A DNA stretch of 64,000 bases from a virus: the IMG/VR virus record IMGVR_UViG_3300030110_004856, positions 17,585 to 81,584 of that record; one strand, written 5' to 3'. Positions 1 through 64,000 of the stretch are shown piece after piece (within the stretch, counting starts at the first letter, position 1; each line of letters opens with the position of its first letter). The notes under the pieces are model-generated. The model did not search any database. It was not told the origin of the DNA and saw only the letters and a list, made by a program, of their open reading frames with translations. Both the position numbers and the translations under genes were made by a program.

Positions 1-533
1 CTTCCAGGTTCCAGCTCAAAACTAAGCTCAGAATCACTCTCGTTTTCTGTTATTTCGTCTGCTGTAATAGCCAAACGAACGTATCTTTTGTTCTGCCCGT
101 ATGTTGTTGAAGGCAGACCTAAGTTGCTATTCTTAACTCTATAGCTATAGAGAATGACAACTTCCTCGACAGAGCCGTTGAGGTCGTGGTAGACCCGATA
201 TTGGTTTTTGTTGAAGAAATAGATCTGATACTTCAGTTTTTCATCAGGACGGAAGTAAAACAAACCACAACCGTCGATCAGGAAGTTCCTGATAATCGAA
301 GGAAATCGAATATCAAGCCTGTTGAGGGCAATAACGTCTTCTAAGAACCTAGAACGACTCTTATAGGTGTCTTGTTCACAGTAGAAGGTGATACCCTTCT
401 TGATCATGTACAGGACCATCTGCTGGATGTGACTAAGCACAACCATCGTCGCTGATTGATTTGAGCGATCCTGAGTCCTTGCGGCTTCTAGGATCTCCTC
501 AAACCGGTTTCTGATTTCAGTTGAGGATGACAT
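1..533 (-). CDS. Portal protein, N-terminal part (runs off the left edge)
   Basis: An open frame starts with ATG at 533 and continues past the left edge, giving 177 visible residues with no stop. The portal is the dodecameric ring at the capsid vertex through which DNA is packaged. I infer it from gene order: reading leftward come a likely small terminase, the large terminase, and then this gene, the usual packaging order. The visible part is rich in aromatic and Ile residues (for example FLIDGCGLFYFRPDEKLKYQ) and has an acidic Glu/Asp/Ser patch near the window edge. No diagnostic motif is visible, so another head protein is possible. The 51-residue gene upstream ends 6 nt before this start. 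Confidence 0.5.
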   Translation of the reverse strand, partial: MSSSTEIRNRFEEILEAARTQDRSNQSATMVVLSHIQQMVLYMIKKGITFYCEQDTYKSRSRFLEDVIALNRLDIRFPSIIRNFLIDGCGLFYFRPDEKLKYQIYFFNKNQYRVYHDLNGSVEEVVILYSYRVKNSNLGLPSTTYGQNKRYVRLAITADEITENESDSELSFELEPG

Positions 534-539
534 TCAGAG

Positions 540-695
540 TCACTTGTCCTTTTTACGCATTTCCTTGGCCTTACGAGCCTTCTCAAGAGCAGACTTACGC
601 TTCTCCTGATTGCCTCCCTCTTCTTTTTTCTCGTCATCTTCTCCTTGCTTTTTCTTGAACCTCTCTAGGAGTTCAGGCGGCATCTTGTTCGTCAT
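540..695 (-). CDS. Small charged protein (51 aa) just upstream of the portal
   Basis: ATG at 695 to TGA at 540 gives 51 residues, almost entirely Lys, Glu, Arg, Asp and Ala. The C-terminus reads ALEKARKAKEMRKKDK and is probably helical. It overlaps the end of the GT17 gene by 23 nt; an internal ATG at 683 would cut the overlap to 11 nt. It ends 6 nt before the portal start, so the two are probably translated together. I recognise no family. It could be a portal-associated accessory protein, but this is inferred only from position. Confidence 0.55.
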   Translation of the reverse strand: MTNKMPPELLERFKKKQGEDDEKKEEGGNQEKRKSALEKARKAKEMRKKDK

Positions 696-1500
696 CGGGA
701 AGAAGATACTTTCTAACTCTTTCTAGTTTAACCACCTCTTCGGGCAAATCCTCAACCGGATACTCAGTTAGTAAATGGTCTTGGCGTCCGAGCATATCGG
801 TATTGCCGGGTTCCGCAACAAAATCATCGCACAGCTGTTGAACCTCTGGCTTGTCCCAGATGTAGTATTCGGCGATGTTGCGGAGTTTGGTTTTTCTTCG
901 GTCTGCATCTCCCATCCAAGAGAAATGCCAGCCAGCATTCCGAACACCAACATAATAATTGTCAGTCGACGCCCGCATCGCCGATAGAGTTCCGAATTCT
1001 TTGAGCTTTCCGACTGTGCTAGCCACACCGCAACGCCAATCAAAGAGTTCACCCTCCGGAGAAACGAGTTGACGATCTGCACGTCCGTAGTGCATGCTCA
1101 TACTCATTCTAATAATCTTATTTTCCTCCATATCGACAGAACGCTTGATTGCTTCGATTGCAGAAGGGTTAGTGATCTCGTCGCAATCAGAACAAATAAA
1201 GTAATCGTCATCATCAAGCATAGAAAGGCCAATGCTGAGAGCATCGCGCTGACCTCTTTCACGAATCCACGGATCTGGAGCTTCCGTAGCGCTTGGAAGC
1301 TCAACATGAAGGACTTGAATCTTTTCTTCTGGTAAACCCAACTCGCGAATAGTCTCCACACAGGAGAACGCTTTTTTGTCTCCACGGTGGGTGCGGTTTG
1401 CGTCAGTAATCAGAAAACCATCAACGTGGTTCTCCAACGTGCGGACGCGCAGCTCTAGGAGTTCTTTTTCGTTGAAATACGTAAAGCAGTCAACAATCAC
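673..1500 (-). CDS. Glycosyltransferase, GT17-like
   Basis: 275 residues. The N-terminus MIVDCFTYFNEKELLELRVR, the following Leu-rich segment and the later SDCDEITNP motif (about residues 103-111, with the DxD-type metal site) match the GT17 family of N-acetylglucosaminyltransferases, which use nucleotide sugars in a GT-A fold. A WHFSWMG segment lies in the C-terminal half, also typical. It would be cytoplasmic. It lies among packaging genes, so it may glycosylate a virion protein or alter host surface glycan; the acceptor cannot be read from sequence. It ends inside the next small gene. Confidence 0.75.
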   Translation of the reverse strand: MIVDCFTYFNEKELLELRVRTLENHVDGFLITDANRTHRGDKKAFSCVETIRELGLPEEKIQVLHVELPSATEAPDPWIRERGQRDALSIGLSMLDDDDYFICSDCDEITNPSAIEAIKRSVDMEENKIIRMSMSMHYGRADRQLVSPEGELFDWRCGVASTVGKLKEFGTLSAMRASTDNYYVGVRNAGWHFSWMGDADRRKTKLRNIAEYYIWDKPEVQQLCDDFVAEPGNTDMLGRQDHLLTEYPVEDLPEEVVKLERVRKYLLPDDEQDAA

Positions 1501-1524
1501 AAAACGCTTGCTAGTAGCAACATG

Positions 1525-1746
1525 CTACCTGCGATCCTTCGCTGATGCCAAAAGCTGTCTCTTCATGACTTCTACATCAGCTCTCTCGTCCATGTTGGGA
1601 TCAAAAGCTTCATTAGAATCCGCATTCGGCGGAGGAGGTGGGGGTGGTGCACCTGCTTCTTGATCGAGTCCCTGACGGACAAAGTCTCCATAGCGGTTTT
1701 CACCACGCATGGAGTTTTGCATTTGAGAAAGTTGGTTGTAGTTCAT
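1525..1746 (-). CDS. Unknown protein with a poly-proline stretch (73 aa)
   Basis: 73 residues starting MNYNQLSQMQNSMRGENRYG. A run of seven prolines lies near residue 34-40, followed by an acidic segment and a basic C-terminus (KRQLLASAKDRR). I recognise no family. It overlaps the upstream gene by one base at 1746 and is 24 nt before the GT17 gene, so it belongs to the leftward structural operon. A minor virion or assembly role is possible from context only. Confidence 0.6.
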   Translation of the reverse strand: MNYNQLSQMQNSMRGENRYGDFVRQGLDQEAGAPPPPPPPNADSNEAFDPNMDERADVEVMKRQLLASAKDRR

Positions 1747-2024
1747 CAGAAAAGAACAACAGCAGAAGTAATGTCACCACCAGAGATGGTTGTGGCACCA
1801 ACAGGGAGCAGAGGGTTATTAACAAACCCACCCATAGGAATGAGTTGTCCTTGTCCGTCGTTCAGTTCGATATAAACAACATCGCTATTGTTGCTAGTGA
1901 TGACGCTGACGCCACGGCACGTGGAAAAAGTTTTAGGACCGTCAGAGGGAGTCCACCTAAAACCACTTGCATAAGGCAAGGACGCAACCTGCCCGTATAC
2001 AGTTCCAAAGGCTGGGATATCCAT
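1746..2024 (-). CDS. Unknown, probably beta-rich virion protein (92 aa)
   Basis: 92 residues with alternating hydrophobic and Ser/Thr/Gly residues and few charges, typical of small beta-sandwich decoration or neck proteins. No motif allows a name. The stop and the next start share base 1746, indicating tight coupling with the poly-proline gene. It lies between the DUF3310 gene and the GT17 gene in the leftward operon. The structural role is inferred from composition and neighbourhood. Confidence 0.55.
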   Translation of the reverse strand: MDIPAFGTVYGQVASLPYASGFRWTPSDGPKTFSTCRGVSVITSNNSDVVYIELNDGQGQLIPMGGFVNNPLLPVGATTISGGDITSAVVLF

Positions 2025-2041
2025 AGCTCAGGAAATAATCA

Positions 2042-2266
2042 TCATTCTACCTCTTTCTCCTTAATCAACAGGTTTAAGTACCACTGAGCTTTTTTTAAGG
2101 ACTCAACTCCTTGCTTGTGGTTCTCTCTCCAGATGTACTTTATGCAGTTGGCTTTGCAGTAACCAAAAAACTCTTCATCAGTTAGTGCAGACTTAATCGC
2201 ATCAATACACTCGATACCACCAGCGGTGTAGTGCGATGGGTGGTTGACGTTGTCGACTACGCTCAT
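2042..2266 (-). CDS. DUF3310 family protein
   Basis: 74 residues. The signature VNHPSHYTAGGIECIDAIKS near the N-terminus, then the FGYCKANCIKYIWR segment and a C-terminal KAQWYLNLLI, are the DUF3310 (SaV-like) pattern, a small soluble family common in phages and often near nucleotide metabolism genes. Its biochemical role is not established. The start overlaps the stop of the upstream glycosyltransferase in ATGA fashion at 2263-2266, so translation is probably coupled. Confidence 0.85.
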   Translation of the reverse strand: MSVVDNVNHPSHYTAGGIECIDAIKSALTDEEFFGYCKANCIKYIWRENHKQGVESLKKAQWYLNLLIKEKEVE

Positions 2267-3135
2267 ACAAACATGTTCTCGGTGGTTATGCAGTCTGCCT
2301 GCTTTAGGAGGTTATCAGAGTATTTTGTATCCAAGTGACGTATCAAACCTTCGTCAGCGATGGTTACCCAATCACCTTTTCGCACCAGAGGCACCACGCG
2401 TCTGTGGTCTTGTCCTTCTTCTAGGTTTTCAAAGGCAATACCCATAGATGAACGATCGGCAATAGGCCAGTTGCGGTGACCAACCATTCGATGGCTGAGT
2501 TCAGGGTGAGAACTGACCGAAGCAATGTACTCTTCAGCCATTTCTTGATCAAGAATCATCATCCCTGAATAAGGGTTGCCTAGCAGGATGAAACCAAGAT
2601 ACTTCTCGTGCGTAGGAGTCAAATAAACCTTTGCTTGATGCGGAATGTCGTGCCAAACATTTTCCGTAAGCTCAGTCAAGTTGTACCTTTTGTAGTTGTC
2701 AAAAGGAATCTTGAGGTCCCCGTTTAGTTCGTATCTACAGAACGAGGGTTCTAGGTTTAGTTCTTTCAACATATCTTTGTTCTCCAACCAGTAGTTCAGG
2801 TGGTCGGGAGTAAACAACATATCGTTTTCAGAGTACATGTAGTAATCGTATGTGCTCTGAGTTACAGCTAACCGTAGAAGATTTTTGTGTGCCCAGCACA
2901 AGTGGTAACCGGTATAGCTAGAAGGAGCGGCAACAATCTCTACGTTCAGTTTTTCGCAGATGTTTGCTTCGATCAAATCACGGAGATCCTCTTGATCTCG
3001 CATGTGTTCGTAATCGATATAGATAACTACCGTTGTCTGAAAAGGAAATTTCGCATACTCCTTCAGACACTTGAGAAGTGGATCAAAGCGAGACAGAGGG
3101 TCGTGGGCAGTAACCAGAATGAGAAATTTTTTCAT
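2263..3135 (-). CDS. Glycosyltransferase-like protein (GT-A type)
   Basis: 290 residues. The N-terminus MKKFLILVTAHDPLSRFDPL is a nucleotide-binding beta strand and loop. YMYSENDMLFTPDHLNYWLE (about residues 99-118) has the acidic END motif where GT-A enzymes bind metal and sugar nucleotide. This family is typically cytoplasmic and transfers an activated sugar to an acceptor that is unknown here. It overlaps the terminase gene at base 3135 and the DUF3310 gene by 4 nt, so it is embedded in the packaging operon. The assignment rests on fold-level pattern, not on a named family. Confidence 0.6.
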   Translation of the reverse strand: MKKFLILVTAHDPLSRFDPLLKCLKEYAKFPFQTTVVIYIDYEHMRDQEDLRDLIEANICEKLNVEIVAAPSSYTGYHLCWAHKNLLRLAVTQSTYDYYMYSENDMLFTPDHLNYWLENKDMLKELNLEPSFCRYELNGDLKIPFDNYKRYNLTELTENVWHDIPHQAKVYLTPTHEKYLGFILLGNPYSGMMILDQEMAEEYIASVSSHPELSHRMVGHRNWPIADRSSMGIAFENLEEGQDHRRVVPLVRKGDWVTIADEGLIRHLDTKYSDNLLKQADCITTENMFV

Positions 3136-4661
3136 CAGTACTCAACGGAGAATTGACCTCGTTTTTGGAGGAAAGTCATTAACCAAACGTAAGCATCCAA
3201 CAAGTCATCGTGGCTAGTTGCACCAATATTGATTAACTGGTCGATAAGCGCCTCAAACTTTCGGTACTTGTTGAAAGTCACCTTTTTGTTCTCCAGAAGA
3301 CCTAAGGTCCCCCGGAACCTAGCAATTTTGTCTCCCCTAAACCCTTTGACTTCGTGGATGTGCAGGTTGTAAAGGCCACGCTCGTTCAAGAGAACTCTTC
3401 GTATATCAGCAGCAAGACTAGCTTGATACGCTACAGCCTCAACGACGAGGGTTACAGTTGAATATGTAGGCATGTACACACCGTCCTGGAGCACCAGGAT
3501 GCCCCACTCCACCAACATGTCGCAGAGAAGATCGATTTTTTCTAAATTTCCAATTGAACGGACCTGATGAGCGTCCACGATGTAGTAGTCATCTTTCAAT
3601 CTTCCCCCTAAAACAAATGCGGTGTAGTCAGACGTTTCGTTTTTACTTGCCGAAAGGTCAATGCCCACAGCCAGAGAATCAAACTCTGTGGCAACTTCTC
3701 CTTTGACAATGAGATCAGGAGACAGCACCAAGTCAGAAGACATCACTGCCTGCTGTTGATACTGGTAAGCAAACGCCACAGGATCTAGTTCTTTCTGTTG
3801 CAGCAGGTATGTTGCCGACCACTGACTAGGCCAGTAACTAACAGGCTCACCATCGTTGTCGTAAGTAATAGCTTCTTGGGAAACCTGCTTCCAACCTTTT
3901 TGTGGGATGAACATAGTTTTATGAATATCCAGCGGATGGAATCGGGTGCCGAGACATATCGACCTGCCACCTTCAAACACAATCGGTGCGATAACACTCG
4001 ACCAGTTATTATTCATCTCCTCCCTAATCGAAGGGTTTTTGATATCAGCGCTGGATTTAATAGGGTCATCCACAATGACAAGGTGAGCACGTTTAGACGT
4101 AATCGACCCTCTCAGCCCCGCAGCACGAAGAGTAAATTCTTCATCACCCACTCGACTGATACCTGCATAGTCAAAATCAATTGACCAGCCCACATCACTC
4201 TGCATACCCTGGCGGAGCTGCACTCGCGGAAAAATTTTTCTGAAGGTCGCTGAGTCAATGATCTGCTTGATAATCCGACTCTTCGGAATAGCAGTATTGA
4301 TGTTGTACGAGCAGTAGATAATCTGAAGCGGTCTTTTCTGTGTGGTGTGGCGTCCAATAACCCACGCGGTAAATAAGTTCAGAACCGTGCTTTTTGCCGA
4401 TCCACGGGGAGCCAAAATATCTAAGTTGGGTCCGGCTATGTCAAGCAGATATTTATTTGATTCACCAGTAACAAGATGTTTATGCCACTCCAGCATATGT
4501 TGTGCTGGTGGTTTATCTAGAACAGTACAGAAGGTAAGGAAATCATCCTGTGCTCTAGCAAATACGTTATCTACACCGAAGTTGTCTTCATCGGCATCCA
4601 CAGCGCGTTGAGCCTTTAGTCGTAAAGCTCTCCGGTACGCAAAAGTTTCTCTACTCGGCAT
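3135..4661 (-). CDS. terL: Terminase large subunit
   Basis: 508 residues from the ATG at 4661. The protein is the DNA-packaging motor: ATP-driven translocation into the prohead plus cleavage of concatemers. A Walker A-like APRGSAKST lies at about residues 84-92, a Walker B LVIVDD at about 194-199, and a nuclease strand AVGIDLSASK with a key Asp near 335. A C-terminal HDDLLDAYVWLM supplies further acidic residues. A longer frame starts at 4757, but the extra 32 codons lie antisense to the conserved N-terminus of the GT4 gene, so I chose 4661. It ends by overlapping the downstream glycosyltransferase start. Confidence 0.93.
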   Translation of the reverse strand: MPSRETFAYRRALRLKAQRAVDADEDNFGVDNVFARAQDDFLTFCTVLDKPPAQHMLEWHKHLVTGESNKYLLDIAGPNLDILAPRGSAKSTVLNLFTAWVIGRHTTQKRPLQIIYCSYNINTAIPKSRIIKQIIDSATFRKIFPRVQLRQGMQSDVGWSIDFDYAGISRVGDEEFTLRAAGLRGSITSKRAHLVIVDDPIKSSADIKNPSIREEMNNNWSSVIAPIVFEGGRSICLGTRFHPLDIHKTMFIPQKGWKQVSQEAITYDNDGEPVSYWPSQWSATYLLQQKELDPVAFAYQYQQQAVMSSDLVLSPDLIVKGEVATEFDSLAVGIDLSASKNETSDYTAFVLGGRLKDDYYIVDAHQVRSIGNLEKIDLLCDMLVEWGILVLQDGVYMPTYSTVTLVVEAVAYQASLAADIRRVLLNERGLYNLHIHEVKGFRGDKIARFRGTLGLLENKKVTFNKYRKFEALIDQLINIGATSHDDLLDAYVWLMTFLQKRGQFSVEY

Positions 4662-4705
4662 ATCTAAAAACTGTCTGTATAGTGTTAGGAAGATTCTACT
4701 TCTGT

Positions 4706-5878
4706 ATGGCCAAAATTCTCTGGTATGGAGATGCAGTTTCTCATACGGGTTTTGCACGTGTAACCCATAGTCTCCTAGAGCACCTCAGCAAAAACCATGA
4801 AGTTGTAGTGTTCGGTATTAACTATAACGGAGATCCGCACCAATACGATTTTAAAATCTACCCTGCAGCCGGGGTTCATCCTGGTGATCGTTTTGGTTTG
4901 GCTCGTTTACCTTCAGTGGTTGAGGAAGAGAAGCCTGACTTCATTATCGCTGTAAACGATATCTGGATGATCAATCAGGTGTGGGAAAAGATTCATTTCC
5001 TGCAACCAACTCTGGGTTTTAAATTCATACCTTACTTCCCCATTGACTCTGAGCGGTACGTAGATTCTATGCTCAGGTATGTGCAGGACTGGGATTTTTC
5101 AGTCACCTTTACAGTCCAACAAGCACAGCGCATCCAAAATCACAATGTCCAACCGAAGATGTTGGGTGTTCTTCCTCATGGTATTGACGCAGAGAAGTTC
5201 TTCCCCATGGATCAGGAAGAAGCTCGTAGAAAGTTGAGTCTTCCTGCAGGTAAATTCATTGTCCTCAACGCTAATAGAAACCAACCTCGCAAACGAATTG
5301 ACCTGACAATCCAAGCATTTGCTGAGTTTGCTAAGGACAAACCCGACACCATGCTCTATCTGCATATGGGTGAGAAAGATTTGGGATGGAGCGTTCGTGA
5401 AATCTTTAACTCAGAAATGCAACGACGCGATCTAGACCCAACGAACCGGTTGATTATGACCGCACGGAATATCAACTATATGGCTCCGCCTACCGACGAA
5501 ACACTAAACTTAATCTATAACTCCTGTGACGTTGGTATAAATACAGCAGATGGAGAAGGTTGGGGACTCGTTCCATTCGAGCATGCGTCGTGTAAAAAAG
5601 CACAAGTGGTTCCTGACCACACGTCTTGTCGAGATATTTGGCGTGGAAGTGGATGTCTAATCGATGTCGCGGCTTGGGTTCGAGATAAAGATCTCAGCGT
5701 TGAAAGAGGAATTATCGACGTTTCTTCTGCCGTCGACCATCTCAACAAGCTTTACAACGACAAGGCATTTAGAGACGAAGTAGCTCAAGAGTGCTACGAA
5801 GTTACGCAGAATCCCAGTTACCGCTGGGATCAGATTGCACTCGGATTTGAAAAAGCAATGGAGGATCTGTCCAAATGA
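4706..5878 (+). CDS. Glycosyltransferase, GT4-like
   Basis: 390 residues from ATG at 4706. ILWYGDAVSHTGFARVTHSL is the N-terminal Rossmann strand and Gly-rich loop of GT-B enzymes. VLNANRNQPRKRIDLTIQAF and the E-x7-E motif EGWGLVPFE near residues 287-295 are GT4 hallmarks for retaining transfer from a nucleotide sugar. An in-frame ATG at 4682 adds eight poorly conserved residues, so I prefer 4706. It is on the opposite strand to terL, with a 44-bp divergent gap. Its stop overlaps the start of the propeller gene (ATGA). The acceptor is unknown. Confidence 0.85.
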   Translation: MAKILWYGDAVSHTGFARVTHSLLEHLSKNHEVVVFGINYNGDPHQYDFKIYPAAGVHPGDRFGLARLPSVVEEEKPDFIIAVNDIWMINQVWEKIHFLQPTLGFKFIPYFPIDSERYVDSMLRYVQDWDFSVTFTVQQAQRIQNHNVQPKMLGVLPHGIDAEKFFPMDQEEARRKLSLPAGKFIVLNANRNQPRKRIDLTIQAFAEFAKDKPDTMLYLHMGEKDLGWSVREIFNSEMQRRDLDPTNRLIMTARNINYMAPPTDETLNLIYNSCDVGINTADGEGWGLVPFEHASCKKAQVVPDHTSCRDIWRGSGCLIDVAAWVRDKDLSVERGIIDVSSAVDHLNKLYNDKAFRDEVAQECYEVTQNPSYRWDQIALGFEKAMEDLSK

Positions 5879-6963
5879 GTACTCAACACATTCGATACCA
5901 CGCCTCGATGAGCAGCGTGTGCTATCCGTCTAGGGTGCGCATGTATCAACACGGAGGCCCCTGTGTTTACCAGCAAGCTGAGGACCTGGGTGGTGTGTTC
6001 ACCAGAATTAATCGAGGACTTCCTTTTCGTTCGGTAGCTAACTTTAGTCCTTGCTTGTTCGAACACGAAGGTCACCAACTAATTGCGTGGCGATCTCAGC
6101 CTGAACCATTTGTGTTCCGGCACGACATGAAGTACTTCTACTACAACAGTGTTCCTACAGATGTCTATGTAGGTGAACTTATTGGTGACGACACAATTGT
6201 CGGAGCTAAGAAAGTAAGAAACAAACCTCACAAATTAAGTTATGAGGACCCAAGACTGTTTCATGACTTTCAGGGAAACCTGATGTGTCAATTCATCACG
6301 AGCACTTACGCTTCGCGTTGGGATAACACCAATCACAAAATGGCAAAAACTCCCAAAGTTTGCGTGGGAGAAATCAATCGTTTTGGTCAGTGTGTAGATG
6401 CTTTCTACCCTGAGATCGGATTAAACCATACAGATGGTGGCTCAGAGAAAAACTGGTGCTTCTTCCAAGACGACGACAAAACTCGTCTTCTTTATTCGAC
6501 CGTACCGATTGTCATCAAGACACCGGGAGAAAAGGAAAAAAGGATCGACTCTTCAGTACTTCAACAGGTGACTGGAGATTTTCCGACTTTCAACTCCACA
6601 GCGCCAATCAAAATTGGAGATGAGTGGCTTGTCTTTTACCACTTTAAGTTCATGGGTAGGGTGCCAGACCAAGAACGACCAATTTTGTTCTACGGATTGA
6701 GCTGCTACACGTTAGACGAAAAACTTACCAAAATCGTGCGTCACATGCCTGAAGTGATGTTTGAAGGGTCTATGGAAGATGAGCTAATTACGTGGACTGA
6801 CGTTCAAGGTAATCCAGTCTCCAAACAACCAGCTTGCATTCTTCCTTTCGGGGCCACGGTAAAAGAAGACGTTCTCAGTCTTTCTCTTGGGGTCAATGAT
6901 TGCTTTATGGGTATCTTCCGAATGGAATTAAACAATCTACTTAGTTTGATGGAGAAGGTTTAG
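5875..6963 (+). CDS. Five-bladed propeller glycosidase or phosphorylase-like protein (GH130/GH43-like)
   Basis: 362 residues. The segment LSYEDPRLFHDFQGNLMCQF resembles the EDPR motif of GH130 mannosyl-phosphorylases and related five-bladed propellers; NFSPCLFEHEGHQLIAWRSQ and later DEWLVFYHFKF fit repeated blade strands. GH130 enzymes cleave mannosides with phosphate or water. Catalytic competence cannot be confirmed by eye. It is translationally coupled to the GT4 gene (ATGA), which suggests they act on one glycan. Its end overlaps the convergent gene at 6960-6963. Confidence 0.6.
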   Translation: MSTQHIRYHASMSSVCYPSRVRMYQHGGPCVYQQAEDLGGVFTRINRGLPFRSVANFSPCLFEHEGHQLIAWRSQPEPFVFRHDMKYFYYNSVPTDVYVGELIGDDTIVGAKKVRNKPHKLSYEDPRLFHDFQGNLMCQFITSTYASRWDNTNHKMAKTPKVCVGEINRFGQCVDAFYPEIGLNHTDGGSEKNWCFFQDDDKTRLLYSTVPIVIKTPGEKEKRIDSSVLQQVTGDFPTFNSTAPIKIGDEWLVFYHFKFMGRVPDQERPILFYGLSCYTLDEKLTKIVRHMPEVMFEGSMEDELITWTDVQGNPVSKQPACILPFGATVKEDVLSLSLGVNDCFMGIFRMELNNLLSLMEKV

Positions 6964-7493
6964 CTCTTCTCCTCTCGTTCGATGGTGCTCCAGATGACGA
7001 GTGATGCTTCTTCAAGCAGAGCCATCATCGCGGGCACATCTTCGAAAGTATTGTTTAGTTCACGAAGACAACGATCAGCGCCAGCCAGTAAGAGACCACG
7101 GCGATCAACACCATCAGTGAGGCTTCTGACCGCTTGGATGTGCGATCTGAGTTCTTTTTGAAGAACGGAAATCTTGGTGGCAGCTGTGGCATGATCAAGC
7201 ATCCCAGTCAAAGTCATTTGACGGACATTCTCGATGTCTACTTTTAATGAGTCAATCTCGATCAGCAGGATCTTTCGCAGATCTTCTTTAGGGTACTTCT
7301 CCTGCACGTATGCAGTCAGATCAGAGATCGATCCTGAGTACCCAGGCTGAAGAAAACGAGCGTAGAGAAATGCCTCGATATCGCTGACGCAATTCTTGCA
7401 GTAGAACTTGAATGCGTCTTTTTGAGTTTTATCGAGAGTATCTAACCACGCGCCAACGGTAGTCGAGTCACCAATAACACTAGTGCTGATCAT
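6960..7493 (-). CDS. Candidate terminase small subunit
   Basis: 177 residues, mostly helical. An N-terminal helical part with two Cys (KFYCKNCVSDIEAFLYARF) is followed by a long coiled-coil-like region with many Leu and Lys. Small terminase subunits have a DNA-binding N-domain and a helical oligomerisation core, and they usually precede terL. Here the gene lies upstream of terL in the leftward direction, separated by the inserted rightward pair. The identification is from position and helical pattern. No helix-turn-helix is unambiguous, so another scaffold-like protein is possible. Confidence 0.4.
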   Translation of the reverse strand: MISTSVIGDSTTVGAWLDTLDKTQKDAFKFYCKNCVSDIEAFLYARFLQPGYSGSISDLTAYVQEKYPKEDLRKILLIEIDSLKVDIENVRQMTLTGMLDHATAATKISVLQKELRSHIQAVRSLTDGVDRRGLLLAGADRCLRELNNTFEDVPAMMALLEEASLVIWSTIEREEKS

Positions 7494-8227
7494 GCAAATC
7501 TGCTGGTTCCTGCTAGTGCCAGGTTAACTCCTTGACGACGCAGTGCCATCTGTCGTTTACCTTCAGCTTGGATTCGTGCGAGTGAGCCTAAATCCCTGAC
7601 TTCCTGTAGTTTGATGTCGTTGTTTAGCTGCTGAGATTTAAGAGCCATATTCCCTTTCGCGTCAGCTCGGGTGTCAAAAACATCACCGATAGTATATGCC
7701 TGATCAAGGGCAGCGTTAAGCTTGCCCATTTCTTCATTCTTCCTCAAACCAATATTCGTTTCAGCTGCTTCCTTATACAGGTCCATTTCATTAGCTAGGG
7801 CTGCACTGCCTGCTTCGTACTCAAACTTTGGCTTGAGTTTTTCAACTTGCAAACGTGCATCAGCAGTATCTCCCAGAAGCTGGATGCCACGCTGTGTCAA
7901 ACCTCCAGCTTCTTGTCCCAGCAGACCCGTGGCACTCTGCGACCGATTAGCAGCTTCAGCCAACTGTGTGAGCTGACCGCTGCTAATCAGATTGCCTCGT
8001 TGCCCTAAAGCTCCGCTATAGGCACCGGTCAAGGAAGCTAAACCTTGTGCAGCAGCAGTTAGAGGAGCATTAGCAGCCGCTGCAGCAGAAGCATATTGCT
8101 GCAAATAGAGTGCAGTATTTGGGTCCATTCCCCCAGAACTCCCACCGGAGGATCTACTTCCACCGCCAAAAAGACTGCCGACAAGAGGAGCAGCAACGGA
8201 TAATGCGGGACCGAGCCAAGCAGCCAT
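7490..8227 (-). CDS. Unknown Gly/Ala-rich virion protein
   Basis: 245 residues. The N-terminus MAAWLGPALSVAAPLVGSLF is hydrophobic, followed by a Gly/Ser-rich linker and a long Ala/Gln/Leu-rich helical body. Similar hydrophobic N-termini with helical bodies occur in internal or pilot virion proteins. It is ATGA-coupled to the following gene at 7490-7493 and follows two proteins of similar composition. No family is recognised; a virion role is inferred. Confidence 0.6.
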   Translation of the reverse strand: MAAWLGPALSVAAPLVGSLFGGGSRSSGGSSGGMDPNTALYLQQYASAAAAANAPLTAAAQGLASLTGAYSGALGQRGNLISSGQLTQLAEAANRSQSATGLLGQEAGGLTQRGIQLLGDTADARLQVEKLKPKFEYEAGSAALANEMDLYKEAAETNIGLRKNEEMGKLNAALDQAYTIGDVFDTRADAKGNMALKSQQLNNDIKLQEVRDLGSLARIQAEGKRQMALRRQGVNLALAGTSRFA

Positions 8228-8233
8228 GACTAA

Positions 8234-9040
8234 TTAGCGAATAGGGGGAAGAACAGAAGCGCCAGGTTTAAACGCACCAGCACCAGCCTGAACAACTGGA
8301 GAAAGAGCACTCAAAGTGCCTGCATTAGGCACACTGGACGTGTAAGCAATCTGTGCAAGGCTTTGAGCGATAGCCGTGTTAGCTCTAATCGTTTCTTGCT
8401 CGATTGCTTTCCACGCATTAATGCGAGAAATACTTTCTTGCCGTCTGCTGTTTTCCCTAGTTCTTTCTTCGATGCTTTCTAGCACCTGCTGATTGACTGC
8501 CAGCTTGGCGTCTCTTTGTCGTGCTGTAGCAGCGTCTAGGTACGCTGGGGAGTTAACAGTATCAAACTGGTCACGTCGATCTCTCGCCAGTCCAACAAGG
8601 GTCTCAAGATAACCATCAAGGTTAGTAGGGTCACTTACTTGGCCACTCTGAAACGCAGTAGTTCCAGTGTTGGAGTTGGTGGTGTTTACGTTGGGGTTTG
8701 AAGGAGGGTCGTTTTGACTTGAGTTGTCGCTTACAGGAGGAGTTGTGTCGCCACCACCGTCGTTATTTGAACCACCACCCAGTGCATTCATTGCTGCATA
8801 AGTTCCTCCTACACCAACTCCCAACGGAAGAGCGGTTGTAGCAAGTCCCTTTAGTGCTTGAAGTGTTCTGTTTTGCGCAGGTTGAATTGTTCTAGTTGCT
8901 TGATCCAGCAACGCTCCCATAAGTTCATCAACCTTCTCTGGTCCTACGGCATTACGAAATCCTTTGGCAACTTGAGCAGCACCGTCAGGATTCTTAATTG
9001 CTGCCCTTGTTAAATCGCCAATTATTCTTCTGACAGTCAT
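8234..9040 (-). CDS. Unknown virion protein with hydrophobic segment and Asn/Ser/Thr linker
   Basis: 268 residues. A Gly-rich hydrophobic stretch (TTALPLGVGVGGTYAAMNAL, about residues 68-87) could insert in a membrane or pack in a multimer. It is followed by a low-complexity Gly/Asp/Asn/Ser/Pro linker to about residue 130 and then a charged helical part. It shares base 9040 with the upstream gene, indicating coupling. The domain order resembles ejected or internal virion proteins, but this is inference only. Confidence 0.6.
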   Translation of the reverse strand: MTVRRIIGDLTRAAIKNPDGAAQVAKGFRNAVGPEKVDELMGALLDQATRTIQPAQNRTLQALKGLATTALPLGVGVGGTYAAMNALGGGSNNDGGGDTTPPVSDNSSQNDPPSNPNVNTTNSNTGTTAFQSGQVSDPTNLDGYLETLVGLARDRRDQFDTVNSPAYLDAATARQRDAKLAVNQQVLESIEERTRENSRRQESISRINAWKAIEQETIRANTAIAQSLAQIAYTSSVPNAGTLSALSPVVQAGAGAFKPGASVLPPIR

Positions 9041-9561
9041 TAGATTACTTGCCCCACAGCTGAATCTGCATTAACTCTAGCGTTACTGAGGATATCCCCA
9101 ATAACTTGACCTAGAAGCTCATCACCAGACTTAACGACTGTGGCCGTACCTTGAGCAATAGCAGGGTTAGTAGCCTGCATAACGCCCAGTTCACCCAGAG
9201 CGATTTCGCCAGTACGAGTTTCTCTTAGTGCTTCTAGGTTTTTTTGAAATCGATTATCGATCAATTCGCGTGGATCAATTTCAGTACCACCCTCGCTGAG
9301 TCCTATTTTTTGCAGAATTTTATTTAAAGCATTCGAAAGAAGTGCTTGTTGATAAATAGCTGCTTCCTGTGAAGGCGAAACAGTGTACTTACCAGCTGTA
9401 GTGTTCCCTGCTTGAAGTGCTTGATTAGGAGAAGCAACAGCAGATTGGACTCCGCCCAAAACGGGACCAAGCAATTTTTCCAGCAGAGCGAACGTCGCAG
9501 CTGTTTTAAAACCTGTATTGATGGCACCACCGGCCATCGGTAGTAATCCAGGAGCAGCCAT
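9040..9561 (-). CDS. Unknown virion protein (173 aa)
   Basis: 173 residues beginning MAAPGLLPMAGGAINTGFKT, with a Gly/Ala/Leu-rich N-terminal third and a helical remainder. A strong ribosome-binding site, GGAGG six bases before the ATG at 9561, supports this start. The gene shares single-base overlaps with both neighbours. It is third in a row of hydrophobic N-terminus proteins (7490-9561), which suggests a multi-component internal or tail structure. No family is recognised. Confidence 0.6.
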   Translation of the reverse strand: MAAPGLLPMAGGAINTGFKTAATFALLEKLLGPVLGGVQSAVASPNQALQAGNTTAGKYTVSPSQEAAIYQQALLSNALNKILQKIGLSEGGTEIDPRELIDNRFQKNLEALRETRTGEIALGELGVMQATNPAIAQGTATVVKSGDELLGQVIGDILSNARVNADSAVGQVI

Positions 9562-9794
9562 TAGAAACCTCCAGGGTTGTCGTAGGTGGTGCCTTGGCGA
9601 GGCTTCTTCATGTATTTTAGACTATTCTCTTTGTCTTGAGTAGGAGGTGTCAAAGCCTCCTTTTGTTGTTTAGAAGGATGAGATCCGGTCTCTACAAAGT
9701 TAGACAACAGATAACGACGAAGAAACTCACCCGGATTTACCTCAGGTGCCCCTCTTCTTACATCTCTCTCACGCAGTTGCTTAGCTCGATCCAT
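9561..9794 (-). CDS. Unknown small protein (77 aa)
   Basis: 77 charged residues beginning MDRAKQLRERDVRRGAPEVN, with a Lys/Gln/Pro-rich C-terminus. It starts one base after the stop of the upstream gene and overlaps the next by one base, so it is clearly part of the leftward operon. I recognise no domain. Confidence 0.55.
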   Translation of the reverse strand: MDRAKQLRERDVRRGAPEVNPGEFLRRYLLSNFVETGSHPSKQQKEALTPPTQDKENSLKYMKKPRQGTTYDNPGGF

Positions 9795-9795
9795 T

Positions 9796-10317
9796 TCAAC
9801 TCAGTTGTTGGAATTGAACAGAAGGAGGAATCATGTTGCTGCCGGGGGCATTCAACATGGAGTAGTTGTCACCAAGGTTGGGATAATCACATTCAGCCGG
9901 TCTCTGTGAAGAGAGCTGATCCATGTGCTGATTCTGGTTTTGCTGGATGTAAGAAAGCAGATGCATAATTGCATCGACCGCCCCAGGTTGGTCTCCAACC
10001 ATTTCCAAAAGTTGCAGAATTTCTGGGTCCAGCTCAGGGGTTGCGTCAGTACGCATCCGTGAAGCCAGATACTGGCGCTCCATCGGATGGTTGTTGTCGG
10101 GATACCCATTCAAAGAGTGGGTGGCACCAGTGTTTTGCATACCCTGGTTATCCATCCCTGGCGGAGGAGGAGTGCCACCACGGCCAAATTCCCGCAACAC
10201 CATAGCGACCATGGGTGCAGCAGCCGCTCTTTCCGCATCGTTCTGGGGAATTGGTGCGCCTAAGGCACGTGCTGCTAGTTCGTATTCAGCAGGAGAAAAC
10301 ACCAGACCCCATTGCAA
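9796..10317 (-). CDS. Unknown Gln/Pro/Asn-rich protein (173 aa)
   Basis: 173 residues. An N-terminal helical part (FSPAEYELAARALGAPIPQ) is followed by a Pro/Gly/Asn linker and a second helical segment with many Gln. The start is supported by GAAGGAG eight bases upstream; it overlaps the 3' end of the XRE gene by 32 nt. No family is recognised. Its place among virion genes suggests a structural or assembly role. Confidence 0.6.
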   Translation of the reverse strand: MQWGLVFSPAEYELAARALGAPIPQNDAERAAAAPMVAMVLREFGRGGTPPPPGMDNQGMQNTGATHSLNGYPDNNHPMERQYLASRMRTDATPELDPEILQLLEMVGDQPGAVDAIMHLLSYIQQNQNQHMDQLSSQRPAECDYPNLGDNYSMLNAPGSNMIPPSVQFQQLS

Positions 10318-10564
10318 CTTCTCCTTCCATCATACCTTTAATAAACAAAAGGTCGCCAGGTTGACATTCAAGATACAAACAGATCTTCTCTAGAACGTCA
10401 GGAGAAGGAATGTACTTTTCGTCAGTGTATATTTTGCGTGTGGTCGTCGGAGACAAGTCCGCCGCTTTACTCAACGCAAAAGATGAAAGCCCTTTACCCT
10501 CCAACAGACTCTTGAGGTTGTTGAACAGTCTGCCTTGGGTGGGGTAAGAAGAGTAGAAAGGCAT
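10286..10564 (-). CDS. XRE/Cro-type transcriptional regulator
   Basis: 92 residues. The segment LLEGKGLSSFALSKAADLSP followed by TTTRKIYTDEKYIPSPDVLE and LCLYLECQPGDLL-like residues is the five-helix XRE DNA-binding fold, with the recognition helix around TTTRKIY. It would bind an operator as a dimer. It lies inside a leftward structural operon, unusual for a lysogeny repressor, and no integrase is present; it more likely tunes phage transcription. Palindromes at 13885 and 18486 are candidate targets, but there is no direct evidence. Confidence 0.8.
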   Translation of the reverse strand: MPFYSSYPTQGRLFNNLKSLLEGKGLSSFALSKAADLSPTTTRKIYTDEKYIPSPDVLEKICLYLECQPGDLLFIKGMMEGEVAMGSGVFSC

Positions 10565-10569
10565 TAACC

Positions 10570-11253
10570 TTAGTGCAAGAACTTGAAGCCTTCAGAGATA
10601 TCCACTAGGCCGGTACCAGTAAAGTGACCAAAACTAGTGAGATCAATTTTTGGGCTTTCGATACGACGCCAGTTGACGAGTTCACTGGTAAAGCGAATGT
10701 CATCAAGAAGCATGTACCTAGTTTTGTTCTCCATACTAAGCGTGGAAAGCAAAGAGTAAAACTTTTCCTCAAATACTCCATCCTTACAAGCATCGACCAT
10801 GATGAAGTCTGCTTGCTGTAGCAAAGCAGAGAACTTCTGGAAGTTGTCGGGATCCGTGAGATCAGCCAGATGCTGGGTTAAGCGACCGCCATTTTCTACG
10901 AAATCTCCTTCATTCAGAAATGTTGGTTCGAACTCGTGCCACGGCGTTAAATCAAAAGTATGGATTTTTGCCCTGGAAGCAAAGTCGTACATCACACGAG
11001 TACCTGTACCCATGTGCGTACCAATATCTACAATGCAGGTTGGACGAAGGGAAGTGAGAAGACCAGCCAACAGGCGGTAATGATCACCAGGGAAAGCGTT
11101 AGCAAAAGGATTATTAATATGCGACAGATCCGTACCAGCAGCAATTGTCAGGGCTTGGCAGATCAAACCATAGTCGTCAAAAGTCTGAGCTGCAGGATCG
11201 TCATCAACGGAAAGCAGCTTGCTATTAACGACGTGTCGAACGGTGTATGACAT
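10570..11253 (-). CDS. SAM-dependent methyltransferase, Methyltransf_24-like
   Basis: 227 residues. IVDIGTHMGTGTRVMYDFAS is motif I of class I methyltransferases with the Gly-rich SAM loop. HTFDLTPW provides the acidic residue after strand 2. DFIMVDACKDG and LLDDI are later core strands with Asp residues resembling the metal-dependent O-methyltransferases of Methyltransf_24. Substrates of this family are often sugars. It shares base 11253 with the glycosyltransferase upstream, so both may modify one glycan. A second member lies at 13153. Confidence 0.7.
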   Translation of the reverse strand: MSYTVRHVVNSKLLSVDDDPAAQTFDDYGLICQALTIAAGTDLSHINNPFANAFPGDHYRLLAGLLTSLRPTCIVDIGTHMGTGTRVMYDFASRAKIHTFDLTPWHEFEPTFLNEGDFVENGGRLTQHLADLTDPDNFQKFSALLQQADFIMVDACKDGVFEEKFYSLLSTLSMENKTRYMLLDDIRFTSELVNWRRIESPKIDLTSFGHFTGTGLVDISEGFKFLH

Positions 11254-12023
11254 CAGAAACCCAGGTGCTTGCGACGGACGAACTCTAGGTCATAGGTGGT
11301 GAAATCAACTGGCATTTCAGGGATGTCAAAAGGAGTCTTGTACGTCTCTCCTTCTACGTGCCCTTGCCACGCCTCGTTCCACTTCATGTGTAGATACTTC
11401 TTATTCATCTCATGCGCCATGTGAATTGCATTGGCGATCTCAGGTTCCGAACGCCAAGTCTGACTGCCGTCGCTGTAATCGTTCTTTTTAGTACCGTGGT
11501 AGTAGCCCTTACTGAGTTGCATGACACGTTTCATGCCATCGTGAATGAACCTCATGCCATAGTCCATATCCTCGCAATAACCGGGATACAAGTTTTCATC
11601 AAACAGACCGTACTTTTCAACTACCCAATCCTTCAGAGCAAAAATATCCCAGCCTCCTCCAGAGCCGTGGACGATACCAACCATCTCGTTTTGAGCAGCG
11701 ATATGCATTTCTTCCAGGAACCCTGGTTCAAACATCACATCATGGTTAGAGATAATCCAATAAGGCTCCTTCATGAAAGTCTTGATAATCAAGTTCCATG
11801 CACCTGAGCACCCAACGTTGGCAGGTAGATGACACACATGTACCTTTTTAACAAAAGGATTGCTCATGTCATGTAGAGCATCTACCTCTTTAGTTATCTG
11901 TCCCCTACCGTTATTATTAAATACTACAAAGTTATCTACAGGGAAATCGATTGACATGTACAACCGATGAAGCCAATACGGAGCATTGACAATCGCAGTC
12001 CCAAGGACCGGAATCGAATCCAT
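11253..12023 (-). CDS. Glycosyltransferase, GT2-like
   Basis: 256 residues. The N-terminus IPVLGTAIVNAPYWLHRLYM, the nucleotide-binding VVFNNNGRG, and WNLIIKTFMKEPYWIISNHD followed by VMF place it in GT2-like GT-A enzymes, where SNHD replaces the DxD metal motif. GYCEDMDYGMRF provides the ED motif for the catalytic base. It would add a sugar from a nucleotide donor to an unknown acceptor. It is directly upstream of, and coupled to, the methyltransferase gene. Confidence 0.78.
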   Translation of the reverse strand: MDSIPVLGTAIVNAPYWLHRLYMSIDFPVDNFVVFNNNGRGQITKEVDALHDMSNPFVKKVHVCHLPANVGCSGAWNLIIKTFMKEPYWIISNHDVMFEPGFLEEMHIAAQNEMVGIVHGSGGGWDIFALKDWVVEKYGLFDENLYPGYCEDMDYGMRFIHDGMKRVMQLSKGYYHGTKKNDYSDGSQTWRSEPEIANAIHMAHEMNKKYLHMKWNEAWQGHVEGETYKTPFDIPEMPVDFTTYDLEFVRRKHLGF

Positions 12024-12047
12024 AAAAACTGAAGCAGTATCAGTATA

Positions 12048-12422
12048 TTACTGCTTAGTTTCGTAATTGAAACAACCTTCTGCGTCAGCGGACCCAGCTT
12101 CTGGGTAACCAAACCCACAGCCTTTCACATCAAAATGATCGCACGAGTAGCAGATCACGTGTCTCGTTGATTCTTGGAGTTCACTAGGAGCTGAGGGAGA
12201 AATAAGGTTTCTCACGTCGCGCATAGTTCTACGAAGCTCCACTAACTCATCGTAGGAAGAGCCAGGTATTTCGTAGGTAGTTTCGCGATAATCGCAATGT
12301 TTGCAACGGTATCGCCGCCGTTTTCCTTCCACGGTGTCTCTTGATTCAATGGTCTTGAATCCAGATTCCCCGCATTTCGGACAGCAACGACTTCTAGTCG
12401 CAGGGAAGTTTGAGATTGTCAT
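12048..12422 (-). CDS. Zinc-ribbon protein (NrdR-like N-terminal ribbon)
   Basis: 124 residues. CPKCGESGFKTIESRDTVEG, then RYRCKHCDYRETTYEI, is a CxxC-x(n)-CxxC zinc ribbon like the N-terminus of NrdR, but the ATP-cone domain of NrdR is absent. A second Cys cluster near the C-terminus (VICYSCDHFDVKGCGFGYP) may bind another metal. It could bind nucleic acid. It begins a leftward stretch after two membrane or zinc-finger genes. Confidence 0.6.
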   Translation of the reverse strand: MTISNFPATRSRCCPKCGESGFKTIESRDTVEGKRRRYRCKHCDYRETTYEIPGSSYDELVELRRTMRDVRNLISPSAPSELQESTRHVICYSCDHFDVKGCGFGYPEAGSADAEGCFNYETKQ

Positions 12423-12466
12423 CAGTAGTTTTTTTATAGCTCCGCCACTGAGGGCGGAATCAAAGC

Positions 12467-12709
12467 TTACTTAAACGAGACTGCTAGTAATCGGGTTTGC
12501 CTTTTTCTGTCATCATTCCAATGGCCGGAACAATCGTGACCACAAAAAGGTCCATTCATCTCTGGTTTACGACTTTTACGTCGGTTCCACTCCCTTAGCC
12601 TTGCTCCTTTAAGTTTGAACTCTTTTCCGCACTTCGGACAAACGAAGCTCTTAGGCAGAGCCTCTGCAAACACTGATGTTTTCAAGCTTTTCAAAAATCG
12701 AATGACCAC
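12467..12709 (-). CDS. Small zinc-finger protein (80 aa)
   Basis: 80 residues. FVCPKCGKEFKLKGARLREW followed by NGPFCGHDCSGHW gives four Cys in two pairs plus nearby His, fitting a zinc-binding finger. The composition is basic. There is no clear HNH catalytic triad. It lies 45 nt upstream of the zinc-ribbon gene in the same direction. A nucleic-acid-binding role is inferred. Confidence 0.55.
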   Translation of the reverse strand: MVIRFLKSLKTSVFAEALPKSFVCPKCGKEFKLKGARLREWNRRKSRKPEMNGPFCGHDCSGHWNDDRKRQTRLLAVSFK

Positions 12710-12725
12710 CCTAACCCATGTAAGT

Positions 12726-13058
12726 TCACCGAGACCCTTTTAGTAATTGACTTTTAGCTTTTAAAAAGCAATACCGAGAATCAGTCTTTCCTTGCGACTG
12801 AAGCAGCTGAAAGTTGCACTCGTTTTTTAAATCACGTAATTTGTTGTTTCGCTCAGTGTTCTCACTAACCCAAAAGAACGCAGGAACCAATAAAGCAAGA
12901 AAAAACAATCCAACAAGGTTTCCAACGACCGCATTGAGGATTTCAGGGGAACGCCAGATACCAACTGAGTGAAAGATGTCTCTGGAGTCAAAACGAAAGC
13001 TATGTCCTCGACTAGAAACGACGGGAGGACGATATCCGCGTCTTTTTTGCTTGCTCAT
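12726..13058 (-). CDS. Small single-pass membrane protein (110 aa)
   Basis: 110 residues from the ATG at 13058 (MSKQKRRGYRPP...). A basic N-terminus precedes a hydrophobic segment at about residues 40-64 (VVGNLVGLFFLALLVPAFFW), followed by a charged C-terminal tail with two Cys. A longer frame starts at 13097, but it would include the promoter-like TATAAC (13071-13076, minus strand), so 13058 is preferred. It is the first gene of the leftward run. Its function is unknown. Confidence 0.6.
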   Translation of the reverse strand: MSKQKRRGYRPPVVSSRGHSFRFDSRDIFHSVGIWRSPEILNAVVGNLVGLFFLALLVPAFFWVSENTERNNKLRDLKNECNFQLLQSQGKTDSRYCFLKAKSQLLKGSR

Positions 13059-13070
13059 GGTGTTTTTGTT

Positions 13071-13099
13071 GTTATACAAAAAGCATACACCACTCAAAA
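13071..13099 (-). promoter_or_regulatory. Possible leftward promoter
   Basis: On the minus strand TTTTGA (13099-13094) and TATAAC (13076-13071) are 17 bp apart, 13 bp before the ATG at 13058. The -35 is weak. It sits in the 94-bp divergent gap with the methyltransferase gene at 13153. Confidence 0.3.
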
Positions 13100-13152
13100 G
13101 CTACTGGCAAGCCTTGTTATGAGTGCTAACATGCTGAAAATGCGGATTTTTA

Positions 13153-13875
13153 GTGACAAGCAAGTTCAAAGAGCTGATGGCACAGCTGAATGACGAAGAA
13201 GTGGCTGTCCCAGCCCCTACTGGGTCTCCTTTAACTAAGCAAGTGACTCTCAAAGACAAAAAGAAGCTTAGTGATCGCTATAACTTCAATCAAGGGTGGT
13301 ATGACGCTCTGTTGAACACAGATGCAGTACTAAATGAGGCTCCAGAGGGTGAAATCTTCCGTTTGGACCCAAAAGAGAAGCGTCAGATCGTCGAAATTGG
13401 CGTTTACGAAGGTGCATCAACCTGTTTTTGGTCTGATTTCTACCTTGATCACCCAGAATCAAGGTTGATCTCCATTGATCCGTTCACTGGAAGCATCGAA
13501 CACCACGAAAACCCTGAAAATTACCCTGAACTAGGCTGTATTGAGTACACAGCACGGGGAAATGTCGCCAAATCTGATAACGCTGCGAAAGTCGAAATCA
13601 TCAAAGGCTTTTCCTGGTTCGTATTTCAGGAACTGGTACTCAGGAACGAAACGGACAGATGGATTGATGTCCTATACATCGATGGAGCACATGACTCTGC
13701 CTCTGTTTCGCGTGATGTTGCTCTTTACTGTCCTATGGTTAAGCCTGGTGGCGTAGTGATCTTTGACGATTACGCACATCCAGATGTACAACGTGCTGTG
13801 GACATGACACTCAATGCATTTGCTACAGCTCAAAAAGCTATGTTTACCGGTTGGCAACTAGCAGTAAAGTTCTAG
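13153..13875 (+). CDS. SAM-dependent methyltransferase, Methyltransf_24-like
   Basis: 240 residues from GTG at 13153 (an ATG at 13177 is the alternative). IVEIGVYEGASTCFWSDFYL is the SAM-binding motif I, RLISIDPF follows as strand 2, and DVLYIDGAHDSASVSRDVAL with VKPGGVVIFDDYAHP gives the Asp and aromatic residues typical of Methyltransf_24. It is related in fold and motif order to the protein at 10570. It stands alone on the plus strand with its own downstream terminator, so it was probably acquired as a single gene. The substrate is unknown, possibly a sugar. Confidence 0.75.
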   Translation: MTSKFKELMAQLNDEEVAVPAPTGSPLTKQVTLKDKKKLSDRYNFNQGWYDALLNTDAVLNEAPEGEIFRLDPKEKRQIVEIGVYEGASTCFWSDFYLDHPESRLISIDPFTGSIEHHENPENYPELGCIEYTARGNVAKSDNAAKVEIIKGFSWFVFQELVLRNETDRWIDVLYIDGAHDSASVSRDVALYCPMVKPGGVVIFDDYAHPDVQRAVDMTLNAFATAQKAMFTGWQLAVKF

Positions 13876-13884
13876 TCTCAAGTG

Positions 13885-13900
13885 TGATCATTTATGATCA
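13885..13900. promoter_or_regulatory. Palindrome TGATCAT-TT-ATGATCA, copy 1
   Basis: Seven-base arms around a 2-bp centre, 10 bp after the methyltransferase stop. A near-identical palindrome (centre TC) lies at 18486-18501. Two copies of one 16-bp symmetric site suggest a protein-binding operator. Confidence 0.5.
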
Positions 13901-14325
13901 TCAGCCTCGGAACTCGCGCTCCCCACAGTTCTAACAGCTTGCGGTAGTCACGGGCGTCGTTTCCCTCAATGACCCCACCCTCCTTCCATTACTACGACGG
14001 TTTACGTCATGGCCTCGTTTTTTACCACGGGGCTTTTTTATGCACACAAAAAACTTCTCTCAAACCTTCTGGTTCTTGACAATAACGTCGCGCTTTATAA
14101 ACCATATACAAAGCTCTATGCACATTACGCATTCTCTAAGTTGTCCGGTCCCCACCTAAACCGCAGCCCTCAACTCACACAACGCATACAACACTTACAC
14201 TACTTAGTGCACACAACCCACATACATCATCCAATGACTCCTTGCGCATGCATCCACCAATACCAGACAGCACCAAAACCCACGGTGAAGTAAACCAAAT
14301 CCATCAGATCACTATATGCTCGGAA
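13901..14325. other. Intergenic stretch between convergent units
   Basis: About 425 bp between the stop of the plus-strand methyltransferase and the end of the leftward gene at 14326. It holds a plus-strand terminator (14012-14039). The rest, about 14100-14300, is A/C-rich on the plus strand with no supported gene. An open frame from 14009 runs through the terminator and has no protein-like pattern, so I do not annotate it. A lone TTGACA lies at 14076-14081 without a well-spaced -10. Confidence 0.6.
14012..14039 (+). terminator. Rho-independent terminator after the methyltransferase
   Basis: GCCTCG (14012-14017) pairs with CGGGGC (14028-14033), including one G-U pair, around a 10-nt loop, followed by six T. 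It would end the transcript of the methyltransferase at 13153-13875. Confidence 0.65.
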
Positions 14326-14913
14326 TCAGACTCTCCTCAAAACAGGAGGCACCTGTCTCATCCCACCAGCTAGTACTGGTTGTGCCGAACCGGGAACTGG
14401 AACTGAGTACTCAAAGTAACTACCATCGGGCTGAGTTACAGGACCACCTGGGTTGCGTGGGTCTCTCAGAGTATCGGGACGATCGAACGGTCTTGTGTAG
14501 TCATCATAAAATTTAGGTGCATACTGATCTCCTCCATAACCACGCTGGTCATAAGGAGTCAGTCCTTCAATCTCGTTACCTTGGTATCTTCTCTCTTGCT
14601 TTCTGTAAGGCAAGTTGTTCAAAAACTCACCCAAGTTAAAAGCAATACCACCTTGTGGTGAAAGCATAAAGTCCTTCTTGCCGTCCTCAATAAAAGTAGG
14701 CCGACCGTCATCTCCATAGATTCTTCTGAAATTAGGATCTTGCTCCTGTGGATACTGAATGTCACTTGGCTGGACTTCTATAGCTGGCTCCATTTCCTGA
14801 ATGTACTGCTGCAAAAACTCAAGAGCCTGGGCCTCCTCATCGATACCAGGAATGAACACACCACCCTCAACCATCGATGGAGAGAATCCCATAGGGGCCA
14901 TACCGTAGCTCAT
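14326..14913 (-). CDS. Unknown protein, likely virion-associated (195 aa)
   Basis: 195 residues rich in Tyr, Asp, Pro, Gly and Arg, beginning MSYGMAPMGFSPSMVEGGVF and with DQRGYGGDQYAPKFYDDYTR in the middle. There is no predicted membrane segment or known motif. The composition resembles small adaptor or linker proteins of phage tails. It is the last gene of a leftward group from 17385 and is preceded by a membrane protein gene. Confidence 0.55.
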   Translation of the reverse strand: MSYGMAPMGFSPSMVEGGVFIPGIDEEAQALEFLQQYIQEMEPAIEVQPSDIQYPQEQDPNFRRIYGDDGRPTFIEDGKKDFMLSPQGGIAFNLGEFLNNLPYRKQERRYQGNEIEGLTPYDQRGYGGDQYAPKFYDDYTRPFDRPDTLRDPRNPGGPVTQPDGSYFEYSVPVPGSAQPVLAGGMRQVPPVLRRV

Positions 14914-14937
14914 GTGATTAACCCAGTGAGTTGATAC

Positions 14938-15189
14938 TTACAGTTTAGATTCGGGCTCTTTTAGACCCATAAGACTAAGCGTAGTTGCAATTGCCACGCC
15001 GAACAAAGTTTCTGCGCGACCTCCCAAATCTGGACAAATTTGCTGCACCGAGGAATTCTCAGAGTTGCCAATCTTTTCAGCACACTTATAAAAACTGAAC
15101 CCGATTACCGCAAACTCAAAAACAAAAATTCCGACAAGAGTCCTCAATAAAAAGACATCTCGCCGGAATGGGGATCGCGGAGCAGTCAT
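14938..15189 (-). CDS. Small two-helix membrane protein
   Basis: 83 residues. A basic N-terminus is followed by hydrophobic segments at about residues 13-34 (LLRTLVGIFVFEFAVIGFSF) and about 60-76 (LFGVAIATTLSLMG), with a Cys-containing loop between. Two short helices in under 100 residues is a shape seen in holins, but the endolysin is far away at 44855 and has its own candidate holin. Function unknown. Confidence 0.55.
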   Translation of the reverse strand: MTAPRSPFRRDVFLLRTLVGIFVFEFAVIGFSFYKCAEKIGNSENSSVQQICPDLGGRAETLFGVAIATTLSLMGLKEPESKL

Positions 15190-15192
15190 GCT

Positions 15193-15468
15193 TTAGCGCA
15201 TGCCAAACCTAGGATCGCCACCTGATTCGATCATCATGTTTTGGAATCCATCGTTTGGAGCAACCTTCATTGCACCACGGCCATACTGCTGTTCGTTACT
15301 ACGAGGATCCGTGTACAGTGCCATGCCAGGTCCACCCTGGTTCATGCGACCTTGGGCAGCACGTCCGATTTCGTTAAGACGGGCACCAGCCATACGCATG
15401 CCAGGCATTTGCTCTCCACCGCTGCCGGGAGCCAAACCCATGCCAGGACCGCCTTGGTAAACGCCCAT
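15193..15468 (-). CDS. Gly/Met-rich small protein with EQMPG motif
   Basis: 91 residues, dominated by Gly, Met, Arg, Gln and Pro with no regular secondary structure pattern. GGEQMPGMRMAGARLNE is nearly repeated in the small gene at 43694 (SEQMPGSGVRMAGMQ), so these two are related. It starts 40 nt after the upstream stop and ends 3 nt before the membrane-protein start at 15189. A minor structural or linker role is likely from context. Confidence 0.55.
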   Translation of the reverse strand: MGVYQGGPGMGLAPGSGGEQMPGMRMAGARLNEIGRAAQGRMNQGGPGMALYTDPRSNEQQYGRGAMKVAPNDGFQNMMIESGGDPRFGMR

Positions 15469-15508
15469 CGTATTTGCCTGTGAAAAACTGACTTAAATAA
15501 AGTCTAAC

Positions 15509-16288
15509 TCAAGAGTACCCAAACAGAACGTTGTTTACGTCCTTGCCGAACTTAACTGCTTTTTCGGGATCTTGCTTCCTCAGCTGATCGTAGTAATCGT
15601 TTATCTCTTGCTTAGTGAAATCTTGGTAATTACTTGCACCATCACTCAGTAGCATCTTCTTAACTTCTTCCACAGCGCTTTCGTTAGCAGAACTCTCAGG
15701 AGCACTAGGTGGTTGTTGTGAAGGTTGAATACTTTCTTCCTCAGAGGTGAGTGGAGCAAACGGATCTGTGCGACCCATCTCAACTGTAGGTTCCTCTTTT
15801 GTAGAAGCAGGCACTACAAACTCATTATCGTAGGGACCCACGCGCATCCTGCCGTCAGGGTCAAAGTTTGGATACGGATCTTTTTCACCACGCGCAATAC
15901 GAATTTCACGCTCACTCATCGACATAGGAGTCAAAGCTCCTGTTTTTTCATCAAAAACTGTCCCAGCTTCAAAAGGATTGTTGACATCATGAGCGACTCC
16001 AGCAGCCACAACTGAAACCGGACTCAACGGCAGCGTCAGTAAAATTTCAGCAGCAAGTAAATCCTTGTCAGGAATGTTTCTTCCAGTGGCTTCGTTTAGC
16101 GCATCAAGACCAAGTGCCGCAAGTATTCCACCACGCATGCCCGTGGGGTTGACTATACGCTTAGGATCCATGTAAATCCTACGTGGATCTAGAAAGCGAG
16201 GTACACGAACACTAGTACCCGGAATAGTAGGTTTCCTTCCAGCTGAGTTCAGAAAAGACTTATTTCCAAGAATATCTAACAGATTCAT
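15509..16288 (-). CDS. Unknown virion-associated protein (259 aa)
   Basis: 259 residues. The first third is basic with repeated RR/KR and DP motifs. A hydrophobic Ala/Leu/Val segment follows at about residues 84-106 (ILLTLPLSPVSVVAAGVAH). The C-terminal half is acidic, Ser/Pro/Glu-rich and probably disordered, ending in a short helical part. No family is recognised. Hydrophobic core plus disordered tail resembles internal or ejected virion proteins; this is inference. Confidence 0.55.
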   Translation of the reverse strand: MNLLDILGNKSFLNSAGRKPTIPGTSVRVPRFLDPRRIYMDPKRIVNPTGMRGGILAALGLDALNEATGRNIPDKDLLAAEILLTLPLSPVSVVAAGVAHDVNNPFEAGTVFDEKTGALTPMSMSEREIRIARGEKDPYPNFDPDGRMRVGPYDNEFVVPASTKEEPTVEMGRTDPFAPLTSEEESIQPSQQPPSAPESSANESAVEEVKKMLLSDGASNYQDFTKQEINDYYDQLRKQDPEKAVKFGKDVNNVLFGYS

Positions 16289-16344
16289 TGTGACCTCTTT
16301 ATCCTTCTAGTTTACCGCCCGAACAGCATCTCGGTAACTTGCGC

Positions 16345-16551
16345 TTATTTGGTTGCGTCTTCGCCAAAGTGATACGAAATCTCCATAAGAGCTGCTCTAA
16401 ACATATAACGCAAGCGTCTAATTCGAACCTGCTCCTCTACATCGTCCCTGGAGCCTGCCCAGTTGGTGCAATGGTACTCAATAGTCTTAGATAGCTGTCG
16501 AACATCGTCCACGGAGAGCGAAAAATCGACTGACGGGCTCTTTTCTTTCAT
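16345..16551 (-). CDS. Unknown small helical protein (68 aa)
   Basis: 68 residues, charged and helical (VDDVRQLSKTIEYHCTNWAG, then RIRRLRYMFRAALMEISYHF). No motif is recognised. It lies between the two larger leftward genes, 18 nt from the M23-like gene and 56 nt from the next. Confidence 0.5.
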   Translation of the reverse strand: MKEKSPSVDFSLSVDDVRQLSKTIEYHCTNWAGSRDDVEEQVRIRRLRYMFRAALMEISYHFGEDATK

Positions 16552-16569
16552 AGTGAGGGTAAAAAAGTC

Positions 16570-17385
16570 CTAAATTACACTTTTACCGCCTTGAAAAGCC
16601 TCTGCAGCTTGTTGAGCAGCTTTGTCTAGAGCCAATCTAGTCCTTTGTTCTTCAGTTTGATCCTCTCGGAGCGCTCCAAGTACTTGATTTAAGCTTCGTT
16701 GCAAGTCTTGTACCTCTTTACTGTTTATTTCTTGCTTACGAAGTAGTAAAGCGTTTTTTACGTCTTCCACAGAGGAAGGCTCCAGCTGAAGTTTTATAAA
16801 TTTGTCAAGTTCTCTTTCCTCAGCAGAACGATAGTCATCGAACGGACCCATCTTGCCTACAGGCTTATCAAACCCGCTCCTATTTATGGGCATTCCATCT
16901 GAAGAAACCCTAGGATCTGGAGCAATCCCTTGTGGCTGACTAGCTACCTGTGTCGACGTAGCTTGCACAAACTGTCCAGGATCAGTATGGAACAACTCGA
17001 TCTCATACGGGCGACCTTGAGCATCGGTAATCTTGGCCACGCCAACGCCATTTTGTGAGTAGTACTCAGTGGCACCCTGTATAAACAGGGGAGTTCCCAT
17101 AGGGATCGCGTAATCCTGTCCCTTGTGGAAAGTAGAAGCTCCAGGAACTGGTGCCTGCCTAGGACCAAACCCCGAAGTCATGGGGTACGAAGTAATTGGT
17201 CGTCTGTTATCTCCTTCTCCAGCAAAGATACGACCTAGTAAGTCAGGGCGCGTGGCAGGGTCAATGTGCTGACCACGATTATCCCCAGACATAGGGATAA
17301 TCCTGAAGTCTCCGTGAGCACCTGTGGACGCAAAGGGATCTCTTGCAGGATCGATAACTTTTCCAGCCCGCAAGAAATCAGTCAC
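16570..17385 (-). CDS. M23-like peptidase domain protein, probably a virion-associated endopeptidase
   Basis: 271 residues. SYPMTSGFGPRQAPVPGAST, then FHKGQDYAIPMGTPLF, is the lysostaphin-like M23 start: an H-x3-D zinc motif (H87, D91) followed by the GTP turn. ELFHTDPG supplies a later His (H133) where M23 enzymes have their third ligand. M23 enzymes cut peptide cross-bridges in peptidoglycan. The C-terminal third is coiled-coil-like (Lys/Gln/Glu-rich). Being away from the lysis genes and among virion genes, it probably acts on the cell wall during DNA entry. The second His of the usual HxH is not clear, so activity is uncertain. Confidence 0.6.
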   Translation of the reverse strand: MTDFLRAGKVIDPARDPFASTGAHGDFRIIPMSGDNRGQHIDPATRPDLLGRIFAGEGDNRRPITSYPMTSGFGPRQAPVPGASTFHKGQDYAIPMGTPLFIQGATEYYSQNGVGVAKITDAQGRPYEIELFHTDPGQFVQATSTQVASQPQGIAPDPRVSSDGMPINRSGFDKPVGKMGPFDDYRSAEERELDKFIKLQLEPSSVEDVKNALLLRKQEINSKEVQDLQRSLNQVLGALREDQTEEQRTRLALDKAAQQAAEAFQGGKSVI

Positions 17386-17614
17386 TTGAGCCCACGCGCC
17401 TTTTAGTCCCTTAAGTCTAAGCCAGAAATTTTTCTAGGATCGTGTTACCATATTGCTATTCCAACCTTTGAGGGTCGATTTACCTGGAAGATTCTGACCA
17501 TGTTCTCGCCGCCGTCGTGGGTCAGTCTAAATAATTAAAAAAAAGGGGCAGGTTGCGGGAGCCCAGAAAGTTATACATTGCGCCCTACTATATATTATTA
17601 TATATAATTAATCA

Positions 17615-17745
17615 CTATGTATTACTAACACACAAGGATTGCTATGTATTATTAACACATAGGGGGTGTACTTTCTTTTTTTAATTGTTCCTATCACGTA
17701 CCGCACTAAGTAACACTAACTTTATGTGTAGTTAGTAACACTTAG
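17615..17745. repeat. TAACAC iteron-like repeats and a 15-bp inverted repeat
   Basis: CTATGTATTACTAACACA (17615-17632) and CTATGTATTATTAACACA (17642-17659) are direct repeats differing at one base. CTAAGTAACACTAAC (17706-17720) and GTTAGTAACACTTAG (17731-17745) form an inverted repeat matching at 12 of 15 positions across 10 bp. All four units contain TAACAC. Next to the AT-rich run, this resembles an iteron-type replication origin or a protein-binding array. Confidence 0.6.
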
Positions 17746-18307
17746 ACCGTGTAATATCTCGAGGTTAGGTATACCTATCACATGTTAAGTTTTGTTACAA
17801 TAACATTTATCCTGCTCATTATATGATACTGCGTAACATCAACCGCATAGTCTTTAAGGTCCGTACCATTAATCACCGTGGTTGTCAAGCAATACAATCA
17901 GTTCCATCACTGGCACAATTGCGGTATCTCTAGCATCCCTTAGCGATTACATTATGGGGGCGGAGCGAACCACGCTTCCGACACCACTACAAAGGAGACA
18001 GAACAACCGACCAGCCAACAGACAAACCACGCGATCCGAAACGATCGAACCGAGCCAGAACCGTGAACCCTAAGGGTTGAGTCCGGTGTCTCTCGCTAGC
18101 TTTCGTTTCCTGAATGAGACTCGTGTGAGATTGTGACACCCCCAGTGCGTTGTAGCCAGAGGGAGACGAGAGAGAATCCGTCCCCCGTGCAGATGTCCGG
18201 TGCGAGTTAATAACTCTGAACCACCCTGACTAATCTGCATCACCGCGTAAGGCCCTTGCTATCTGTCCCGTTTGTCTACGTAAGTCATGCACGCCGGGGT
18301 AATCAGC

Positions 18308-18360
18308 GAACCGGTCCCATGAAACTGCGGAAGCTAATCGGTTCCCTTCCTATCCCGCAG
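18308..18360 (+). ncRNA. Interlocking inverted repeats with pseudoknot topology
   Basis: GAACCG (18308-18313) pairs with CGGTTC (18339-18344), and CTGCGG (18325-18330) pairs with CCGCAG (18355-18360). The two helices interlock in a-b-a'-b' order, as in an RNA pseudoknot. GGAAG and CTTCC inside could extend one stem. It lies in a transcript leader or in a separate small RNA. It could also be a DNA cruciform site; function unknown. Confidence 0.35.
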
Positions 18361-18485
18361 GCTTAGTGTGCCCAGTGTGCTCTATGCCTGGTTCACCTTT
18401 CGGTCCGTTCATAACCTCACAAGGTTGTATCGGTCGCACGTAGAGACTAGCGAGTCAACTGTTAGTTTTTGCACCATTTTGGTCG

Positions 18486-18501
18486 TGATCATTCATGATC
18501 A
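18486..18501. promoter_or_regulatory. Palindrome TGATCAT-TC-ATGATCA, copy 2
   Basis: Same symmetric site as at 13885-13900, differing only in the central base. It lies 89 bp before the first early gene at 18590. A weak TTGCAC (-35-like) about 20 bp upstream would place it over the -10 region, as expected of a repressor operator. Confidence 0.5.
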
Positions 18502-18522
18502 TGGCATGATTCCACCTTGCAG

Positions 18523-18562
18523 GGCAGTTATGAGCTGCCTTGCCTGATGGATTCTCTCCATC
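18523..18562 (+). promoter_or_regulatory. Two hairpins in the leader of the early operon
   Basis: GGCAG (18523-18527) pairs with CTGCC (18535-18539), and GATGGA (18546-18551) pairs with TCCATC (18557-18562). Both lie just before the ribosome-binding site TAGGAG of the gene at 18590. No T-run follows, so they are leader structures rather than terminators. Confidence 0.4.
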
Positions 18563-18589
18563 AATTGCCAACTAATTTAGGAGTCTTTT

Positions 18590-18910
18590 ATGACCATCCG
18601 ATTCATTCAACATCAGTTCGATCTCCCAGCAGACTGGGCAAGCTATTTATTCAACGGTGACGCAACATCGTTCGATCTTTATGAAGATGGAGACGAGCAG
18701 ATTGCGGGCATTGACAAGTTCATTGCAGATACAGGATTAGGTGATCCAAGTGAAGTCAGCCAAGAAACATTCTTCTTGAAGTATCACGATGCTCAGAACT
18801 ATGGTGTTCTTCCTTGTACTTGTGCAACTTACACGTTTCTTGAGCAGGTTGATGATCTACAGCCTGATCCTTCTTTAAGTGCAGCGGAACGCAATCCGTC
18901 CATGCGTTGA
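18590..18910 (+). CDS. Unknown acidic protein, first gene of the rightward early region
   Basis: 106 residues, acidic (many Asp and Glu), beginning MTIRFIQHQFDLPADWASYL. The start is set by TAGGAG six bases upstream. The composition resembles small early cyanophage and plasmid proteins of unknown role. As the first gene behind the palindrome and leader hairpins, it is probably expressed early. Confidence 0.65.
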   Translation: MTIRFIQHQFDLPADWASYLFNGDATSFDLYEDGDEQIAGIDKFIADTGLGDPSEVSQETFFLKYHDAQNYGVLPCTCATYTFLEQVDDLQPDPSLSAAERNPSMR

Positions 18911-18954
18911 TACAAACTGCACAAACTATTTAACACAACAACAGGATTCTGATC

Positions 18955-19263
18955 ATGTCTTTTGATTCCCACGCGCTGACTGAACTTGAACTCATTGCAG
19001 AGAATGACTGCGGCGAACGTGTTAACACCGTTTACAAAGTACTGAGCAAGAAGCACAAACAAGGTATCTACGATATGGAACGCGCCATAGGCTACATAGA
19101 GCGCCAGTTAGTATTACCTGCTGCCAAAACTTATCTAATGGAGAACTGTTCAATGACTCAAGGACTGCGCAATACATTCCCTAAGTCCATGAGATTGCAA
19201 GTTGCTGAGAACATTGAGGCTAAGCAACGCGCTGAATTTAATCTAGGTAACTATTGGGAATGA
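18955..19263 (+). CDS. Unknown helical protein (102 aa)
   Basis: 102 residues, charged and helical (KVLSKKHKQGIYDMERAIGY, RLQVAENIEAKQRAEFNL). AGGA eight bases upstream supports the ATG at 18955. No family is recognised. It is second in the early rightward run. Confidence 0.6.
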   Translation: MSFDSHALTELELIAENDCGERVNTVYKVLSKKHKQGIYDMERAIGYIERQLVLPAAKTYLMENCSMTQGLRNTFPKSMRLQVAENIEAKQRAEFNLGNYWE

Positions 19264-19304
19264 GTCCCACAACTAACAACAACACCAACAACAACACCAA
19301 CACC

Positions 19305-19553
19305 ATGACAACGGCAACACGAACCGCTAACCGCAAGATGACTAGGTGCATGTTATGCGTTGATATGTCACAGCGAGCAGTCTGGATTCGCATCACTGGC
19401 ACACTAGGTGACTGCATCGGCAGAATCGAAGATGTAGGCCTTGAAGTAGTAGAAGAACAGACGAAAGACTATGAAGGCGATCCACCATCAGAGTGGACCG
19501 GGACAATTCTTCTACGGGAATTGAAAGAAACTGATTACCTTCCCTGGATCTGA
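19305..19553 (+). CDS. Unknown early protein (82 aa)
   Basis: 82 residues from the ATG at 19305 (MTTATRTANRKMTRCMLCVD). A longer frame from 19254 reads through an A/C-only stretch of CAA, AAC and CCA repeats giving Asn/Thr-rich sequence, which is better read as an untranslated A/C-rich leader. No Shine-Dalgarno is seen. The protein has a Cys pair near the N-terminus and beta-like alternation (VWIRITGTLGDCIGRIEDVG). Unknown function. Confidence 0.55.
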   Translation: MTTATRTANRKMTRCMLCVDMSQRAVWIRITGTLGDCIGRIEDVGLEVVEEQTKDYEGDPPSEWTGTILLRELKETDYLPWI

Positions 19554-19593
19554 ACCAAACACCAACACCAACCACACCGACATCAACAAGACC

Positions 19594-20340
19594 ATGCAAA
19601 CTCCTTCGATCGATCAGATTAAGCAGAAGATTGCCAAGCTTCTGCGACTCGCTACATCAACCAATGCAAACGAAGCAGCGAACGCTGCTGATATGGTGCA
19701 CAAACTATGTGCAGAGCATGGTTTAACGCAGGACGCTATTGATCCTGACTGTGATAATCCTGACAACAAGGCAATAAACTGGGAAACTTTATACCAAGGC
19801 AATCGCAGAAACTTCGCTGAGATTAACTTGCTCACCGCAGTTGTTGAGCACTTTAACGGTGATCTATTGCTCTCTTGGAGTACTGAAAAGCAAGCCAATT
19901 GCTGTGAGATATTTGCATCACAAGGCAGGAAAATTGAGATCGAACTGTATTTTGAATATCTGCTAGAGACTATGAAGAAAGCCAGCAAGAGAGCGAAGCT
20001 TGAGAGTGATCCTTACAAATTAGATAGAGGCTATGAACGAAACTTTCAGAAAGCCTATGCTCAATCAGTTTGGAGTCGTATCAGACGGATGAAACGAGAG
20101 AAACAAGAACTAGCAAGGAGAACACAACACGAGCCTGCATTAGTTGCTGTCTCTCGTGGTAATAAGGAGCAAGCAAACAACACTGCATTAATGCATAAGT
20201 TAAATCCACGTATCAGCAAAGGTACTAGTCAAGCTAGAGCCCATGGCTCAGGTGCAATGTCTGGCAGAGATGCAGGCAGTTCAGTCTCACTCTCTAGACA
20301 GATGAACAATTCAAGCATGCGAGCACTACCTGGCTCTTAA
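19594..20340 (+). CDS. DUF2786 domain protein
   Basis: 248 residues. QIKQKIAKLLRLATSTNANE, followed by AANAADMVHKLCAEHGL, is the DUF2786 N-terminal domain found in phages and plasmids. The middle is basic and helical, and the C-terminus (about residues 190-248) is Ser/Gly/Asn-rich with small-residue repeats. The role of DUF2786 is not established. The leader is A/C-rich with no Shine-Dalgarno. Confidence 0.8.
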   Translation: MQTPSIDQIKQKIAKLLRLATSTNANEAANAADMVHKLCAEHGLTQDAIDPDCDNPDNKAINWETLYQGNRRNFAEINLLTAVVEHFNGDLLLSWSTEKQANCCEIFASQGRKIEIELYFEYLLETMKKASKRAKLESDPYKLDRGYERNFQKAYAQSVWSRIRRMKREKQELARRTQHEPALVAVSRGNKEQANNTALMHKLNPRISKGTSQARAHGSGAMSGRDAGSSVSLSRQMNNSSMRALPGS

Positions 20341-20370
20341 TTCTCACTCACAAACAACACTACTAAGACT

Positions 20371-21231
20371 ATGAAACGCGTCACACTTCCCGCTCACATT
20401 CGTACCTTCAAGCAACAACACGATGTGCGCAGTCTGCTCACAGAAACTAACCCTAAGGTTCTCAAGAACGACAAAGTTCTAGACATTCCCACAGCGGTGT
20501 TGCACCTGCTTCCGAAGTATCGCGGGACATGTCCATACGCTGCTAGCTGTGCATCCCTTTGTCTACATAGTGCAGGGAATCCTGCTTACATGCGAGGCAA
20601 GCAAGCGTCACGCAAACGTAAGACTGATGCATTCATGAACGACCGAGAATTCTTCATGGAGTTGTTGCTGATCGAGCTAGTTAAGTTCGCCAGCAAGCAC
20701 AAAGACTCAGTGCAACTAGGTGCACGACTGAACGGAACTAGCGATATCCGCTGGGAACGTGAGTCAATCAACGTGCAGCCTGAGACTTCAGAGTATCTTG
20801 ATCGGCGGTTCGGTTTCTATATCGCTCCAGGTAGATACAGAAACATTATGTTCTGCCTCAATGTTCACCGTGGTGTAAATATGCAGGGCTCACTGTTCCA
20901 GTTCTATGACTACACAAAGCGACCGGATCGCTACTGGGATGTTTGCAAAGCAGACAATTATCACCTGACGATGAGCGAAGGATCGTCTGCTGATACCTTC
21001 CGAGTCGCATTAGATAACGGTCTGAACTTAGCTGCAGCTTTTAACATCAAGCGCAGCGAGTCTCTACCTGAGACTGTTACTCTCCACGGCATTGAATTCA
21101 TAGTGCTAGATGGCGATGTCACAGACTTCAGACCATACGATGCATCACATGGAACGCACATCGTCGGTCTCAGACTCAAGCGTGTTCCAGGCATGACTCA
21201 AGACCAGATCAATTCATTCTGCATTGCTTAA
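20371..21231 (+). CDS. GP88-like (gene 88 family) cysteine-cluster protein
   Basis: 286 residues. GTCPYAASCASLCLHSAGNP near residues 51-70 is a tight Cys cluster as in the GP88 family of mycobacteriophage and plasmid proteins; the cluster could bind metal. SVQLGARLNGTSDIRWERES and FYDYTKRPDR are other conserved parts. The function of the family is unknown. It follows the DUF2786 gene with an A/C-rich leader. Family placement is from memory of the motif. Confidence 0.65.
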   Translation: MKRVTLPAHIRTFKQQHDVRSLLTETNPKVLKNDKVLDIPTAVLHLLPKYRGTCPYAASCASLCLHSAGNPAYMRGKQASRKRKTDAFMNDREFFMELLLIELVKFASKHKDSVQLGARLNGTSDIRWERESINVQPETSEYLDRRFGFYIAPGRYRNIMFCLNVHRGVNMQGSLFQFYDYTKRPDRYWDVCKADNYHLTMSEGSSADTFRVALDNGLNLAAAFNIKRSESLPETVTLHGIEFIVLDGDVTDFRPYDASHGTHIVGLRLKRVPGMTQDQINSFCIA

Positions 21232-21233
21232 TC

Positions 21234-21419
21234 ATGACCAAACTCAAGCGTTTCGACTTTCACTACACTCAAACAATTGAAGGTGTTGAATCTCAACAGA
21301 CTCAGACTATCTACGCTTTTGATCGACCTTGTGCTTGTGAGAAATGGTGTCGTATGAAACACACCATCCCATCTGCTACGCAAACACTGAATGAAATTCG
21401 GGAATTTATTAGATCATGA
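21234..21419 (+). CDS. Unknown small protein (61 aa)
   Basis: 61 residues with three Cys near the middle (PCACEKWCRMKHT). It starts 2 nt after the GP88-like stop and its stop overlaps the next start (ATGA at 21416-21419), so these genes are co-transcribed. No family is recognised. Confidence 0.55.
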   Translation: MTKLKRFDFHYTQTIEGVESQQTQTIYAFDRPCACEKWCRMKHTIPSATQTLNEIREFIRS

Positions 21420-21553
21420 CACTCACAGAAATCACCGACTACATCAACACAAACTGGCCTGAGATCACTGATGCCAACCACGCTGCACAAATGGTCTTAG
21501 GAATGCAGGATAAGCACTGCATTGACACTATTCTAGGTTTTTATGTGCGCTAA
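21416..21553 (+). CDS. Small protein (45 aa)
   Basis: ATG at 21416 to TAA at 21553, 45 residues (MTLTEITDYINTNWPEITDA...), ATGA-coupled to the gene before. It has amphipathic helical character. Unknown function. Confidence 0.5.
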   Translation: MTLTEITDYINTNWPEITDANHAAQMVLGMQDKHCIDTILGFYVR

Positions 21554-21555
21554 AT

Positions 21556-21714
21556 ATGAAAACCTTTGAGATTAGCTTCCGCAAACCAGTTCGGAAAGAC
21601 TGGTCACAACAGGCTCACGTTGTGATCAGGGCTGAGACTCGATCCGATGCATTGAAAGCATTCCAAAAGGATTATGAGTTCTCATTCATCTACAATGTCA
21701 CTGAGCTACACTAG
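21556..21714 (+). CDS. Small protein (52 aa)
   Basis: ATG at 21556, 2 nt after the previous stop, to TAG at 21714: 52 residues (MKTFEISFRKPVRKDWSQQA...). Alternating beta strands and a helix with RAETRSDALKAF suggest a compact alpha-beta fold. Unknown function. Confidence 0.5.
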   Translation: MKTFEISFRKPVRKDWSQQAHVVIRAETRSDALKAFQKDYEFSFIYNVTELH

Positions 21715-21747
21715 ACAACACAGAACACCTATTCTTCTTTTCTGATC

Positions 21748-22005
21748 ATGAACATCATCAAGAACACAATCGCAGCAGCATCAGTCCTCGTCTGCTGTAT
21801 GGGCAATGAGATGCCCGCCAAGGCTTACAACTTGCACTGCATGAACATTGGTAGCACGATGCGAACCTGCAATGACAGCAACGGAAACAGCGGAACTTAT
21901 CAACGCTTCGGAAACTTCGAGAACATCAACATCAACGGTGGTGGACGAAATGTTTCCTGCTACAGGCAATACATCGGCAATCAAGTTTACATTAACTGCA
22001 ACTAA
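21748..22005 (+). CDS. Small secreted Cys-containing protein
   Basis: 85 residues. Signal peptide: short basic N-terminus, hydrophobic core TIAAASVLVCC, and an AKA cleavage site at about residue 26. The mature part is about 59 residues with four Cys, Asn/Gly/Ser-rich and probably beta-sheet with two disulphides. No family is recognised. A phage-encoded exported protein in the early region might act in the periplasm or at the host surface. It overlaps the convergent endonuclease gene by 4 nt. Confidence 0.6.
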   Translation: MNIIKNTIAAASVLVCCMGNEMPAKAYNLHCMNIGSTMRTCNDSNGNSGTYQRFGNFENININGGGRNVSCYRQYIGNQVYINCN

Positions 22006-22472
22006 TCAATCTCTACATGCTTCCATTTCTTTCTGTTCAACACATCACTTATGTTTTGGTGAGAAACACCATACACTTCAGCAATCTCACGCAGCCGTAA
22101 TCCTTTCTGTCTCAGCTCAAAGATTGGTTTGATGTCAGACTCTTTGAGCTTTGCATTCTTGTGTCTTTCACCTCTGTTCGCATTACTTCTATTCTCACTC
22201 TTTAACTTCCACTCACAGTTTCCATCTTCATAGTTACCCTGGTCATCTTTCCTAGAAATCCGCCAATCCTTTCCTGGTCTCTCACCCATGTCTTCTAAGA
22301 ACCCTTCGAACTTCATCCACTTCTCGCAGACTCCCACGCCGCTGCCACCGTAGAGATGGAAACCACTTGAATTAGGGTTCAAACATCTCTGTTTCATGCC
22401 GAACCAACTGACATATGTAAGGGACCACTTTCCCCCAAGTACGTGACCATGCTTTACTGTACCTTTCATCAC
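22002..22472 (-). CDS. Free-standing homing-type endonuclease with HTH tail
   Basis: 156 residues on the strand opposite its neighbours. YVSWFGMKQRCLNPNSSGFH, then LYGGSGVGVCEKWMKFEGFL and ISRKDDQGNYEDGNCEWK, match the common phage family with a YGG-xGxxVC..W..F signature and a DNGY-ENCRW-like block, an HNH-type nuclease. The C-terminus (GLRLREIAEVYGVSHQNISD) is a helix-turn-helix for target recognition. Such genes are mobile; its reverse orientation among rightward genes fits insertion. Confidence 0.7.
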   Translation of the reverse strand: MMKGTVKHGHVLGGKWSLTYVSWFGMKQRCLNPNSSGFHLYGGSGVGVCEKWMKFEGFLEDMGERPGKDWRISRKDDQGNYEDGNCEWKLKSENRSNANRGERHKNAKLKESDIKPIFELRQKGLRLREIAEVYGVSHQNISDVLNRKKWKHVEID

Positions 22473-22521
22473 AACTAGCTCAAGAGGCTACACTCTAATC
22501 ACAACTAACAAGACTGCAACT

Positions 22522-22746
22522 ATGGCTTACAGAATCCCTACAGACACACAGCTCAGACTGTATGCGCTTCTAATCATGGAAGCAAACCAACCAGACAGAG
22601 ATAAACAGAACTGGACATCAAAGGCCATTGAGTACAGCAACATTCTCAAGAGCGAGGGAACTAGTCCAGAGTTCCTCGACGGATTTAAACGTGCCGTTAC
22701 CTTGCTCGAAGTCCTGGAACCAGAAACACCTATCACGCAGAATTGA
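22522..22746 (+). CDS. Unknown small protein (74 aa)
   Basis: 74 helical residues beginning MAYRIPTDTQLRLYALLIME, preceded by an A/C-rich leader (ATCACAACTAACAAGACTGC). No family is recognised. It restarts the rightward run after the reverse endonuclease. Confidence 0.55.
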   Translation: MAYRIPTDTQLRLYALLIMEANQPDRDKQNWTSKAIEYSNILKSEGTSPEFLDGFKRAVTLLEVLEPETPITQN

Positions 22747-22749
22747 CCG

Positions 22750-22974
22750 ATGCCATTCAACAAAGAAGCCCAAATCTGCATCACACTCAGTGAGTCTGAC
22801 TACCTTGAAGTTCGTGACGCGATCTCAAGCTCCAGCTCAAAATGTTTGATTCGTTCTCTCAAAGATGACTATGAACATGCCAACGGAGCACGACTCAGGC
22901 ACCAACAACTCGATCGCATCAAAGGTCATTTTGACGATCACTACAAGAACTTTATCCAAGCAAAGATGAAATGA
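22750..22974 (+). CDS. Unknown small protein (74 aa)
   Basis: 74 residues (MPFNKEAQICITLSESDYLE...), 3 nt after the previous stop. Its stop overlaps the next start at 22971. A beta strand followed by two amphipathic helices is likely. Unknown function. Confidence 0.5.
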   Translation: MPFNKEAQICITLSESDYLEVRDAISSSSSKCLIRSLKDDYEHANGARLRHQQLDRIKGHFDDHYKNFIQAKMK

Positions 22975-23213
22975 AGAAAGAACTTACCAGAGATCAGTTA
23001 ATAGCTGTGGTTGACTTCGTGCTCAACGGCATGGATTCCACGCAGTTACTGCAACTCTCTCAAGACATCTCCCACAAACGAACTTCGCTCCAAAACTCAC
23101 AATCAACCAACAACTTCCAAACCAACAACGACACAAACCTCTGTAACGGTCTGGAATTTCTAGACGTTATGACCAAAGCAACACTGGACATTCGTTTTTC
23201 TGAAGCGGAATGA
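22971..23213 (+). CDS. Unknown small protein (80 aa)
   Basis: 80 residues (MKKELTRDQLIAVVDFVLNG...), helical at the N-terminus, with a Ser/Asn/Thr-rich middle. ATGA-coupled at both ends (22971-22974 and 23210-23213), so it is part of a polycistronic chain. Confidence 0.5.
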   Translation: MKKELTRDQLIAVVDFVLNGMDSTQLLQLSQDISHKRTSLQNSQSTNNFQTNNDTNLCNGLEFLDVMTKATLDIRFSEAE

Positions 23214-23431
23214 AACATCACAAGGACCTCACAACAGAAGAACAGATCTCTTACCGCCAATGGGCACGAGACAACTACGTACCATTCACACCAATCGATG
23301 GGACTTGGCATCCTGAAGTTCAGTTTGAGTGTGCCTTCATCAACAAAATCACCCCGCTTAAAAATCTCAGTGAAGTTTCCTCACAACAAACAAGTAAGTC
23401 TCCTAAACCTGGAAATGTTTCAAGCAGCTGA
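23210..23431 (+). CDS. Unknown small protein (73 aa)
   Basis: 73 residues with conserved-looking aromatic residues in the first half (ISYRQWARDNYVPFTPIDGT) and a Ser/Lys-rich tail. ATGA-coupled upstream and overlapping the next gene by 17 nt. Unknown function. Confidence 0.45.
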   Translation: MKHHKDLTTEEQISYRQWARDNYVPFTPIDGTWHPEVQFECAFINKITPLKNLSEVSSQQTSKSPKPGNVSSS

Positions 23432-23669
23432 TGTAAATGCCACACTAAACCAACTCAAGTATTTCCTGTTCATCTGCAACTGCAACGGATCAGACGTTAG
23501 TAGTAAGGATGTGGCTGCTTACTTTCAAATAGAGCGTCACACTCACAACAAAATTCTTCAACGACTGGTCAACATGGAGTTCATCACACTGGAAGTTATC
23601 AACAACCAACGCAAGAAGATTCACATGGCTCAGAAAGGTTGGGAGTTCTACTTAAAGCTTCCCGATTAA
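23415..23669 (+). CDS. Winged-helix DNA-binding protein
   Basis: 84 residues from the ATG at 23415 (MFQAADVNATLNQLKYFLFI). The pattern VSSKDVAAYFQIERHTHNKI, then LQRLVNMEFITLEVINNQRK, is a MarR-like winged helix: helix-turn-helix, then a wing with basic residues. A longer frame from 23298 overlaps the preceding gene by 134 nt and adds Ser/Lys-rich sequence without fold, so I prefer 23415. Likely a small phage transcription regulator. Confidence 0.6.
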   Translation: MFQAADVNATLNQLKYFLFICNCNGSDVSSKDVAAYFQIERHTHNKILQRLVNMEFITLEVINNQRKKIHMAQKGWEFYLKLPD

Positions 23670-23673
23670 CCCT

Positions 23674-24249
23674 GTGGATCTATGTAACCCACGCCGCTAT
23701 AGTGACAGCGACTTAATCACCTCTTCTGTGTCTATTCTTCCTGATCATCAGATTCAAATTCTGTGTAATGCAGGAATGATCAGTCCATACGATCCAGAGT
23801 TAGTTAATCCAGCATCACTCGATGTCAGATTGGGTAACGAGTTGATGGTTGAACAGGAAGAACATGAGCAGATGAGGAAGCTGTCGATTGAGAAATTCGA
23901 TCGAGATTCACCTTTCTATTTGTACCCAGGGGAGTTTGTACTCGCTCATACGATGGAAACATTCAAAGTTCCATCGAACGTAACAGGACAGTTTGCACTC
24001 AAGTCATCGACAGCACGTTCAGGCTTTGAGCATCTGATGGCTGGCTACATAGATCCAGGCTTTTGGAATTCTGTCCTGACTCTGGAACTTAAGAACGCTC
24101 GTCAGATGGCACCGATTCCAATGTGGCCTGGTATGAGGATTGGGCAAATTGTATGGACTCGCATGCAAGCACCGCCCACCAAAACCTACCGAGAGACAGG
24201 CAGGTACAACAACGACCCCACCGTTACTACCACCAAAGGCTGGTTGTAG
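23674..24249 (+). CDS. dcd: dCTP deaminase
   Basis: 191 residues. SLDVRLGNELM (about residues 49-59), FALKSSTARSGFEHLMAGYI (the SxxxR motif and strand near residues 107-126) and the substrate-site segment DPGFWNSVLTLEL are the signature of the dCTP deaminase/dUTPase superfamily. Dcd converts dCTP to dUTP, feeding dTMP synthesis with ThyX. It is written here from GTG at 23674; a later GTG at 23728, giving (M)SILPDHQIQ, better matches the usual start of the family. Neither has a clear ribosome-binding site. Confidence 0.88.
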   Translation: MDLCNPRRYSDSDLITSSVSILPDHQIQILCNAGMISPYDPELVNPASLDVRLGNELMVEQEEHEQMRKLSIEKFDRDSPFYLYPGEFVLAHTMETFKVPSNVTGQFALKSSTARSGFEHLMAGYIDPGFWNSVLTLELKNARQMAPIPMWPGMRIGQIVWTRMQAPPTKTYRETGRYNNDPTVTTTKGWL

Positions 24250-24309
24250 TGATCACATAGTGATACCGAAATCCAACTGGGTATTTCCCTAACTCTTTTC
24301 AACGCGAGA

Positions 24310-24327
24310 TTTCTTGACAGAATGGCG
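24310..24327 (+). promoter_or_regulatory. Shared block 1, copy A (TTTCTTGACA-n-AATG-n-CG)
   Basis: TTTCTTGACAGAATGGCG matches 62135-62152 at 16 of 18 positions. It contains a perfect -35-like TTGACA. The -10 is not clear at standard spacing. Confidence 0.55.
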
Positions 24328-24407
24328 CAGCCTTTGTGCTGTGTAAAGTGTTCAGCAGTTTATTAACTATTTGAGCTTTATACAAAGTTTAGATTGCGCG
24401 ACAATTT

Positions 24408-24431
24408 GTCAAGTTTCTCTTTGTTATAGAA
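24408..24431 (+). promoter_or_regulatory. Shared block 2, copy A (GTCAAG-N5-CTTTGTTATAGAA)
   Basis: GTCAAG and CTTTGTTATAGAA are 5 bp apart, exactly as at 62260-62283. TATAGA could be a -10 hexamer. GCGAC precedes GTCAAG in both copies, making a GAC...GTC inverted pair. Confidence 0.6.
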
Positions 24432-24517
24432 GTTTTTAAGAATACCCTTCTGGACTTCGGGACGCACTGTTGTTTCCAGTGAGACCCATGAGTCAGGAGT
24501 TTTATCTTGACCAACCC

Positions 24518-24546
24518 TTGACGCCATGCTCCTATGGCTCTAGGAT
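24518..24546 (+). promoter_or_regulatory. Sigma70-type promoter before the MoxR/VWA operon
   Basis: TTGACG (24518-24523) and TAGGAT (24541-24546) with a 17-bp spacer, 43 bp before the ATG at 24590. Confidence 0.5.
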
Positions 24547-24589
24547 TTATACACGCCTCAACTGAGGCACACATCATTTCGGAGATCAA

Positions 24590-25057
24590 ATGACTAGACA
24601 CACCCAGATCAGACGGCGAGGGCAGGCAGTAGCTGACTGCTTCTGTGAGCTACAGGAGATCATCGACTCGTCCGAGCCTTTCGCGAACGCTTTGGATGAA
24701 GCGAAGCAAGAGCTGCTCGAAGTCTTGAACGACGAGTCAGTGATCGAAGGCGAAGTGAGTCTCGACGATTACAAAGGAGATGACTCCGCGTTTAAGTACC
24801 CTGAGCAAGGGCTGAACATTGTCCTTCAGCCGAAGTATGTTCTGGTGCTCAACTCTGATGTTCTTGAGCCAAAGGCAATGACCTTGGCTAAAGAACGCAT
24901 CGCTCGACATGAGTCTGCACTCAAGAAAGCGAAGCTTGATCTGAAGAACGAAGAGGAGAAGCTCGTGGTCACAGGCAAAGCCACGCGCTGCGTCAAGTCG
25001 TTTGGACTGGCGCTCCGCAAGATTGCCAAGCTCGTCACACCCATGGAGATCGACTGA
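24590..25057 (+). CDS. Unknown coiled-coil protein, first gene of the MoxR/VWA operon
   Basis: 155 residues. The start has a good ribosome-binding site (CGGAG four bases upstream). The N-terminal half is acidic; residues about 96-135 are a Lys/Glu-rich helix (RIARHESALKKAKLDLKNEE) likely to form a coiled coil. The stop overlaps the next start at 25057 (TGATG). No family is recognised. By position it is a component of the same system as the ATPase and VWA protein. Confidence 0.55.
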   Translation: MTRHTQIRRRGQAVADCFCELQEIIDSSEPFANALDEAKQELLEVLNDESVIEGEVSLDDYKGDDSAFKYPEQGLNIVLQPKYVLVLNSDVLEPKAMTLAKERIARHESALKKAKLDLKNEEEKLVVTGKATRCVKSFGLALRKIAKLVTPMEID

Positions 25058-26268
25058 TGACCAACGATGTGTTTCTGCTGAACGTCACAGTGTCCAGCAA
25101 GGTGCGCCAGACCATTCAATTCAAGATGAAGGATCTGCAACTACCGCACCAAACTATTGAAACTCTCGAAGAGCATGGTGCGGTCAGTATCAGACCAAAC
25201 CTATCGAACCTGCTCAAAGAGTTTCTGAGCGAGCTGCGCCTGGAGCAGAGCAAGATCTATTTAGATCATTGCATCAGCCACGGCGAAAGCCACTTCTTGA
25301 TGGCTCACCACTTCACTGATGCCATGGCTCAGATCAGAGCAATGCGCAGCCGTCTCAACGCTATGAACGAAGCACTAGCAGTTGAGTGGTACTCAGAAAT
25401 GCGACGGTGGGAAAAGATGGTGAACAAAACCATCGAACCTTTGTTCGCTGATCCTGAATCACAGGAGCTAGTTAAGGCTGCCTACATGAATGTCTTCCCT
25501 GAGAAGGAAGCATTCGCCAAAGCAATCGAGATCGATGTTGTTGGTCCTCTTCCTGTGTCTTTAGATGTGGCTTCGTCTCCTGGTGACACCCTTCAGGAGC
25601 AGATGGCATACGAAGCAGCTTGCAACACCCAAGCTGTCTATACCGCTGCCCAAAAGAATGCAAAAGACAAAGCTCTCAAACGATTTGCAGTCTTCATTGA
25701 CGATCTAGACATTCGCATCAGCACCAATGTCGGCGATCGTCAGACTGGTGGCAACTCCGATCGACGTGGGTCATGGGAGGTAGCAGCAGAAGAACTGGCA
25801 GTTATTGCTGACCACGTGCCTGGCTTGGATCTTGTAAAAGAAATCACTCACAACATCCTGAACCAAGGACGCAGGATGAAGAACAGCAAACTGAGTGCTC
25901 GCGAACGTAGCGAAGCATTTACAGCCTTCAATCGTTTACGAGAAGAGTTGAGAACAGAGCTAACAACAATCGTTGGAAGATCTGAATCCACTGAGGGAAT
26001 GCAAGCTCTGCAAACTTCACTCTCTGTCACCAGTGAGTATCAAAACATTTTGTCTGGCATGAAACATTGCGAGACAAACCAACAACTAGAAGAAATTCTC
26101 TTGCAAGCTGAGACTTTCACTCTTTGTAGTAATCAAAGAGTCAAGGCAATTAACCAAGCAGCTCAAAGACAAAGGGAATTCATTGCGGCAAAGCATGTTA
26201 GTGTAGACCAGGAGCTAGAGACTATTGAAGAAATTAAAAACCAATCAGAGGAAGACATTGACTTCTAA
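25057..26268 (+). CDS. Helical protein of the MoxR/VWA cassette, DUF3150-like in context
   Basis: 403 residues, largely helical with a beta-like N-terminus (FLLNVTVSSKVRQTIQFKMK). WYSEMRRWEKMVNK and a conserved-looking FIDDLDIRIS segment are visible. In several phages a DUF3150 protein of this size precedes a MoxR/CobS-like ATPase and a VWA protein. I assign the resemblance from length, helical content and gene order, not from a match. It would be a partner or substrate of the ATPase. Confidence 0.5.
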   Translation: MTNDVFLLNVTVSSKVRQTIQFKMKDLQLPHQTIETLEEHGAVSIRPNLSNLLKEFLSELRLEQSKIYLDHCISHGESHFLMAHHFTDAMAQIRAMRSRLNAMNEALAVEWYSEMRRWEKMVNKTIEPLFADPESQELVKAAYMNVFPEKEAFAKAIEIDVVGPLPVSLDVASSPGDTLQEQMAYEAACNTQAVYTAAQKNAKDKALKRFAVFIDDLDIRISTNVGDRQTGGNSDRRGSWEVAAEELAVIADHVPGLDLVKEITHNILNQGRRMKNSKLSARERSEAFTAFNRLREELRTELTTIVGRSESTEGMQALQTSLSVTSEYQNILSGMKHCETNQQLEEILLQAETFTLCSNQRVKAINQAAQRQREFIAAKHVSVDQELETIEEIKNQSEEDIDF

Positions 26269-26361
26269 CACTTACCCCTGGTTACGAGCAGCAAAGACCA
26301 TTGACGGACCTTACCGTCGCCCACGCTTCTCTTTCATTAAACGACTTCTCGCTTTATTCAC

Positions 26362-27555
26362 ATGAACACGCAACTTTTCAAAAAGTTCCAAAACTTCCGC
26401 TCTCAGCTCAACAGCAGATTCCTAGAGCGAGAGACAGTCATCGATGGACTTCTTGCTTCGTTAATCACAAAGCAAAATGCTTTCTTGTTCGGTGTCCCTG
26501 GTACAGGTAAGTCAGAACTCGTCAGAGCAATCAGCAGTGGCTTCAAAGGAACTGAATACTTTGGCTATCTACTGAGCCCTACTACTGATCCGTCAGAGTT
26601 GTTTGGCCCTGTGGCTGTGAGCAAACTCCTGAAGGACGAGTACACAAGAGACACTGAGGGTTACTTGCCTTCAGCGAACATCGCGTTTCTTGATGAGCTG
26701 TTCAGAGGATCATCTGCTGTGCTCAACAGCCTGCTGACAATCCTCAACGAGCGCACATTCAACAACGGCAAAGAGGTTGTTAAGACACCAATCAACAGCA
26801 TCGTTGCAGCTACTAACTCATTCCCAACTGAAGAAAGTCTGCAAGCTTTCCTGGATCGTTTCTTGTTCAGACCTACGGTTGATCTACTTCAGAAACCAGT
26901 CAGCAAAAGGAAGCTAGACATGTGGTCGCTGGGTATTGAACCGCGCCCAGAGATTTTCTCAGCTCTGACTCAGGAAGATCTTGTAGAACTACAGGAACAA
27001 GCAGCCTGCATCAAACCAACATCCAAGTTTGCTGGATTGTTTGGTGATGTCATGGAACGATTAGAGGTCAGTGGCATCTACATCTCTGACCGTCGTCGCG
27101 TACAGATCATTCAGTTCTTGCGTGGTTATGCGGTTGTCAAAGGTGAGAGCGAACTACATCCTCACATCCTGCTAGAGACTCTTCCGCACATCCTTTACCA
27201 AAGCGACGACGACAAAGAGATTATTCGCGAGCAGTTGGATGCAGCCATTGTCACTGGCAGTCGTTTCGTTAAAGAGAATCAGCATGCTGCAAACAGCATC
27301 ATGCATGAGTTCTATAGCTGGGACGCTAAAGCCAGGACGATCAGCGATACGAAAATGCACATGGACGTGGCTCGCAACATGAGCAAGTGTCTGAGTGATC
27401 TGACAACCATTCAAAAACGTCTTACTGAAGCAATGGACGATGACGAACTAAAAATCACTGAAGAAGTGCGACTCAAAATGATGAAGCAACACACTCAGAA
27501 CGACAGCGACATGAAGACCATTGCCAAATCACTGACTCGTTTCACAACTAATTGA
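26362..27555 (+). CDS. MoxR-type AAA+ ATPase
   Basis: 397 residues. Walker A GVPGTGKS (44-51), Walker B IAFLDE (107-112) followed by the MoxR segment LFRGSSAVLNSLLTILNERT, and sensor 1 Asn in IVAATNSFP (near 152) define a MoxR ATPase. MoxR proteins act as hexameric remodelling chaperones, almost always with a VWA partner. The start has no Shine-Dalgarno. It is 1 nt from the VWA gene, so the two are expressed together. Confidence 0.9.
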   Translation: MNTQLFKKFQNFRSQLNSRFLERETVIDGLLASLITKQNAFLFGVPGTGKSELVRAISSGFKGTEYFGYLLSPTTDPSELFGPVAVSKLLKDEYTRDTEGYLPSANIAFLDELFRGSSAVLNSLLTILNERTFNNGKEVVKTPINSIVAATNSFPTEESLQAFLDRFLFRPTVDLLQKPVSKRKLDMWSLGIEPRPEIFSALTQEDLVELQEQAACIKPTSKFAGLFGDVMERLEVSGIYISDRRRVQIIQFLRGYAVVKGESELHPHILLETLPHILYQSDDDKEIIREQLDAAIVTGSRFVKENQHAANSIMHEFYSWDAKARTISDTKMHMDVARNMSKCLSDLTTIQKRLTEAMDDDELKITEEVRLKMMKQHTQNDSDMKTIAKSLTRFTTN

Positions 27556-27556
27556 C

Positions 27557-29101
27557 ATGACTAATTCTTTTAAATCTGAGTTCATTCACCTCAGTGACAA
27601 CGAGCCAATGGTGCTCAAAGTCTCTGCTCTGACTGACTTTCTTTGGTCAGACTACGTAAGGGATTCAGCTCCTCGCGTTAAGTACCTGACTTCTCACTAC
27701 GACATCCGCAAGCTCAGTCGGTTTGGAAAGGAGTTGTTCGAAGCTTTGTACCAAGCAGAAAATCTCAGCCCAGTTATCTCACTGCAAGATGCTGAAGATT
27801 ACTTTCGAGCTACTCAAAACGGAGAAGAACTTGAAGCTCCTGCTAATTACAAACCAGAGAATGCCTTCTGGATTGGTCTCTTGCAGGACGTGATGAACTC
27901 TCCTGGGTGGGGAATGATTGCACCCATTTGCTACGGCAACCAGTTCAACTCTGGCAACAACGCCATCAGTATTCTCAACAAGCTTTCTGAATTGATCGAT
28001 GAGTCAATCAACAACAGAGAGCTAGATCCCACAGCGTTGGGTGAAGCAGTAGATGAACTCAACGAATTGCGTAGACAGTTCGTGGAGGCGAAGAAGCAAG
28101 GAGACTTCCAGAAAGCGAAGGAACTCAGAGAGAAAGGCAAACAACTCGGTAAGAATATCGAGGAGTACCACAATAAGATGAGAGAGCAGATGCGTCCTGA
28201 GATTCAGGAAGCTGTCGACAAGGCTGCAGATGAAGCTCAACAAATCAACAAGGCGATGAGCCAGCTAGCTGGCGATCAAGCAGGGAACCACCAGCGTCAG
28301 AGTGTCGAGGAGAAGCAGCAACTCGCGAATCGTTTACGCAACAACAAAAAGCTTCTCGCCCTTGCCAATCGCCTTGGTGCCCTTCGTCGTACATGGAACC
28401 AGCGCAAGCGAGCAAGGAAAGGTAAAGCTAACTATTCGGACATCGTTGGAGTGAAGTTCGCTGACTCAGTGCCTCAAGCATTCCCTACCGAACTAGCACT
28501 GGCTGCCACGCCTGAGGGGAGGGCACTCTTTGCGATGAAGTACAACCAAAAGACAATCCTTTGCAAAGACTACGAAGCTCAAGTCAAGAACCTGGACAAG
28601 GGACCGATCATGATGTTCGTCGACATCTCTGGTTCGATGCAGGGTGATTCGGAGCTTTGGAGCAAAGCCATGGCTCTTGTCGTTGCAGAGGAAGCAGTCA
28701 AACAGAAACGTCCAGTACACCTCGCTCTCTTTGACACACGCATAAAGAAGCACTTCATCTTTGATCCAGCATCGACAGACAAGGACAACCTCCTTAACTT
28801 CTGTCTCTCCTGGTCATGTGACGGAGGAACCTCATTTAGCTCTGTGTTGAGTTACGCGATGGAAAACTTGGACCACTCTTCACGCGCTGACATCCTGCTA
28901 ATCACAGACGGTCACGACAATGTGAGCGAAGACTTACTGCAAGATTTTCACGAATGGAAGCAACTGTCAGGTGTGGAAATGAATTGTTTTTGTATCGGAG
29001 ATATGAGTATCAACTTACGATTGTTTGCAGACGATATCCGGGAAGTCGATGTCCACAACGATGCCGAGTCGTCTGATCTATTCCAAGACGTTCTTCTGTA
29101 A
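27557..29101 (+). CDS. VWA-domain protein, partner of the MoxR ATPase
   Basis: 514 residues. The C-terminal VWA domain has the metal-ion site DISGS (D356, S358, S360), a Thr-containing DGGTSFSSV and ITDGHDN with the later Asp. Residues about 140-290 form a long coiled-coil and basic segment (RKRARKGKANYSD). This resembles the CobT, CoxE and ViaA group of ATPase partners that recruit the substrate. The ATG is 1 nt after the MoxR stop and the stop is immediately followed by the next ATG. Confidence 0.88.
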   Translation: MTNSFKSEFIHLSDNEPMVLKVSALTDFLWSDYVRDSAPRVKYLTSHYDIRKLSRFGKELFEALYQAENLSPVISLQDAEDYFRATQNGEELEAPANYKPENAFWIGLLQDVMNSPGWGMIAPICYGNQFNSGNNAISILNKLSELIDESINNRELDPTALGEAVDELNELRRQFVEAKKQGDFQKAKELREKGKQLGKNIEEYHNKMREQMRPEIQEAVDKAADEAQQINKAMSQLAGDQAGNHQRQSVEEKQQLANRLRNNKKLLALANRLGALRRTWNQRKRARKGKANYSDIVGVKFADSVPQAFPTELALAATPEGRALFAMKYNQKTILCKDYEAQVKNLDKGPIMMFVDISGSMQGDSELWSKAMALVVAEEAVKQKRPVHLALFDTRIKKHFIFDPASTDKDNLLNFCLSWSCDGGTSFSSVLSYAMENLDHSSRADILLITDGHDNVSEDLLQDFHEWKQLSGVEMNCFCIGDMSINLRLFADDIREVDVHNDAESSDLFQDVLL

Positions 29102-29530
29102 ATGACTGCCCCCACGGCTGAAGCACTAAAAGACGTGCTGACGATTGCAGCTAAATACAAAACACTTCAGGAAGTTCCCATGACCCTCCTTGAATGGATT
29201 TCTGACATCATCATTGCTGAGCTGTTTGATCCAGACCGTCATCCAAACGTCGCTGTCTTCGAAGCAAAAGATGCAAAGCTCTCTTACTTCCCACACCTCC
29301 ACACCTTTAACATCCTTATCTATACAACCGACAAAGGGAACGCAAGAGAAGTGTCTCTACCCCTCAGCGTGGCTCTTGAAGAGACGATTGGTTGTAGCGA
29401 CGTACTAGAAGCAAAGAAGAATCTTAAATTTATGAAGTCTGATTGCGGTTCAATAGCTCAAGAGATGCAGACTAGGATAAACAATGCGCTGTATATCCAT
29501 TCACGCACTTGGAAAATATTTGATTGTTAG
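29102..29530 (+). CDS. Unknown protein following the VWA gene (142 aa)
   Basis: 142 residues. It starts directly at the base after the VWA stop, so it is almost certainly translated from the same mRNA. Mixed alpha/beta composition with a hydrophobic segment at about residues 28-40 (TLLEWISDIIIAEL). No family is recognised. It may be a regulatory partner of the ATPase-VWA pair. Confidence 0.55.
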   Translation: MTAPTAEALKDVLTIAAKYKTLQEVPMTLLEWISDIIIAELFDPDRHPNVAVFEAKDAKLSYFPHLHTFNILIYTTDKGNAREVSLPLSVALEETIGCSDVLEAKKNLKFMKSDCGSIAQEMQTRINNALYIHSRTWKIFDC

Positions 29531-29589
29531 TTCTGCCCTGTTGCATCAATGAATTTGTTTCACTATAAAGGTGCAGCTCTTTCATTCAA

Positions 29590-30372
29590 ATGCAGATCCT
29601 TTACAAGCTAGGGAGTCTCGACCTAGACAAGCATGAAGTGAAGACTCTTTTGTCTCACGCAACAGATGAGATCTCAATCACAGTTGATCTCAAAAAGCAT
29701 CTCCGAGGACTGGACTCCAAAGCTCTCTTCGCTGAGGCAGTAGAAGCAAAGGACACTCGTCTAGCCACGCTGGCAGCCAAGCTGGCAATGGAAGGTGGCC
29801 GGAAGTTCAACCCTGCTAGGAAACGTAGTTATAGGAAGACGGGTGAAAAATCTGTCCTTCACGCCAAGATCATTGACCAGGACCCTTTTGAGTCACTGGA
29901 GGAGATTCTGAGCAAAAACTCTCTGAAGAACGTTGGTGCTGCAATGATCCTCAACTCTCTGGAGGATGGAGACCGTCGATCACTTCGCGAGATTGCAGAA
30001 GATGTCGTCAACCATATGGAGAAGTTCAGTCACAACTCACCTGATGATTCTCCTCGTCTCTTCCGTGGTTTCGAGAAGACGCGCCATGGGTTCATCGCTC
30101 TCATGAAGCCACAAAAGAAAGGTCAGTGCCAGTACCACCACGCTCCTGTCTACACCGCACTGCGTGACGGTCTCAAATACTTGGCCACTGTTGGTTTGGT
30201 AGACATCAAGAGCGAGAAGACATACGGTGCTCTAGACAAGAAGAAGAACAATAACGCAGGCCATCTCCATCGCAATGTGTATACCATCGCGCTTAGCAAA
30301 GGTGGTATGACTCTGATGCGTAACTGGAACGACAGTGACGATTACATCAGCGGCTTCTGGAAACAGCGGTAG
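29590..30372 (+). CDS. Unknown basic protein (260 aa)
   Basis: 260 residues. A Lys/Arg-rich patch near residues 73-90 (GRKFNPARKRSYRKTGEKS) and a helical middle precede a C-terminal part with YTALRDGLKYLATVGLVDIK, which resembles a winged-helix wing. This suggests nucleic-acid binding. It ends just before a terminator at 30394. No family is recognised. Confidence 0.6.
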   Translation: MQILYKLGSLDLDKHEVKTLLSHATDEISITVDLKKHLRGLDSKALFAEAVEAKDTRLATLAAKLAMEGGRKFNPARKRSYRKTGEKSVLHAKIIDQDPFESLEEILSKNSLKNVGAAMILNSLEDGDRRSLREIAEDVVNHMEKFSHNSPDDSPRLFRGFEKTRHGFIALMKPQKKGQCQYHHAPVYTALRDGLKYLATVGLVDIKSEKTYGALDKKKNNNAGHLHRNVYTIALSKGGMTLMRNWNDSDDYISGFWKQR

Positions 30373-30393
30373 ACTGAAAGCGGAGTATGCTTC

Positions 30394-30424
30394 GAGCGGT
30401 TCTGGAGGGGGCCGCTCTTTTTTT
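30394..30424 (+). terminator. Rho-independent terminator
   Basis: GAGCGG (30394-30399) pairs with CCGCTC (30412-30417) around a 12-nt loop, followed by seven T (30418-30424). It ends the operon that includes the gene at 29590; the next ATG follows immediately at 30425. Confidence 0.75.
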
Positions 30425-30946
30425 ATGGCAAAGCATCTACCTATTCCCACTGACATCGGTGACTACCTGGAGGTCGATCGCAGCATCCCTTCTGGTCTGC
30501 GGTGGAAAGTCTCACGAGGAAGGGTAAGAGCAGGACAACCGGCTTGCTTCCTTTACTATTGGAAACCTGTTTTATATGCGGTCAGGTTCAGAAAAAAGAC
30601 ATATCTTTCTCATCGAGTAATTTTCTTTCTTGAGACTGGGCAAGACCCAGGAGACCTAGAAATAGACCATCAGAACCACGGCGATAACAGGGATGAATTA
30701 CGCCTAGTCACTAGGCGTCAGAACAGTATGAACATCCGCATACCAAAAAGAAACCAGTCAGGTTTCAAAGGAGTGTCTTGGGCAAGAAAAGAATCAAAGT
30801 GGAGAGCCCGGATCGTCGTTAGCTACAGGAAGAAACATCTGGGTTATTTCGACAGTCGCCTCGATGCCGCGTGGGCGTACAACCAAGCAGCTATTGAATA
30901 CTACGGCGAGTTCGCTAAGCTCAACGTGCTACTAGTCCAGCTCTGA
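30425..30946 (+). CDS. HNH-AP2 homing-type endonuclease
   Basis: 173 residues from the ATG at 30425. YLSHRVIFFLETGQDPGDLE, then IDHQNHGDNRDELRLVT, is an HNH (H-x-N-H) fold. The C-terminal SGFKGVSWARKESKWRARIV, followed by KKHLGYFDSRLDAAWAYNQA, is an AP2 DNA-binding domain. This is a known free-standing endonuclease type in phages. It begins right after a terminator, with no strong promoter visible, as expected for an inserted gene. It sits just before the DNA polymerase gene, a typical site. Confidence 0.85.
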   Translation: MAKHLPIPTDIGDYLEVDRSIPSGLRWKVSRGRVRAGQPACFLYYWKPVLYAVRFRKKTYLSHRVIFFLETGQDPGDLEIDHQNHGDNRDELRLVTRRQNSMNIRIPKRNQSGFKGVSWARKESKWRARIVVSYRKKHLGYFDSRLDAAWAYNQAAIEYYGEFAKLNVLLVQL

Positions 30947-30956
30947 TTCTTATCAA

Positions 30957-32867
30957 ATGGCACACACTGTCTCGTACATCGTCGCTGACGATGCAGCTCT
31001 TGCAGCACTTACAGAGCTAGAGAACTTTCCTAAGGTCTGTTTAGATCTTGAGACGACAGGTCTAGATGCAAGGATTGCTCGCCCACGCCTGGTGCAGCTG
31101 TGTGACTCATCCCCACAGGCTGAGAGTCGTGTCGTCTATGTTTTCGACTTGTTCAAAGTTTCCGAGGATGTAACCAGCAAACTGCTCGCCCTCATCGAGA
31201 GCAGGGAAATGTTGATTGGGCACAACCTCTACTTTGATTTGCAGTTCCTGCTGGCTATGGGACTGGACTACAAAGGCAAGATTTTCTGCACGATGATCGC
31301 AGAAAGATGCCTTCGAGCCGGATTTAAAGAAAAGAAATTCAGCCCCAAAATCCAGAAGGCTTATTTTGCAGACATATCCAACAGCCTCAAGGCAGTAGCA
31401 GAAAGACGACTTGACCTTGAGCTAGATAAAAGTCAGCAGGTAAGTGACTGGTCGAAGGAAGAACTCGACACTGAACAGGTGGAATACGCAGCTGGTGACG
31501 TAGCAATTCTTCCACAGATTGCATCGCTTCAACTCGCCGAACTTACAGAAGAGAACCTTCTCCCCGTCTTTGGTTTGGAGAGTAAAATCATCAGCACTGT
31601 CGCTAAGATGTCATATACAGGCTTTAATGTAGATGTCACTAAGCTGAAAGCATTAGAAGCTAGGATCAAACAGGAACTTGACGAACTCACTACACTATTT
31701 TGTGAAGACCTTGATCGCAGGTTGCCAGATGAATCCAAACTCTCGCGAGACATATCTGGAGCTATTTCAGTCTCAAAGAATGCGCGAAAAGGGTTTAACC
31801 CTGGATCCGGTGCCCAAGTCCTCAAGTGCTTCGACGCAATCGGAATTGAGACGCCTCGAAGTATTACATCTGGAAAACCAACGCTGTCTCAGGTAGAGCT
31901 AGCAGAATTTAATAGTCAAGATGAAACACTCCTCCTCTACAGAAAAAGAACGAAAGTCGAAACGAAGCTTGGGCACGTTCAAAAGCTTCTTGATAACATT
32001 CATCCTCTCAGTGGACGTATACATTCTGGCTATCGTCAGTACGGGAGTAATAGCGGGCGTTTCACTAGTTCAGGCAGTAAACGAGTCGCTGCCTCAAAAG
32101 TCAAAAGTGAATTTGCAATAAACTGTCAGCAGGTTCCACGAGAGAAAGCATTCAGAGAGTGCTTCGTTGCCACGCCTGGATTCAAACTTGTCGTCTGTGA
32201 TTTCAGCCAAATCGAACTGCGTCTAGGTGCAGAACTCATTCCTATCCCGCAAATGCTGAACGCATTCCTTGACGGGAAAGACTTACACACGGTTACTGCA
32301 AGTCTGATTTACCAATGCGACTTCAATGAAGTCACAAAAGAACAGAGACAGAGTGGAAAAACTATGAACTTTGCCTTGTTATACGGAATGGGTTATAAAA
32401 AATATAGAACATACAGTGCACAGAGCGGTACAGTTCTCTCCTACTCGGAAGCTAAACTTGAACACGCTGCTTTCCATAGAGCTTATCCAGCGTTGAAGAG
32501 CTGGCACAAGAATATGGCTGATTTAGTCTCCGATGGCTGGACATATAGCAGAACAGCTACAGGAAGAAGGAGATTGCTGAGTTACGACGACGCCTCGATG
32601 ATGGTTGCCTGTAACAACATCATTCAAGGAGCTGGAGCTGACATTTTAAAAATCGCTTTGTCTTACCTCGTCGAGCACTTAAACGATGAGTGCAGGCTTA
32701 TTGCCTGTGTTCATGATGAAATTGTAATCGAGGCTAAAGAACACAAAGTTGATCATTACAGAGCAATTCTGGAAGACTGCATGAAGCGAGGTGGCGAAAA
32801 AATCTTGAAAGAAGTACCAGTATTGGCTGACGCTGCTACAGGAAACAACTGGGCAGAAGCAAAATAA
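30957..32867 (+). CDS. DNA polymerase I-like, family A, with 3'-5' exonuclease
   Basis: 636 residues. DLETTGLD (D30, E32) is the first DEDD exonuclease motif; LIGHNLYFDLQF and YAAGDVAILPQI hold others. Motif A is VVCDFSQIELRLGAE, motif B is RQSGKTMNFALLYGMG with a Phe near residue 472 at the position of E. coli Phe762, and motif C is CVHDEIV. The 5'-3' exonuclease domain of bacterial Pol I is absent. It is the replicative polymerase. The start has no Shine-Dalgarno. Confidence 0.95.
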   Translation: MAHTVSYIVADDAALAALTELENFPKVCLDLETTGLDARIARPRLVQLCDSSPQAESRVVYVFDLFKVSEDVTSKLLALIESREMLIGHNLYFDLQFLLAMGLDYKGKIFCTMIAERCLRAGFKEKKFSPKIQKAYFADISNSLKAVAERRLDLELDKSQQVSDWSKEELDTEQVEYAAGDVAILPQIASLQLAELTEENLLPVFGLESKIISTVAKMSYTGFNVDVTKLKALEARIKQELDELTTLFCEDLDRRLPDESKLSRDISGAISVSKNARKGFNPGSGAQVLKCFDAIGIETPRSITSGKPTLSQVELAEFNSQDETLLLYRKRTKVETKLGHVQKLLDNIHPLSGRIHSGYRQYGSNSGRFTSSGSKRVAASKVKSEFAINCQQVPREKAFRECFVATPGFKLVVCDFSQIELRLGAELIPIPQMLNAFLDGKDLHTVTASLIYQCDFNEVTKEQRQSGKTMNFALLYGMGYKKYRTYSAQSGTVLSYSEAKLEHAAFHRAYPALKSWHKNMADLVSDGWTYSRTATGRRRLLSYDDASMMVACNNIIQGAGADILKIALSYLVEHLNDECRLIACVHDEIVIEAKEHKVDHYRAILEDCMKRGGEKILKEVPVLADAATGNNWAEAK

Positions 32868-32898
32868 TCTGTATAATCATATCAGCATATAACCACAC

Positions 32899-33462
32899 GT
32901 GGAAATCACCAATATCCCTTTCGAAAAAGAGATCTTTACCGCTAAAACAGAGCTTGGTTTTGTAGGTTGCTGCAGGATTGATCAAGGAATTGCTTTTACA
33001 TCAGAGTCGTTCCCTAAAGCTCTGGTAGCTGCCAACGCCGCAAGAAGACTCAAAAAGGAGCTAGGGAATAACACTAAACAAACACTACCTGCGTCACCTT
33101 CAGTCAAGAAACAACCCACGGCTCCTAAAAAACCTGCTGCAACTGTTACCTCTCCTAAACATAAAAAGAAGAAAGCAACACAAAAAAGCAGGAAATCCTA
33201 TGTTGGGACCTTATACACGAGCGAAGAAGTAGAGTCAATGCCCCTCCTTCGCTTCCAAGAAGTCTGGGTGATAACCAGATACGAAGACTACGTATCAGAT
33301 GCGTTAAATCATGAAAAGAAACGCTTAGTAGCGTACTGTCAAGGTAAGGAACAAGCTAAACCTTTTGGGTGTCACGACGAGGCTAAGAGAGTTATGCGTG
33401 TACTAAAAGGATGTGTGGGACCAGGATTCAACCTGCAAAGGTTTTTCGTCAGGACAGATTAA
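32899..33462 (+). CDS. Unknown protein with Lys-rich linker (187 aa)
   Basis: 187 residues from GTG at 32899. A compact N-terminal part (residues 1-50) is followed by a Lys/Pro/Thr-rich linker (about 51-100) and a C-terminal helical part with EEVESMPLLRFQEVWVITRY. Unknown family. It lies directly downstream of the polymerase, possibly a replication accessory factor; this is inferred from position only. Confidence 0.5.
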   Translation: MEITNIPFEKEIFTAKTELGFVGCCRIDQGIAFTSESFPKALVAANAARRLKKELGNNTKQTLPASPSVKKQPTAPKKPAATVTSPKHKKKKATQKSRKSYVGTLYTSEEVESMPLLRFQEVWVITRYEDYVSDALNHEKKRLVAYCQGKEQAKPFGCHDEAKRVMRVLKGCVGPGFNLQRFFVRTD

Positions 33463-33499
33463 GACTGTTAAAGTGGAGAACAAAGGCGACACTTAGGGA

Positions 33500-34813
33500 A
33501 TGACTTCCTCCAGCGCTACTCGGCCTAGATCTCCTAGAACTCTGCAGGAACTGCTAGCAGGAGAAGACCGGGAATCGATTGATTCAAATGCATTTAATCA
33601 GGTAGCTTCTAGTCCAACTAGTAGTGCTCCATCACCTGGCAGCAGCAATCTGAGCACGATTGCGGATCAACTGAACAGTCAGAGAGAACAAGAAAATGCA
33701 TCCAGATTAGAGGGTGCTACTGACGAGCAGATTCGTCAAGACATCGATCGTTTTGCTGGCGATCGTTATCAAGACGTAAAAACTGCCACAAGTGGTGCTA
33801 CTCCACAAGCTGCATCGAGTACAACCACACCTGCTGGTCAGGTGGCTGCTGAAGAAGGCTCAAATACAAAATTAGGACTAGAAACGGTAGATCCTGGTCC
33901 TTTTCAGTCGGGACGAACAGGTAGTGCTGTAACTTCCACAGGTACAGATGAGTACTTCTCTGCTCTATACCCCCGGTATGTCAGAGAGGATACTGTAATG
34001 GGTTACGGAGCTAACTTCCCTGGTGCACAGGTTGGTGGAAGCAATCCTTATAAAGAAACCACTACTGAGTATCTGGGCACACCACTTCCTCCCGTCAACA
34101 CTACCCCAGTTGATCCTGGTCCTGGTCCTGGCCCCGGCCCTGGTCCCGGTCCTACTCCTGGAGTAACACCTCCTAAAAAAGCGGACCAATTTTTAGAAAG
34201 AACTCTTCGCTCGTTTATCGGGGATCAAGCTGGTGAAGTGGATACCATTGGTGCTCGCGGCATCGGTGAGTATATGGGTTATTACGGCGACAAGTTCGGC
34301 GGTAACGAAGAAATTCTCGCGAAGGCACGTCAAGAAGGAATCAAGTTTGGTCCCACCGCCGCTACAACGCTTGGAATCAATGTTGATACTGATTCTGCTC
34401 GTGGTCCTGAGGGTCCTGGAGGTTCCACTCCAGGTGCGATTGGTCTTTCCGCAGTCAATCGATTGCGCGATCGTGGTCTGAGCGACACTGCTATTAGACA
34501 GTTTGCTCAGGAGCAGGGTATGCAATACGGACCTGAAGCTTTGAAATCTCTCAACGCTGACGCAAGCTTTGCTTATCAACCCCCAGCTCCGGCAGCTCCT
34601 GCAGCACCAGCACCTTCACAAGGTGCTATGGACATCTACAACGCTTTTCAGGCAGGCCAGCAAAATGTACCTGACTCCTCGAAAGGTGGACAAGGTATTG
34701 GTGAAGCTGGACTGGAACGGATGGCAGCCGGTCAGAATATCTCCTTCTCAGAAGCAAGAAGGAGAGCCGAAGCAGCAGGAATGGTTATTGGAGAACGCGC
34801 TCGGAATCGATGA
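33500..34813 (+). CDS. Repeat-containing protein with (GP)n stretch
   Basis: 437 residues. The N-terminal third is Ser/Thr/Ala-rich and probably disordered. A Pro-Gly alternation (PGPGPGPGPG) lies near residue 204-220. Behind it are three diverged copies of a roughly 40-residue unit starting near residues 248, 312 and 394 (GARGIGEYMG..., GAIGLSAVNR..., GQGIGEAGLE...). The next-but-one gene (34961) encodes one more unit. The unit may be a small helical binding domain. Function unknown; it may be virion-associated. Confidence 0.55.
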   Translation: MTSSSATRPRSPRTLQELLAGEDRESIDSNAFNQVASSPTSSAPSPGSSNLSTIADQLNSQREQENASRLEGATDEQIRQDIDRFAGDRYQDVKTATSGATPQAASSTTTPAGQVAAEEGSNTKLGLETVDPGPFQSGRTGSAVTSTGTDEYFSALYPRYVREDTVMGYGANFPGAQVGGSNPYKETTTEYLGTPLPPVNTTPVDPGPGPGPGPGPGPTPGVTPPKKADQFLERTLRSFIGDQAGEVDTIGARGIGEYMGYYGDKFGGNEEILAKARQEGIKFGPTAATTLGINVDTDSARGPEGPGGSTPGAIGLSAVNRLRDRGLSDTAIRQFAQEQGMQYGPEALKSLNADASFAYQPPAPAAPAAPAPSQGAMDIYNAFQAGQQNVPDSSKGGQGIGEAGLERMAAGQNISFSEARRRAEAAGMVIGERARNR

Positions 34814-34923
34814 CAATATTGTTAGCGGCGATGGTGACCACGTGGGTCACAGTGTTTGCTGCAATGTTATGGAATAGTAGACCTGCGTCTGCTAAACATA
34901 AACATAGTGTTGACGTGAACTAA
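34810..34923 (+). CDS. Small membrane protein (37 aa)
   Basis: ATG at 34810 overlaps the previous stop (ATGA), stop TAA at 34923. 37 residues with a hydrophobic segment (ILLAAMVTTWVTVFAAMLW) and a His/Lys-rich tail. It is likely a single-pass membrane peptide. Confidence 0.45.
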   Translation: MTILLAAMVTTWVTVFAAMLWNSRPASAKHKHSVDVN

Positions 34924-34960
34924 GCCCTAGTTAGATTAATCCGAAGCTCTGAGAGTACTC

Positions 34961-35158
34961 ATGACCGTAGGTGCATCTGTTTTACTGTCGTCATTTATTG
35001 GCGAGAAAGGCACACCGGGTATGATTGGCCTGGAGGCACTCAATCGTGCTCGTACTTGGGGATACACCGAGGATATGATCAAATCCATGCTTGCTGAAGA
35101 GAAGCTTGGTCTTGGCTGGAAAGCAGCAGCGAGCCTGAACGGAATCGAAGTTGAATGA
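34961..35158 (+). CDS. Single-repeat protein (65 aa)
   Basis: 65 residues. GMIGLEALNRARTWGYTEDM, followed by KLGLGWKAAASLNG, matches the 40-residue unit of the protein at 33500 (for example GAIGLSAVNRLRDRG ... GPEALKSLN), so this gene is a stand-alone copy. The two may bind the same partner. It overlaps the next gene by 8 nt. Confidence 0.55.
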   Translation: MTVGASVLLSSFIGEKGTPGMIGLEALNRARTWGYTEDMIKSMLAEEKLGLGWKAAASLNGIEVE

Positions 35159-35699
35159 GAATTACACACTGATCGGATTTAGAAACAAGAAGACTAGATC
35201 CATCGGTGTTGTAGCTAACGACAGCAACCACGCTCAAGCTCAGGCTCTAGACATCAGTCGCGCACTTGGGCTGGAGCGTTTCACACTGGATTACAAACAG
35301 AAAAGTGTGGAAGATCCAGTCAGCAAGCTTTTCTGCGACCTCGCATACAATAACTTCAGTCACTCAGTTTGTTACGAGTGGGAAGGGTCTTACACAAACA
35401 GCTCTCCAGTGCTGTATGCGTTTGGTTCTCGCTTGTACCTTAGGAACCTCATACTCGATTACATGGATATCAGAAAGGACAGTGTTGTCAAGACTGAGTG
35501 CAATAATAAAGAATGTGTTAACCCATACCACTTCTCATATAAGACAGACAAAGCATCGAAATTAACTGGCGGGGACAAGAGAATGCTGTTAGCTTTCCAT
35601 AGCCAAGGCGCTTCTGTCTCGCAGATTGCCAAGGCACTAAACGTACACCGATCTACCGTCTACCGAAATCTCAATGAACATCTTCATGCTGGGCCTTAG
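35151..35699 (+). CDS. HNH-like/HTH protein
   Basis: 182 residues from TTG at 35151. A central CNNKECVNPYHF is a Cys-x4-Cys...NP-x-H finger as in degenerate HNH nucleases. The C-terminus SQGASVSQIAKALNVHRSTV, then YRNL, is a resolvase-type helix-turn-helix. A protein with the same order lies at 62363. It may be an endonuclease relic or a DNA-binding regulator. No ATG exists near this point, so TTG is my choice; it overlaps the previous stop. Confidence 0.55.
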   Translation: MNENYTLIGFRNKKTRSIGVVANDSNHAQAQALDISRALGLERFTLDYKQKSVEDPVSKLFCDLAYNNFSHSVCYEWEGSYTNSSPVLYAFGSRLYLRNLILDYMDIRKDSVVKTECNNKECVNPYHFSYKTDKASKLTGGDKRMLLAFHSQGASVSQIAKALNVHRSTVYRNLNEHLHAGP

Positions 35700-36321
35700 G
35701 GTCACAGACACTGCCCAAGAGCAGGAAGGTCTAGTCGATCTTATTACTGAAGCGCTACCTTCAAGCGACAAAAAAATCCCCACAAAAGTCCAACTCCTGG
35801 ACAAACCGGGTAGCTACGTAGCTAACCAGCTGAAAAAATTTCAGGAGGGCGACCACATCCTTGCTATCGGGCCAACCAAACCCATTGCAGATGGTGAAGG
35901 TCTCAAAATGAAACCCATGATGGTTGTCACTAGAGAAACCTTCGACGACATCCTTGCCATGAACATGTTTATGGCCACAGGTGGTTTGGGTCCGAAAGCT
36001 GATGAAGTCCAGCTTGGAGACAACACTGTCACTAATCGCTCGATCGCTTGGCAGGATGAGGACCAAGAAACTCAGTGGTTCAAACTCACAGCCTGGGGTG
36101 AAAAAAGCAAACAACTCTCGGAGTTGCCCCCTGGAACCCCGACTGTCGCAGTAGGCAAGGTCTCCTGTTCCTCAAAGGAGGACAAGCAATTCCTTAACTA
36201 TTCAGTGGATAAAGTGCTTTATCTGCCACGTGGCTCGAAGCCAACCCCTAAGAAAGCTGCTGACCCTGACAAGGGAAAAGTAGCTGCCGCTGCTCTCGGA
36301 ACTGTTGACTTTAAGTTCTGA
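35674..36321 (+). CDS. Single-stranded DNA-binding protein, OB-fold
   Basis: 215 residues. The second half has the OB pattern NRSIAWQDEDQETQWFKLTA, followed by WGEKSKQLSELPPGT and VAVGKVSCSSKEDKQFLNYS, as in phage SSBs. The last residues (AAAALGTVDFKF) are a short tail after a Lys/Pro/Asp-rich linker. It would cover ssDNA in replication and recombination. The ATG at 35674 overlaps the previous gene by 26 nt; an ATG at 35686 is an alternative. Confidence 0.65.
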   Translation: MNIFMLGLRVTDTAQEQEGLVDLITEALPSSDKKIPTKVQLLDKPGSYVANQLKKFQEGDHILAIGPTKPIADGEGLKMKPMMVVTRETFDDILAMNMFMATGGLGPKADEVQLGDNTVTNRSIAWQDEDQETQWFKLTAWGEKSKQLSELPPGTPTVAVGKVSCSSKEDKQFLNYSVDKVLYLPRGSKPTPKKAADPDKGKVAAAALGTVDFKF

Positions 36322-36357
36322 TCCCGATCCTTTCTTTTACCTTCCTACAACCAACTC

Positions 36358-37179
36358 ATGCCGTACATCGCTGGAAAATTCGACGCTGACGAAATCCTTT
36401 GTCAAGTACCGCCCCACACCTTACGAGTCGATCTTCAGGCTCGTCGTTGGAAATCCGATAACGATCCTGACCAGGCCATCATCGACTCGAACGATAATGG
36501 TATCCCGATTGAGTTCATCCTTCTCGGGTTTACTCCGTTCTTTGGGAACCTGGGGATGCGTTCTCACGAGGAGTTCATTCGTATTGCTTACATTGGTGTT
36601 AGCCCTACCCATCGCTTGCTCCCTAAGCGTTGTGTATCTACTAGCATCATTAGTGGTAAGTCTTCTCAGAAGAACTTTATCTCTTATTTCCACACGCTCT
36701 ACAACAACAGGATCAACGTCGCGGAAGTAGTTACTTCTACTAGGTTCTTGCAAAAGAGCTTTAACGAGACCGATCCCACCACGGGTGAAGACAAAGGTAA
36801 GATCAACTACAACGTGTTGGAGTTCAAAGATCGCCCTGTCTCCGGTAAAGAAGAAGAGCAACTTGTCAAAGACATTGAGAAGTGGCTCGAAGGCGATGGT
36901 GGAAACTTGGTGGGAGCTGCACTTAAGAGTAATATCTCCGGCAGCAATCTCATTGAGCTTCCTATTGGAGCAGACATCGCTGCGCTTAAGGAAGCTTTCA
37001 TCGAAGCAAACCCGAAGCGTGTAGATGGAATGCAGATGGGCGGTCTGACTTCCTTGCCTGCTGGAGCTGGTGTAGCCGGTAAAGCACTGAACCCAGTGCC
37101 TGAGGCTAAGGTCGAGAAACCTAAAGAACTTACGGAAGAACAGAAAGCAGCGATCAAAGCTGCTGGTTTGGAGGTATGA
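36358..37179 (+). CDS. Unknown protein next to the SSB (273 aa)
   Basis: 273 residues. The N-terminal two-thirds is mixed alpha/beta with VDLQARRWKSDNDPDQAIID and conserved-looking aromatics (FILLGFTPFFGNLGM, FISYFHTLYNN). The last third has an acidic Lys/Glu/Pro linker and a final helix with EEQKAAIKAAGLEV. It lies 36 nt after the SSB with an A/C-rich leader (CTACAACCAACTC). A role in replication or recombination is inferred from position; no family is recognised. Confidence 0.6.
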   Translation: MPYIAGKFDADEILCQVPPHTLRVDLQARRWKSDNDPDQAIIDSNDNGIPIEFILLGFTPFFGNLGMRSHEEFIRIAYIGVSPTHRLLPKRCVSTSIISGKSSQKNFISYFHTLYNNRINVAEVVTSTRFLQKSFNETDPTTGEDKGKINYNVLEFKDRPVSGKEEEQLVKDIEKWLEGDGGNLVGAALKSNISGSNLIELPIGADIAALKEAFIEANPKRVDGMQMGGLTSLPAGAGVAGKALNPVPEAKVEKPKELTEEQKAAIKAAGLEV

Positions 37180-37263
37180 TTCGCAAGCGCCAGGGGTTTC
37201 ATGAACGGCCCCATTCAACACCCTTCCTCTAAGGATGGCGCTGTAAAAAGTAGAGGATGAACT

Positions 37264-37296
37264 AAGGCTCTGTTTAGTTGACGCAGAGCCTTTTTT
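37264..37296. terminator. Rho-independent terminator at the end of the SSB operon
   Basis: AAGGCTCTG (37264-37272) pairs with CAGAGCCTT (37284-37292), nine pairs, with an 11-nt loop and a run of T to 37296. It ends the rightward transcript. The A-run on the left also allows it to work leftward behind the NblA-like gene. Confidence 0.8.
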
Positions 37297-37541
37297 CATG
37301 TCTCGCGTTTTTCGAAGAGCGACGACATGGGAGGCAGGTCATAACCACGGGAGATGCAGTAAGCCACGAGCTTTTTAAACATCTCAGTTTTCACTAGGTA
37401 GTTTGTATGTACAATTCCAAGTATCTCCGTCAACTCCTTCTTGTCGAGACTCTTACAGCTGTGTAATACCCTACGGTGATGGAATTCCTGCTCCATTGTT
37501 AAGTAACCTTGAATCCTTCCGAGTATTTCGTTTTCGTTCAT
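37296..37541 (-). CDS. nblA: NblA-like phycobilisome degradation protein
   Basis: 81 residues on the minus strand. The segment LTMEQEFHHRRVL starting at residue 14, followed by KKELTEIL (34-41) and LVKTEMFKKLVAY (49-61), follows the NblA pattern (L-S/T-x-E-Q-x-F, then helix with EAQE-like spacing, then VK-x-x-x-FK-x-L) without gaps. NblA binds phycobilisome subunits and adapts them to the Clp protease, releasing amino acids from the antenna. It lies alone between convergent and divergent rightward genes, bounded by a terminator, so it has its own control. A 13-residue N-terminal extension is present. Confidence 0.75.
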   Translation of the reverse strand: MNENEILGRIQGYLTMEQEFHHRRVLHSCKSLDKKELTEILGIVHTNYLVKTEMFKKLVAYCISRGYDLPPMSSLFEKRET

Positions 37542-38064
37542 GTTTTACAAGATCCCTGAATTAGTTTTCTCTCCTCTAGCTGCCAAGAACATTGTCCTTG
37601 GCCGAGTGCTGGTGATCAACGACCAGGAGCAGCTACTAGAGAAGCAGGTAAGCAGAGAAGGTTGCGAAGTTTACTCCTGCACATTAGACGATTTGGCAGA
37701 TAGCGATAGCTGGAAAACCCTACCTAGAATCGACTGGATGATTTGTGTGACACAAGGGCTAGGTAAAAAAGCAGAGTGGGTAATGGATGCAGCCATGAGT
37801 ATGCCCGAAAAAGGCTTCTGTTTACTAGATCGCATCAGCTTTCTTGAGCCCACACGCTCGCGAGAGGTGTTACTAAAGTCTCATTCCCTAAGAAATTTGA
37901 TTGTTCTTTCGCCACGTCCTGCGTTCCGTGCTGATAACAAACAAGCAAAAGACTCAGTGACATCAGCGTGGTTTGTATTCTCCACTGACTCAACGCACAA
38001 AAAGAACACAGAAATAGATTTTGCACTAAACTGGCAGCGACCTCAGGCTGTATGTAGTGGCTAG
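37540..38064 (+). CDS. Unknown protein, degenerate DNA methyltransferase-like
   Basis: 174 residues. The C-terminal half has LLDRISFLEPTRSREVLLKS, then LVLSPRPAFRADNK and DSVTSAWFVFS, which resemble the later motifs of a phage methyltransferase family; the SAM and catalytic motifs are not clear. Its start codon overlaps that of the NblA-like gene in a shared CATG. No Shine-Dalgarno is seen, so a later start cannot be excluded. Role uncertain. Confidence 0.5.
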   Translation: MFYKIPELVFSPLAAKNIVLGRVLVINDQEQLLEKQVSREGCEVYSCTLDDLADSDSWKTLPRIDWMICVTQGLGKKAEWVMDAAMSMPEKGFCLLDRISFLEPTRSREVLLKSHSLRNLIVLSPRPAFRADNKQAKDSVTSAWFVFSTDSTHKKNTEIDFALNWQRPQAVCSG

Positions 38065-38365
38065 TGATATCAAAGAGCTTTTATCTAAACTCATCGACAT
38101 ACAAATCGAGCAAAGCAGCAAACTCGACAAAATTGCTGCACTTCTTTTAAGCGATCAGCTACTAACTGAGTGCATTGATCAAAACGGTAAAGGTAGAGAC
38201 GCAGATACTGCAGGAGAAATAGTTGCTGAGTCTTTCTCCGCAGGACTCTGTCTGCTAGGTGAGCTAGAAAACAGAAACAAGCAGTATCTTTACCAAATGC
38301 AGGAATTTTTTCTGGACAACGACAGCAGTTCAGTAGGCAACGACGACCTAGCTAATCCTTTCTGA
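38057..38365 (+). CDS. Unknown helical protein (102 aa)
   Basis: 102 residues from GTG at 38057, overlapping the previous stop by 8 nt. The N-terminus (DIKELLSKLIDIQIEQSSKL) is a leucine-rich coiled coil; the C-terminus is acidic (DNDSSSVGNDDLANPF). No family is recognised. It precedes the nuclease gene by 8 nt. Confidence 0.5.
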   Translation: MASDIKELLSKLIDIQIEQSSKLDKIAALLLSDQLLTECIDQNGKGRDADTAGEIVAESFSAGLCLLGELENRNKQYLYQMQEFFLDNDSSSVGNDDLANPF

Positions 38366-38373
38366 GCACCCCT

Positions 38374-39156
38374 GTGAGTGATACAAGAGTAACTATTAAT
38401 GGCCTTAGGCACTACGTTTGCGGTGGTGTTCCTAAACCTCTACCTAGCGTCACTTCAATTCTGTCAGCTACACAATCAGAAGAACAGCAGAGAAAGCTAG
38501 CTTACTGGAACAAAATGAATCCAGGAGTAGCCGACTCTGCCGCCACAAGGGGGACCTGGATACACAATGCAGTAGAAAACCACATCACTGGTTTAAAGGT
38601 AGTTCCTCCTAATGACTACTTCCCTTACTGGCAAGGCATGCCAGAAAGAATCGACTCTTTGCTCGAAGGGGGAAAAGTCTTGTGGTCTGAGCGTCCCTAC
38701 CAACAACCACGGTGGAACAAATACGTTGGTGATGACGGAGTAGGGCGTATCTTTTATTACGACACCAAGCGTCAGCAAGGTTACGCAGGCTGCTGCGATC
38801 TCATCTACGAAGACGCAAACGGTGAAATTATCCTCGCGGACTTTAAAACATCCAACGGACCCTACGCTGCCAAGTTCCCACCAAAGGACGCAGACATAGA
38901 TATGAAAACCAGAAAAGCTTTAATTTCAGGTGCGTTCAAGGCTAAGAAGACACGTCTGCAACTAGCTGCGTACAAACTCGCAGCAGAGGAGTGCCTTGAC
39001 ATCAAGATCTCTAAAACGCAAATAATTGTTACCACTGCTGTAGAGCAGTTCAGTACTCAAGTATTCACTTTTGGTGAAAAAATGGTGGAAAAAGACGAAA
39101 AGAAGTGGATGGAATTAGTTGGGCAATATTATGATATGCAGGCAGCGAGCGCTTAA
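38374..39156 (+). CDS. PD-(D/E)XK nuclease
   Basis: 260 residues from GTG at 38374. PSVTSIL near residue 24, RGTWIHNAVE (59-68), the GCCDLIYE strand (D142), ILADFKTSN (D156, K158) and QLAAYKLA (Q196) are the motifs of the Cas4/RecB-like exonuclease superfamily. Such phage nucleases process DNA ends for recombination or replication with the SSB and polymerase. It is followed by the primase-helicase gene. Confidence 0.85.
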   Translation: MSDTRVTINGLRHYVCGGVPKPLPSVTSILSATQSEEQQRKLAYWNKMNPGVADSAATRGTWIHNAVENHITGLKVVPPNDYFPYWQGMPERIDSLLEGGKVLWSERPYQQPRWNKYVGDDGVGRIFYYDTKRQQGYAGCCDLIYEDANGEIILADFKTSNGPYAAKFPPKDADIDMKTRKALISGAFKAKKTRLQLAAYKLAAEECLDIKISKTQIIVTTAVEQFSTQVFTFGEKMVEKDEKKWMELVGQYYDMQAASA

Positions 39157-39240
39157 GCTAGCGAAAAGCTACAGCTCACCGTTGCACCCCTTGCGTACAT
39201 TCCGCACAGGAATCATAATAGCAGACCAAGCTGACATCAA

Positions 39241-41979
39241 ATGAAATTCTCATGCTCCGTCAACACTGTAGTCGCAAACTATGTCGACAATGAGACAGGT
39301 AAGATTCTACAGGGAGGCAACTTCCAGGCGTTCAATGAGAACTGGGAAGCTGTAGAAGTCGACTCTTTTGAGATTTCAGAATACGTTGCTCTAAAAGCTG
39401 GTCTTTGTGCGTGGCAATTACAAGATGGTAAGAGAGAGTCAAAGAACACAGGGCTAATACAAGCCGGTCTTATTATCGTTGACATCGATAATCAGGCAGA
39501 CAAAAAAGGACCTAATGGAGAGAAAATTCAGCAGCAAGAACTTACATATGCTGAAGCTCTCGATTTACCTGTATGCCAGAAGTATCTCAGCTTTGCTTAT
39601 GACTCACCTTCTGGGACAGAGAACTGGCCAAGATTCAGACTCGTCTTCGGTTTAGAAAAACAAATCCGAGACCCCAAGTTCTACCAGTGGTTCTCAAAAA
39701 CAATTGGTAAGCAAATTCCTGGATCAGACTTCAGAGCTTTTTCAGTTCCTCACCTGTTCTACGGAGCCCACGGGGTTGAAGGGATCCTAACAGTCACAGA
39801 CAAATTCATACCTTCTGCTGTCATCGACGAGGCTTATAAAAAATACGCTGCTATAGCACAAGAAGAGGAGCAGGAAGACGATAGTGACGGTCACACAATT
39901 CTTTCTAGAAACAACACCAGCCCTGACGGTCTCGATCTAACGAAGCTCTGCTCTCAGTTAGTGAGAAACGTCCTTGAAGGAAACGAGGTCGACGACCGTA
40001 GCGCCACCATGGCCAACGTGTTCAAGGAACTCATAGGTTGGTGCAACTGGCTTGATAAGCATAGTTTGTCAAGCAGTGTATCTGGGTTGACAGTTGCGCA
40101 AGAAGCGTTTTACAATATCTACAGCTACCCACACGACCTCGACGGTAAGTTTCGTCGGATCCTCGATTCGATTCGAAACGCACCTGACCTTCTACCAGCG
40201 ATCTCCTTGGCTTCCGAGTTGGGAGTCGTAGCTTGCTGGAAAAAGGTAGCTCTCCTCGACCACGCTCTGTTCGAGAAGCTTGCTCCTAAAGAAGACCAGC
40301 AAAAACTCGCCGAAAGGCGACCTGGGCCTTCTAACAACATCCTCTCTCTAGACGACTACGTCCTAGAGAACACATCAAAACCTATGACAAGCATCAAAGA
40401 ACCCACTCAGAAGATCGACCTGCCGGACGCAGGTGGCGACAAAGCAGCATTTGCTGAGAACGATGTAGCCAATGCAATCAGCAACACCTTTGGTCATAAC
40501 TTTGTGTATGACAGTGTCCAAGACCGCTTCTACACCTATGACGAAGAGATGGGTGTGTGGTACTCCATGGACGAGCAGCACATCAAACAGAAAATCTGTT
40601 CTGCTCTGGATACCTTTGTTAAAGCGACTCTGATTGCCAAATACACTGCTACCACTATTGACTCGATTTTTAAAATCCTTAAAGGCAAGTTCTTGAAGTC
40701 TCTAGACAACGGACGCAAGTCCATCTGGAGCACAGCTCAAGGTTATATCCCTTTCAAGAACGGTGTCTATGACACCAAAGCAATGAAGTTCCAGGAAGGA
40801 CTTCATAAAGACTTGTTTATCCGAGCAAAACTAGGGTTTGATTATGACGCTCAGGCTACTTGCCCTCAGTTTCTTAACTGGCTTGAGACATCTCTTCGGA
40901 AAAAGCAGTCTGTATTGATTCAAGCTTACGCTCGTGCCCTGCTGACTGGGTACACTTCCGGCGAACGTTTCCTGCACTTAGTTGGTCCTGGTGGTACTGG
41001 TAAGTCAACGATGCAGCAATTGATGATTGCTCTTGCTGGCTTTACTTCCACCCACACGTCGTCCTTGGAGATTATCGAAACCAACAAGTTCGAAACGTAC
41101 AACTTGATGGGAAAGAAACTGCTCCTGCTCACTGACGAGTCCAACTACAACAAACGTATGGACGTTCTAAAGAAACTTACTTCGGCGTCTGACACCCTTC
41201 GTGCTGAGCGCAAGTACGGCAAAGAAACCATCAGCTTTAAACCTGAACTGTTGGTGTGTATTGCATCTAATGAGCACATCTCTTCTAACGACTCCAGCTC
41301 TGGTCTTGAACGTCGTCGCTTGACCATCGTTATGGACAAAGTAGTCCCTGCGAGCAGCAGACGCCAGCTTCTAGATGTCTACGAAGATCGTATTGAGGGT
41401 GCTTTTGTGCCTGAGATGAGCGGCATCGTGGCGTGGGCATTGTCGATGAGTTTTGACAAAATGCGCGATGTGCTTTCGAATCCCGTTAAGCATGTGCCTT
41501 CGCTCGCTGTCAGTAACCTCGAAGCACTGAAGATCAACAACCCTTACGTGTCGTGGCTTGATGAGTGTTGTCTCTACTCCCCCAATACAACCACTCCGAT
41601 TGGTAAAGGTGCTTTCAAAGCTTCAGCAGACGAGCAGGAGAGAGGACTAATCGTCAAAGATGCATACAGTGAACTATATGCAAGCTACGTGCAGTACTCA
41701 CGTGCATGTCAATACAGACCTTGCAATAAGCCAAACTTTACGGGACGTATAAAGGAGACTTTGCAAAATATCCTTAAACTCCCAGCTTGTGGCAATATAG
41801 TGCAGAAGAATGGAGGCTTTGCCGTCCAAGGTTTACGACTCAAAAAGTATGACGTAACATCCGATCGAGCTTCTGTAGGTGACACAAGGCTTCCCACGCC
41901 TGTCGAGTTTGCGGAAGACCCTGATTTCAACAAGTGGGACAAAGCATTTAAAAAGCATGATTCAGTTCAAAGCAGTTGA
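39241..41979 (+). CDS. Primase-helicase, D5-like
   Basis: 912 residues. The N-terminal part has IIVDIDN (D81, D83) and SPSGTENWPRFRLVFGLE, like archaeo-eukaryotic primase and DUF5906-type domains. The C-terminal helicase has GPGGTGKST (582-590), KLLLLTDES, and LERRRLTIVMDK as SF3 features. It would unwind DNA and make primers for Pol A. An 84-bp gap separates it from the nuclease. Confidence 0.87.
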   Translation: MKFSCSVNTVVANYVDNETGKILQGGNFQAFNENWEAVEVDSFEISEYVALKAGLCAWQLQDGKRESKNTGLIQAGLIIVDIDNQADKKGPNGEKIQQQELTYAEALDLPVCQKYLSFAYDSPSGTENWPRFRLVFGLEKQIRDPKFYQWFSKTIGKQIPGSDFRAFSVPHLFYGAHGVEGILTVTDKFIPSAVIDEAYKKYAAIAQEEEQEDDSDGHTILSRNNTSPDGLDLTKLCSQLVRNVLEGNEVDDRSATMANVFKELIGWCNWLDKHSLSSSVSGLTVAQEAFYNIYSYPHDLDGKFRRILDSIRNAPDLLPAISLASELGVVACWKKVALLDHALFEKLAPKEDQQKLAERRPGPSNNILSLDDYVLENTSKPMTSIKEPTQKIDLPDAGGDKAAFAENDVANAISNTFGHNFVYDSVQDRFYTYDEEMGVWYSMDEQHIKQKICSALDTFVKATLIAKYTATTIDSIFKILKGKFLKSLDNGRKSIWSTAQGYIPFKNGVYDTKAMKFQEGLHKDLFIRAKLGFDYDAQATCPQFLNWLETSLRKKQSVLIQAYARALLTGYTSGERFLHLVGPGGTGKSTMQQLMIALAGFTSTHTSSLEIIETNKFETYNLMGKKLLLLTDESNYNKRMDVLKKLTSASDTLRAERKYGKETISFKPELLVCIASNEHISSNDSSSGLERRRLTIVMDKVVPASSRRQLLDVYEDRIEGAFVPEMSGIVAWALSMSFDKMRDVLSNPVKHVPSLAVSNLEALKINNPYVSWLDECCLYSPNTTTPIGKGAFKASADEQERGLIVKDAYSELYASYVQYSRACQYRPCNKPNFTGRIKETLQNILKLPACGNIVQKNGGFAVQGLRLKKYDVTSDRASVGDTRLPTPVEFAEDPDFNKWDKAFKKHDSVQSS

Positions 41980-42529
41980 CGTAGCTCTAATCATCGGAGG
42001 TGCAATCGGAGTTGCCACCACCATGGTTAATCCTGTTTATACCGGAGCCTCTCTCGCGTTTATGGGAGGACTACTTGGGGGTGCTTCTCTCCAAGAGCAA
42101 CGATCTGTCAAGAAGGAAAAAACGGATAAGGAAGCTGAGAGAGTAGGAGTAACCTTCGCCACTCTCTACGACAAAAACCGAGGGCTAGTAGATCCGGTTG
42201 AGCTTTCCTTCTTGGCTAACTGTCCTCTTAACCATGCTCACGATTTTTTAAACGTCATTGCTGAAGAGTCAAATGGACAAAAAATCGCTACTAAACAGGG
42301 AGTTGGAGTGGTGTTCAACTTTCCCCACGCTCAAAATGCCTTAGACGATCTTTCTAAAAACGCATCAAACTGGGCTCAAGCACAGACCAAACAACTGCAG
42401 CAAGACTTGGATCAGCACAAAAGAGCGATCCAAATGATTCAGGCTCAGCAAGCAGCGGCTGCAATGCAACCAAAACCGACAGAACTCGAAAAGCCCGACC
42501 CTTGGAACGGAGTAGCACCTGGGCTCTAA
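41957..42529 (+). CDS. Unknown membrane-anchored protein (190 aa)
   Basis: 190 residues from the ATG at 41957, inside the end of the primase-helicase frame. Two hydrophobic segments (VALIIGGAIGVATTM and GASLAFMGGLLGGAS) span about residues 8-45. The rest is helical with a possible winged-helix part and ends in a Gln/Ala-rich coiled coil (AQTKQLQQDLDQHKRAIQMI). A longer frame from 41879 lacks protein-like sequence at its start. Last gene of the rightward run. Confidence 0.55.
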   Translation: MIQFKAVDVALIIGGAIGVATTMVNPVYTGASLAFMGGLLGGASLQEQRSVKKEKTDKEAERVGVTFATLYDKNRGLVDPVELSFLANCPLNHAHDFLNVIAEESNGQKIATKQGVGVVFNFPHAQNALDDLSKNASNWAQAQTKQLQQDLDQHKRAIQMIQAQQAAAAMQPKPTELEKPDPWNGVAPGL

Positions 42530-42820
42530 TCAGTAACGAAACTCGTAGCTGTAAGGTCCAGTTTTTTCTCTCTCGACAATCTGGTCTACACCCATATCAT
42601 ATCCAGGGTACATCTGTAACCCACCACGGTCGTATTCCATGTTTCTGCGCAGCTCTAGAGTCCTAGCTCGCTGAGGTGACAGTGAGTATGGGTCTCCCAT
42701 AAAGTCAACTACTGCCTCTCCATACCTTGGGTCACCAACTGGATAGGTTGGGTTAACGTATCCCTCTTTGACTAGGTTTTTCTCAGCAATAAAATTCTCT
42801 AGAAAATCGAGAATGTTCAC
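42530..42820 (-). CDS. Unknown protein (96 aa)
   Basis: 96 residues, Tyr/Pro/Arg/Gly-rich (DPYSLSPQRARTLELRRNME), beginning MNILDFLENFIAEKNLVKEG. The composition is similar to the protein at 14326. It ends directly against the stop of the convergent gene at 42529, so the two transcripts meet here. Confidence 0.5.
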   Translation of the reverse strand: MNILDFLENFIAEKNLVKEGYVNPTYPVGDPRYGEAVVDFMGDPYSLSPQRARTLELRRNMEYDRGGLQMYPGYDMGVDQIVEREKTGPYSYEFRY

Positions 42821-42874
42821 AACGTCAGAGCATTTATTTAATTCTATAGTAACTACACACGACTAGATATTCTG

Positions 42875-43042
42875 ATGCTGCGAATCAGAATGGCAGGTGG
42901 AGTTAGGCTCCCCGACAAGATGGATCCTCGGTTACTCAAAGCAGCCGAGGAAGCTATACCTAGTAGTCCCAACGTCACAATGTACGAAGGGATTTCCAAC
43001 CTCGTAGGCTTGACTCCTCGACTTCCATCAACGCTTCAGTAA
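42875..43042 (+). CDS. Possible small protein (55 aa)
   Basis: ATG at 42875 to TAA at 43042, 55 residues (MLRIRMAGGVRLPDKMDPRL...), overlapping the 3' end of thyX antisense by 68 bp. A helical middle (LLKAAEEAIPSS) and the fill of the gap favour a gene. There is no clear ribosome-binding site, so confidence is low. Confidence 0.3.
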   Translation: MLRIRMAGGVRLPDKMDPRLLKAAEEAIPSSPNVTMYEGISNLVGLTPRLPSTLQ

Positions 43043-43664
43043 TTGTCGGCAGGAGCTTTTGTAGCTGTCTCCCAATAGAAAGAGCAATTTTTCTATGTTC
43101 CAGCTGAGTATCACCCTGGCCACGCAAGCCAACGTAATGCACAAAAGTGCGAATGGGGGCAGCCATGTGGAGTCTGCTCGGCGTGTACAACGGGAGGATA
43201 TTTCGAGCACACTCACGGGCAACACCTGCATCGAGCATATCTTCGTACAGGTTTCGCGCAGTTTTATCTAGCAGTTGGATCTGTTTACGAAACTGAGTTT
43301 GAATCTCGTATGGGATTTCTACTGAACTGCTTTGACGATTGGAGGTTGCTTGCTGACGAATAGAAAAGTCAGTCGCATCGATCTCTAGCTCCTCTAATAC
43401 TTCCCACGGGTTCGAGTACCGCTGAGAAAGTTCCTGAAAATTAGCTGTCTTATGACGAAGGATCTGTGGGGAGATCGCCCTGGTGGTCAGGATCTCGAAG
43501 CTGGCACTGGCTTGCTCGAACACCGACCAATGACCGTGCTTGATGCAAAAACTAATTAGCTTTTTAAACTCAGCTCGATCAGGGTTTTTCGTCGACACCC
43601 TTGCATGACGAGCAATAACTTCCTCAGCACGAGGAGTAATCCAATCGAGTTCAGCAGTATGCAC
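42975..43664 (-). CDS. thyX: Flavin-dependent thymidylate synthase
   Basis: 229 residues. ThyX makes dTMP from dUMP using FAD and NADPH. RHKTANFQELSQRYS (residues 70-84) is the ThyX signature in the cyanophage-type variant with QE in place of the usual NE. EFKKLISFCIKHGHWSVFEQ and ISPQILR are typical N-terminal elements, and RLHMAAPIRTFVHYVGLRGQ is the C-terminal region with the FAD-binding R. It pairs functionally with the dCTP deaminase. 29 nt separate it from the small gene upstream. Confidence 0.93.
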   Translation of the reverse strand: MHTAELDWITPRAEEVIARHARVSTKNPDRAEFKKLISFCIKHGHWSVFEQASASFEILTTRAISPQILRHKTANFQELSQRYSNPWEVLEELEIDATDFSIRQQATSNRQSSSVEIPYEIQTQFRKQIQLLDKTARNLYEDMLDAGVARECARNILPLYTPSRLHMAAPIRTFVHYVGLRGQGDTQLEHRKIALSIGRQLQKLLPTITEALMEVEESSLRGWKSLRTL

Positions 43665-43693
43665 TTAGCGCCAAGATAATGGCACTCAGCATA

Positions 43694-43852
43694 CTAGGTC
43701 CGTGGAAAAGCTTCCTGATACCGGAGTCTTTTTGTGATCTCACTTGGGTTGGAGACCATACGAATCACTTCGGAAGGTCCCAGCCCGATCTGCATTCCTG
43801 CCATGCGAACGCCAGAACCTGGCATTTGCTCACTGCGGAGACGACTATTCAC
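43694..43852 (-). CDS. Small protein with EQMPG motif (52 aa)
   Basis: GTG at 43852 to TAG at 43694, 52 residues. A strong GAGGAG lies seven bases before the GTG. SEQMPGSGVRMAGMQ resembles the Gly/Met-rich protein at 15193 (EQMPGMRMAGAR), suggesting a small paralogue. It overlaps the upstream gene end by 8 nt. Confidence 0.5.
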   Translation of the reverse strand: MNSRLRSEQMPGSGVRMAGMQIGLGPSEVIRMVSNPSEITKRLRYQEAFPRT

Positions 43853-44366
43853 CTTTTTTCTCCTCAGGAACCGCGCCTGGCATGTAGAGATTGTCAGGCA
43901 TGTTGTAGTTAATCAATGGATATGTAGAAGGATTCTGATCGTTAAAGAAGTTCTGCTGAGGTACAGAAGTAGCCATAGCAACCTCTTGACGCAGAGCAGG
44001 ATTCAAATTATTAGCTTCTGCAATCAGATACTGTTGGTGACTCAAGTCAGCCGCTTTTCCAGGCATAATCATCTTGCCTGCTTGGTTGTACCCTGCAACG
44101 CCCACGGGCTCTTGACTTGGCATAATGTTGCCCAGCTGGTAGTTAGTAGTCCCTACTGCTGGGCGCTGGTACTTTCCCGTGTCTACCTCGTACTGAGTAA
44201 TAACACGATTAATGTTGTCCAAACCTCGCAAGCCTGTGACGGCTGTATTAGAGGAGTGGTACATGGCAGGCGGAGGAGGTAACTGTGTAGTTACAGCTGC
44301 CATCCCTCCTAAAGGAGTCATCTTTGGCAGTGGTCCGTTCCCGCCTGGGCGTTGTAGATAAGCCAT
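43845..44366 (-). CDS. Unknown Pro/Gln/Asn-rich protein (173 aa)
   Basis: 173 residues, low in charge, Pro/Gly/Asn/Tyr/Gln-rich, beginning MAYLQRPGGNGPLPKMTPLG. No motif is recognised. It resembles small virion proteins at 9796 and 14326 in composition. It is upstream of thyX in a leftward operon. Confidence 0.55.
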   Translation of the reverse strand: MAYLQRPGGNGPLPKMTPLGGMAAVTTQLPPPPAMYHSSNTAVTGLRGLDNINRVITQYEVDTGKYQRPAVGTTNYQLGNIMPSQEPVGVAGYNQAGKMIMPGKAADLSHQQYLIAEANNLNPALRQEVAMATSVPQQNFFNDQNPSTYPLINYNMPDNLYMPGAVPEEKKGE

Positions 44367-44374
44367 GACTTACT

Positions 44375-44617
44375 TTAACTCCTTTTAGGTTGTTTTTTAA
44401 GGTTGGTTTTAGCGGCGACTACCCGAAGATTTTTAGAGCTGTTGTTCTCCGCGTTGTAGTCCTTGTGATCAACGTGCTTTCCGTCGTGTTTACGTACTCG
44501 ACCACTCTTCTCAAGATGTCGACGTGCCTTATTACGAGCTGCACGACGCTTTCTTTGCTCTGGAGTGCCATGGTACGAATCGTATTCTTTTCTATAATCG
44601 CGGTCAGATCTACTCAA
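44375..44617 (-). CDS. HNH-fold small basic protein
   Basis: 80 residues. The pattern RDYRKEYDSYHGTPEQRKRR, then GKHVDHKDYNAENNSSKNLR, is a short HNH-type fold (H-D-H, N, with N-NLRVV). Such proteins are common in phage genomes and may be small nucleases or packaging factors. It ends 8 nt before the next start. No second Cys pair is present. Confidence 0.65.
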   Translation of the reverse strand: MSRSDRDYRKEYDSYHGTPEQRKRRAARNKARRHLEKSGRVRKHDGKHVDHKDYNAENNSSKNLRVVAAKTNLKKQPKRS

Positions 44618-44641
44618 CGTGCGATTATTAACGCTACCTAA

Positions 44642-44830
44642 TTATACTCGGTCCGCAAAGAATGCCTCACGTGCTTCTCTCCCAAAGCCCTCATTTTCTT
44701 TGTCCCATTCTGCCCACAGCCCGGTCAACAGACCGTTAGTGCGACCACTGCGCTCATAGAGAAACTGCATGAACTCAGCTTTCTGGTTTTCCAGAGGACA
44801 ATCCCAGTCCTTGAGGTAGTCGGTATTCAT
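44642..44830 (-). CDS. Unknown small acidic protein (62 aa)
   Basis: 62 residues (MNTDYLKDWDCPLENQKAEF...), acidic and helical, lying between the HNH protein and the endolysin. It is 24 nt from each neighbour. Unknown function. Confidence 0.5.
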   Translation of the reverse strand: MNTDYLKDWDCPLENQKAEFMQFLYERSGRTNGLLTGLWAEWDKENEGFGREAREAFFADRV

Positions 44831-44854
44831 GGCATCAAAGTGAAGGGACTCACT

Positions 44855-46090
44855 CTAGGGGTGTTCTGCCACAATGCCCCATCCGTCATGGGCAGATGAA
44901 ATAGTCCATCTCTTTCCGAGTTTTTCTTTGTTGTACAGCTGGTTGGCACCATTCGCAGAAAGGTAAACCCCTGTGTCCAGATCGAGGGATCCGAATGGGT
45001 CGTGGCAGATAATATTCTTTCCGTCCGGGCTAATTCCTTTTGCAAGGATCCAGTGCCCTCCTCCACTGGGGGAATCCAACAAGCCTCTATGCAGAATCCC
45101 AAGGGGGCAAGGAATAGAGTTGCGCAGCAAGTTCTCGACATCCTCCCAACCCATGTCCTGCCTGAACTCGGCTTCAACTCCATAAGAAGAGAGTGCTTTA
45201 ACTTGCACCCACGCTTCTGTAGTGTCTCCAATCGAGAAAACAGTTTTGATGTAATCATCGTCATTACTAATTATTCCTGGTTTTAAGTAGTTCAATAACA
45301 TCGCACAAGAAGAAGAATAACAGGTGCGATCAGAGTCCCTGTAATTATCTCGCTGTGAATAGTATTTAACATCCAGATCTATACCAGATCCCTTGTTCTG
45401 TGTGACTGCACCGGGTGGAACATCATTAATTACCTTCCAATGTTCGCCCCAGATATACCAATTCTTTTGGTCAGCAGTTAGACGCACTCGTTGGTGAGTT
45501 TTACCAGCAAACATCGTCAACTCATTCCACTCCCACGCAGATCCTTTAGGTACGAAGACTTTCTCTTCGGGCAGCAAAGAGGAAGAGTCAGCCATTCTCT
45601 TCTTTAGATACGTATCTTGCTTGGCATAAATGGACTGCCCCAACTTCGGATGTTTAATCTTTTCAAGAAAAAGATCTTTCTCAGCTTGACGACGTGTCAC
45701 TAAACCAGGGAGTGGTTGCCCGTCGGCTCCCTTCACCCATCGACCGAACTGCTCAGCAACTACTTTCTTATCCTGCCCTTCGTTCAACAAACGACGAAGA
45801 GTGGAGTCTTTATATGCACCACAGCCTACGTTAAAAGCAAAGGATACGAGTGCATCAAACTCGTTTTGATTAACTTTTACGTTTGTGTATGTCGAAACAC
45901 ATTGCTCAAAACTTTCTACATCGTGCTTAAGGAACTCATCTGCTTGCTCCTCAGTAATAGTCATCCCTAGTTTGACACCATGAGTATGCCCATACCCCAC
46001 AGTGGCGACTGAACTGGGGCACATATAGCTCTCAAGTCTTAACCCTTCAAACTTCTTAATTACGGCTAGTCCGTTGTCAGAGATTTTCAC
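44855..46090 (-). CDS. Endolysin: GH24 lysozyme domain plus C39-like peptidase domain
   Basis: 411 residues. Residues 1-150 are a T4-type GH24 lysozyme with catalytic E15, C24 and T30 spaced E-x8-C-x5-T (EGLRLESYMCPSSVAT). Residues about 235-411 resemble C39/papain-like peptidases: C257 or C262 in DRTCYSSSCAM, H346 in SGGGHWIL and D364 in CHDPFGS. The linker has an SH3-like part (VFVPKGSAWEWNE). GH24 cuts glycan strands; the peptidase would cut cross-bridges. There is no signal peptide, so export needs a holin; the membrane-protein gene just upstream fits. Confidence 0.88.
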   Translation of the reverse strand: MKISDNGLAVIKKFEGLRLESYMCPSSVATVGYGHTHGVKLGMTITEEQADEFLKHDVESFEQCVSTYTNVKVNQNEFDALVSFAFNVGCGAYKDSTLRRLLNEGQDKKVVAEQFGRWVKGADGQPLPGLVTRRQAEKDLFLEKIKHPKLGQSIYAKQDTYLKKRMADSSSLLPEEKVFVPKGSAWEWNELTMFAGKTHQRVRLTADQKNWYIWGEHWKVINDVPPGAVTQNKGSGIDLDVKYYSQRDNYRDSDRTCYSSSCAMLLNYLKPGIISNDDDYIKTVFSIGDTTEAWVQVKALSSYGVEAEFRQDMGWEDVENLLRNSIPCPLGILHRGLLDSPSGGGHWILAKGISPDGKNIICHDPFGSLDLDTGVYLSANGANQLYNKEKLGKRWTISSAHDGWGIVAEHP

Positions 46091-46099
46091 AACACTGCA

Positions 46100-46468
46100 T
46101 CAGCGTGATCTTATTTTGACAATCAGTGAATCAAAAAGCAACGCAAATGCAGACGCTGCAATACCCATGAGTAACGACTGAGCAGGGTAAACAGAGTCCT
46201 GCAGAGCAAGACTAACAAGACCAGAGCAGGTCGTAAGAACGAACAGCAAAAATAACGAAGTCAGTAATGTCATCCTGCTAATCAGGAGACAAGTTAAAGA
46301 AAAAGCAATTGCTGCGGGTGCAGCAACCATATAAGCAATTTTCACCACAGGTGATGAAAGTTTGGTTATGGTCCCCTCGGACAAAACGAGCAGAGAACCT
46401 AACCAAATTTCGAAAAAGGTTCGGGGGAACATGTTAATTGCCCGAACCATCCCGTAGGATCTAGACAC
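46100..46468 (-). CDS. Multi-pass membrane protein, candidate holin
   Basis: 122 residues with three to four hydrophobic segments (for example WLGSLLVLSEGTITK, KIAYMVAAPAAIAFSLTCLL, LTSLFLLFVLTTCSGLVSLA, LLMGIAASAFALLFDSLIV) and a basic C-terminus. It ends 9 nt before the endolysin start, the usual holin position. Identification is by topology and position only. Confidence 0.55.
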   Translation of the reverse strand: MSRSYGMVRAINMFPRTFFEIWLGSLLVLSEGTITKLSSPVVKIAYMVAAPAAIAFSLTCLLISRMTLLTSLFLLFVLTTCSGLVSLALQDSVYPAQSLLMGIAASAFALLFDSLIVKIRSR

Positions 46469-46519
46469 AGTTGCTGAATAAAAGCTGAACGTATATTAGC
46501 TCCGTTCACCTCTTAAAAC

Positions 46520-46921
46520 TTATGCAGCTGTGTAGGTAACCCTATAAACACAAGGAGAACGATCTTTTTTCTCTACGTAGAGGTAGTTCTCGATAGAAGC
46601 ACCTACTGAGAAAGTAAAAGAAACATCCTGGCGATTAGAAATTTTAGGAGCAGTGACTTCGCCCATTACAGTGCCGTCGGTACCGCTGCGGATAAAGATT
46701 CGACCCACAGCGTGAGAGCCTGCTTGTAAAGTGACCGTACCTGTCCCTGTTGCAGAAGAGGTAACAGCGAAAAGATCAGCTCTTGGCTCAGAACCCTCAG
46801 TCGTATCTTCAGTGATGGAGTTGACAGTGATGTTTCCCCCATCCTCAGTCCGATACTGCCTAAAGCGAGTAATTCCTGCGGGGTTGGCACCAAGCTCTCG
46901 ATTAAAAGTGAATTGAGCCAC
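46520..46921 (-). CDS. Putative beta-rich virion protein (133 aa)
   Basis: 133 residues, Thr/Ser/Gly/Val-rich (SSATGTGTVTLQAGSHAVGR), beginning MAQFTFNRELGANPAGITRF. The pattern suggests a beta-sandwich, as in decoration or tail proteins. It starts the leftward lysis group. No family is recognised. Confidence 0.55.
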   Translation of the reverse strand: MAQFTFNRELGANPAGITRFRQYRTEDGGNITVNSITEDTTEGSEPRADLFAVTSSATGTGTVTLQAGSHAVGRIFIRSGTDGTVMGEVTAPKISNRQDVSFTFSVGASIENYLYVEKKDRSPCVYRVTYTAA

Positions 46922-47019
46922 GGCTGATAAATACTTCGATGTTTATAGTCTACCGCTTTTGGATTAATTTAATAACTAACAATTTACTGACACTCTAGAA
47001 TACGATAGAGTACTTTCCA

Positions 47020-47349
47020 ATGCGACTAATGGCTTACTCTCGCAAGAACGCTCTCATTTATCAACTCACTGAGTTTATAGAAAAATTTATGCCAGGCTTT
47101 ATTCACCGAGTGTGGGTCGAAAAAATTAGGGAATACTGCCACGAAGACTGGGCAGACTGGCGTACTGAACTGGTGATGAAAGATTTAGATAAACGCATCG
47201 AAGATCTTCACGCTCTATGGAAGATAGAGGAAGACGAAAAAAACCAACCCTTTTACAGCGAAACACCTTCAGATGGATCAGAAGCACAAAAACTTTTAGG
47301 TGGCGAAATGCGTCTTACTTCGCCTTGGACTTCCGAGCGCGAGCCTTAG
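47020..47349 (+). CDS. Unknown protein (109 aa)
   Basis: 109 residues, plus strand, alone among leftward genes. The first half is aromatic and helical (LTEFIEKFMPGFIHRVWVEK, EDWADWRTELVMKDLDKRIE), the second acidic. An ATG at 47029 is an alternative start. Its end overlaps the convergent small gene by 35 nt. Unknown function. Confidence 0.5.
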   Translation: MRLMAYSRKNALIYQLTEFIEKFMPGFIHRVWVEKIREYCHEDWADWRTELVMKDLDKRIEDLHALWKIEEDEKNQPFYSETPSDGSEAQKLLGGEMRLTSPWTSEREP

Positions 47350-47461
47350 ATTTAGCTGAAGCAGCTTTACCAGACTTAACGCAATTGGGGACCATTCGGT
47401 CTCCTTTTTTCTTCATTCCTTCTTGGACGTAACCGTCCCAACAGGTTCCTTGCTTAGCCAT
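47315..47461 (-). CDS. Small Lys-rich protein with CWxGYxxxGMKKKG...VPNC motif (48 aa)
   Basis: ATG at 47461 to TAA at 47315, 48 residues. GTCWDGYVQEGMKKKGDRMV, then PNCVK, is a motif I know from many cyanophages. The C-terminus is Lys/Ala/Ser/Arg. Two Cys could bind metal. Function unknown. Confidence 0.65.
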   Translation of the reverse strand: MAKQGTCWDGYVQEGMKKKGDRMVPNCVKSGKAASAKSKARARKSKAK

Positions 47462-47669
47462 TGTTTTTAGATGCTTTGTATGCACGAGCTTTTTTGCCAG
47501 CTCGTTTAGCTTTTTCAGTGTTGGCTACGTGAGTGTTTACTGGTTTACCTCGTGTAGCCGCCTTCTTTTTTTCATCAGTAGCTTTCCTTTCCTCAGCAGA
47601 CATTGAGGCCCACGCTGATTTGGGCAGGTAACGCTCAGTGCGTCCTTTTTCTCTTGCTTTATCGGCCAT
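47454..47669 (-). CDS. Small basic protein (71 aa)
   Basis: 71 residues from the ATG at 47669 (MADKAREKGRTERYLPKSAW...). Lys/Ala/Arg/Glu-rich with WASMSAEERKATDEKKKAAT, resembling small DUF-type cyanophage proteins. GGGAGG lies just upstream but close. A longer frame from 47699 adds an unlikely segment read through the upstream gene. It overlaps both neighbours by 8-11 nt. Confidence 0.55.
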   Translation of the reverse strand: MADKAREKGRTERYLPKSAWASMSAEERKATDEKKKAATRGKPVNTHVANTEKAKRAGKKARAYKASKNNG

Positions 47670-48225
47670 AACCTCCCAAAGATTTTTTAAGTATCTCAAG
47701 TCTATTTGCTTGGCTTCTGTGTGTCTGAGACGCTTTGTCTAATTGACTAACAATTTCTGTCAGCTCGTTTTCAGTTTCGGTCTCAGGCATCGTTTGTCTT
47801 GCCTGATCACGAATAGGTCCACCAAAAAGCCAAGCGTCACAAGTTCTACTCCCCGCACACTTAAATTTGAACAACTGACAATACCCAAGATCAGCTAGTT
47901 CCATAACTTCCCTGGGGTCAGCTGCTTTGGTTTCGTTGATTCCTTTTTCAATGCAACCAAGAATCACATCTGACTGATCAAACGCAGCGCAGTTACCGCA
48001 TCTTGCGGTCTTTACAGTATCTAGGTCAGTATTCCACAGCTCCGCTTTTTCTTCCCAAAAATTCGGATCAGGAACAGCAGGGTTGAGTGGACCGTATCCG
48101 TAGTTTTTGATTGTCCAATCTCTGTTTTTTATGTTGTCCTCAATGTCCACAGTGGCAAGGGGACACGCACCGTTTACTTCGGTGATCTTTTTATCAAGAA
48201 GCAGTTTGCTTTTAAGTTCAGTCAT
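47659..48225 (-). CDS. Cysteine-rich conserved cyanophage-type protein
   Basis: 188 residues from the ATG at 48225 (MTELKSKLLLDKKITEVNGA). The Cys pattern CGNCAAF ... GCI ... GYCQLFKFKCAGSRTCDAW suggests a metal or Fe-S site. Proteins with this Cys arrangement occur in T4-like and other cyanophages with unknown function. A longer frame from 48300 adds Lys/Arg-rich sequence that overlaps the upstream gene by 71 nt, so I prefer 48225. Confidence 0.65.
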   Translation of the reverse strand: MTELKSKLLLDKKITEVNGACPLATVDIEDNIKNRDWTIKNYGYGPLNPAVPDPNFWEEKAELWNTDLDTVKTARCGNCAAFDQSDVILGCIEKGINETKAADPREVMELADLGYCQLFKFKCAGSRTCDAWLFGGPIRDQARQTMPETETENELTEIVSQLDKASQTHRSQANRLEILKKSLGGYGR

Positions 48226-48229
48226 GGAG

Positions 48230-48454
48230 TTACTTTTTCTTCTCGTACTCTTCACGAGTTTGCCAGTCCTCTTTGCCCCACTTAGAAAGTTTGTTTTCAC
48301 TTGACTTTTTACCTTCGTATTTTCCGCCCATATCTTTATAGTATTTAGTCGCTAATTGCATAGCTCGTGCAGAGTGACCACCCATTTTTTTGCGGGCTTT
48401 AGCTTTTGCTCTAGCCCACTTTTCAGGGTGTTTTTTCTTTGCAGTTTCAGCCAT
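48230..48454 (-). CDS. DUF5872-like small basic protein
   Basis: 74 residues. KWARAKAKARKKMGGHSARA, then MQLATKYYKDMGGKYEGKKS, is the DUF5872-like pattern of small Lys-rich phage proteins. Likely nucleic-acid binding, but the function is not established. Confidence 0.65.
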   Translation of the reverse strand: MAETAKKKHPEKWARAKAKARKKMGGHSARAMQLATKYYKDMGGKYEGKKSSENKLSKWGKEDWQTREEYEKKK

Positions 48455-48469
48455 AGAAACTATGTCTGC

Positions 48470-48688
48470 CTAGCGGTCAGAGCGACTCTTTTTATACTTC
48501 CTCACTTTAGCTAACGTTTTAGCTAAGTTTGCCTGCTTTTCAGTTTTAGCAGGGTATTCGTCTTTGTTAGCTAAAACGTGATTAGCGAACTCAGAGGTAG
48601 ACATGTCAGCTCGATCTGCTTTAGCAGAGAACTTGCCTTCGTCTTTTTTCCCGATGGCTTTTTGAATCCAGTCGTTAGCCACGCTCAA
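48470..48688 (-). CDS. Small Lys/Ala-rich protein (72 aa)
   Basis: 72 residues. WIQKAIGKKDEGKFSAKADR, then ADMSTSEFANHVLANKDEY and KQANLAKTLAKVRKYKK, resembles the conserved small cyanophage family with WIKKAI...F.AKA and QA.LAKTL motifs. ATGA-coupled to the upstream gene. Unknown function, possibly DNA condensation. Confidence 0.6.
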   Translation of the reverse strand: MSVANDWIQKAIGKKDEGKFSAKADRADMSTSEFANHVLANKDEYPAKTEKQANLAKTLAKVRKYKKSRSDR

Positions 48689-48981
48689 AGCCTCCCTGAG
48701 GTGTTGCGCTCGTCCTTACCATCGCGTGAAGGTGCTTCACCCTTACGCTCCTTCTCACGCTCAATCTTATATTTCTTTGCGCGAGTTTTGGCTCTGGTTG
48801 CCTTAGACATCTCTGCCCTACGCTTACCTTTCTCTGTACTCTCGTAAGTACCTTTCTTCAAATCACCAGACTTCTGCAGAGTACTAACTGCAATAGCGTA
48901 AGCAGAATCCTTCGACATCTTGGGATTCTCTTCGCGGATACTATGCACCGCCTTTGAGAGGATATCGTGCTTATCTGCCAT
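48685..48981 (-). CDS. Small basic protein (98 aa)
   Basis: 98 residues, rich in Lys, Arg, Glu and Ala, with SKDSAYAIAVSTLQKSGDLK, a motif shared by small phage and plasmid proteins. First gene of the Lys-rich cluster. Unknown function. Confidence 0.6.
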   Translation of the reverse strand: MADKHDILSKAVHSIREENPKMSKDSAYAIAVSTLQKSGDLKKGTYESTEKGKRRAEMSKATRAKTRAKKYKIEREKERKGEAPSRDGKDERNTSGRL

Positions 48982-49024
48982 TACTAAGTGGAGCTAGAGT
49001 AGTTTTATTCTACCTGAAAATCTG

Positions 49025-49201
49025 ATGTCGTTTATTTTCAACAACTGGTCCGAGATTGTCGGAGTCGCAGGTGCAGCTCACTTGGTAGCTTTGGCAATCG
49101 TGAACCTCACGCCCACGCCAGCCGATAACGAAGCCTATGCTCGTTTCTACAAAGTAGTTGAGAAGATGGCTGGTCTCTTCACGAAAGTGTCGAAGCAGTA
49201 A
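49025..49201 (+). CDS. Small membrane protein (58 aa)
   Basis: ATG at 49025 to TAA at 49201, 58 residues (MSFIFNNWSEIVGVAGAAHL...). A hydrophobic segment (GVAGAAHLVALAIVNL) is followed by a charged tail with YKVVEKMAGLFTKVSK. The pattern resembles small cyanophage membrane proteins and could be holin-like. Its end overlaps the convergent HNH gene by 23 nt. Confidence 0.5.
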   Translation: MSFIFNNWSEIVGVAGAAHLVALAIVNLTPTPADNEAYARFYKVVEKMAGLFTKVSKQ

Positions 49202-49586
49202 GTGCTTTGTCAGGTGAAGGGGGTGGACTGAAAACCACCCCTATAACCTTGACTGAGACGAATCGATCATGGTCAGCATACTGCCATTGAAAGATTTTAA
49301 GCTCAAATTCCCCGGAATAAAATTTCTGCTGTCTGTACCAAGTAAACCAGTCCTCGTCAGATTTACGGAGGTTACAAGGTCCACAGCATGCAACTAAGTT
49401 GTGTCTTCTAGTGGCACCTCCCTTACTCTTTGCCTGGATGTGATCGAGGGTATAAGCCTCATCACTTCCGCAGTAGGCACACTGGTTGTTCCAAGAGTCT
49501 TTTATATCCTTTCTGAATTTCTTCCGGGCAGTACTCTTGCACAAACACTCAAGAGAAGAGATGAGTTCCTGCTCGGAATCAACCAT
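49179..49586 (-). CDS. HNH endonuclease
   Basis: 135 residues. CAYCGSDEAYTLDHIQAKSK, then GGATRRHNLVACCGPCNLRK, is an HNH nuclease with two CxxC pairs and the D-H...N...C core. It would nick or cleave DNA, as a homing-type or packaging-associated nuclease. It stands before the large fibre genes in leftward orientation. Confidence 0.88.
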   Translation of the reverse strand: MVDSEQELISSLECLCKSTARKKFRKDIKDSWNNQCAYCGSDEAYTLDHIQAKSKGGATRRHNLVACCGPCNLRKSDEDWFTWYRQQKFYSGEFELKIFQWQYADHDRFVSVKVIGVVFSPPPSPDKALTASTLS

Positions 49587-49666
49587 TCAGTATGTCTTGC
49601 CTACCCAAGTCTAAACGGCGTAAAATAAATACGCTTAATTATCCAATTATTTTAAAAGATCAAGAT

Positions 49667-51520
49667 TTAAATAGTATCAAGAATAAGAAGACCAGAGGGG
49701 GACACTGCTTTAGCAACGGGAGCCCAAGAGTAAGATCCAGCAGACCAATTATCAGCCTGCCCTGAGGTTGTTGTAAAACCACTTGCAGTCGGATCAACGT
49801 AGTAAAAATAACCAGTTAACAAGCCAGTATTGCTGTAGTCAATCGATCTCGGTGCGTTAACTGTTACAAGGTCACCACTCGCAACGGTGGACTGAGCACT
49901 TCCGATAAAGTTATTGACTGAGTTTAAGGTCGGGAATACAGACGCCCCTACCGAACCCACCACGGCTTCTCCGTCTTGATTGCTGTCGTTTGTGTAGCTA
50001 ACGACAACTCGTTGATTAGAAGAATCGTAAACGCAACCTATATAATTAACAACAACAGAACTAAATGCACTAGAAGGACCAAAACTAATAGTTAAATCAT
50101 CAACAGTACCCACTACCGCTGATCCGTAACTACTGTTAGTGAAATCTTTATAAGCAAGCACTACCTGATTAAGAGTTGAGTCATAAGCGGCACGATTATA
50201 AAAAGCTCGACCATTTAGAAACTCAACAACAGAACCAAATGTTATGGTTGTGCCAGAAATTGAACCTACAACCGCATGACCTTTAGTAAGCCCAGTATAA
50301 GCATAATAAGCAATCACTAATCTCTGATTAGAAGTGTCGTAGGCGACCCCAAAGTCTTGACTGTATACACTAGAAAAAGTCACCGCACTACCAGGAAAAG
50401 ATATGCTTGTACCTGATACGGTGCCCGCAATTGCTATACCGTAATCAGAACCACCGTCATCTTGGAAAACAACAACTACTACGTTGTTGTCAGGGTCAAA
50501 CACGGCCTCGAGGTAATTAACAGCTACAGTTCTAAAAACTGTTGAACCCCCAAAACTAATAGATGTCCCTGTAACAGTGCCTACTTTGGCAGTGCCATAA
50601 TTACTGTTATTTGTATCTTCGTAAACTACGACAACTTTTTGATTAAAGGAGTCATATGTAATGTTCGCTTTGTTAGTTACGAACGAATTGAAGTCTGTAG
50701 AACTGCCCCACGAACTCGTGGTACCAGTAATTGTCCCCACCCTTGCAGCACCGTAGGCAACACCACCAGCATCCCGTGTGTAGCAAACAACTACTTTACT
50801 ATTAGCAGTATCGTAAGTTATACCACGAGGAATACCCCATGCAGAATCAACAACAACTGGAGAGCTAGGAAAAGAAATAGTTGAACCGGATACTTCACCT
50901 ACATTCGCAGTGAGGTAGTTACTATTATTTTGGTCACTATAAGCAATTACGATCTTATTACCAGAAGAGTCGTAAGTTGATACACCATACTGATCATTTC
51001 CACCACCGTAAGTAACAGCAGTGCCAAAAGACCTTGCTGTTGAGTCAGTTTGGGAGACCACAGCGCTAACCCTTCCGTTATCGTCCAACCCAACAGGATT
51101 CCCTGCCTGAATAACACTAGAAGCAGTAAGGATAACGGAACTACTTCCTGCAAAATCAACAGCCGCTGTCAGAGCAGCGTTACCAGAAGCAAGTGCAGTA
51201 TTTGCATCGGCTAAGCCTGCCACACCGCTGGCTAGAGCGGGAACTGCATCAACTAAGGCAGCATTACCTGAAGATAAGGCAACATCAGCAGTAACAATAT
51301 CAGCACCATCCATGCCGATAGTGTCGCCAACAAAAATTACGCCGCTAGGGTTCGAGGCGAGTGCAACATCAAGCCTTTTATTTCCAGTTTGTAAGTCTCC
51401 GCCGCCGACTAAACCACTACCCGGAATAAGGTTTCCGAGTTCACCACCTTCAACTTGAACACCCGGAGGCAGCTGGCTGAGCGCTCCGTCTATGTAAATA
51501 AGAGGGAGTTTCTCAGCCAT
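49667..51520 (-). CDS. Fibre paralogue 1 with seven tandem repeats
   Basis: 617 residues. The N-terminal part has ALASGNAAL-type repeats (about residues 80-120). Seven repeats of about 50 residues fill about residues 170-520, each with a YDSSNxxVVIAY strand and a GTVSGTSISFG turn. The last 90 residues contain the GYFYYVDPTASGFTT segment found in all three fibres. Seven blades of this length suggest a beta-propeller, so a receptor-binding role is plausible. It has the most diverged repeats of the three. Confidence 0.75.
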   Translation of the reverse strand: MAEKLPLIYIDGALSQLPPGVQVEGGELGNLIPGSGLVGGGDLQTGNKRLDVALASNPSGVIFVGDTIGMDGADIVTADVALSSGNAALVDAVPALASGVAGLADANTALASGNAALTAAVDFAGSSSVILTASSVIQAGNPVGLDDNGRVSAVVSQTDSTARSFGTAVTYGGGNDQYGVSTYDSSGNKIVIAYSDQNNSNYLTANVGEVSGSTISFPSSPVVVDSAWGIPRGITYDTANSKVVVCYTRDAGGVAYGAARVGTITGTTSSWGSSTDFNSFVTNKANITYDSFNQKVVVVYEDTNNSNYGTAKVGTVTGTSISFGGSTVFRTVAVNYLEAVFDPDNNVVVVVFQDDGGSDYGIAIAGTVSGTSISFPGSAVTFSSVYSQDFGVAYDTSNQRLVIAYYAYTGLTKGHAVVGSISGTTITFGSVVEFLNGRAFYNRAAYDSTLNQVVLAYKDFTNSSYGSAVVGTVDDLTISFGPSSAFSSVVVNYIGCVYDSSNQRVVVSYTNDSNQDGEAVVGSVGASVFPTLNSVNNFIGSAQSTVASGDLVTVNAPRSIDYSNTGLLTGYFYYVDPTASGFTTTSGQADNWSAGSYSWAPVAKAVSPSGLLILDTI

Positions 51521-51557
51521 TAATACTACCTAGTTACTTTTATTTTATCGGATAAAC

Positions 51558-51917
51558 TTACTCTGGAAGCCCCGATTCGCTTGATTCAGAATCTGCAGAG
51601 TCTGTTGCAAAAGGTGGGTTAGGTGGAACAGCAAGACGAGGATCAACCCAGTTCGGATTCAAAACCCAACCGTCGTCAGTTGTGTAAAGATACTTCCAAC
51701 CATACCAGTTGCCCGGATCAGTAACGCCTTCGTGAAGCACTACATTACTTGAGTTGCAATCCATGATGATGACATCAGGTTTGCTGGGATCGCCGATGAC
51801 GGTTTTGTCGGATTCAATAAGAACCTGTTTATCGTCCTCAATGAGGTAGATACTGACATTAGGTCCGTCTGTAAAATCCGGCAGTCGGCAGATTGTTTTC
51901 ATGGAAATAAGACTCAC
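51558..51917 (-). CDS. Unknown protein between fibre genes (119 aa)
   Basis: 119 residues, mostly beta-like, with an acidic Ser-rich C-terminus (TDSADSESSESG). It lies between two fibre genes and could be a fibre-assembly factor or a small tail protein. No family is recognised. Confidence 0.5.
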   Translation of the reverse strand: MSLISMKTICRLPDFTDGPNVSIYLIEDDKQVLIESDKTVIGDPSKPDVIIMDCNSSNVVLHEGVTDPGNWYGWKYLYTTDDGWVLNPNWVDPRLAVPPNPPFATDSADSESSESGLPE

Positions 51918-51934
51918 TTAACAACTATACAGAC

Positions 51935-53782
51935 TCACACGCTATCAGTCAGGTACAACTCAGTAGAAGATACCGCTCTTCCTATTGTTTGCCACGCTGT
52001 TCCGCCTGACCAATCTGCAGGAGCAGTACTAGAGGTTGTAATACCACTAGAAGTGGGATCAACGTAGTACCCAGAACCCACAACCAAACCAGTGTACATG
52101 GTCTGTACTGTACCCGGAAGTCCCACGGTCACAGCAGAGCCACTAGCGGCAACAGTTTTTGCGACACCGATAAAGTTGTTTAGAGAAGAAACTTTGGGCA
52201 CAATTGAAGAGCCGGGGGAGCCCACCACAGCAGTACCGTAACTTCCGTTTCCGACATCTCTGTAAGCTATAACAACTCTATCGTCTGTAGAGTTATAGGT
52301 AGCGGATATGTAGCCAGAATCAGCTGCTTCAAAAACCACTGCAGTGCCGAAGGATATAGTAGTACCAGAAACAGTACCGACAATCGCAGTACCATAACTT
52401 GAGTTTGAGCCGTCTTCATAAGCTATAACAACTTTATCGCTTGTGGAGTCGTAAATAGCGCTAATAAAGTTAGTAACACCAGTTTCAAAAACAACTGCAG
52501 TACCGAACGATATAGAAGTACCAGTAACACTACCGACGATTGCAGTACCGTACAAGTTCCAGCCATCTCTGTAAGCTATTACGACTCGCTCTTCTTTGGA
52601 ATCGTAGGTAGCGGATTGATGTGTAACTTGTTGACTTACATAAACAACTGGAGTACCGAATGAAATAGATGTACCAGAAACAGTACCAACAACTGCAGTA
52701 CCGTAATCTGAGTTTCCGGCATCTCTGTAAGCTATTACGACTCGGTCAATTGTGGAGTCGTAGGTAGTACTAATTTGATAAGTAGCGGCTGATTCGAAAA
52801 CAACTTCACTACCGAATGAAATAGATGTTCCAGAAATAGTGCCGACGACAGCTGTTCCATTATCAGAGTTGCTACCATCCGTATAAGCAACAACCACCTT
52901 GTTACTAGTGGAGTCAAATACTGCTGAAATGTTTTCACAAAATTGGCTTCTAAAAATAGTTGCACTACCGAATGAAATAGAGGTACCGGAAACAGTGCCA
53001 ACAATCCCGAAACCGGGATAATTAGGGGCGCTTTGCTGTCTATAAAAAATACCTACTTTATTATTAGTAGAGTCGTATACTGTTGAAACAAATCTAACTT
53101 CAGTAGATTCAAAAACAACTGGAGTACCGAATGAAATAGAGGTACCAGAAACAGTGCCGACAACTGCAGTACCGTAATTTGAGTTTCCGTCGTCTGCGTA
53201 AGCTATGACAACTCGATTATTTGAAGAGTCGTAGGTAGTGGAAATGTACTCAGAGTTAGCAGTTTCAAAAACAACTGGTGTTCCGTAAGATCTAGTAGCT
53301 CCATCAGTAACAGTAGTAATAGGTCTAACTTTACCTAAATCATCTAAACCAACAGAATTACCCACAGCTACAGTGCTTGAGGCTGTAAATTCTGCCTCCA
53401 GACCTCCCGGTGTAGCAGAGATCGCTTCAAGTGCAGCATTTCCACTTGCTAAAGCAGTTTGAGCAAGAGCAATAGACGCATTACCACTTGCCAAAGCAGT
53501 AGAAGCAACTCCGATAGCCTGGTTTCCACTTGCGAGTGCAGCTTCTCCAAGACGTAGCGCTACACCGTCGTCACCCAGCTTATTACCGACAAAGATCAGA
53601 CCGCTCGGATTCGGAGCGATCGACACATCAATCTCAACATCTTCACCTAAATTCCCTCCTCCACTATCGTCTAGACCACTGCCTGCGATTAGAGTTCCTG
53701 GTGATGCACCAATTAGCGTGTCACCAGGAGGCAGCTCAGTCCGAAGGCCGCTAATCGAAACAACAGGACGCCGCGCTACCAT
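51935..53782 (-). CDS. Fibre paralogue 2 with seven tandem repeats
   Basis: 615 residues. Same plan as the neighbours: an N-terminal ALASGNAxI repeat zone, seven propeller-like repeats (about residues 169-523; for example YDSTNNKVGIFYRQ, GTVSGTSISFGTPVV), and a YYVDPTSSGITT C-terminal segment. Repeat identity is high within this copy, which favours recent duplication. It is a candidate receptor-binding tail fibre; strand arrangement is inferred. Confidence 0.78.
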   Translation of the reverse strand: MVARRPVVSISGLRTELPPGDTLIGASPGTLIAGSGLDDSGGGNLGEDVEIDVSIAPNPSGLIFVGNKLGDDGVALRLGEAALASGNQAIGVASTALASGNASIALAQTALASGNAALEAISATPGGLEAEFTASSTVAVGNSVGLDDLGKVRPITTVTDGATRSYGTPVVFETANSEYISTTYDSSNNRVVIAYADDGNSNYGTAVVGTVSGTSISFGTPVVFESTEVRFVSTVYDSTNNKVGIFYRQQSAPNYPGFGIVGTVSGTSISFGSATIFRSQFCENISAVFDSTSNKVVVAYTDGSNSDNGTAVVGTISGTSISFGSEVVFESAATYQISTTYDSTIDRVVIAYRDAGNSDYGTAVVGTVSGTSISFGTPVVYVSQQVTHQSATYDSKEERVVIAYRDGWNLYGTAIVGSVTGTSISFGTAVVFETGVTNFISAIYDSTSDKVVIAYEDGSNSSYGTAIVGTVSGTTISFGTAVVFEAADSGYISATYNSTDDRVVIAYRDVGNGSYGTAVVGSPGSSIVPKVSSLNNFIGVAKTVAASGSAVTVGLPGTVQTMYTGLVVGSGYYVDPTSSGITTSSTAPADWSGGTAWQTIGRAVSSTELYLTDSV

Positions 53783-53816
53783 AATTTTGTGACCTTTAAA
53801 TCCACTTTAGCCTGGG

Positions 53817-55658
53817 TCAGATTGACTTGAGCAACATCAAACCGCTCGAAGTAACGGCGCGACCGATATAGTTCCAAGGAACTTGACCCTCCCAACCTCC
53901 CGGTGTACCTGATGTTGTTGTAACACCACTAGTTGTTGGATCTACATAATAAAACTCGCCAGTTGTTAGACCTGCTGTTGGGTCTGTGTACAAACTTCCA
54001 GGTAAAGTCACGAGGCAAGGAGAACCACTGGCCACGGTGGATTGAGATATACCGATAAAGTTGTTTTTAGAAGAAAGTGTGGGTAACGTAGATTCTCCAG
54101 GGGAGCCAACTTGAGAAGTACCGTATCGGGAGTTTCCGTCGTCTCTGTAAGAGATAACTACTCGATCGTTTGTAGGGTCGTAAACAGAGGAAGGAAAATA
54201 AGTACTTGCCGCATTCACAACAACTGGAGAACCAAATGAAATAGATGTACCAGAAACAGTACCAATAATTGCAGTAAGGTACCCAGAGTTTGCTCTGTAA
54301 GAAACAATTACTTTATTGTTAGTAGAATCAAAAACGGTTGCTGTATATTGAAGGGAATTTGAGTCGAATTCTGCTTCAGTACCAAAAGAAATAGATGTTC
54401 CAGAAACAGTGCCTACAATGGCAGAACCGGTGTTACCGTCGTCGGAGTAAGCTATGACGACTTTATCATTAGAAGAGTCGAAACAAGGGTAAGCATACGA
54501 AGTATCACCAGAACTATTAAAAACAACTGCAGTACCAAACGAAATAGATGTACCCGAAACAGTACCAACGATTGCAGTACCGTAACCTGAGTTCCCGTTA
54601 TCCCTGTAAACAAGCACTATTTTATCGTTTGTAGAATCGTAGGTGCTAGAAGGGAAAGAAACTCCGGATGCTTGAAAAACTACTGGAGTACCAAATGAAA
54701 TAGATGTACCAGAGATAGTGCCAACCACTGCGGTGCCATAACTTGAGTTTCCTCCATCTGTGTAACTTACAACGACTTTATTATTTGTAGAGTCGTAGGT
54801 AATAGAAGAAGCATAAGTAGCACTTGTGTTGTAAACAGCTTGAGCACCAAACGAAATAGATGTTCCTGAGACAGTACCAACTACTACACTGCCTTGCTCT
54901 GAGTTCGAACTGTCAGTGAAAGTTATGGCAATTCTATTATTTGAAGAATCGTAAGTAGAACCAGTAGTGTATACAGCAGAAGAATGAAAAACTACTGGAG
55001 TACCAAAAGAAATAGATGAACCAGATACAGTACCAACTACAACAGTACCATAACGTGAGTTTGCGTCGTCGTAGTAAGCTACAACAACTTTATTATTAGT
55101 AGAGTCGTAAGCTGTAGAAAAGTCTCCAGATTCAGCATTCTCAAAAACTACTTGTGAACCAAAAGTTCTGCTATTTCCATCAGTAACTTGAGCAATAGCA
55201 GTAACTTTACCTGCATCATCCACGCCAACAGGATTACCTGCTTGAACAACACTGGAAGCTGTAAACACAGCAGTAGGGCCGCCGCCACCAAGAGTTGGTA
55301 CTAAATCCAGAGCAGCATTACCAGATGCGAGAGCTGCTGTTCCAACAGAAAGCGCAGCGTTACCGGAGGCAAGAGCATCAACTGAGTCAGTTAAAGCTGC
55401 ATTACCCGAACTAAGTGCGGTTGTAGCGTTTACAAACGAAACGCCGTCATTACCGATGCTGTCTCCTACGTAAATAACGCCACTAGGGTTAGCTGCTATC
55501 GCAAAATCGAGCCTAGTAGCAGCTCCGATAGCGCCGCCACCGACCAGACCACTCCCAGCGATAACTTCAGTAGAAGACCCTCCGGTTTGTACCGTATCTC
55601 CCGCGAGGAGTTCGGAAACTAAACCATCTTCAGTGACTAAGGGGCGGCGGCGGACCAT
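53817..55658 (-). CDS. Fibre paralogue 3 with seven tandem repeats
   Basis: 613 residues with the same domain plan. ALASGNAAL repeats lie near residues 83-120, seven blades near 169-520 (YDSTNNKVVVAYYD, GTVSGSSISFGTPVV) and a YYVDPTTSGVTT C-terminus. Three such genes in tandem suggest fibres of different specificity. It is 34 nt upstream of paralogue 2. Confidence 0.78.
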   Translation of the reverse strand: MVRRRPLVTEDGLVSELLAGDTVQTGGSSTEVIAGSGLVGGGAIGAATRLDFAIAANPSGVIYVGDSIGNDGVSFVNATTALSSGNAALTDSVDALASGNAALSVGTAALASGNAALDLVPTLGGGGPTAVFTASSVVQAGNPVGVDDAGKVTAIAQVTDGNSRTFGSQVVFENAESGDFSTAYDSTNNKVVVAYYDDANSRYGTVVVGTVSGSSISFGTPVVFHSSAVYTTGSTYDSSNNRIAITFTDSSNSEQGSVVVGTVSGTSISFGAQAVYNTSATYASSITYDSTNNKVVVSYTDGGNSSYGTAVVGTISGTSISFGTPVVFQASGVSFPSSTYDSTNDKIVLVYRDNGNSGYGTAIVGTVSGTSISFGTAVVFNSSGDTSYAYPCFDSSNDKVVIAYSDDGNTGSAIVGTVSGTSISFGTEAEFDSNSLQYTATVFDSTNNKVIVSYRANSGYLTAIIGTVSGTSISFGSPVVVNAASTYFPSSVYDPTNDRVVISYRDDGNSRYGTSQVGSPGESTLPTLSSKNNFIGISQSTVASGSPCLVTLPGSLYTDPTAGLTTGEFYYVDPTTSGVTTTSGTPGGWEGQVPWNYIGRAVTSSGLMLLKSI

Positions 55659-55682
55659 TTGTAAACCTCAGTAAAACAAGAC

Positions 55683-56189
55683 CTAACTAAAGAGGTCTAC
55701 AGGTGGTTGGATTTCTACGTGTAAAGCAGTACTACTAATAGCAAGTCCAAGATTAACAAGGCTAGCGTAACCGCTTGCAGCGGTAACAGTTCCAGAAGCA
55801 GTACTGAACTCAGTAAGCTCCCCTTGAGACTTGGACAGATAATAATATTGTCCAGGAACTAGAGCAGTACCAGCAGTAATGTTGGCAGCACTTACGGTTG
55901 CAATATCGTCCAAATTGACCGAAACAGTGGCATTTTGCACCGCTGCCTCTGCAGTAAGGCCAATTGCTTGGTGTTGAGCTGCGTCCACACCGCTTGCGGC
56001 GGTAGCCGGGACTGCATAAACTCCACTCACATAAACGACCTCACCTTGAATAAGGTCAGCACCTGCTACAAAATCTACTAGAGATGTAGGTGAAGAAGAA
56101 GTAACACCGCCGCCATTAACGAGGAAAACGGGAGTGTCCCCAGGTTGAAATTCAGTGTACTTTCGATTGAAAATCGCCCGGTTAGTCAC
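55683..56189 (-). CDS. Beta-rich tail or decoration protein (168 aa)
   Basis: 168 residues, Val/Ala/Ser/Thr-rich, with EVVYVSGVYAVPATAASGVD and LVPGQYYYLSKSQGELTEFS. The YYYLS segment echoes the fibre YYVDPT segment, and the protein is related in style to that at 59414. It lies between fibres and the tail-assembly gene. Likely tail-associated. Confidence 0.55.
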   Translation of the reverse strand: MTNRAIFNRKYTEFQPGDTPVFLVNGGGVTSSSPTSLVDFVAGADLIQGEVVYVSGVYAVPATAASGVDAAQHQAIGLTAEAAVQNATVSVNLDDIATVSAANITAGTALVPGQYYYLSKSQGELTEFSTASGTVTAASGYASLVNLGLAISSTALHVEIQPPVDLFS

Positions 56190-56237
56190 TACTTACACCC
56201 AGACTTCGTCTCTCTAATCATAGTCCATGTTCGATAC

Positions 56238-56327
56238 TTATTCGTCATCACGGGGATTGATCGCCATTAAACAAAAACCCATGAGGTACAGAAACCCAAG
56301 GGCTCCAACAGCGATAATAGTTCCCAT
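56238..56327 (-). CDS. Possible 29-aa membrane peptide
   Basis: ATG at 56327 to TAA at 56238, 29 residues (MGTIIAVGALGFLYLMGFCL...), one hydrophobic helix with an acidic tail. It starts 4 nt after the previous stop. No ribosome-binding site is obvious, so confidence is moderate. Confidence 0.4.
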   Translation of the reverse strand: MGTIIAVGALGFLYLMGFCLMAINPRDDE

Positions 56328-56331
56328 GTAC

Positions 56332-56838
56332 TTAGGTAGGTTCGACGGGCCAGGTGACAGTCCAGGGGAACCCTTCTTGTTCCGGCAACGCTCTTAAGGA
56401 CGCACGATAGTCAGCCCACACGCCTTTGCCATCCTCATCTAAAGGAGAATCAGTTAACTGAGTCCAGTCACATTCAGTTAGTTTCTTATTACGTAAGCTA
56501 CGTACACTACCTGCTTGAACTGCATCTACGTTAGCTTCATACTCAGCTTGCTTAGACAGTGCAGTAGTTGTAACACCATTTTCATCAACAGAATCAGTGA
56601 AAACAGGACCTACTATGTAGCGTGTAAACCAGTTTCCATTAATCTCCTGGACGCCGGATCGTACACTGGTCTGGTAAGGAGGAGTGCATACAGCAGCTGG
56701 CCCCTCAAAAACAGGGTCCACGCCGAAATTATCCATCGTTTCACGGCTAATAACCTTAGGAAACGAGGTGTTGGGGTGGCGGAAACGGAATTCAGATTCC
56801 GTAATTACCTCACCAGTGTCGCGAATACGTAATTCCAT
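56332..56838 (-). CDS. Tail assembly chaperone-like protein
   Basis: 168 residues. The C-terminus has RNKKLTECDWTQLTDSPLDE, then WADYRASLRALPEQEGFPWT with a final VTWP, matching the Phage_tail_APC pattern (tail fibre assembly proteins). The N-terminus is an unrelated beta-rich part. It probably assists fibre assembly and is placed among fibre genes. Confidence 0.75.
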   Translation of the reverse strand: MELRIRDTGEVITESEFRFRHPNTSFPKVISRETMDNFGVDPVFEGPAAVCTPPYQTSVRSGVQEINGNWFTRYIVGPVFTDSVDENGVTTTALSKQAEYEANVDAVQAGSVRSLRNKKLTECDWTQLTDSPLDEDGKGVWADYRASLRALPEQEGFPWTVTWPVEPT

Positions 56839-56859
56839 AATTCGATTCTACTTTGAAGA

Positions 56860-58809
56860 TTAAGCAATCGCTATGAAGATAAAAGTACCTCCTACAGCGT
56901 TAAGATCGTTAGGGGCTGTTGCTGTTACTGTAAACCCAGCGGTTAGTGGGTCAAGCCAATCATTCCCCGAATAAGCATTACCAGGGTCTCCATCCATGGT
57001 ATATGCGTCTTCATTGCCGGTGCCAATGCCACGAATTGTGTCCCAATAAAGCCATTGACCGGCAACATCAGTGCGCTTGATCATCACAAACCTTGCGCCT
57101 CCCGTAAACCCACAGTCGACATCAACAGCAGCACCAGTTCCTGTGTAGCTACCTATTTTCGATATACCGTCTACAGATGCGAATAGCCAGGCGATAAAAA
57201 GTTGGCCGTTGTTATTAGTATCACCGCCTAATGCAGCACCAACCCTAAACACGCTTGAAGTGGGTGTTGTGTTGTCCCAACAGTAGATATCACTAATGTC
57301 TGCATTATCTCTATTGAGTCGCATATTTGTCCCCGGTCCAGAGGTTGCGTTGTAAACAGTAAAATCACTTGAAAATTGTCTGCCTTTTACAATGATCAAC
57401 TCTGGTACAGCTTGGAGATTATGAGATATGTTTTGCTGTCCAGTGTTTCCCACGGCTGAACCTGTTCCGGTGTAGCAAACTATATCCATGAAGCCGGGAG
57501 CACGGCGTAGAGTGTAATTAATGAAAGCACTACTACCCCAAAAACTTGTTTGCAAAAAGCCAAAGTTTCTTTCCCCATTGAAAAAACTAACAGTATTTAC
57601 TTCACTACCAATACCGGTAGCTAGATAAGAAATTGACAGACGAGAATACCAATATTTGTAAATATTACCAGTGCCCGGATTGTTGAAATCAATAAGCAGA
57701 TCTCCAAAGACTGTTGAGCTACTCAAGGAGCCACTGGTGTCACTAGCGGCTGACTGTAGATCGAACACTTCCGTTGCAGCTGCGGGCGGCTTATTCGGAC
57801 GGCGGATTGCTACGTAGATGTAAGTTTGACCTGTATTATTCGTGTCGCTATAGAGATTGTTCAGCGTAAACCCGGTCGCATTTAACCGCATAAAGTCATA
57901 AGACTGCTCTGCGTCACTAGCGTTTGGCTTTAAACTGGCATCATTGTAGCCTGACGGTATCCCACGCACATAGTCCGCAAGAGTCCAGTTAGTACTGCTT
58001 TGACTTGAGCTTTTTACCATCACCCATTGCGGTTCAAATCCAAGGTCAACAAAGACATCTGACGAACCTCCTCCCGTATATGACCCACACTTAATAATCG
58101 CCTCATTCCTGTCTGTGCCAAACGATTGAGCATCGTTAGCGAAAAGGTAAGCTACGTAGTTTTTGCCCGATGCGCTCCAAAGACTGCCTACTGTAAATTG
58201 AGTGGATGTAGGCGCAGTGTCATTCCAATAAATAGGGCTTGTGCTACTAGCATCAGTGTTGAAGCTCATACCAGATGTTGCACCCAGAGACGTGTGAAAA
58301 ATCGCCCAGTTTTGAGCATCATCCAGTGCCTTGACGAGTATAAAGCCCGGTGTAGTCCCTAGGTCATGGTCTATGGTTTGTGCTGCACCTGAACCTGAGA
58401 ATTTTTTTATCGTAAAAAATCCAGGTGCTTTCCGGAAGCTCCAGGAGGCAAAAGTTTCTGTCCCAAAATTCTGATTAGCTGGAAACTGTTGATTCCATGT
58501 AAAACCATTACTGTTGTAGGTTATTGCATCTGTATATGCGGTGCTTTCTCCGTTTAAGAGGTTAGTACTTAGAGATGGAGTTGTCCCTCTTTCGGTGTCA
58601 AATAAATAATGGTCTCTTGTTGTATAGTATCCAGAACGCCATTTCGCCCAAACCAATCCCCCTTCACCGTTTAAATCAATCCCATTCGTGATTGTTTGAG
58701 TGCTGCCGTTGCCGTCATACAAAAACGTACTAAAAACGTCATCAACATAAATAGGGTCACCTGCTGCACCAGCAGCACCTTCCATTAGACGTTGAGTAGT
58801 AGGATCCAT
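56860..58809 (-). CDS. Large tail protein with internal duplications
   Basis: 649 residues. Duplicated segments: APGFFTIKKFSGSGAAQTID and APGFMDIVCYTGTGSAVGNT; GSYTGGGSSDVFVDLGFEPQ and GSYTGTGAAVDVDCGFTGGA. These tandem beta units resemble large marine-phage structural proteins. Gly/Ser/Thr/Asn-rich with many aromatic residues. It is likely a tail fibre or tip protein. It ends 21 nt before the tail-assembly gene. Confidence 0.65.
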   Translation of the reverse strand: MDPTTQRLMEGAAGAAGDPIYVDDVFSTFLYDGNGSTQTITNGIDLNGEGGLVWAKWRSGYYTTRDHYLFDTERGTTPSLSTNLLNGESTAYTDAITYNSNGFTWNQQFPANQNFGTETFASWSFRKAPGFFTIKKFSGSGAAQTIDHDLGTTPGFILVKALDDAQNWAIFHTSLGATSGMSFNTDASSTSPIYWNDTAPTSTQFTVGSLWSASGKNYVAYLFANDAQSFGTDRNEAIIKCGSYTGGGSSDVFVDLGFEPQWVMVKSSSQSSTNWTLADYVRGIPSGYNDASLKPNASDAEQSYDFMRLNATGFTLNNLYSDTNNTGQTYIYVAIRRPNKPPAAATEVFDLQSAASDTSGSLSSSTVFGDLLIDFNNPGTGNIYKYWYSRLSISYLATGIGSEVNTVSFFNGERNFGFLQTSFWGSSAFINYTLRRAPGFMDIVCYTGTGSAVGNTGQQNISHNLQAVPELIIVKGRQFSSDFTVYNATSGPGTNMRLNRDNADISDIYCWDNTTPTSSVFRVGAALGGDTNNNGQLFIAWLFASVDGISKIGSYTGTGAAVDVDCGFTGGARFVMIKRTDVAGQWLYWDTIRGIGTGNEDAYTMDGDPGNAYSGNDWLDPLTAGFTVTATAPNDLNAVGGTFIFIAIA

Positions 58810-58814
58810 TTATA

Positions 58815-59408
58815 TCAAGTGGTGTAGTCAACAAGAGAAGATGCACGCCAGGTACTGCCAGAATTATCAGTAACGAACATGAACAAATGAGTCTTGCCTG
58901 TAGTTAGGGTCGGAGCCGTATCTGCTGGCCACTTAATTGAGCTGTCCCAAGTGATCGTACCGCCAGTGTTCTCAACTTCGTAAGTAAGACTATAAGACCC
59001 AGCAGGATAAGGACTGATAAACGTTACAGTAGAGTCGGTGCTCAGAGTGGCAGTAAAGTAATTGCCAGAAGCCACGGGGATGCCGCTTCCGTTTGCACCC
59101 AATGCAGTGACAACGGAACGAAGCTGACCGTCAATAATTCCGCCTGAAATAGCAAGCTTGGTCGAATCCGCGTAAGGAATGGCTGCGTTACCTGAAGCCA
59201 GAGCTGTACTGGCATCAACAAGCGCAGCATTACCGGAAGCAAGAGCTTCGTGTGCTACATCTCCACTAGAACTAGGCGCATAACGTACATCTAAAACGCC
59301 AATATCTACCCTTTGGTTAGTTACACCAGAGGCTCTGACAATAGGAAAGTAATCACCGCTCGCAACCGTTGTAATCGCACCAAGTTGCGAAATCTTTAGG
59401 CTTGCCAT
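58815..59408 (-). CDS. Tail fibre-associated protein with ASGNAAL repeats (197 aa)
   Basis: 197 residues. Residues about 55-80 have the ALASGNAALVDASTALASGN repeats seen in the three fibres. The C-terminal half is beta-like (TFISPYPAGSYSLTYEVENT ... GKTHLFMFVTDNSGSTWR). Likely a fibre connector or shared structural unit. It lies 5 nt from each neighbour. Confidence 0.6.
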   Translation of the reverse strand: MASLKISQLGAITTVASGDYFPIVRASGVTNQRVDIGVLDVRYAPSSSGDVAHEALASGNAALVDASTALASGNAAIPYADSTKLAISGGIIDGQLRSVVTALGANGSGIPVASGNYFTATLSTDSTVTFISPYPAGSYSLTYEVENTGGTITWDSSIKWPADTAPTLTTGKTHLFMFVTDNSGSTWRASSLVDYTT

Positions 59409-59413
59409 GCGAT

Positions 59414-59893
59414 TTAAGCAGATGCGGTCTCTAGATCAATAGTCGATCCGTCTTCTAATAATAACGCGTCAATCGATATTCCGAAACTGGATTCAAGAAG
59501 GATAACTGAATTTGGATTAACGGTAAGCTGAGGGGGTATAGTCTCAATAGATAAAGTTGTGGGAGTGATTACGCGGCCTACATTAGTTAAAAAAGCATCT
59601 AGAGAGACAGCTGCTAACTCAGCAAAAAACTCACTAGAAGAGATTAGTAAACCAGGAGTGATAATAGATAAAAACCTAAAGTCACCAGGAGTCAGACCAG
59701 AATAACCAGTGTAAACTCCATCAGCGTTGACACGAAGTATGGCCCCAGAGCTTACCGTATCGATTGCAATCCCAAGAACCGATGCTTTAGTAACTGTGTC
59801 AGCTGCGGCAAGTGCAGCCTGACCGGTTGAAGTCACATAGACCGCGTTTCCAGCAGAAATGTTTTCGCTAGCAATTAAACTCGCAATCGCCAT
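59414..59893 (-). CDS. Beta-rich tail protein (159 aa)
   Basis: 159 residues, Ala/Ser/Thr/Val-rich (NISAGNAVYVTSTGQAALAA, ILRVNADGVYTGYSGLTPGD). The segment pattern resembles the fibre C-termini and the protein at 55683. No family is recognised. Virion-associated by position. Confidence 0.55.
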   Translation of the reverse strand: MAIASLIASENISAGNAVYVTSTGQAALAAADTVTKASVLGIAIDTVSSGAILRVNADGVYTGYSGLTPGDFRFLSIITPGLLISSSEFFAELAAVSLDAFLTNVGRVITPTTLSIETIPPQLTVNPNSVILLESSFGISIDALLLEDGSTIDLETASA

Positions 59894-59919
59894 CTCTGCC
59901 TAAACCCATATTCTTAAGT

Positions 59920-60051
59920 TTAGCGCTTTCCCTGACCACGGTATTTCTTCTTGCCTTTACGTTCTGGACGTGAGTGACGACCATTGCCAATAGCAGTGGT
60001 TTTTGGTTTAGAAAAAATGTGGTTAGAAGCGTCCGATTTAGCCTTGGCCAT
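59920..60051 (-). CDS. Small basic protein (43 aa)
   Basis: ATG at 60051 to TAA at 59920, 43 residues, Lys/Arg-rich, ending KKKYRGQGKR. Similar Lys/Gly/Arg C-termini occur in small cyanophage proteins. Probably nucleic-acid binding. Confidence 0.55.
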   Translation of the reverse strand: MAKAKSDASNHIFSKPKTTAIGNGRHSRPERKGKKKYRGQGKR

Positions 60052-60099
60052 TGGTATGCAGTAGTTCTAGTCAGCTTAGCGACTGACAACAAACTGTCA

Positions 60100-61044
60100 T
60101 CAAGGATTTGCGTCAACCCAAGTAGTGCCATTCCATACTTTGAGTGCGTTGGCTGTATCGTCGTACCAACCTTCTCCAGGAACCTGGGCAGAAGGTGCAG
60201 CAGTTGAGTAAGCGAAGGAACGACGAGGACCAGACTCGTACCAACCAGAGGTGGCAGCGTCGTACACAAATATCGACCCCACCAGTTCGTGGAAGAAAGC
60301 CGATCCATCGCGAGGTGGCGCGTTAGTTCCTGTGCCCGAAGGAGGAGTAGTGCCCTTAAGAATAATTCCTTCAGCGTTGGTTTGATACCAATCCGGTTGA
60401 GCGACAGAACCGCCGGATGCGTAAACAAACATTCGACCTTGGTTAACGTCGAACCACAGATCACCGGTTCCGTAACCAGTACCGGGAGAGCCAGAAACAG
60501 TGACAGATACGCCGCTTATAACGGTGCCTCCACCGCCCCCTCCTTGGGTATCGGTGCCGCTAATAATGACATTATTACCGCTATACGTAATAGTGACGGA
60601 ACCTTCGTCGAGGAAGTGACCTGAAACTACGTTGTCGTACACCTCGTCGTAGTTGACGTTTACAACAGAACCACCTTGAGTCAGGTAAATACCAGAGCCA
60701 GCTCCGATTGAAATACCCGAAGCTGAAACAACAGATGCATTGATGATTGTGGTACTGCCAGAAGCAGTGAAATAAATACCCGAACCTGGAGCAATATTCG
60801 CTGAACCTCCTCCCCCTCCAGAAATACCGGATATAGAGGTGTTTAAGTCTTCTAAAGCTCTGACAACACCATCGAAATTAGCTTCATAACCGTAGGGACA
60901 CCGAGAGTAAGAAACTGTTCCCACGCCACTAACCGTGTCGATGATTGATGAAATAACGGTAACTATGCCGTTAAAATTAGCCTCATGCAGAGCACGAGGT
61001 AGAGAGCCGTGCGTTACACACGGAGGAATATTTCTTTCCGGCAT
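60100..61044 (-). CDS. Tail fibre protein (314 aa)
   Basis: 314 residues. HEANFNGIVTVISS and YEANFDGVVRALEDL repeat a short unit I recall in cyanophage fibres. The remainder is Gly/Ser/Thr-rich beta repeats (ASGSTTIINASVVSASGISI) with a Gly-rich stretch and a C-terminal Trp-rich part (WNGTTWVDANP). Likely a fibre stem or tip protein. Confidence 0.65.
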   Translation of the reverse strand: MPERNIPPCVTHGSLPRALHEANFNGIVTVISSIIDTVSGVGTVSYSRCPYGYEANFDGVVRALEDLNTSISGISGGGGGSANIAPGSGIYFTASGSTTIINASVVSASGISIGAGSGIYLTQGGSVVNVNYDEVYDNVVSGHFLDEGSVTITYSGNNVIISGTDTQGGGGGGTVISGVSVTVSGSPGTGYGTGDLWFDVNQGRMFVYASGGSVAQPDWYQTNAEGIILKGTTPPSGTGTNAPPRDGSAFFHELVGSIFVYDAATSGWYESGPRRSFAYSTAAPSAQVPGEGWYDDTANALKVWNGTTWVDANP

Positions 61045-61062
61045 CAGTAATAAACGCCCTCC

Positions 61063-61263
61063 CTATTTTGAGTTTAGCTCATTTCTATAGCTGCTTTCAC
61101 CTTTTACCACTAATGACCCATTAGGAGCATGAAAAGTGAACTCTTCTGCCAACTTCCAAGCAGGTACTCCTAGAAGATCAGCCTTGCGTTTAAGGGCGCT
61201 CCAAGAAAGGTCTGCTGAAACTTGCAGATGAGTTGAAGCCATGAGTCTCATGCAATTACTCAA
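61063..61263 (-). CDS. Unknown small protein (66 aa)
   Basis: 66 residues, containing STHLQVSADLSWSALKRKAD, LLGVPAWKLAEEF and SLVVKGESSYRNELNSK. Starts at later Met residues are possible. It may be a small DNA-binding or tail protein; unknown. Confidence 0.45.
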   Translation of the reverse strand: MSNCMRLMASTHLQVSADLSWSALKRKADLLGVPAWKLAEEFTFHAPNGSLVVKGESSYRNELNSK

Positions 61264-61296
61264 AGCTTAACAAATTAAGAAGAAAACCGCAAAGGT

Positions 61297-61320
61297 CATA
61301 AAAAATAGCCCCGAAGGGCC
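61297..61320 (-). terminator. Leftward rho-independent terminator with UUCG tetraloop
   Basis: On the minus strand GGCCC-TTCG-GGGCT is followed by ATTTTTT. The short stem closes a stable UUCG loop. It lies just downstream of the gene at 61330. Confidence 0.65.
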
Positions 61321-61329
61321 ATACGAGAT

Positions 61330-62058
61330 CTACTCAGGAAGGATGTGCCACTTATCGTGTTTACGCAGAAACTGAATAATCTCTTGACTCTTCAGCTGCT
61401 GTAGAGCATTAGACACCTCCGCTTTCCACGGTGGATTACTATTTCTGCCTGGAGGAGTATCAGCAGTGCTCCACTGAAACTTACCGTTCTCTAAATAGTC
61501 ACTCTCCACAAAACTGGCGATCTCGTCAAACGAAATTAGAGTTCTGTTCGCTAGACGCCGCTCTTCGACAAAGTCACCAACGATGTCCTTGGCATCTTCC
61601 AGAGAAAGCTGAGGTTTCTGCACAGGCGGAGAGTTTCCAGGAATTCTCCTAATAACTTCAGGATTGTCAAAACCCTGTTTATGGGTTTGCTTGACTTGAT
61701 GAATGAGAGAAAACGCTTCTTTGCGGCATCTTGGAGAGATGTGGTCTTTCAGTGCCCTAATACCAGAAAGAAGACGCTCTTCTTGAGAGTCGAGGTCGCC
61801 ATAAAACCTGGAGTACTTACTGACATTTTCAATGAGGGAAATGCACTCAGAGACAGAGATGTCAGTACTCAACAGGTCTCCAAGAGTTATGTTTTTTGCG
61901 TTTTCCAGACAGTCTTTAGGAATAAGTCTGCCAACCTCCTCTGAAAGTCCTCGGAAAGAGTCCGGTTGATGCTGTGTAGCTGTGTAAGACATGAATGCAT
62001 AGGATATTTGGGTGACTCCTAAGAGTCCTGTAGAAGAGTAGCACCTTTTATGTCCCAT
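61330..62058 (-). CDS. Unknown protein with a probable winged helix (242 aa)
   Basis: 242 residues; an ATG at 61992 is an alternative start (MSYTATQHQ). A helical N-terminal part contains LLSTDISVSECISLIENVSK and YSRFYGDLDSQEERLLSGIR. The C-terminal SNALQQLKSQEIIQFLRKHD with KWHILPE resembles a winged-helix end. No family is recognised. It is the rightmost leftward gene and has its own terminator, so it is probably a separate transcription unit, perhaps a regulator. Confidence 0.55.
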   Translation of the reverse strand: MGHKRCYSSTGLLGVTQISYAFMSYTATQHQPDSFRGLSEEVGRLIPKDCLENAKNITLGDLLSTDISVSECISLIENVSKYSRFYGDLDSQEERLLSGIRALKDHISPRCRKEAFSLIHQVKQTHKQGFDNPEVIRRIPGNSPPVQKPQLSLEDAKDIVGDFVEERRLANRTLISFDEIASFVESDYLENGKFQWSTADTPPGRNSNPPWKAEVSNALQQLKSQEIIQFLRKHDKWHILPE

Positions 62059-62134
62059 CGTGATTATTTCTGATTACAACAAAGCCACGTGTTGTTCTTG
62101 TGTGTACCTAAGGTGAAAAGTTTTCAGAAAATGG

Positions 62135-62152
62135 TTTCTTGACAAAATGTCG
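62135..62152 (+). promoter_or_regulatory. Shared block 1, copy B
   Basis: TTTCTTGACAAAATGTCG, 16 of 18 identical to 24310-24327, including TTGACA. Confidence 0.55.
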
Positions 62153-62259
62153 TTGAGCTGAGATTTATATAGATATTTAAAATTATTTTTATAAATACAA
62201 GGGGTTTGACCATGTCGCGAAACTGAGACCGCATATAAAGTCCTGAAGCCGCGACTTGC

Positions 62260-62283
62260 GTCAAGGAATCCTTTGTTATAGAA
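62260..62283 (+). promoter_or_regulatory. Shared block 2, copy B
   Basis: GTCAAG-N5-CTTTGTTATAGAA, identical in both parts and spacing to 24408-24431. GCGAC precedes it. A TATAGA -10-like hexamer is included. Confidence 0.6.
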
Positions 62284-62362
62284 AGTTTGAGTAAGGGGGT
62301 TTCGGACTCCCGTGAGCACCAGAGCAAACCATGCACTTATATGCGTTTCGTATGCTAGAATC

Positions 62363-63088
62363 ATGAGACAAGAACAAGAAAATCAAAGTGATTTGGACAA
62401 AACAACTCTGCTGACCCGGCTTTTTGGGGTTTTGGATCCTTCATTGGATGCCACGCCGCAAGGTTTGGTCGTTCGCACGAAAATTCAAGGTTTTTGGAGA
62501 GTTTCCGAGTACCGGAACGGCTCCTCTTTTACTTGTCTCTGTGGGCGATCAGAGCCTTTTTTCCTCCCTTCCGACCACGTCAAGCGCCATCCTCCTAGGG
62601 ATGCCTCTGCAGGCTGTCATGTCTGTCAAAACGCTCTGCACTCGGCTACAACCAAAGCTGAGAGGCTTGCCGCGTGGCTTGACTCTCGCAGGTCCCTAAT
62701 CAACAGGGAAGACCACCTAGAGCTTCCAGACGACTGTGGCCAGCTCTATATCAAAGATCCTCAAGAAAGCAACTCTTGCGCTATTATTCGCACACGTCAC
62801 TTTGTGTATACGCATTTCTATAGAAAACCTGTTCCCCCAGGTTTCTGTGTTACTAGCACCTGTAGAAACAGCTTATGCCTTAATCCACACCATCTATGTC
62901 TAAGTCCAACTCGTCGCAGCAAGCTCGATACGCGCATTCGAACATTGATCGAGAAGCTGTCCTCTCTGGGAATGTCTCCTCGAACGATCCAACTCTTTCT
63001 GCAAGAAGAGCACTCCGTCGAGCTTTCCGTCAGATCAGTGCAGCGGACAGTAAAAGAAGCAAAAGAATTAAAAAATTGCGTTTTCTGA
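62363..63088 (+). CDS. HNH-like/HTH protein with an N-terminal Cys region
   Basis: 241 residues from the ATG at 62363. CLCGRSEPFF with CHVC (residues about 60-90) gives four Cys for zinc binding. CVTSTCRNSLCLNPHHL is a C-x4-C...NP-x-H finger, as in the protein at 35151. The C-terminus MSPRTIQLFLQEEHSVELSV is a helix-turn-helix. It could be a DNA-binding regulator or endonuclease relic. A longer frame from 62312 reads through the promoter, so I chose 62363. Confidence 0.6.
   Translation: MRQEQENQSDLDKTTLLTRLFGVLDPSLDATPQGLVVRTKIQGFWRVSEYRNGSSFTCLCGRSEPFFLPSDHVKRHPPRDASAGCHVCQNALHSATTKAERLAAWLDSRRSLINREDHLELPDDCGQLYIKDPQESNSCAIIRTRHFVYTHFYRKPVPPGFCVTSTCRNSLCLNPHHLCLSPTRRSKLDTRIRTLIEKLSSLGMSPRTIQLFLQEEHSVELSVRSVQRTVKEAKELKNCVF
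63070..63076 (+). other. Possible -1 frameshift site A-AAA-AAT
   Basis: In the frame of the 62363 gene the codons are TTA AAA AAT, a canonical X-XXY-YYZ heptamer. A -1 slip would join the frame that continues through 63303 with a wHTH-like sequence. The 0-frame stop follows 12 nt later. Confidence 0.35.
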
Positions 63089-63303
63089 TTTATGAGCTAC
63101 AGTCCATACAGCCAGCGGAGCTAGAACACATCTCGGGCGCTATAGGGCAGTCCAAAAACACAACCAGAGACCAACTAGACAAGCTAGTTTCTTGTGACTT
63201 AGTAGTAAAGATAGTGTTTGAAAAACACACCTTGTACTGCATAAACGGTTTCTACAACAAAACTATTTCCTCAAAAATCATTGATGGACTATTCGACAAC
63301 TAG
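63076..63303 (+). CDS. Winged-helix protein, or frameshifted extension of the 62363 gene
   Basis: 75 residues from TTG at 63076 (LRFLIYELQSIQPAELEHIS). The body has a wHTH pattern: LEHISGAIGQSKNTTRDQLD, then KLVSCDLVVKIVFEKHTLYC. The frame is open from an ATG at 62896, but that part lies antisense-like under the HNH protein and is poor coding. So either a TTG start or a -1 shift at 63070 makes it. Its end overlaps the next gene by 23 nt. Confidence 0.5.
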   Translation: MRFLIYELQSIQPAELEHISGAIGQSKNTTRDQLDKLVSCDLVVKIVFEKHTLYCINGFYNKTISSKIIDGLFDN

Positions 63304-63727
63304 TTTTAGAGAGGTGCCCACGCTTGTTGTTAAGTGGGATTCGGCTTTTGTTATCGAGAATCTCCCCCCTTGGGTTTACAAAAACCACCCAATGCCCGCA
63401 AGCATGAACGAGTGCAATGCGAAGCTCTCGTCTTTACAGCACACCCTTTCTGATATGGACCTTCAGATAGAGGTAAAAAGATGCGAAAAGAGGATAGCTG
63501 AGCTAACAGACGAGTCTTTTGATGAGATTGATTTTTACGAGCGTATTCGAAAAATACACAAAGCTAAACAGTCAACTCTGTACGTCATAAGTGCTCTAAA
63601 GTACTGGAAGCATCTCAACACAGATACAGTTTTTACTGAGTCTGACGACAAATTCACTACTCTTGTTGAGTTGCTGATCGAAGACCCACCAAATTTTGTA
63701 GATCAGGCAAGAGATCTACTAGACTGA
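63284..63727 (+). CDS. Unknown protein (147 aa)
   Basis: 147 residues from the ATG at 63284; a TTG at 63281 adds one residue. A charged helical body with KRCEKRIAELTDESFDEIDF, then YERIRKIHKAKQSTLYVIS, suggests a coiled-coil. The start overlaps the previous gene end. No family is recognised. Confidence 0.55.
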   Translation: MDYSTTSFREVPTLVVKWDSAFVIENLPPWVYKNHPMPASMNECNAKLSSLQHTLSDMDLQIEVKRCEKRIAELTDESFDEIDFYERIRKIHKAKQSTLYVISALKYWKHLNTDTVFTESDDKFTTLVELLIEDPPNFVDQARDLLD

Positions 63728-63819
63728 CGGCGACTGTTTAGCAAGAACCGCCTTGACAGTCACCGGAGGTTGAGGCATCATTTTTGTGGTTTCTGACCCT
63801 CACGTAAGCCTCCTGGTTG

Positions 63820-63831
63820 CCAAGTACTTGG
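63820..63831. promoter_or_regulatory. Palindrome CCAAGTACTTGG
   Basis: A perfect 12-bp palindrome in the gap 63728-63866 before the last gene. TTGACA lies at about 63752. It could be an operator; only one copy is seen. Confidence 0.35.
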
Positions 63832-63866
63832 TGGCCTAGGGGGTCCTCCATTCTACTTTTTCTACT

Positions 63867-64000
63867 ATGGACATTTCTCAACTCACAAAACAACTCAAAG
63901 AAATTTCATATACTTTAGAGAGTATTGATGCTTCTTTGCAAAGTATCTCTCAGACTGACAAACAGGAAACCACAGCGTTTGTTAGTAAACGAACTATCTG
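63867..64000 (+). CDS. Unknown protein, start only (runs off right edge)
   Basis: ATG at 63867, 44 residues to the window edge with no stop. The visible part (MDISQLTKQLKEISYTLESI...) is a coiled-coil-like helix rich in Ser, Gln and Leu. No family is recognisable from this piece. Confidence 0.5.
   Translation, partial: MDISQLTKQLKEISYTLESIDASLQSISQTDKQETTAFVSKRTI

Follow-up and report, generated by a model that had tools for sequence, protein, structure and literature searches.

The window analysed here is a stretch of 64,000 nucleotides comprising bases 17585-81584 of the 81,584-base (81.6-kb) IMG/VR virus record IMGVR_UViG_3300030110_004856. A small minus-strand gene, here called gene A, lies between two plus-strand genes in the window, and a second candidate of the same kind, gene B, lies elsewhere in the record:

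36358-37179, plus strand: convergent neighbour of gene A, 273 aa; without a PHROG match, and with a best Pfam E of 0.21, which is not convincing.
37264-37296, plus strand: intrinsic terminator of the 36358-37179 gene, with a 10-bp stem, a 9-nt loop and T6; the T run extends into the gene A stop codon.
37296-37541, minus strand: gene A, NblA-like, 81 aa, with the NblA core spanning residues 14-59 and a phage-specific tail that has an invariant P70.
37539-37542: CATG common to two predicted divergent start codons, that of gene A on the minus strand and that of the 174-aa gene on the plus strand.
37540-38064, plus strand: divergent neighbour of gene A, 174 aa; residues 78-158 match PHROG 799 'DNA methyltransferase' (E 2.9e-7), with no Pfam match.
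L002:1426-1665, same record, outside the window: gene B, NblA-like, 79 aa, GTG start.

A preliminary description of this DNA had placed an 81-residue reading frame at 37296-37541, alone on the opposite strand behind a strong terminator. The coordinates, strand and length are correct, the flanking genes at 36358-37179 and 37540-38064 are both on the plus strand, and the terminator is indeed strong, with six T following the 10-bp stem (-20.1 kcal/mol, z -5.2). The hairpin faces the convergent 273-aa gene and ends at the gene A stop codon. It was not listed by the automatic terminator scan, probably because its 9-nt loop exceeds the limit of 8 set in that scan. Inspection of the last 75 bases at 18 chosen loci, 17 of them in addition to that of the window, showed a hairpin with a T run behind it in 14; in the other four (L206, L209, L239 and L279) the genes are 213-653 bases apart. 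The terminator serves the facing 273-aa gene and would protect gene A against convergent transcription, and separate expression timing of gene A is possible.

Relatives of gene A were collected by scanning IMG/VR with a profile, A2, built from an alignment of ten gene A family sequences including that of the window. At least 104 encoded relatives were found, and the best 80 of the 104 were kept; the 80 loci examined are 79 of these (the truncated L237 was left out) together with L286. The gene slot is conserved and adjoins replication genes, with gene A antiparallel to the homologues of both the 174-aa and the 273-aa gene in all 80 loci. In 72 of the 80, a single CATG holds the overlapping predicted starts of gene A and the 174-aa gene, a count that leans towards overlap, since the in-frame ATG nearest gene A was taken as the start. 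For the remaining eight loci, no ATG was found for the 174-aa neighbour in five, and the gap is 89-104 bases in three. If the predicted starts hold, the promoter and leader of each gene would lie inside the other gene. A scan of positions 37000-38200 for consensus promoters found two, against a chance mean of 1.2, and thus no excess. The 174-aa gene matches only columns 297-375 of the 458-column DNA methyltransferase PHROG, and may be a methyltransferase remnant or a repurposed domain.

Evidence that gene A belongs with NblA came from several comparisons. The Pfam NblA model, PF04485, matches the protein at 29.7 bits (E 9e-7), above the gathering cut-off of 25, with residues 14-59 aligned to model positions 2-47; this is the HMM check that the preliminary description had proposed. 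When A2 was compared with an NblA alignment (A4), residues 13-61 of gene A paired with residues 6-54 of Anabaena NblA, with a score of 33.5 (P 4e-6) and 16% identity over 49 columns. Neither alignment contains a gap, as had been claimed from inspection of the sequence. Among 200 column-shuffled NblA profiles, none exceeded the true score, the maximum being 18.7. Similarly, the gene A protein scored 14.5 bits against an HMM of nine NblA sequences, a value reached by none of 20,000 shuffled proteins (best 12.6). These comparisons make chance an unlikely cause of the resemblance. Other matches of gene A were weak, namely RepB_C (0.058) and PHROG 11187 'transcriptional regulator' (0.091).

The reading frame also evolves as a gene would. 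Between gene A and its relative L006, identity is 47% at third codon positions, 80% at first and 90% at second; dN is 0.19 and dS 1.88, giving a dN/dS of ~0.1, and in another two pairs dS was saturated. Gene A looks to be under purifying selection, judging from these substitution patterns. A chance reading frame with a spurious Pfam match was considered and is ruled out by the protein shuffles, the column shuffles and the codon divergence. That the frame is a mere antisense open frame is scarcely credible: its predicted start overlaps that of the opposite-strand gene and promoter matches did not exceed the chance level, but the 80 loci encode 46 distinct proteins of 77-82 residues, and third-position divergence with dN well below dS already contradicts this reading.

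NblA is reported to tie ClpC to phycobiliproteins, and its structures are reported to be helix-loop-helix dimers (PMC4103541, PMC7966870, PMC7760959); an N-terminal motif is reported to bind ClpC and a C-terminal motif to bind phycobiliproteins (PMC4103541). The N-terminal L-x-x-E-Q-x-F motif of the ClpC-binding region is present in gene A as LTMEQEF at residues 14-20, and its E-[QS]-x-F part is retained in the family. The preliminary description had called the residues before this stretch a 13-residue N-terminal extension. This was overstated, because Anabaena NblA has 6 residues and S. elongatus NblA 9 before the same Leu, sequences that the analysis largely confirmed; a real excess of 4 to 7 residues stands. 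That description did not mention that the C-terminal tail is conserved and bears an L-P motif.

Across the 46 distinct gene A proteins, F20, H22, H45, F55, L58 and P70 are invariant, while E17 is kept in 45, Q18 in 39 and Y48 in 41. Leu51 and Lys53 of Anabaena NblA are its C-terminal phycobilisome-binding residues. Leu58 of gene A occupies the Leu51 position, and the Lys53 position, which is Ala60 in the window protein, is basic (R or K) in 31 of the 46 and Ala in three, including the window. This pattern of conservation indicates that the two halves of gene A differ, the N-terminal motif being NblA-like and the second helix and tail carrying a phage signature. An AlphaFold model of gene A is a helix-loop-helix with helices at 16-30 and 34-64, at low confidence (pLDDT 67.6, pTM 0.34). 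Foldseek and VIA-align searches with this low-confidence model returned no NblA, and a sequence search of the PDB with the gene A protein gave nothing relevant.

The PF04485 score falls quickly within the gene A lineage. Six of the ten A2 members match the model at E<=0.01. When eight IMG/VR records with a gene A relative were searched, six matched at E<=10, and three, near-identical to the window, were over the cut-off. At E<=1 the model gave no report of gene A in G013, G014, G018, G022 and G023, each of which has gene A in its slot. The NCBIfam equivalog model for NblA, NF045916 (cut-off 100 bits), gave no match to the window protein at E<=1, and of the five proteins on which it was tried, one gene A relative scored 11.8 bits. 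Gene A is therefore filed as a divergent PF04485 homologue and not as an NblA equivalog.

A reciprocal search used the A2 profile against 386 genomes of the cyanobacterial phylum and gave seven matches at E<=0.001. Four of the seven places (G148, G164, G190 and G213) are also PF04485 matches, and the other three are NblA-like by eye. PF04485 itself matches 128 of the same 386 genomes, 125 of them over its cut-off; with 128 genomes against seven, A2 reaches a small part of NblA. At one place in the cyanobacterial phylum (L318 1492-1671, in G232), the second helix resembles, by eye, the phage gene A motif more closely than canonical NblA does. A family of 191 genomes, that of genome G380, had been entertained as picocyanobacteria on account of its small genomes and was rejected, as phycobilisome proteins (PF00502) were found in 0 of the 191, so the family does not bear phycobilisomes. 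Its weak matches (four with A2; eight in another search, none over the cut-off) consequently mark the background level of the search and are uninformative about Synechococcus. The forward, reciprocal and profile-based searches together back the earlier identification of gene A as an NblA homologue, and the sequence comparisons support its classification as a divergent one.

The same record carries gene B, where PF04485 also matches record bases 3322-3459, beyond the window, with a score of 17.5 bits that falls short of the cut-off. IMG/VR contains 31 relatives of gene B, 51-95% identical to it, and the motifs EDEF and C-[RK]-E-R are kept in all 31 (22 distinct proteins). In a profile comparison with NblA it gave a P of 6e-5, and one of 200 shuffled profiles, a single outlier, outscored it. 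Among 18 members of the family searched against Pfam, PF04485 was matched in five at E<=0.1 and Imm51 in four at similar E. PF04485 matched at E<=1 in eight of the 21 gene B records searched (of 31), matches outside gene B being counted and none being over the cut-off. The AlphaFold model of gene B has helices at 12-25 and 30-58 (pLDDT 71.7), and Foldseek found no NblA with it. When gene B and Anabaena NblA were each used in tblastn against 50,697 phage records, each gave one chance-level match. By these measures the link of gene B to NblA is weaker than that of gene A. A Dps/ferritin-like gene lies near gene B on the plus strand, outside the window (record C1:4195-4731, equivalent to L002:2374-2910), and has a homologue in Synechococcus phage S-EIV1 at 47%.

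Genes A and B occur together in all seven records longer than 60 kb that carry the gene B family (the window's record and six others). The 273-aa neighbour of gene A was found in nine of 30 gene B records (L046 left out) and was absent from 21, the records being mostly fragments; those of 58.0 and 51.7 kb without this neighbour may lack gene A. Baier et al. 2014 reportedly described an essential NblA1/NblA2 heterodimer in Synechocystis, and by analogy A and B may pair. A bolder and rather doubtful proposal is that A and B form an obligate heterodimer like NblA1/NblA2, that their changed C-terminal halves are retargeted to another set of phycobiliproteins, such as the phycoerythrin-rich antennae of Synechococcus, and that transcription of gene A excludes that of the divergent gene.

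Of 267 mechanically listed ORFs in the record (>=60 aa, shadow frames included), 28 have an S-EIV1 match at E<=1e-5, including the terminase at 52% and a 371-aa ORF at 68%. S-EIV1 also heads the phage matches listed for the primase, at 29.6% over 46% of the protein. These similarities support the view that the virus is a cyanophage related, distantly, to S-EIV1. The recorded host of S-EIV1 is a Synechococcus, and the presence of its homologues here thus supports a cyanobacterial host; that the host bears phycobilisomes would follow from the NblA likeness itself. Neither megablast with a 15-kb part of the window nor tblastn with the gene A protein gave a match in 50,697 phage records. A simple motif scan of the record found no high-light-inducible protein, and no photosystem protein was among the Pfam families listed for 38 scanned ORFs. 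Elsewhere in the window, a MoxR-type AAA ATPase gene (26362-27555, plus strand; PF20030 bpMoxR, E 1.3e-55) adjoins a gene for a vWA-domain protein (27557-29101, plus strand), a chaperone-like pair in a phage. An HNH endonuclease gene with a weak AP2-like DNA-binding match below the cut-off (30335-30946, plus strand) stands directly before the DNA polymerase gene, and at 44855-46090 on the minus strand a phage lysozyme is fused to a C39-like cysteine peptidase domain.

We infer that gene A probably encodes an NblA-type proteolysis adaptor for ClpC, by which this distant relative of S-EIV1 would have the phycobilisomes of its host degraded. In such a mechanism, A, alone or with B, would form a helix-loop-helix dimer whose C-terminal half binds phycobiliproteins and whose N-terminal motif binds host ClpC. 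ClpCP would then degrade the host phycobilisome, and the breakdown would free amino acids for phage synthesis and reduce light absorption during infection.

An alternative is that A descends from NblA and has been repurposed by the phage, either as an adaptor that brings a different target to ClpC or as an inhibitor occupying ClpC. This model draws on the phage signature of the C-terminal half (H45 and P70 in 46 of 46, Y48 in 41), where Anabaena NblA differs, and on the loss of the Lys53 position in the window protein. While these features are consistent with a change of target, the Leu51 equivalent is invariant in all 46 proteins, the Lys53 equivalent is basic in 31, and the reciprocal search lands on NblA genes; we regard repurposing as unlikely. 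Much less probable is a convergent resemblance, with A a small two-helix phage protein unrelated to NblA. The protein is short and helical, Foldseek returned no NblA, the weak matches to RepB_C (0.058) and PHROG 11187 (0.091) point elsewhere, and PF04485 misses gene A in several relatives. Convergence must be set against a score that passes the curated PF04485 cut-off and is never reached by shuffles, a reciprocal profile search that lands on NblA, and the cyanophage context.

If the proposed function holds, at least some members of a phage lineage that has over 100 records in the catalogue carry two antenna-degradation genes. This strategy would differ from that of psbA and hli, the photosystem-supporting genes usual in marine cyanophages, and the lineage would allow heterodimer action and the phycobiliprotein targets of phage NblA to be tested.

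S-EIV1 (KJ410740) is one of the closest phage comparisons. It has homologues of the terminase, primase, DNA-binding ferritin-like protein, thymidylate synthase and glycosyltransferase, and, beside its lysozyme gene, a B-like ORF (73941-74081) that scores 17.4 bits against PF04485, below the cut-off; the hypothetical protein AHV82245.1 (KJ410740.1 73902-74222) is, on sequence, a possible unrecognised gene B homologue. In contrast to the window, S-EIV1 showed no counterpart of the 273-aa neighbour at E<=0.001, and PF04485 at E<=10 did not detect gene A in it; the same kind of search overlooks gene A in some relatives as well. For the S-EIV1 group, hli and ptoX, and no nblA, are given in a survey of ocean virus genomes (PMC5332604).

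Gene A shares with cyanobacterial NblA (PF04485; 1OJH, 2Q8V, 2QDO, 3CS5) an ungapped core, E-Q-x-F and the C-terminal Leu, with a helix-loop-helix predicted at low confidence, and differs in its 4 to 7 extra N-terminal residues, the conserved L-P tail and the invariant His in helix 2. The NblA proteins of the freshwater cyanophages Ma-LMM01 and PaV-LD are phage-borne like gene A, and that of PaV-LD has the same LTMEQEF stretch; their PF04485 scores (52 and 45.4 bits, respectively, from one match per record at E<=1) are far above that of gene A. Ma-LMM01 nblA is reported to be expressed while host phycobilisomes degrade, and PaV-LD NblA to be active (PMC5780444, PMC4103541, PMC9602691). Expression of certain freshwater phage NblAs, and of one NblA from marine viral metagenomes, is reported to cause phycobilin loss, and genes from marine viral metagenomes are reported to be active in S. 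elongatus (PMC9602691). The putative NblAs of marine cyanophages (Nadel et al. 2019; S-SCSM1, S-TIM5 and cyanopodoviruses) are also phage NblA-like, and the set of Nadel et al. may include the lineage of the window; PF04485 at E<=1 found no match in the records of S-TIM5, S-SCSM1 or P-SSP7, a cyanopodovirus chosen for this comparison. Two NblA genes in one phage are not described in the titles and abstract openings of the literature searched, a search that did not cover Nadel et al. 2019. Phage NblA is already known; what would be new here is the paralogue pair and the fixed gene slot.

Follow-up and report, generated by a model that had tools for sequence, protein, structure and literature searches.

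In the receptor-binding protein (RBP) Gp45 of Staphylococcus phage phi11, which is the product of one gene, a helical stem is followed by a propeller with five blades, and an N-terminal strand closes the last blade, according to the available portion of PMC4901313. The same portion describes gp131C of PhiKZ (PDB 4GBF) as a seven-bladed phage tail propeller that is thought to bind receptors or to degrade cell material (PMC4901313). With seven blades, the fucose/galactose lectin PHL offers as many as twelve sites in each monomer (PMC5584973). In the highly repetitive beta-propellers, which are set apart by a median blade identity cut of 60%, the blade number forms a continuum (PMC9218822). Mosaicism of tail fibres has been described as replacement of the C-terminal domain (PMC10386132).

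Fibre genes and repeat number

The stretch of DNA analyzed here (the window, 64,000 nucleotides) covered bases 17585-81584 of an 81,584-base IMG/VR virus record from an uncultured virus of bacteria, which contained a terminase, a DNA polymerase, a primase, and an endolysin as well as a tail-fibre region. Three fibre genes were located on the minus strand and were transcribed in the order slot 1 (53817-55658, 613 aa), slot 2 (51935-53782, 615 aa), and slot 3 (49667-51520, 617 aa). An earlier note on this DNA, in which slots 1 and 3 were paralogues 3 and 1, had called the genes tandem; they are neighbours but not quite contiguous, and a gene for 119 aa (51558-51917, minus strand) lay between the second and the third. 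This gene was present in 13/13 related records without a family match, and it is a possible candidate for a fibre chaperone. Upstream of the fibre genes were a tail fibre assembly chaperone (56332-56838, minus strand; PF16778, E 2e-21), a tail-fibre protein with DUF7483, and further genes that resemble those for tail fibres. Downstream lay an HNH endonuclease along with small genes and the endolysin. In Lentibacter phage ICBM2, a distant relative (25% identity) had genes for tail assembly chaperones as neighbours.

A repeat HMM of 52 positions revealed seven repeats of about 52 residues in each of slots 1, 2, and 3 (54084-55175, 52199-53299, and 49934-51037, respectively, all on the minus strand), consistent with the exactly seven repeats of about 50 residues that had been read earlier in each ORF. 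A strict motif search found 3, 6, and 5 copies of the GTVSGTSISF type in paralogues 1, 2, and 3; the other repeats were diverged yet present, so strict motif counting undercounts them. The repeat was widespread, with at least 556 confirmed relatives in one scan of 2.9 million viral contigs and a separate 15 in genome contigs, and it had no matching family in Pfam, PHROGs, or NCBIfam. The Pfam family Cyclophil_like2 (whole-protein E-values of 3e-6 to 1e-5) was rejected as a repeat artefact, as no single stretch passed and the match covered about 35 residues of one repeat, and the NCBIfam matches to beta-lactamase and FumD were far below the cut-off.

Among the matches listed, the repeat number was a multiple of seven (7, 14, or 28) in 143 of 149 complete ORFs after spurious weak eighth hits were discounted, in a survey that favours sevens, since it started from a query with seven repeats and ranked its hits by match; neighbour ORFs in the same loci, which were unselected by rank, likewise carried seven repeats. 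Seven repeats were present in 130 of these listed ORFs, 14 repeats in seven, and 28 repeats (4 x 7) in one, and where the copies of ORFs with 14 repeats were listed, they formed two groups of seven. Five ORFs scored as 8 contained seven strong matches and one match under 5 bits. The exceptions were one ORF with six repeats and five diverged ORFs with 3-5 recognisable repeats. By this comparison of repeat counts, seven is a quantum, and the seven repeats of each window protein are not due to chance. The strictness is of note because highly repetitive propellers show a continuum of blade numbers (PMC9218822). Median blade identity within one protein ranged from 31 to 88% across the set and was 41% in the head of paralogue 1, 59 and 52% in the other two window heads, and 77, 78, and 84% in the heads of locus L068. 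Because identity within a protein reaches 88%, some heads look as if they were recently amplified from a single blade.

Predicted fold and variable loops of the heads

The earlier note had taken the repeats for a seven-bladed propeller and had proposed structure prediction of one copy. AlphaFold2 was run on slot 2 with 82 relatives, and the resulting monomer model predicted a propeller at residues 165-520, the region of the repeats, with a pLDDT of 96-98. The strand pattern in the model recurred seven times, giving seven four-stranded repeats. The 50 best rows of Foldseek matches to the PDB were mostly beta-propellers; within these rows, the best target TM-score (0.75-0.78) belonged to the seven-bladed Photorhabdus lectin PHL, and six-bladed sialidases and integrins had E-values equal to or better than that of PHL. 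PhiKZ gp131C was absent from these 50 rows. Taken with the multiples of seven in the repeat survey, the model makes the assignment of the repeat region as a seven-bladed beta-propeller well supported. The first repeat brought an outer strand (GTPVVFES), and the last repeat was without such a strand; this repeat phase suggests that the N-terminal strand closes the ring in the style of the phi11 RBP. For the diverged slot 1 head of L001, for which only four loci of deeper relatives were found, the model was of lower confidence (mean pLDDT of 73), but it contained seven triples of A-B-C strands and matched mostly propellers.

In each slot, residues 1-125 formed a leader and a stalk (55284-55658, 53408-53782, and 51146-51520 in slots 1, 2, and 3, minus strand). 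The ASGNAAL motif had been placed at the N-terminus, but it belonged to a stretch with a period of 14 residues at residues ~82-118, which followed a leader of ~70 residues. AlphaFold2 predicted helices at residues 74-99 and 102-123 of slot 2, and we infer that the stalk is trimeric.

To locate variable positions, 1013 distinct blades were compared, and the entropy peaked at blade columns 17-21 and 37/39/43. These columns lay in the loop that follows VVFES and in the one around YxDxGNSx; the other two turns were more conserved. Both variable loops should be on one face of the propeller, because they are alternate connections in a four-stranded blade. The dN/dS ratio was 0.7-1.3 for the variable loops versus 0.16-0.41 for the framework in four comparisons, which are partly circular because the loop classes were picked on the same data. 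No blade column dominated by Trp was found among the 1013 blades, whereas the PLL/PHL lectins use conserved Trp residues in sugar-binding sites between the blades. A diversity-generating retroelement was considered as the source of the variation and rejected, since no RVT_1 match was found in the 81,584-base and possibly incomplete record, in which the controls were positive.

The propellers might instead be enzymes that degrade glycans, namely depolymerases resembling sialidases or other hydrolases, rather than binding heads. Enzymes are common on phage tails, and sialidases had the top Foldseek E-values; however, sialidases are six-bladed, and no catalytic family in Pfam or NCBIfam was matched. 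Moreover, hypervariable positions were present in every blade, and near-equivalent blades (median identity 31-88%) suit a binding site that recurs from blade to blade better than a single, asymmetric active site. We consider the enzymatic function unlikely and regard the propellers as probable binding heads.

The socket domain and exchange of heads

The propeller was flanked by two conserved segments, FTASSxxxxGNxVGLDDxGKV before the repeats and NNFIG...YYVDPTxSG... after them, which were the two halves of one domain, referred to here as the “socket”. In slot 1, the first half (FTASSVVQAGNPVGVDDAGKV) was at 55176-55283 and the second half (NNFIG...YYVDPTTSG...LLKSI) at 53820-54083; the second halves in slots 2 and 3 were at 51938-52198 and 49670-49933 (all on the minus strand). 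The motif YYVDPTxSG, which had been read as the end of the fibre, was part of the C-terminal half of a domain interrupted by the propeller. “Empty” sockets with the two halves joined were found in slots 2 and 3 of L112 (249 and 245 aa), slot 1 of L115 (247 aa), and slot 3 of L118/L119 (247 aa). A profile of the empty sockets aligned end to end with two uninterrupted proteins on the minus strand of the window, one of 168 aa (55683-56189; hhalign probability 96.8, E 2.6e-10) and one of 159 aa (59414-59893; probability 96.8, E 2.5e-10). Slot 1 was empty in L115 and filled in L116, and the N-termini of the two were 98% identical. Comparison of these alleles shows the propeller as an insertion inside a small socket domain. 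Against Phage_cement_2 (PF09956), no socket scored above the Pfam gathering cut-off; the best score was 22.6 bits versus a cut-off of 24 (L112 slot 2), and the protein at 59414-59893 scored 18.6. These weak scores point to a cement-protein-like fold of the socket, with membership in the family not established.

The exchange of heads was analyzed in 13 related metagenomic phage records, which represented 11 distinct genomes after near-duplicates were merged. All close relatives were metagenomic assemblies, and L104 and L001 were the same contig. Three slots were present in 13/13 records. The best match was from the same slot for 32/33 N-termini and 32/33 C-termini versus 14/29 heads. On the trees, the slot label changed 3 times for the N-terminus, 2 times for the C-terminus, and 12 times for the head (minimum 2); the head value was no better than that of shuffles (mean 13.9, with a value as low in 33/200), with long branches leaving parts of the head tree unsure. 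The identities of N-terminus, head, and C-terminus between the window and L104 were 96, 29, and 60% in slot 1, where the leader and stalk were conserved despite unrelated heads, and 93, 47, and 75% in slot 3. Between L115 and L116, they were 98%, empty, and 85% in slot 1, 98, 47, and 99% in slot 2, and 98, 53, and 87% in slot 3, and between L107 and L109 they were 94, 33, and 78% in slot 2.

Two heads were found to have switched slots directly: the slot 1 head of the window was equivalent to the slot 3 head of its closest relative L104 (86% amino acid identity), and the slot 3 head of L105 was equivalent to the slot 2 head of L107 (86%). The framework of these moved cassettes had a dS of 0.13-0.17, versus 1.1-1.4 elsewhere in these gene pairs. 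On the tree, the slot 3 head of the window grouped with the heads of L107 slot 2 and L105 slot 3, in a different lineage from the other two window heads. Paralogue 1, which is slot 3, had been called the most diverged, and it was 46% identical to paralogue 2, versus 55% for paralogue 3. In both L105 and L107, slots 2 and 3 shared 98% identity over the 63-nt left arm of the socket, whereas their N-termini were 59-61% identical, a pattern that looks like the result of homologous recombination inside the socket. The HNH endonuclease that immediately follows slot 3 downstream (49179-49586, minus strand) was considered as the driver of swapping; it adjoined slot 3 in 13/13 related records, yet deeper relatives that lack propellers had it too, and it was thus not specific.

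The three genes had been described as diverged paralogues, and comparison shows that this holds for the stalks and sockets, which are bound to their slots; the heads behave as cassettes that switch slots and phages and are sometimes absent. Plain triplication followed by divergence, with the heads as vertical paralogues changed by fast point mutation only, would agree with slot 2, whose head shares a lineage with that of L104 slot 2 and which is fully colinear with it (95%), and with the fast evolution of the loops. Nevertheless, heads change slot at 86% identity while the stalks stay, empty sockets exist, identity falls sharply at the socket, and the head tree conflicts with the stalk tree, a comparison by which triplication is already contradicted; we regard it as highly improbable. 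Swaps and empty sockets could also be produced by misassembly of repetitive DNA in metagenomes, given that some proteins have near-identical blades and that a single exact blade separates otherwise near-identical genes of L107, which has a six-blade allele, and L108. However, the swapped heads were 86% identical rather than identical, so chimeras of co-assembled genomes are no explanation; the empty alleles, which were found in three lineages, had a short, gap-free, and intact socket that aligned with the neighbour genes, and the window and L104 were separate records. An origin of the swaps in assembly is accordingly very doubtful, and exchange of cassettes is the preferred reading.

Proposed function and comparison with known systems

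We consider it probable that the three proteins are receptor-binding fibres with an exchangeable, probably glycan-binding propeller cassette, which is inserted in a socket and moved by recombination. Each fibre would start with a leader at the N-terminus, continue in a helical stalk that repeats every 14 residues, and include a small socket of beta structure and cement-protein-like type, a loop of which would carry the closed seven-bladed propeller. The host surface, and most likely its glycans, would be bound by the propeller face on which every blade has two hypervariable loops. The sockets would be three fixed positions, probably mounted on different tail sites or subunits, and recombination in the conserved flanking socket halves would move heads between slots and phages or leave a socket empty. 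Head exchange could thereby give a new binding specificity with the assembly untouched. The broader host range that the earlier note had proposed for the set of three would be a plausible consequence.

Slots 1-3 might alternatively encode the three chains of one heterotrimeric fibre instead of three homotrimers. Three slots with slot-specific N- and C-termini were present in 13/13 records, the fully flanked arrays of unrelated phages held 1 (8 arrays), 2 (1 array), or 3 (12 arrays) heads and never 4 or more, and the stalk-only pairs of deeper relatives were matched in length within a genome (503/501, 211/211, and 503/503). The array counts and matched lengths allow, without showing, a heterotrimeric fibre. 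On the other hand, single heads also occur, the match in length may reflect equal reach only, and the phi11 RBP, a known propeller fibre, is a homotrimer in the available portion of PMC4901313. A heterotrimer appears rather unlikely; if it were true, one fibre with three independently exchangeable or absent heads would be a combinatorial receptor-binding device.

In our reading of separate fibres with exchangeable heads, the locus is a clear natural example of a plug-in binding head, a ring inserted in a socket, of which near relatives carry empty, filled, and swapped forms. It suggests a way for a phage to alter binding without rebuilding its tail, and comparisons of single domains make it testable how the sequence of a head relates to the choice of host. 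No description of such a cassette system was found in a literature search that covered few subscription papers.

Like phi11 Gp45, as described in the available portion of PMC4901313, the window fibres combine a predicted helical stem with a predicted propeller, and their ring may likewise be closed by an N-terminal strand; unlike Gp45 in that description, they have seven blades and three genes, and the head is inserted in a second domain and exchanged among slots. The window heads resemble the PLL/PHL lectins, which have multiple sites per ring, in their seven four-stranded blades and best target TM-score (PMC5584973). They differ in the absence of a conserved Trp, the PLL/PHL lectins are not part of a phage fibre, and phmmer against the PDB gave no match at E<=1. 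As in the highly repetitive propellers, the blades of some relatives are near-identical (median up to 88%, and above 60% in L068), whereas the number of blades is almost strictly a multiple of seven and the window heads, at 41-59%, are below the 60% cut (PMC9218822). As in the mosaicism of tail fibres, the receptor-binding part is exchanged over a conserved mount (PMC10386132); in contrast to it, the swapped part is internal, is flanked by a conserved split domain, occurs in three slots, and can be absent.

Blade number in slot 3 and in a 28-repeat protein

The slot-3 genes of two otherwise near-identical phages, on contigs L107 (L107:12634-14325, 564 aa) and L108 (L108:11862-13709, 616 aa), differed in length by exactly one blade, and the shorter gene of L107 was either an allele with six blades or the product of a collapse during assembly. 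On L088, a contig binned as Euryarchaeota, a 2350-aa protein (L088:3535-10584) contained 28 diverged repeats in four groups of seven and was possibly a four-propeller protein.

Genes neighbouring the fibre set and the terminase

A 119-aa gene without a family match (window 51558-51917) was located between slots 2 and 3 and was conserved in all 13 related records, with identities of 58-92%; its product was considered a candidate fibre chaperone. Directly downstream of slot 3, the gene of an HNH endonuclease (window 49179-49586) was retained in 13/13 related records and was also found in deeper relatives that lack propellers. Window 56860-58809, just upstream of the fibre genes, encoded a protein with two stretches matching DUF7483, a tail-fibre-type domain. 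The gene of a predicted glycosyltransferase (window 4682-5878, plus strand; phrog_2170, E 1.6e-45) adjoined the terminase gene.

Stalk-only pairs in deeper relatives

Downstream of the anchor gene in the deeper relatives L130, L135, and L139, the place of the propeller fibres was occupied by paired stalk-only proteins, the lengths of which matched inside each genome (503/501, 211/211, and 503/503).
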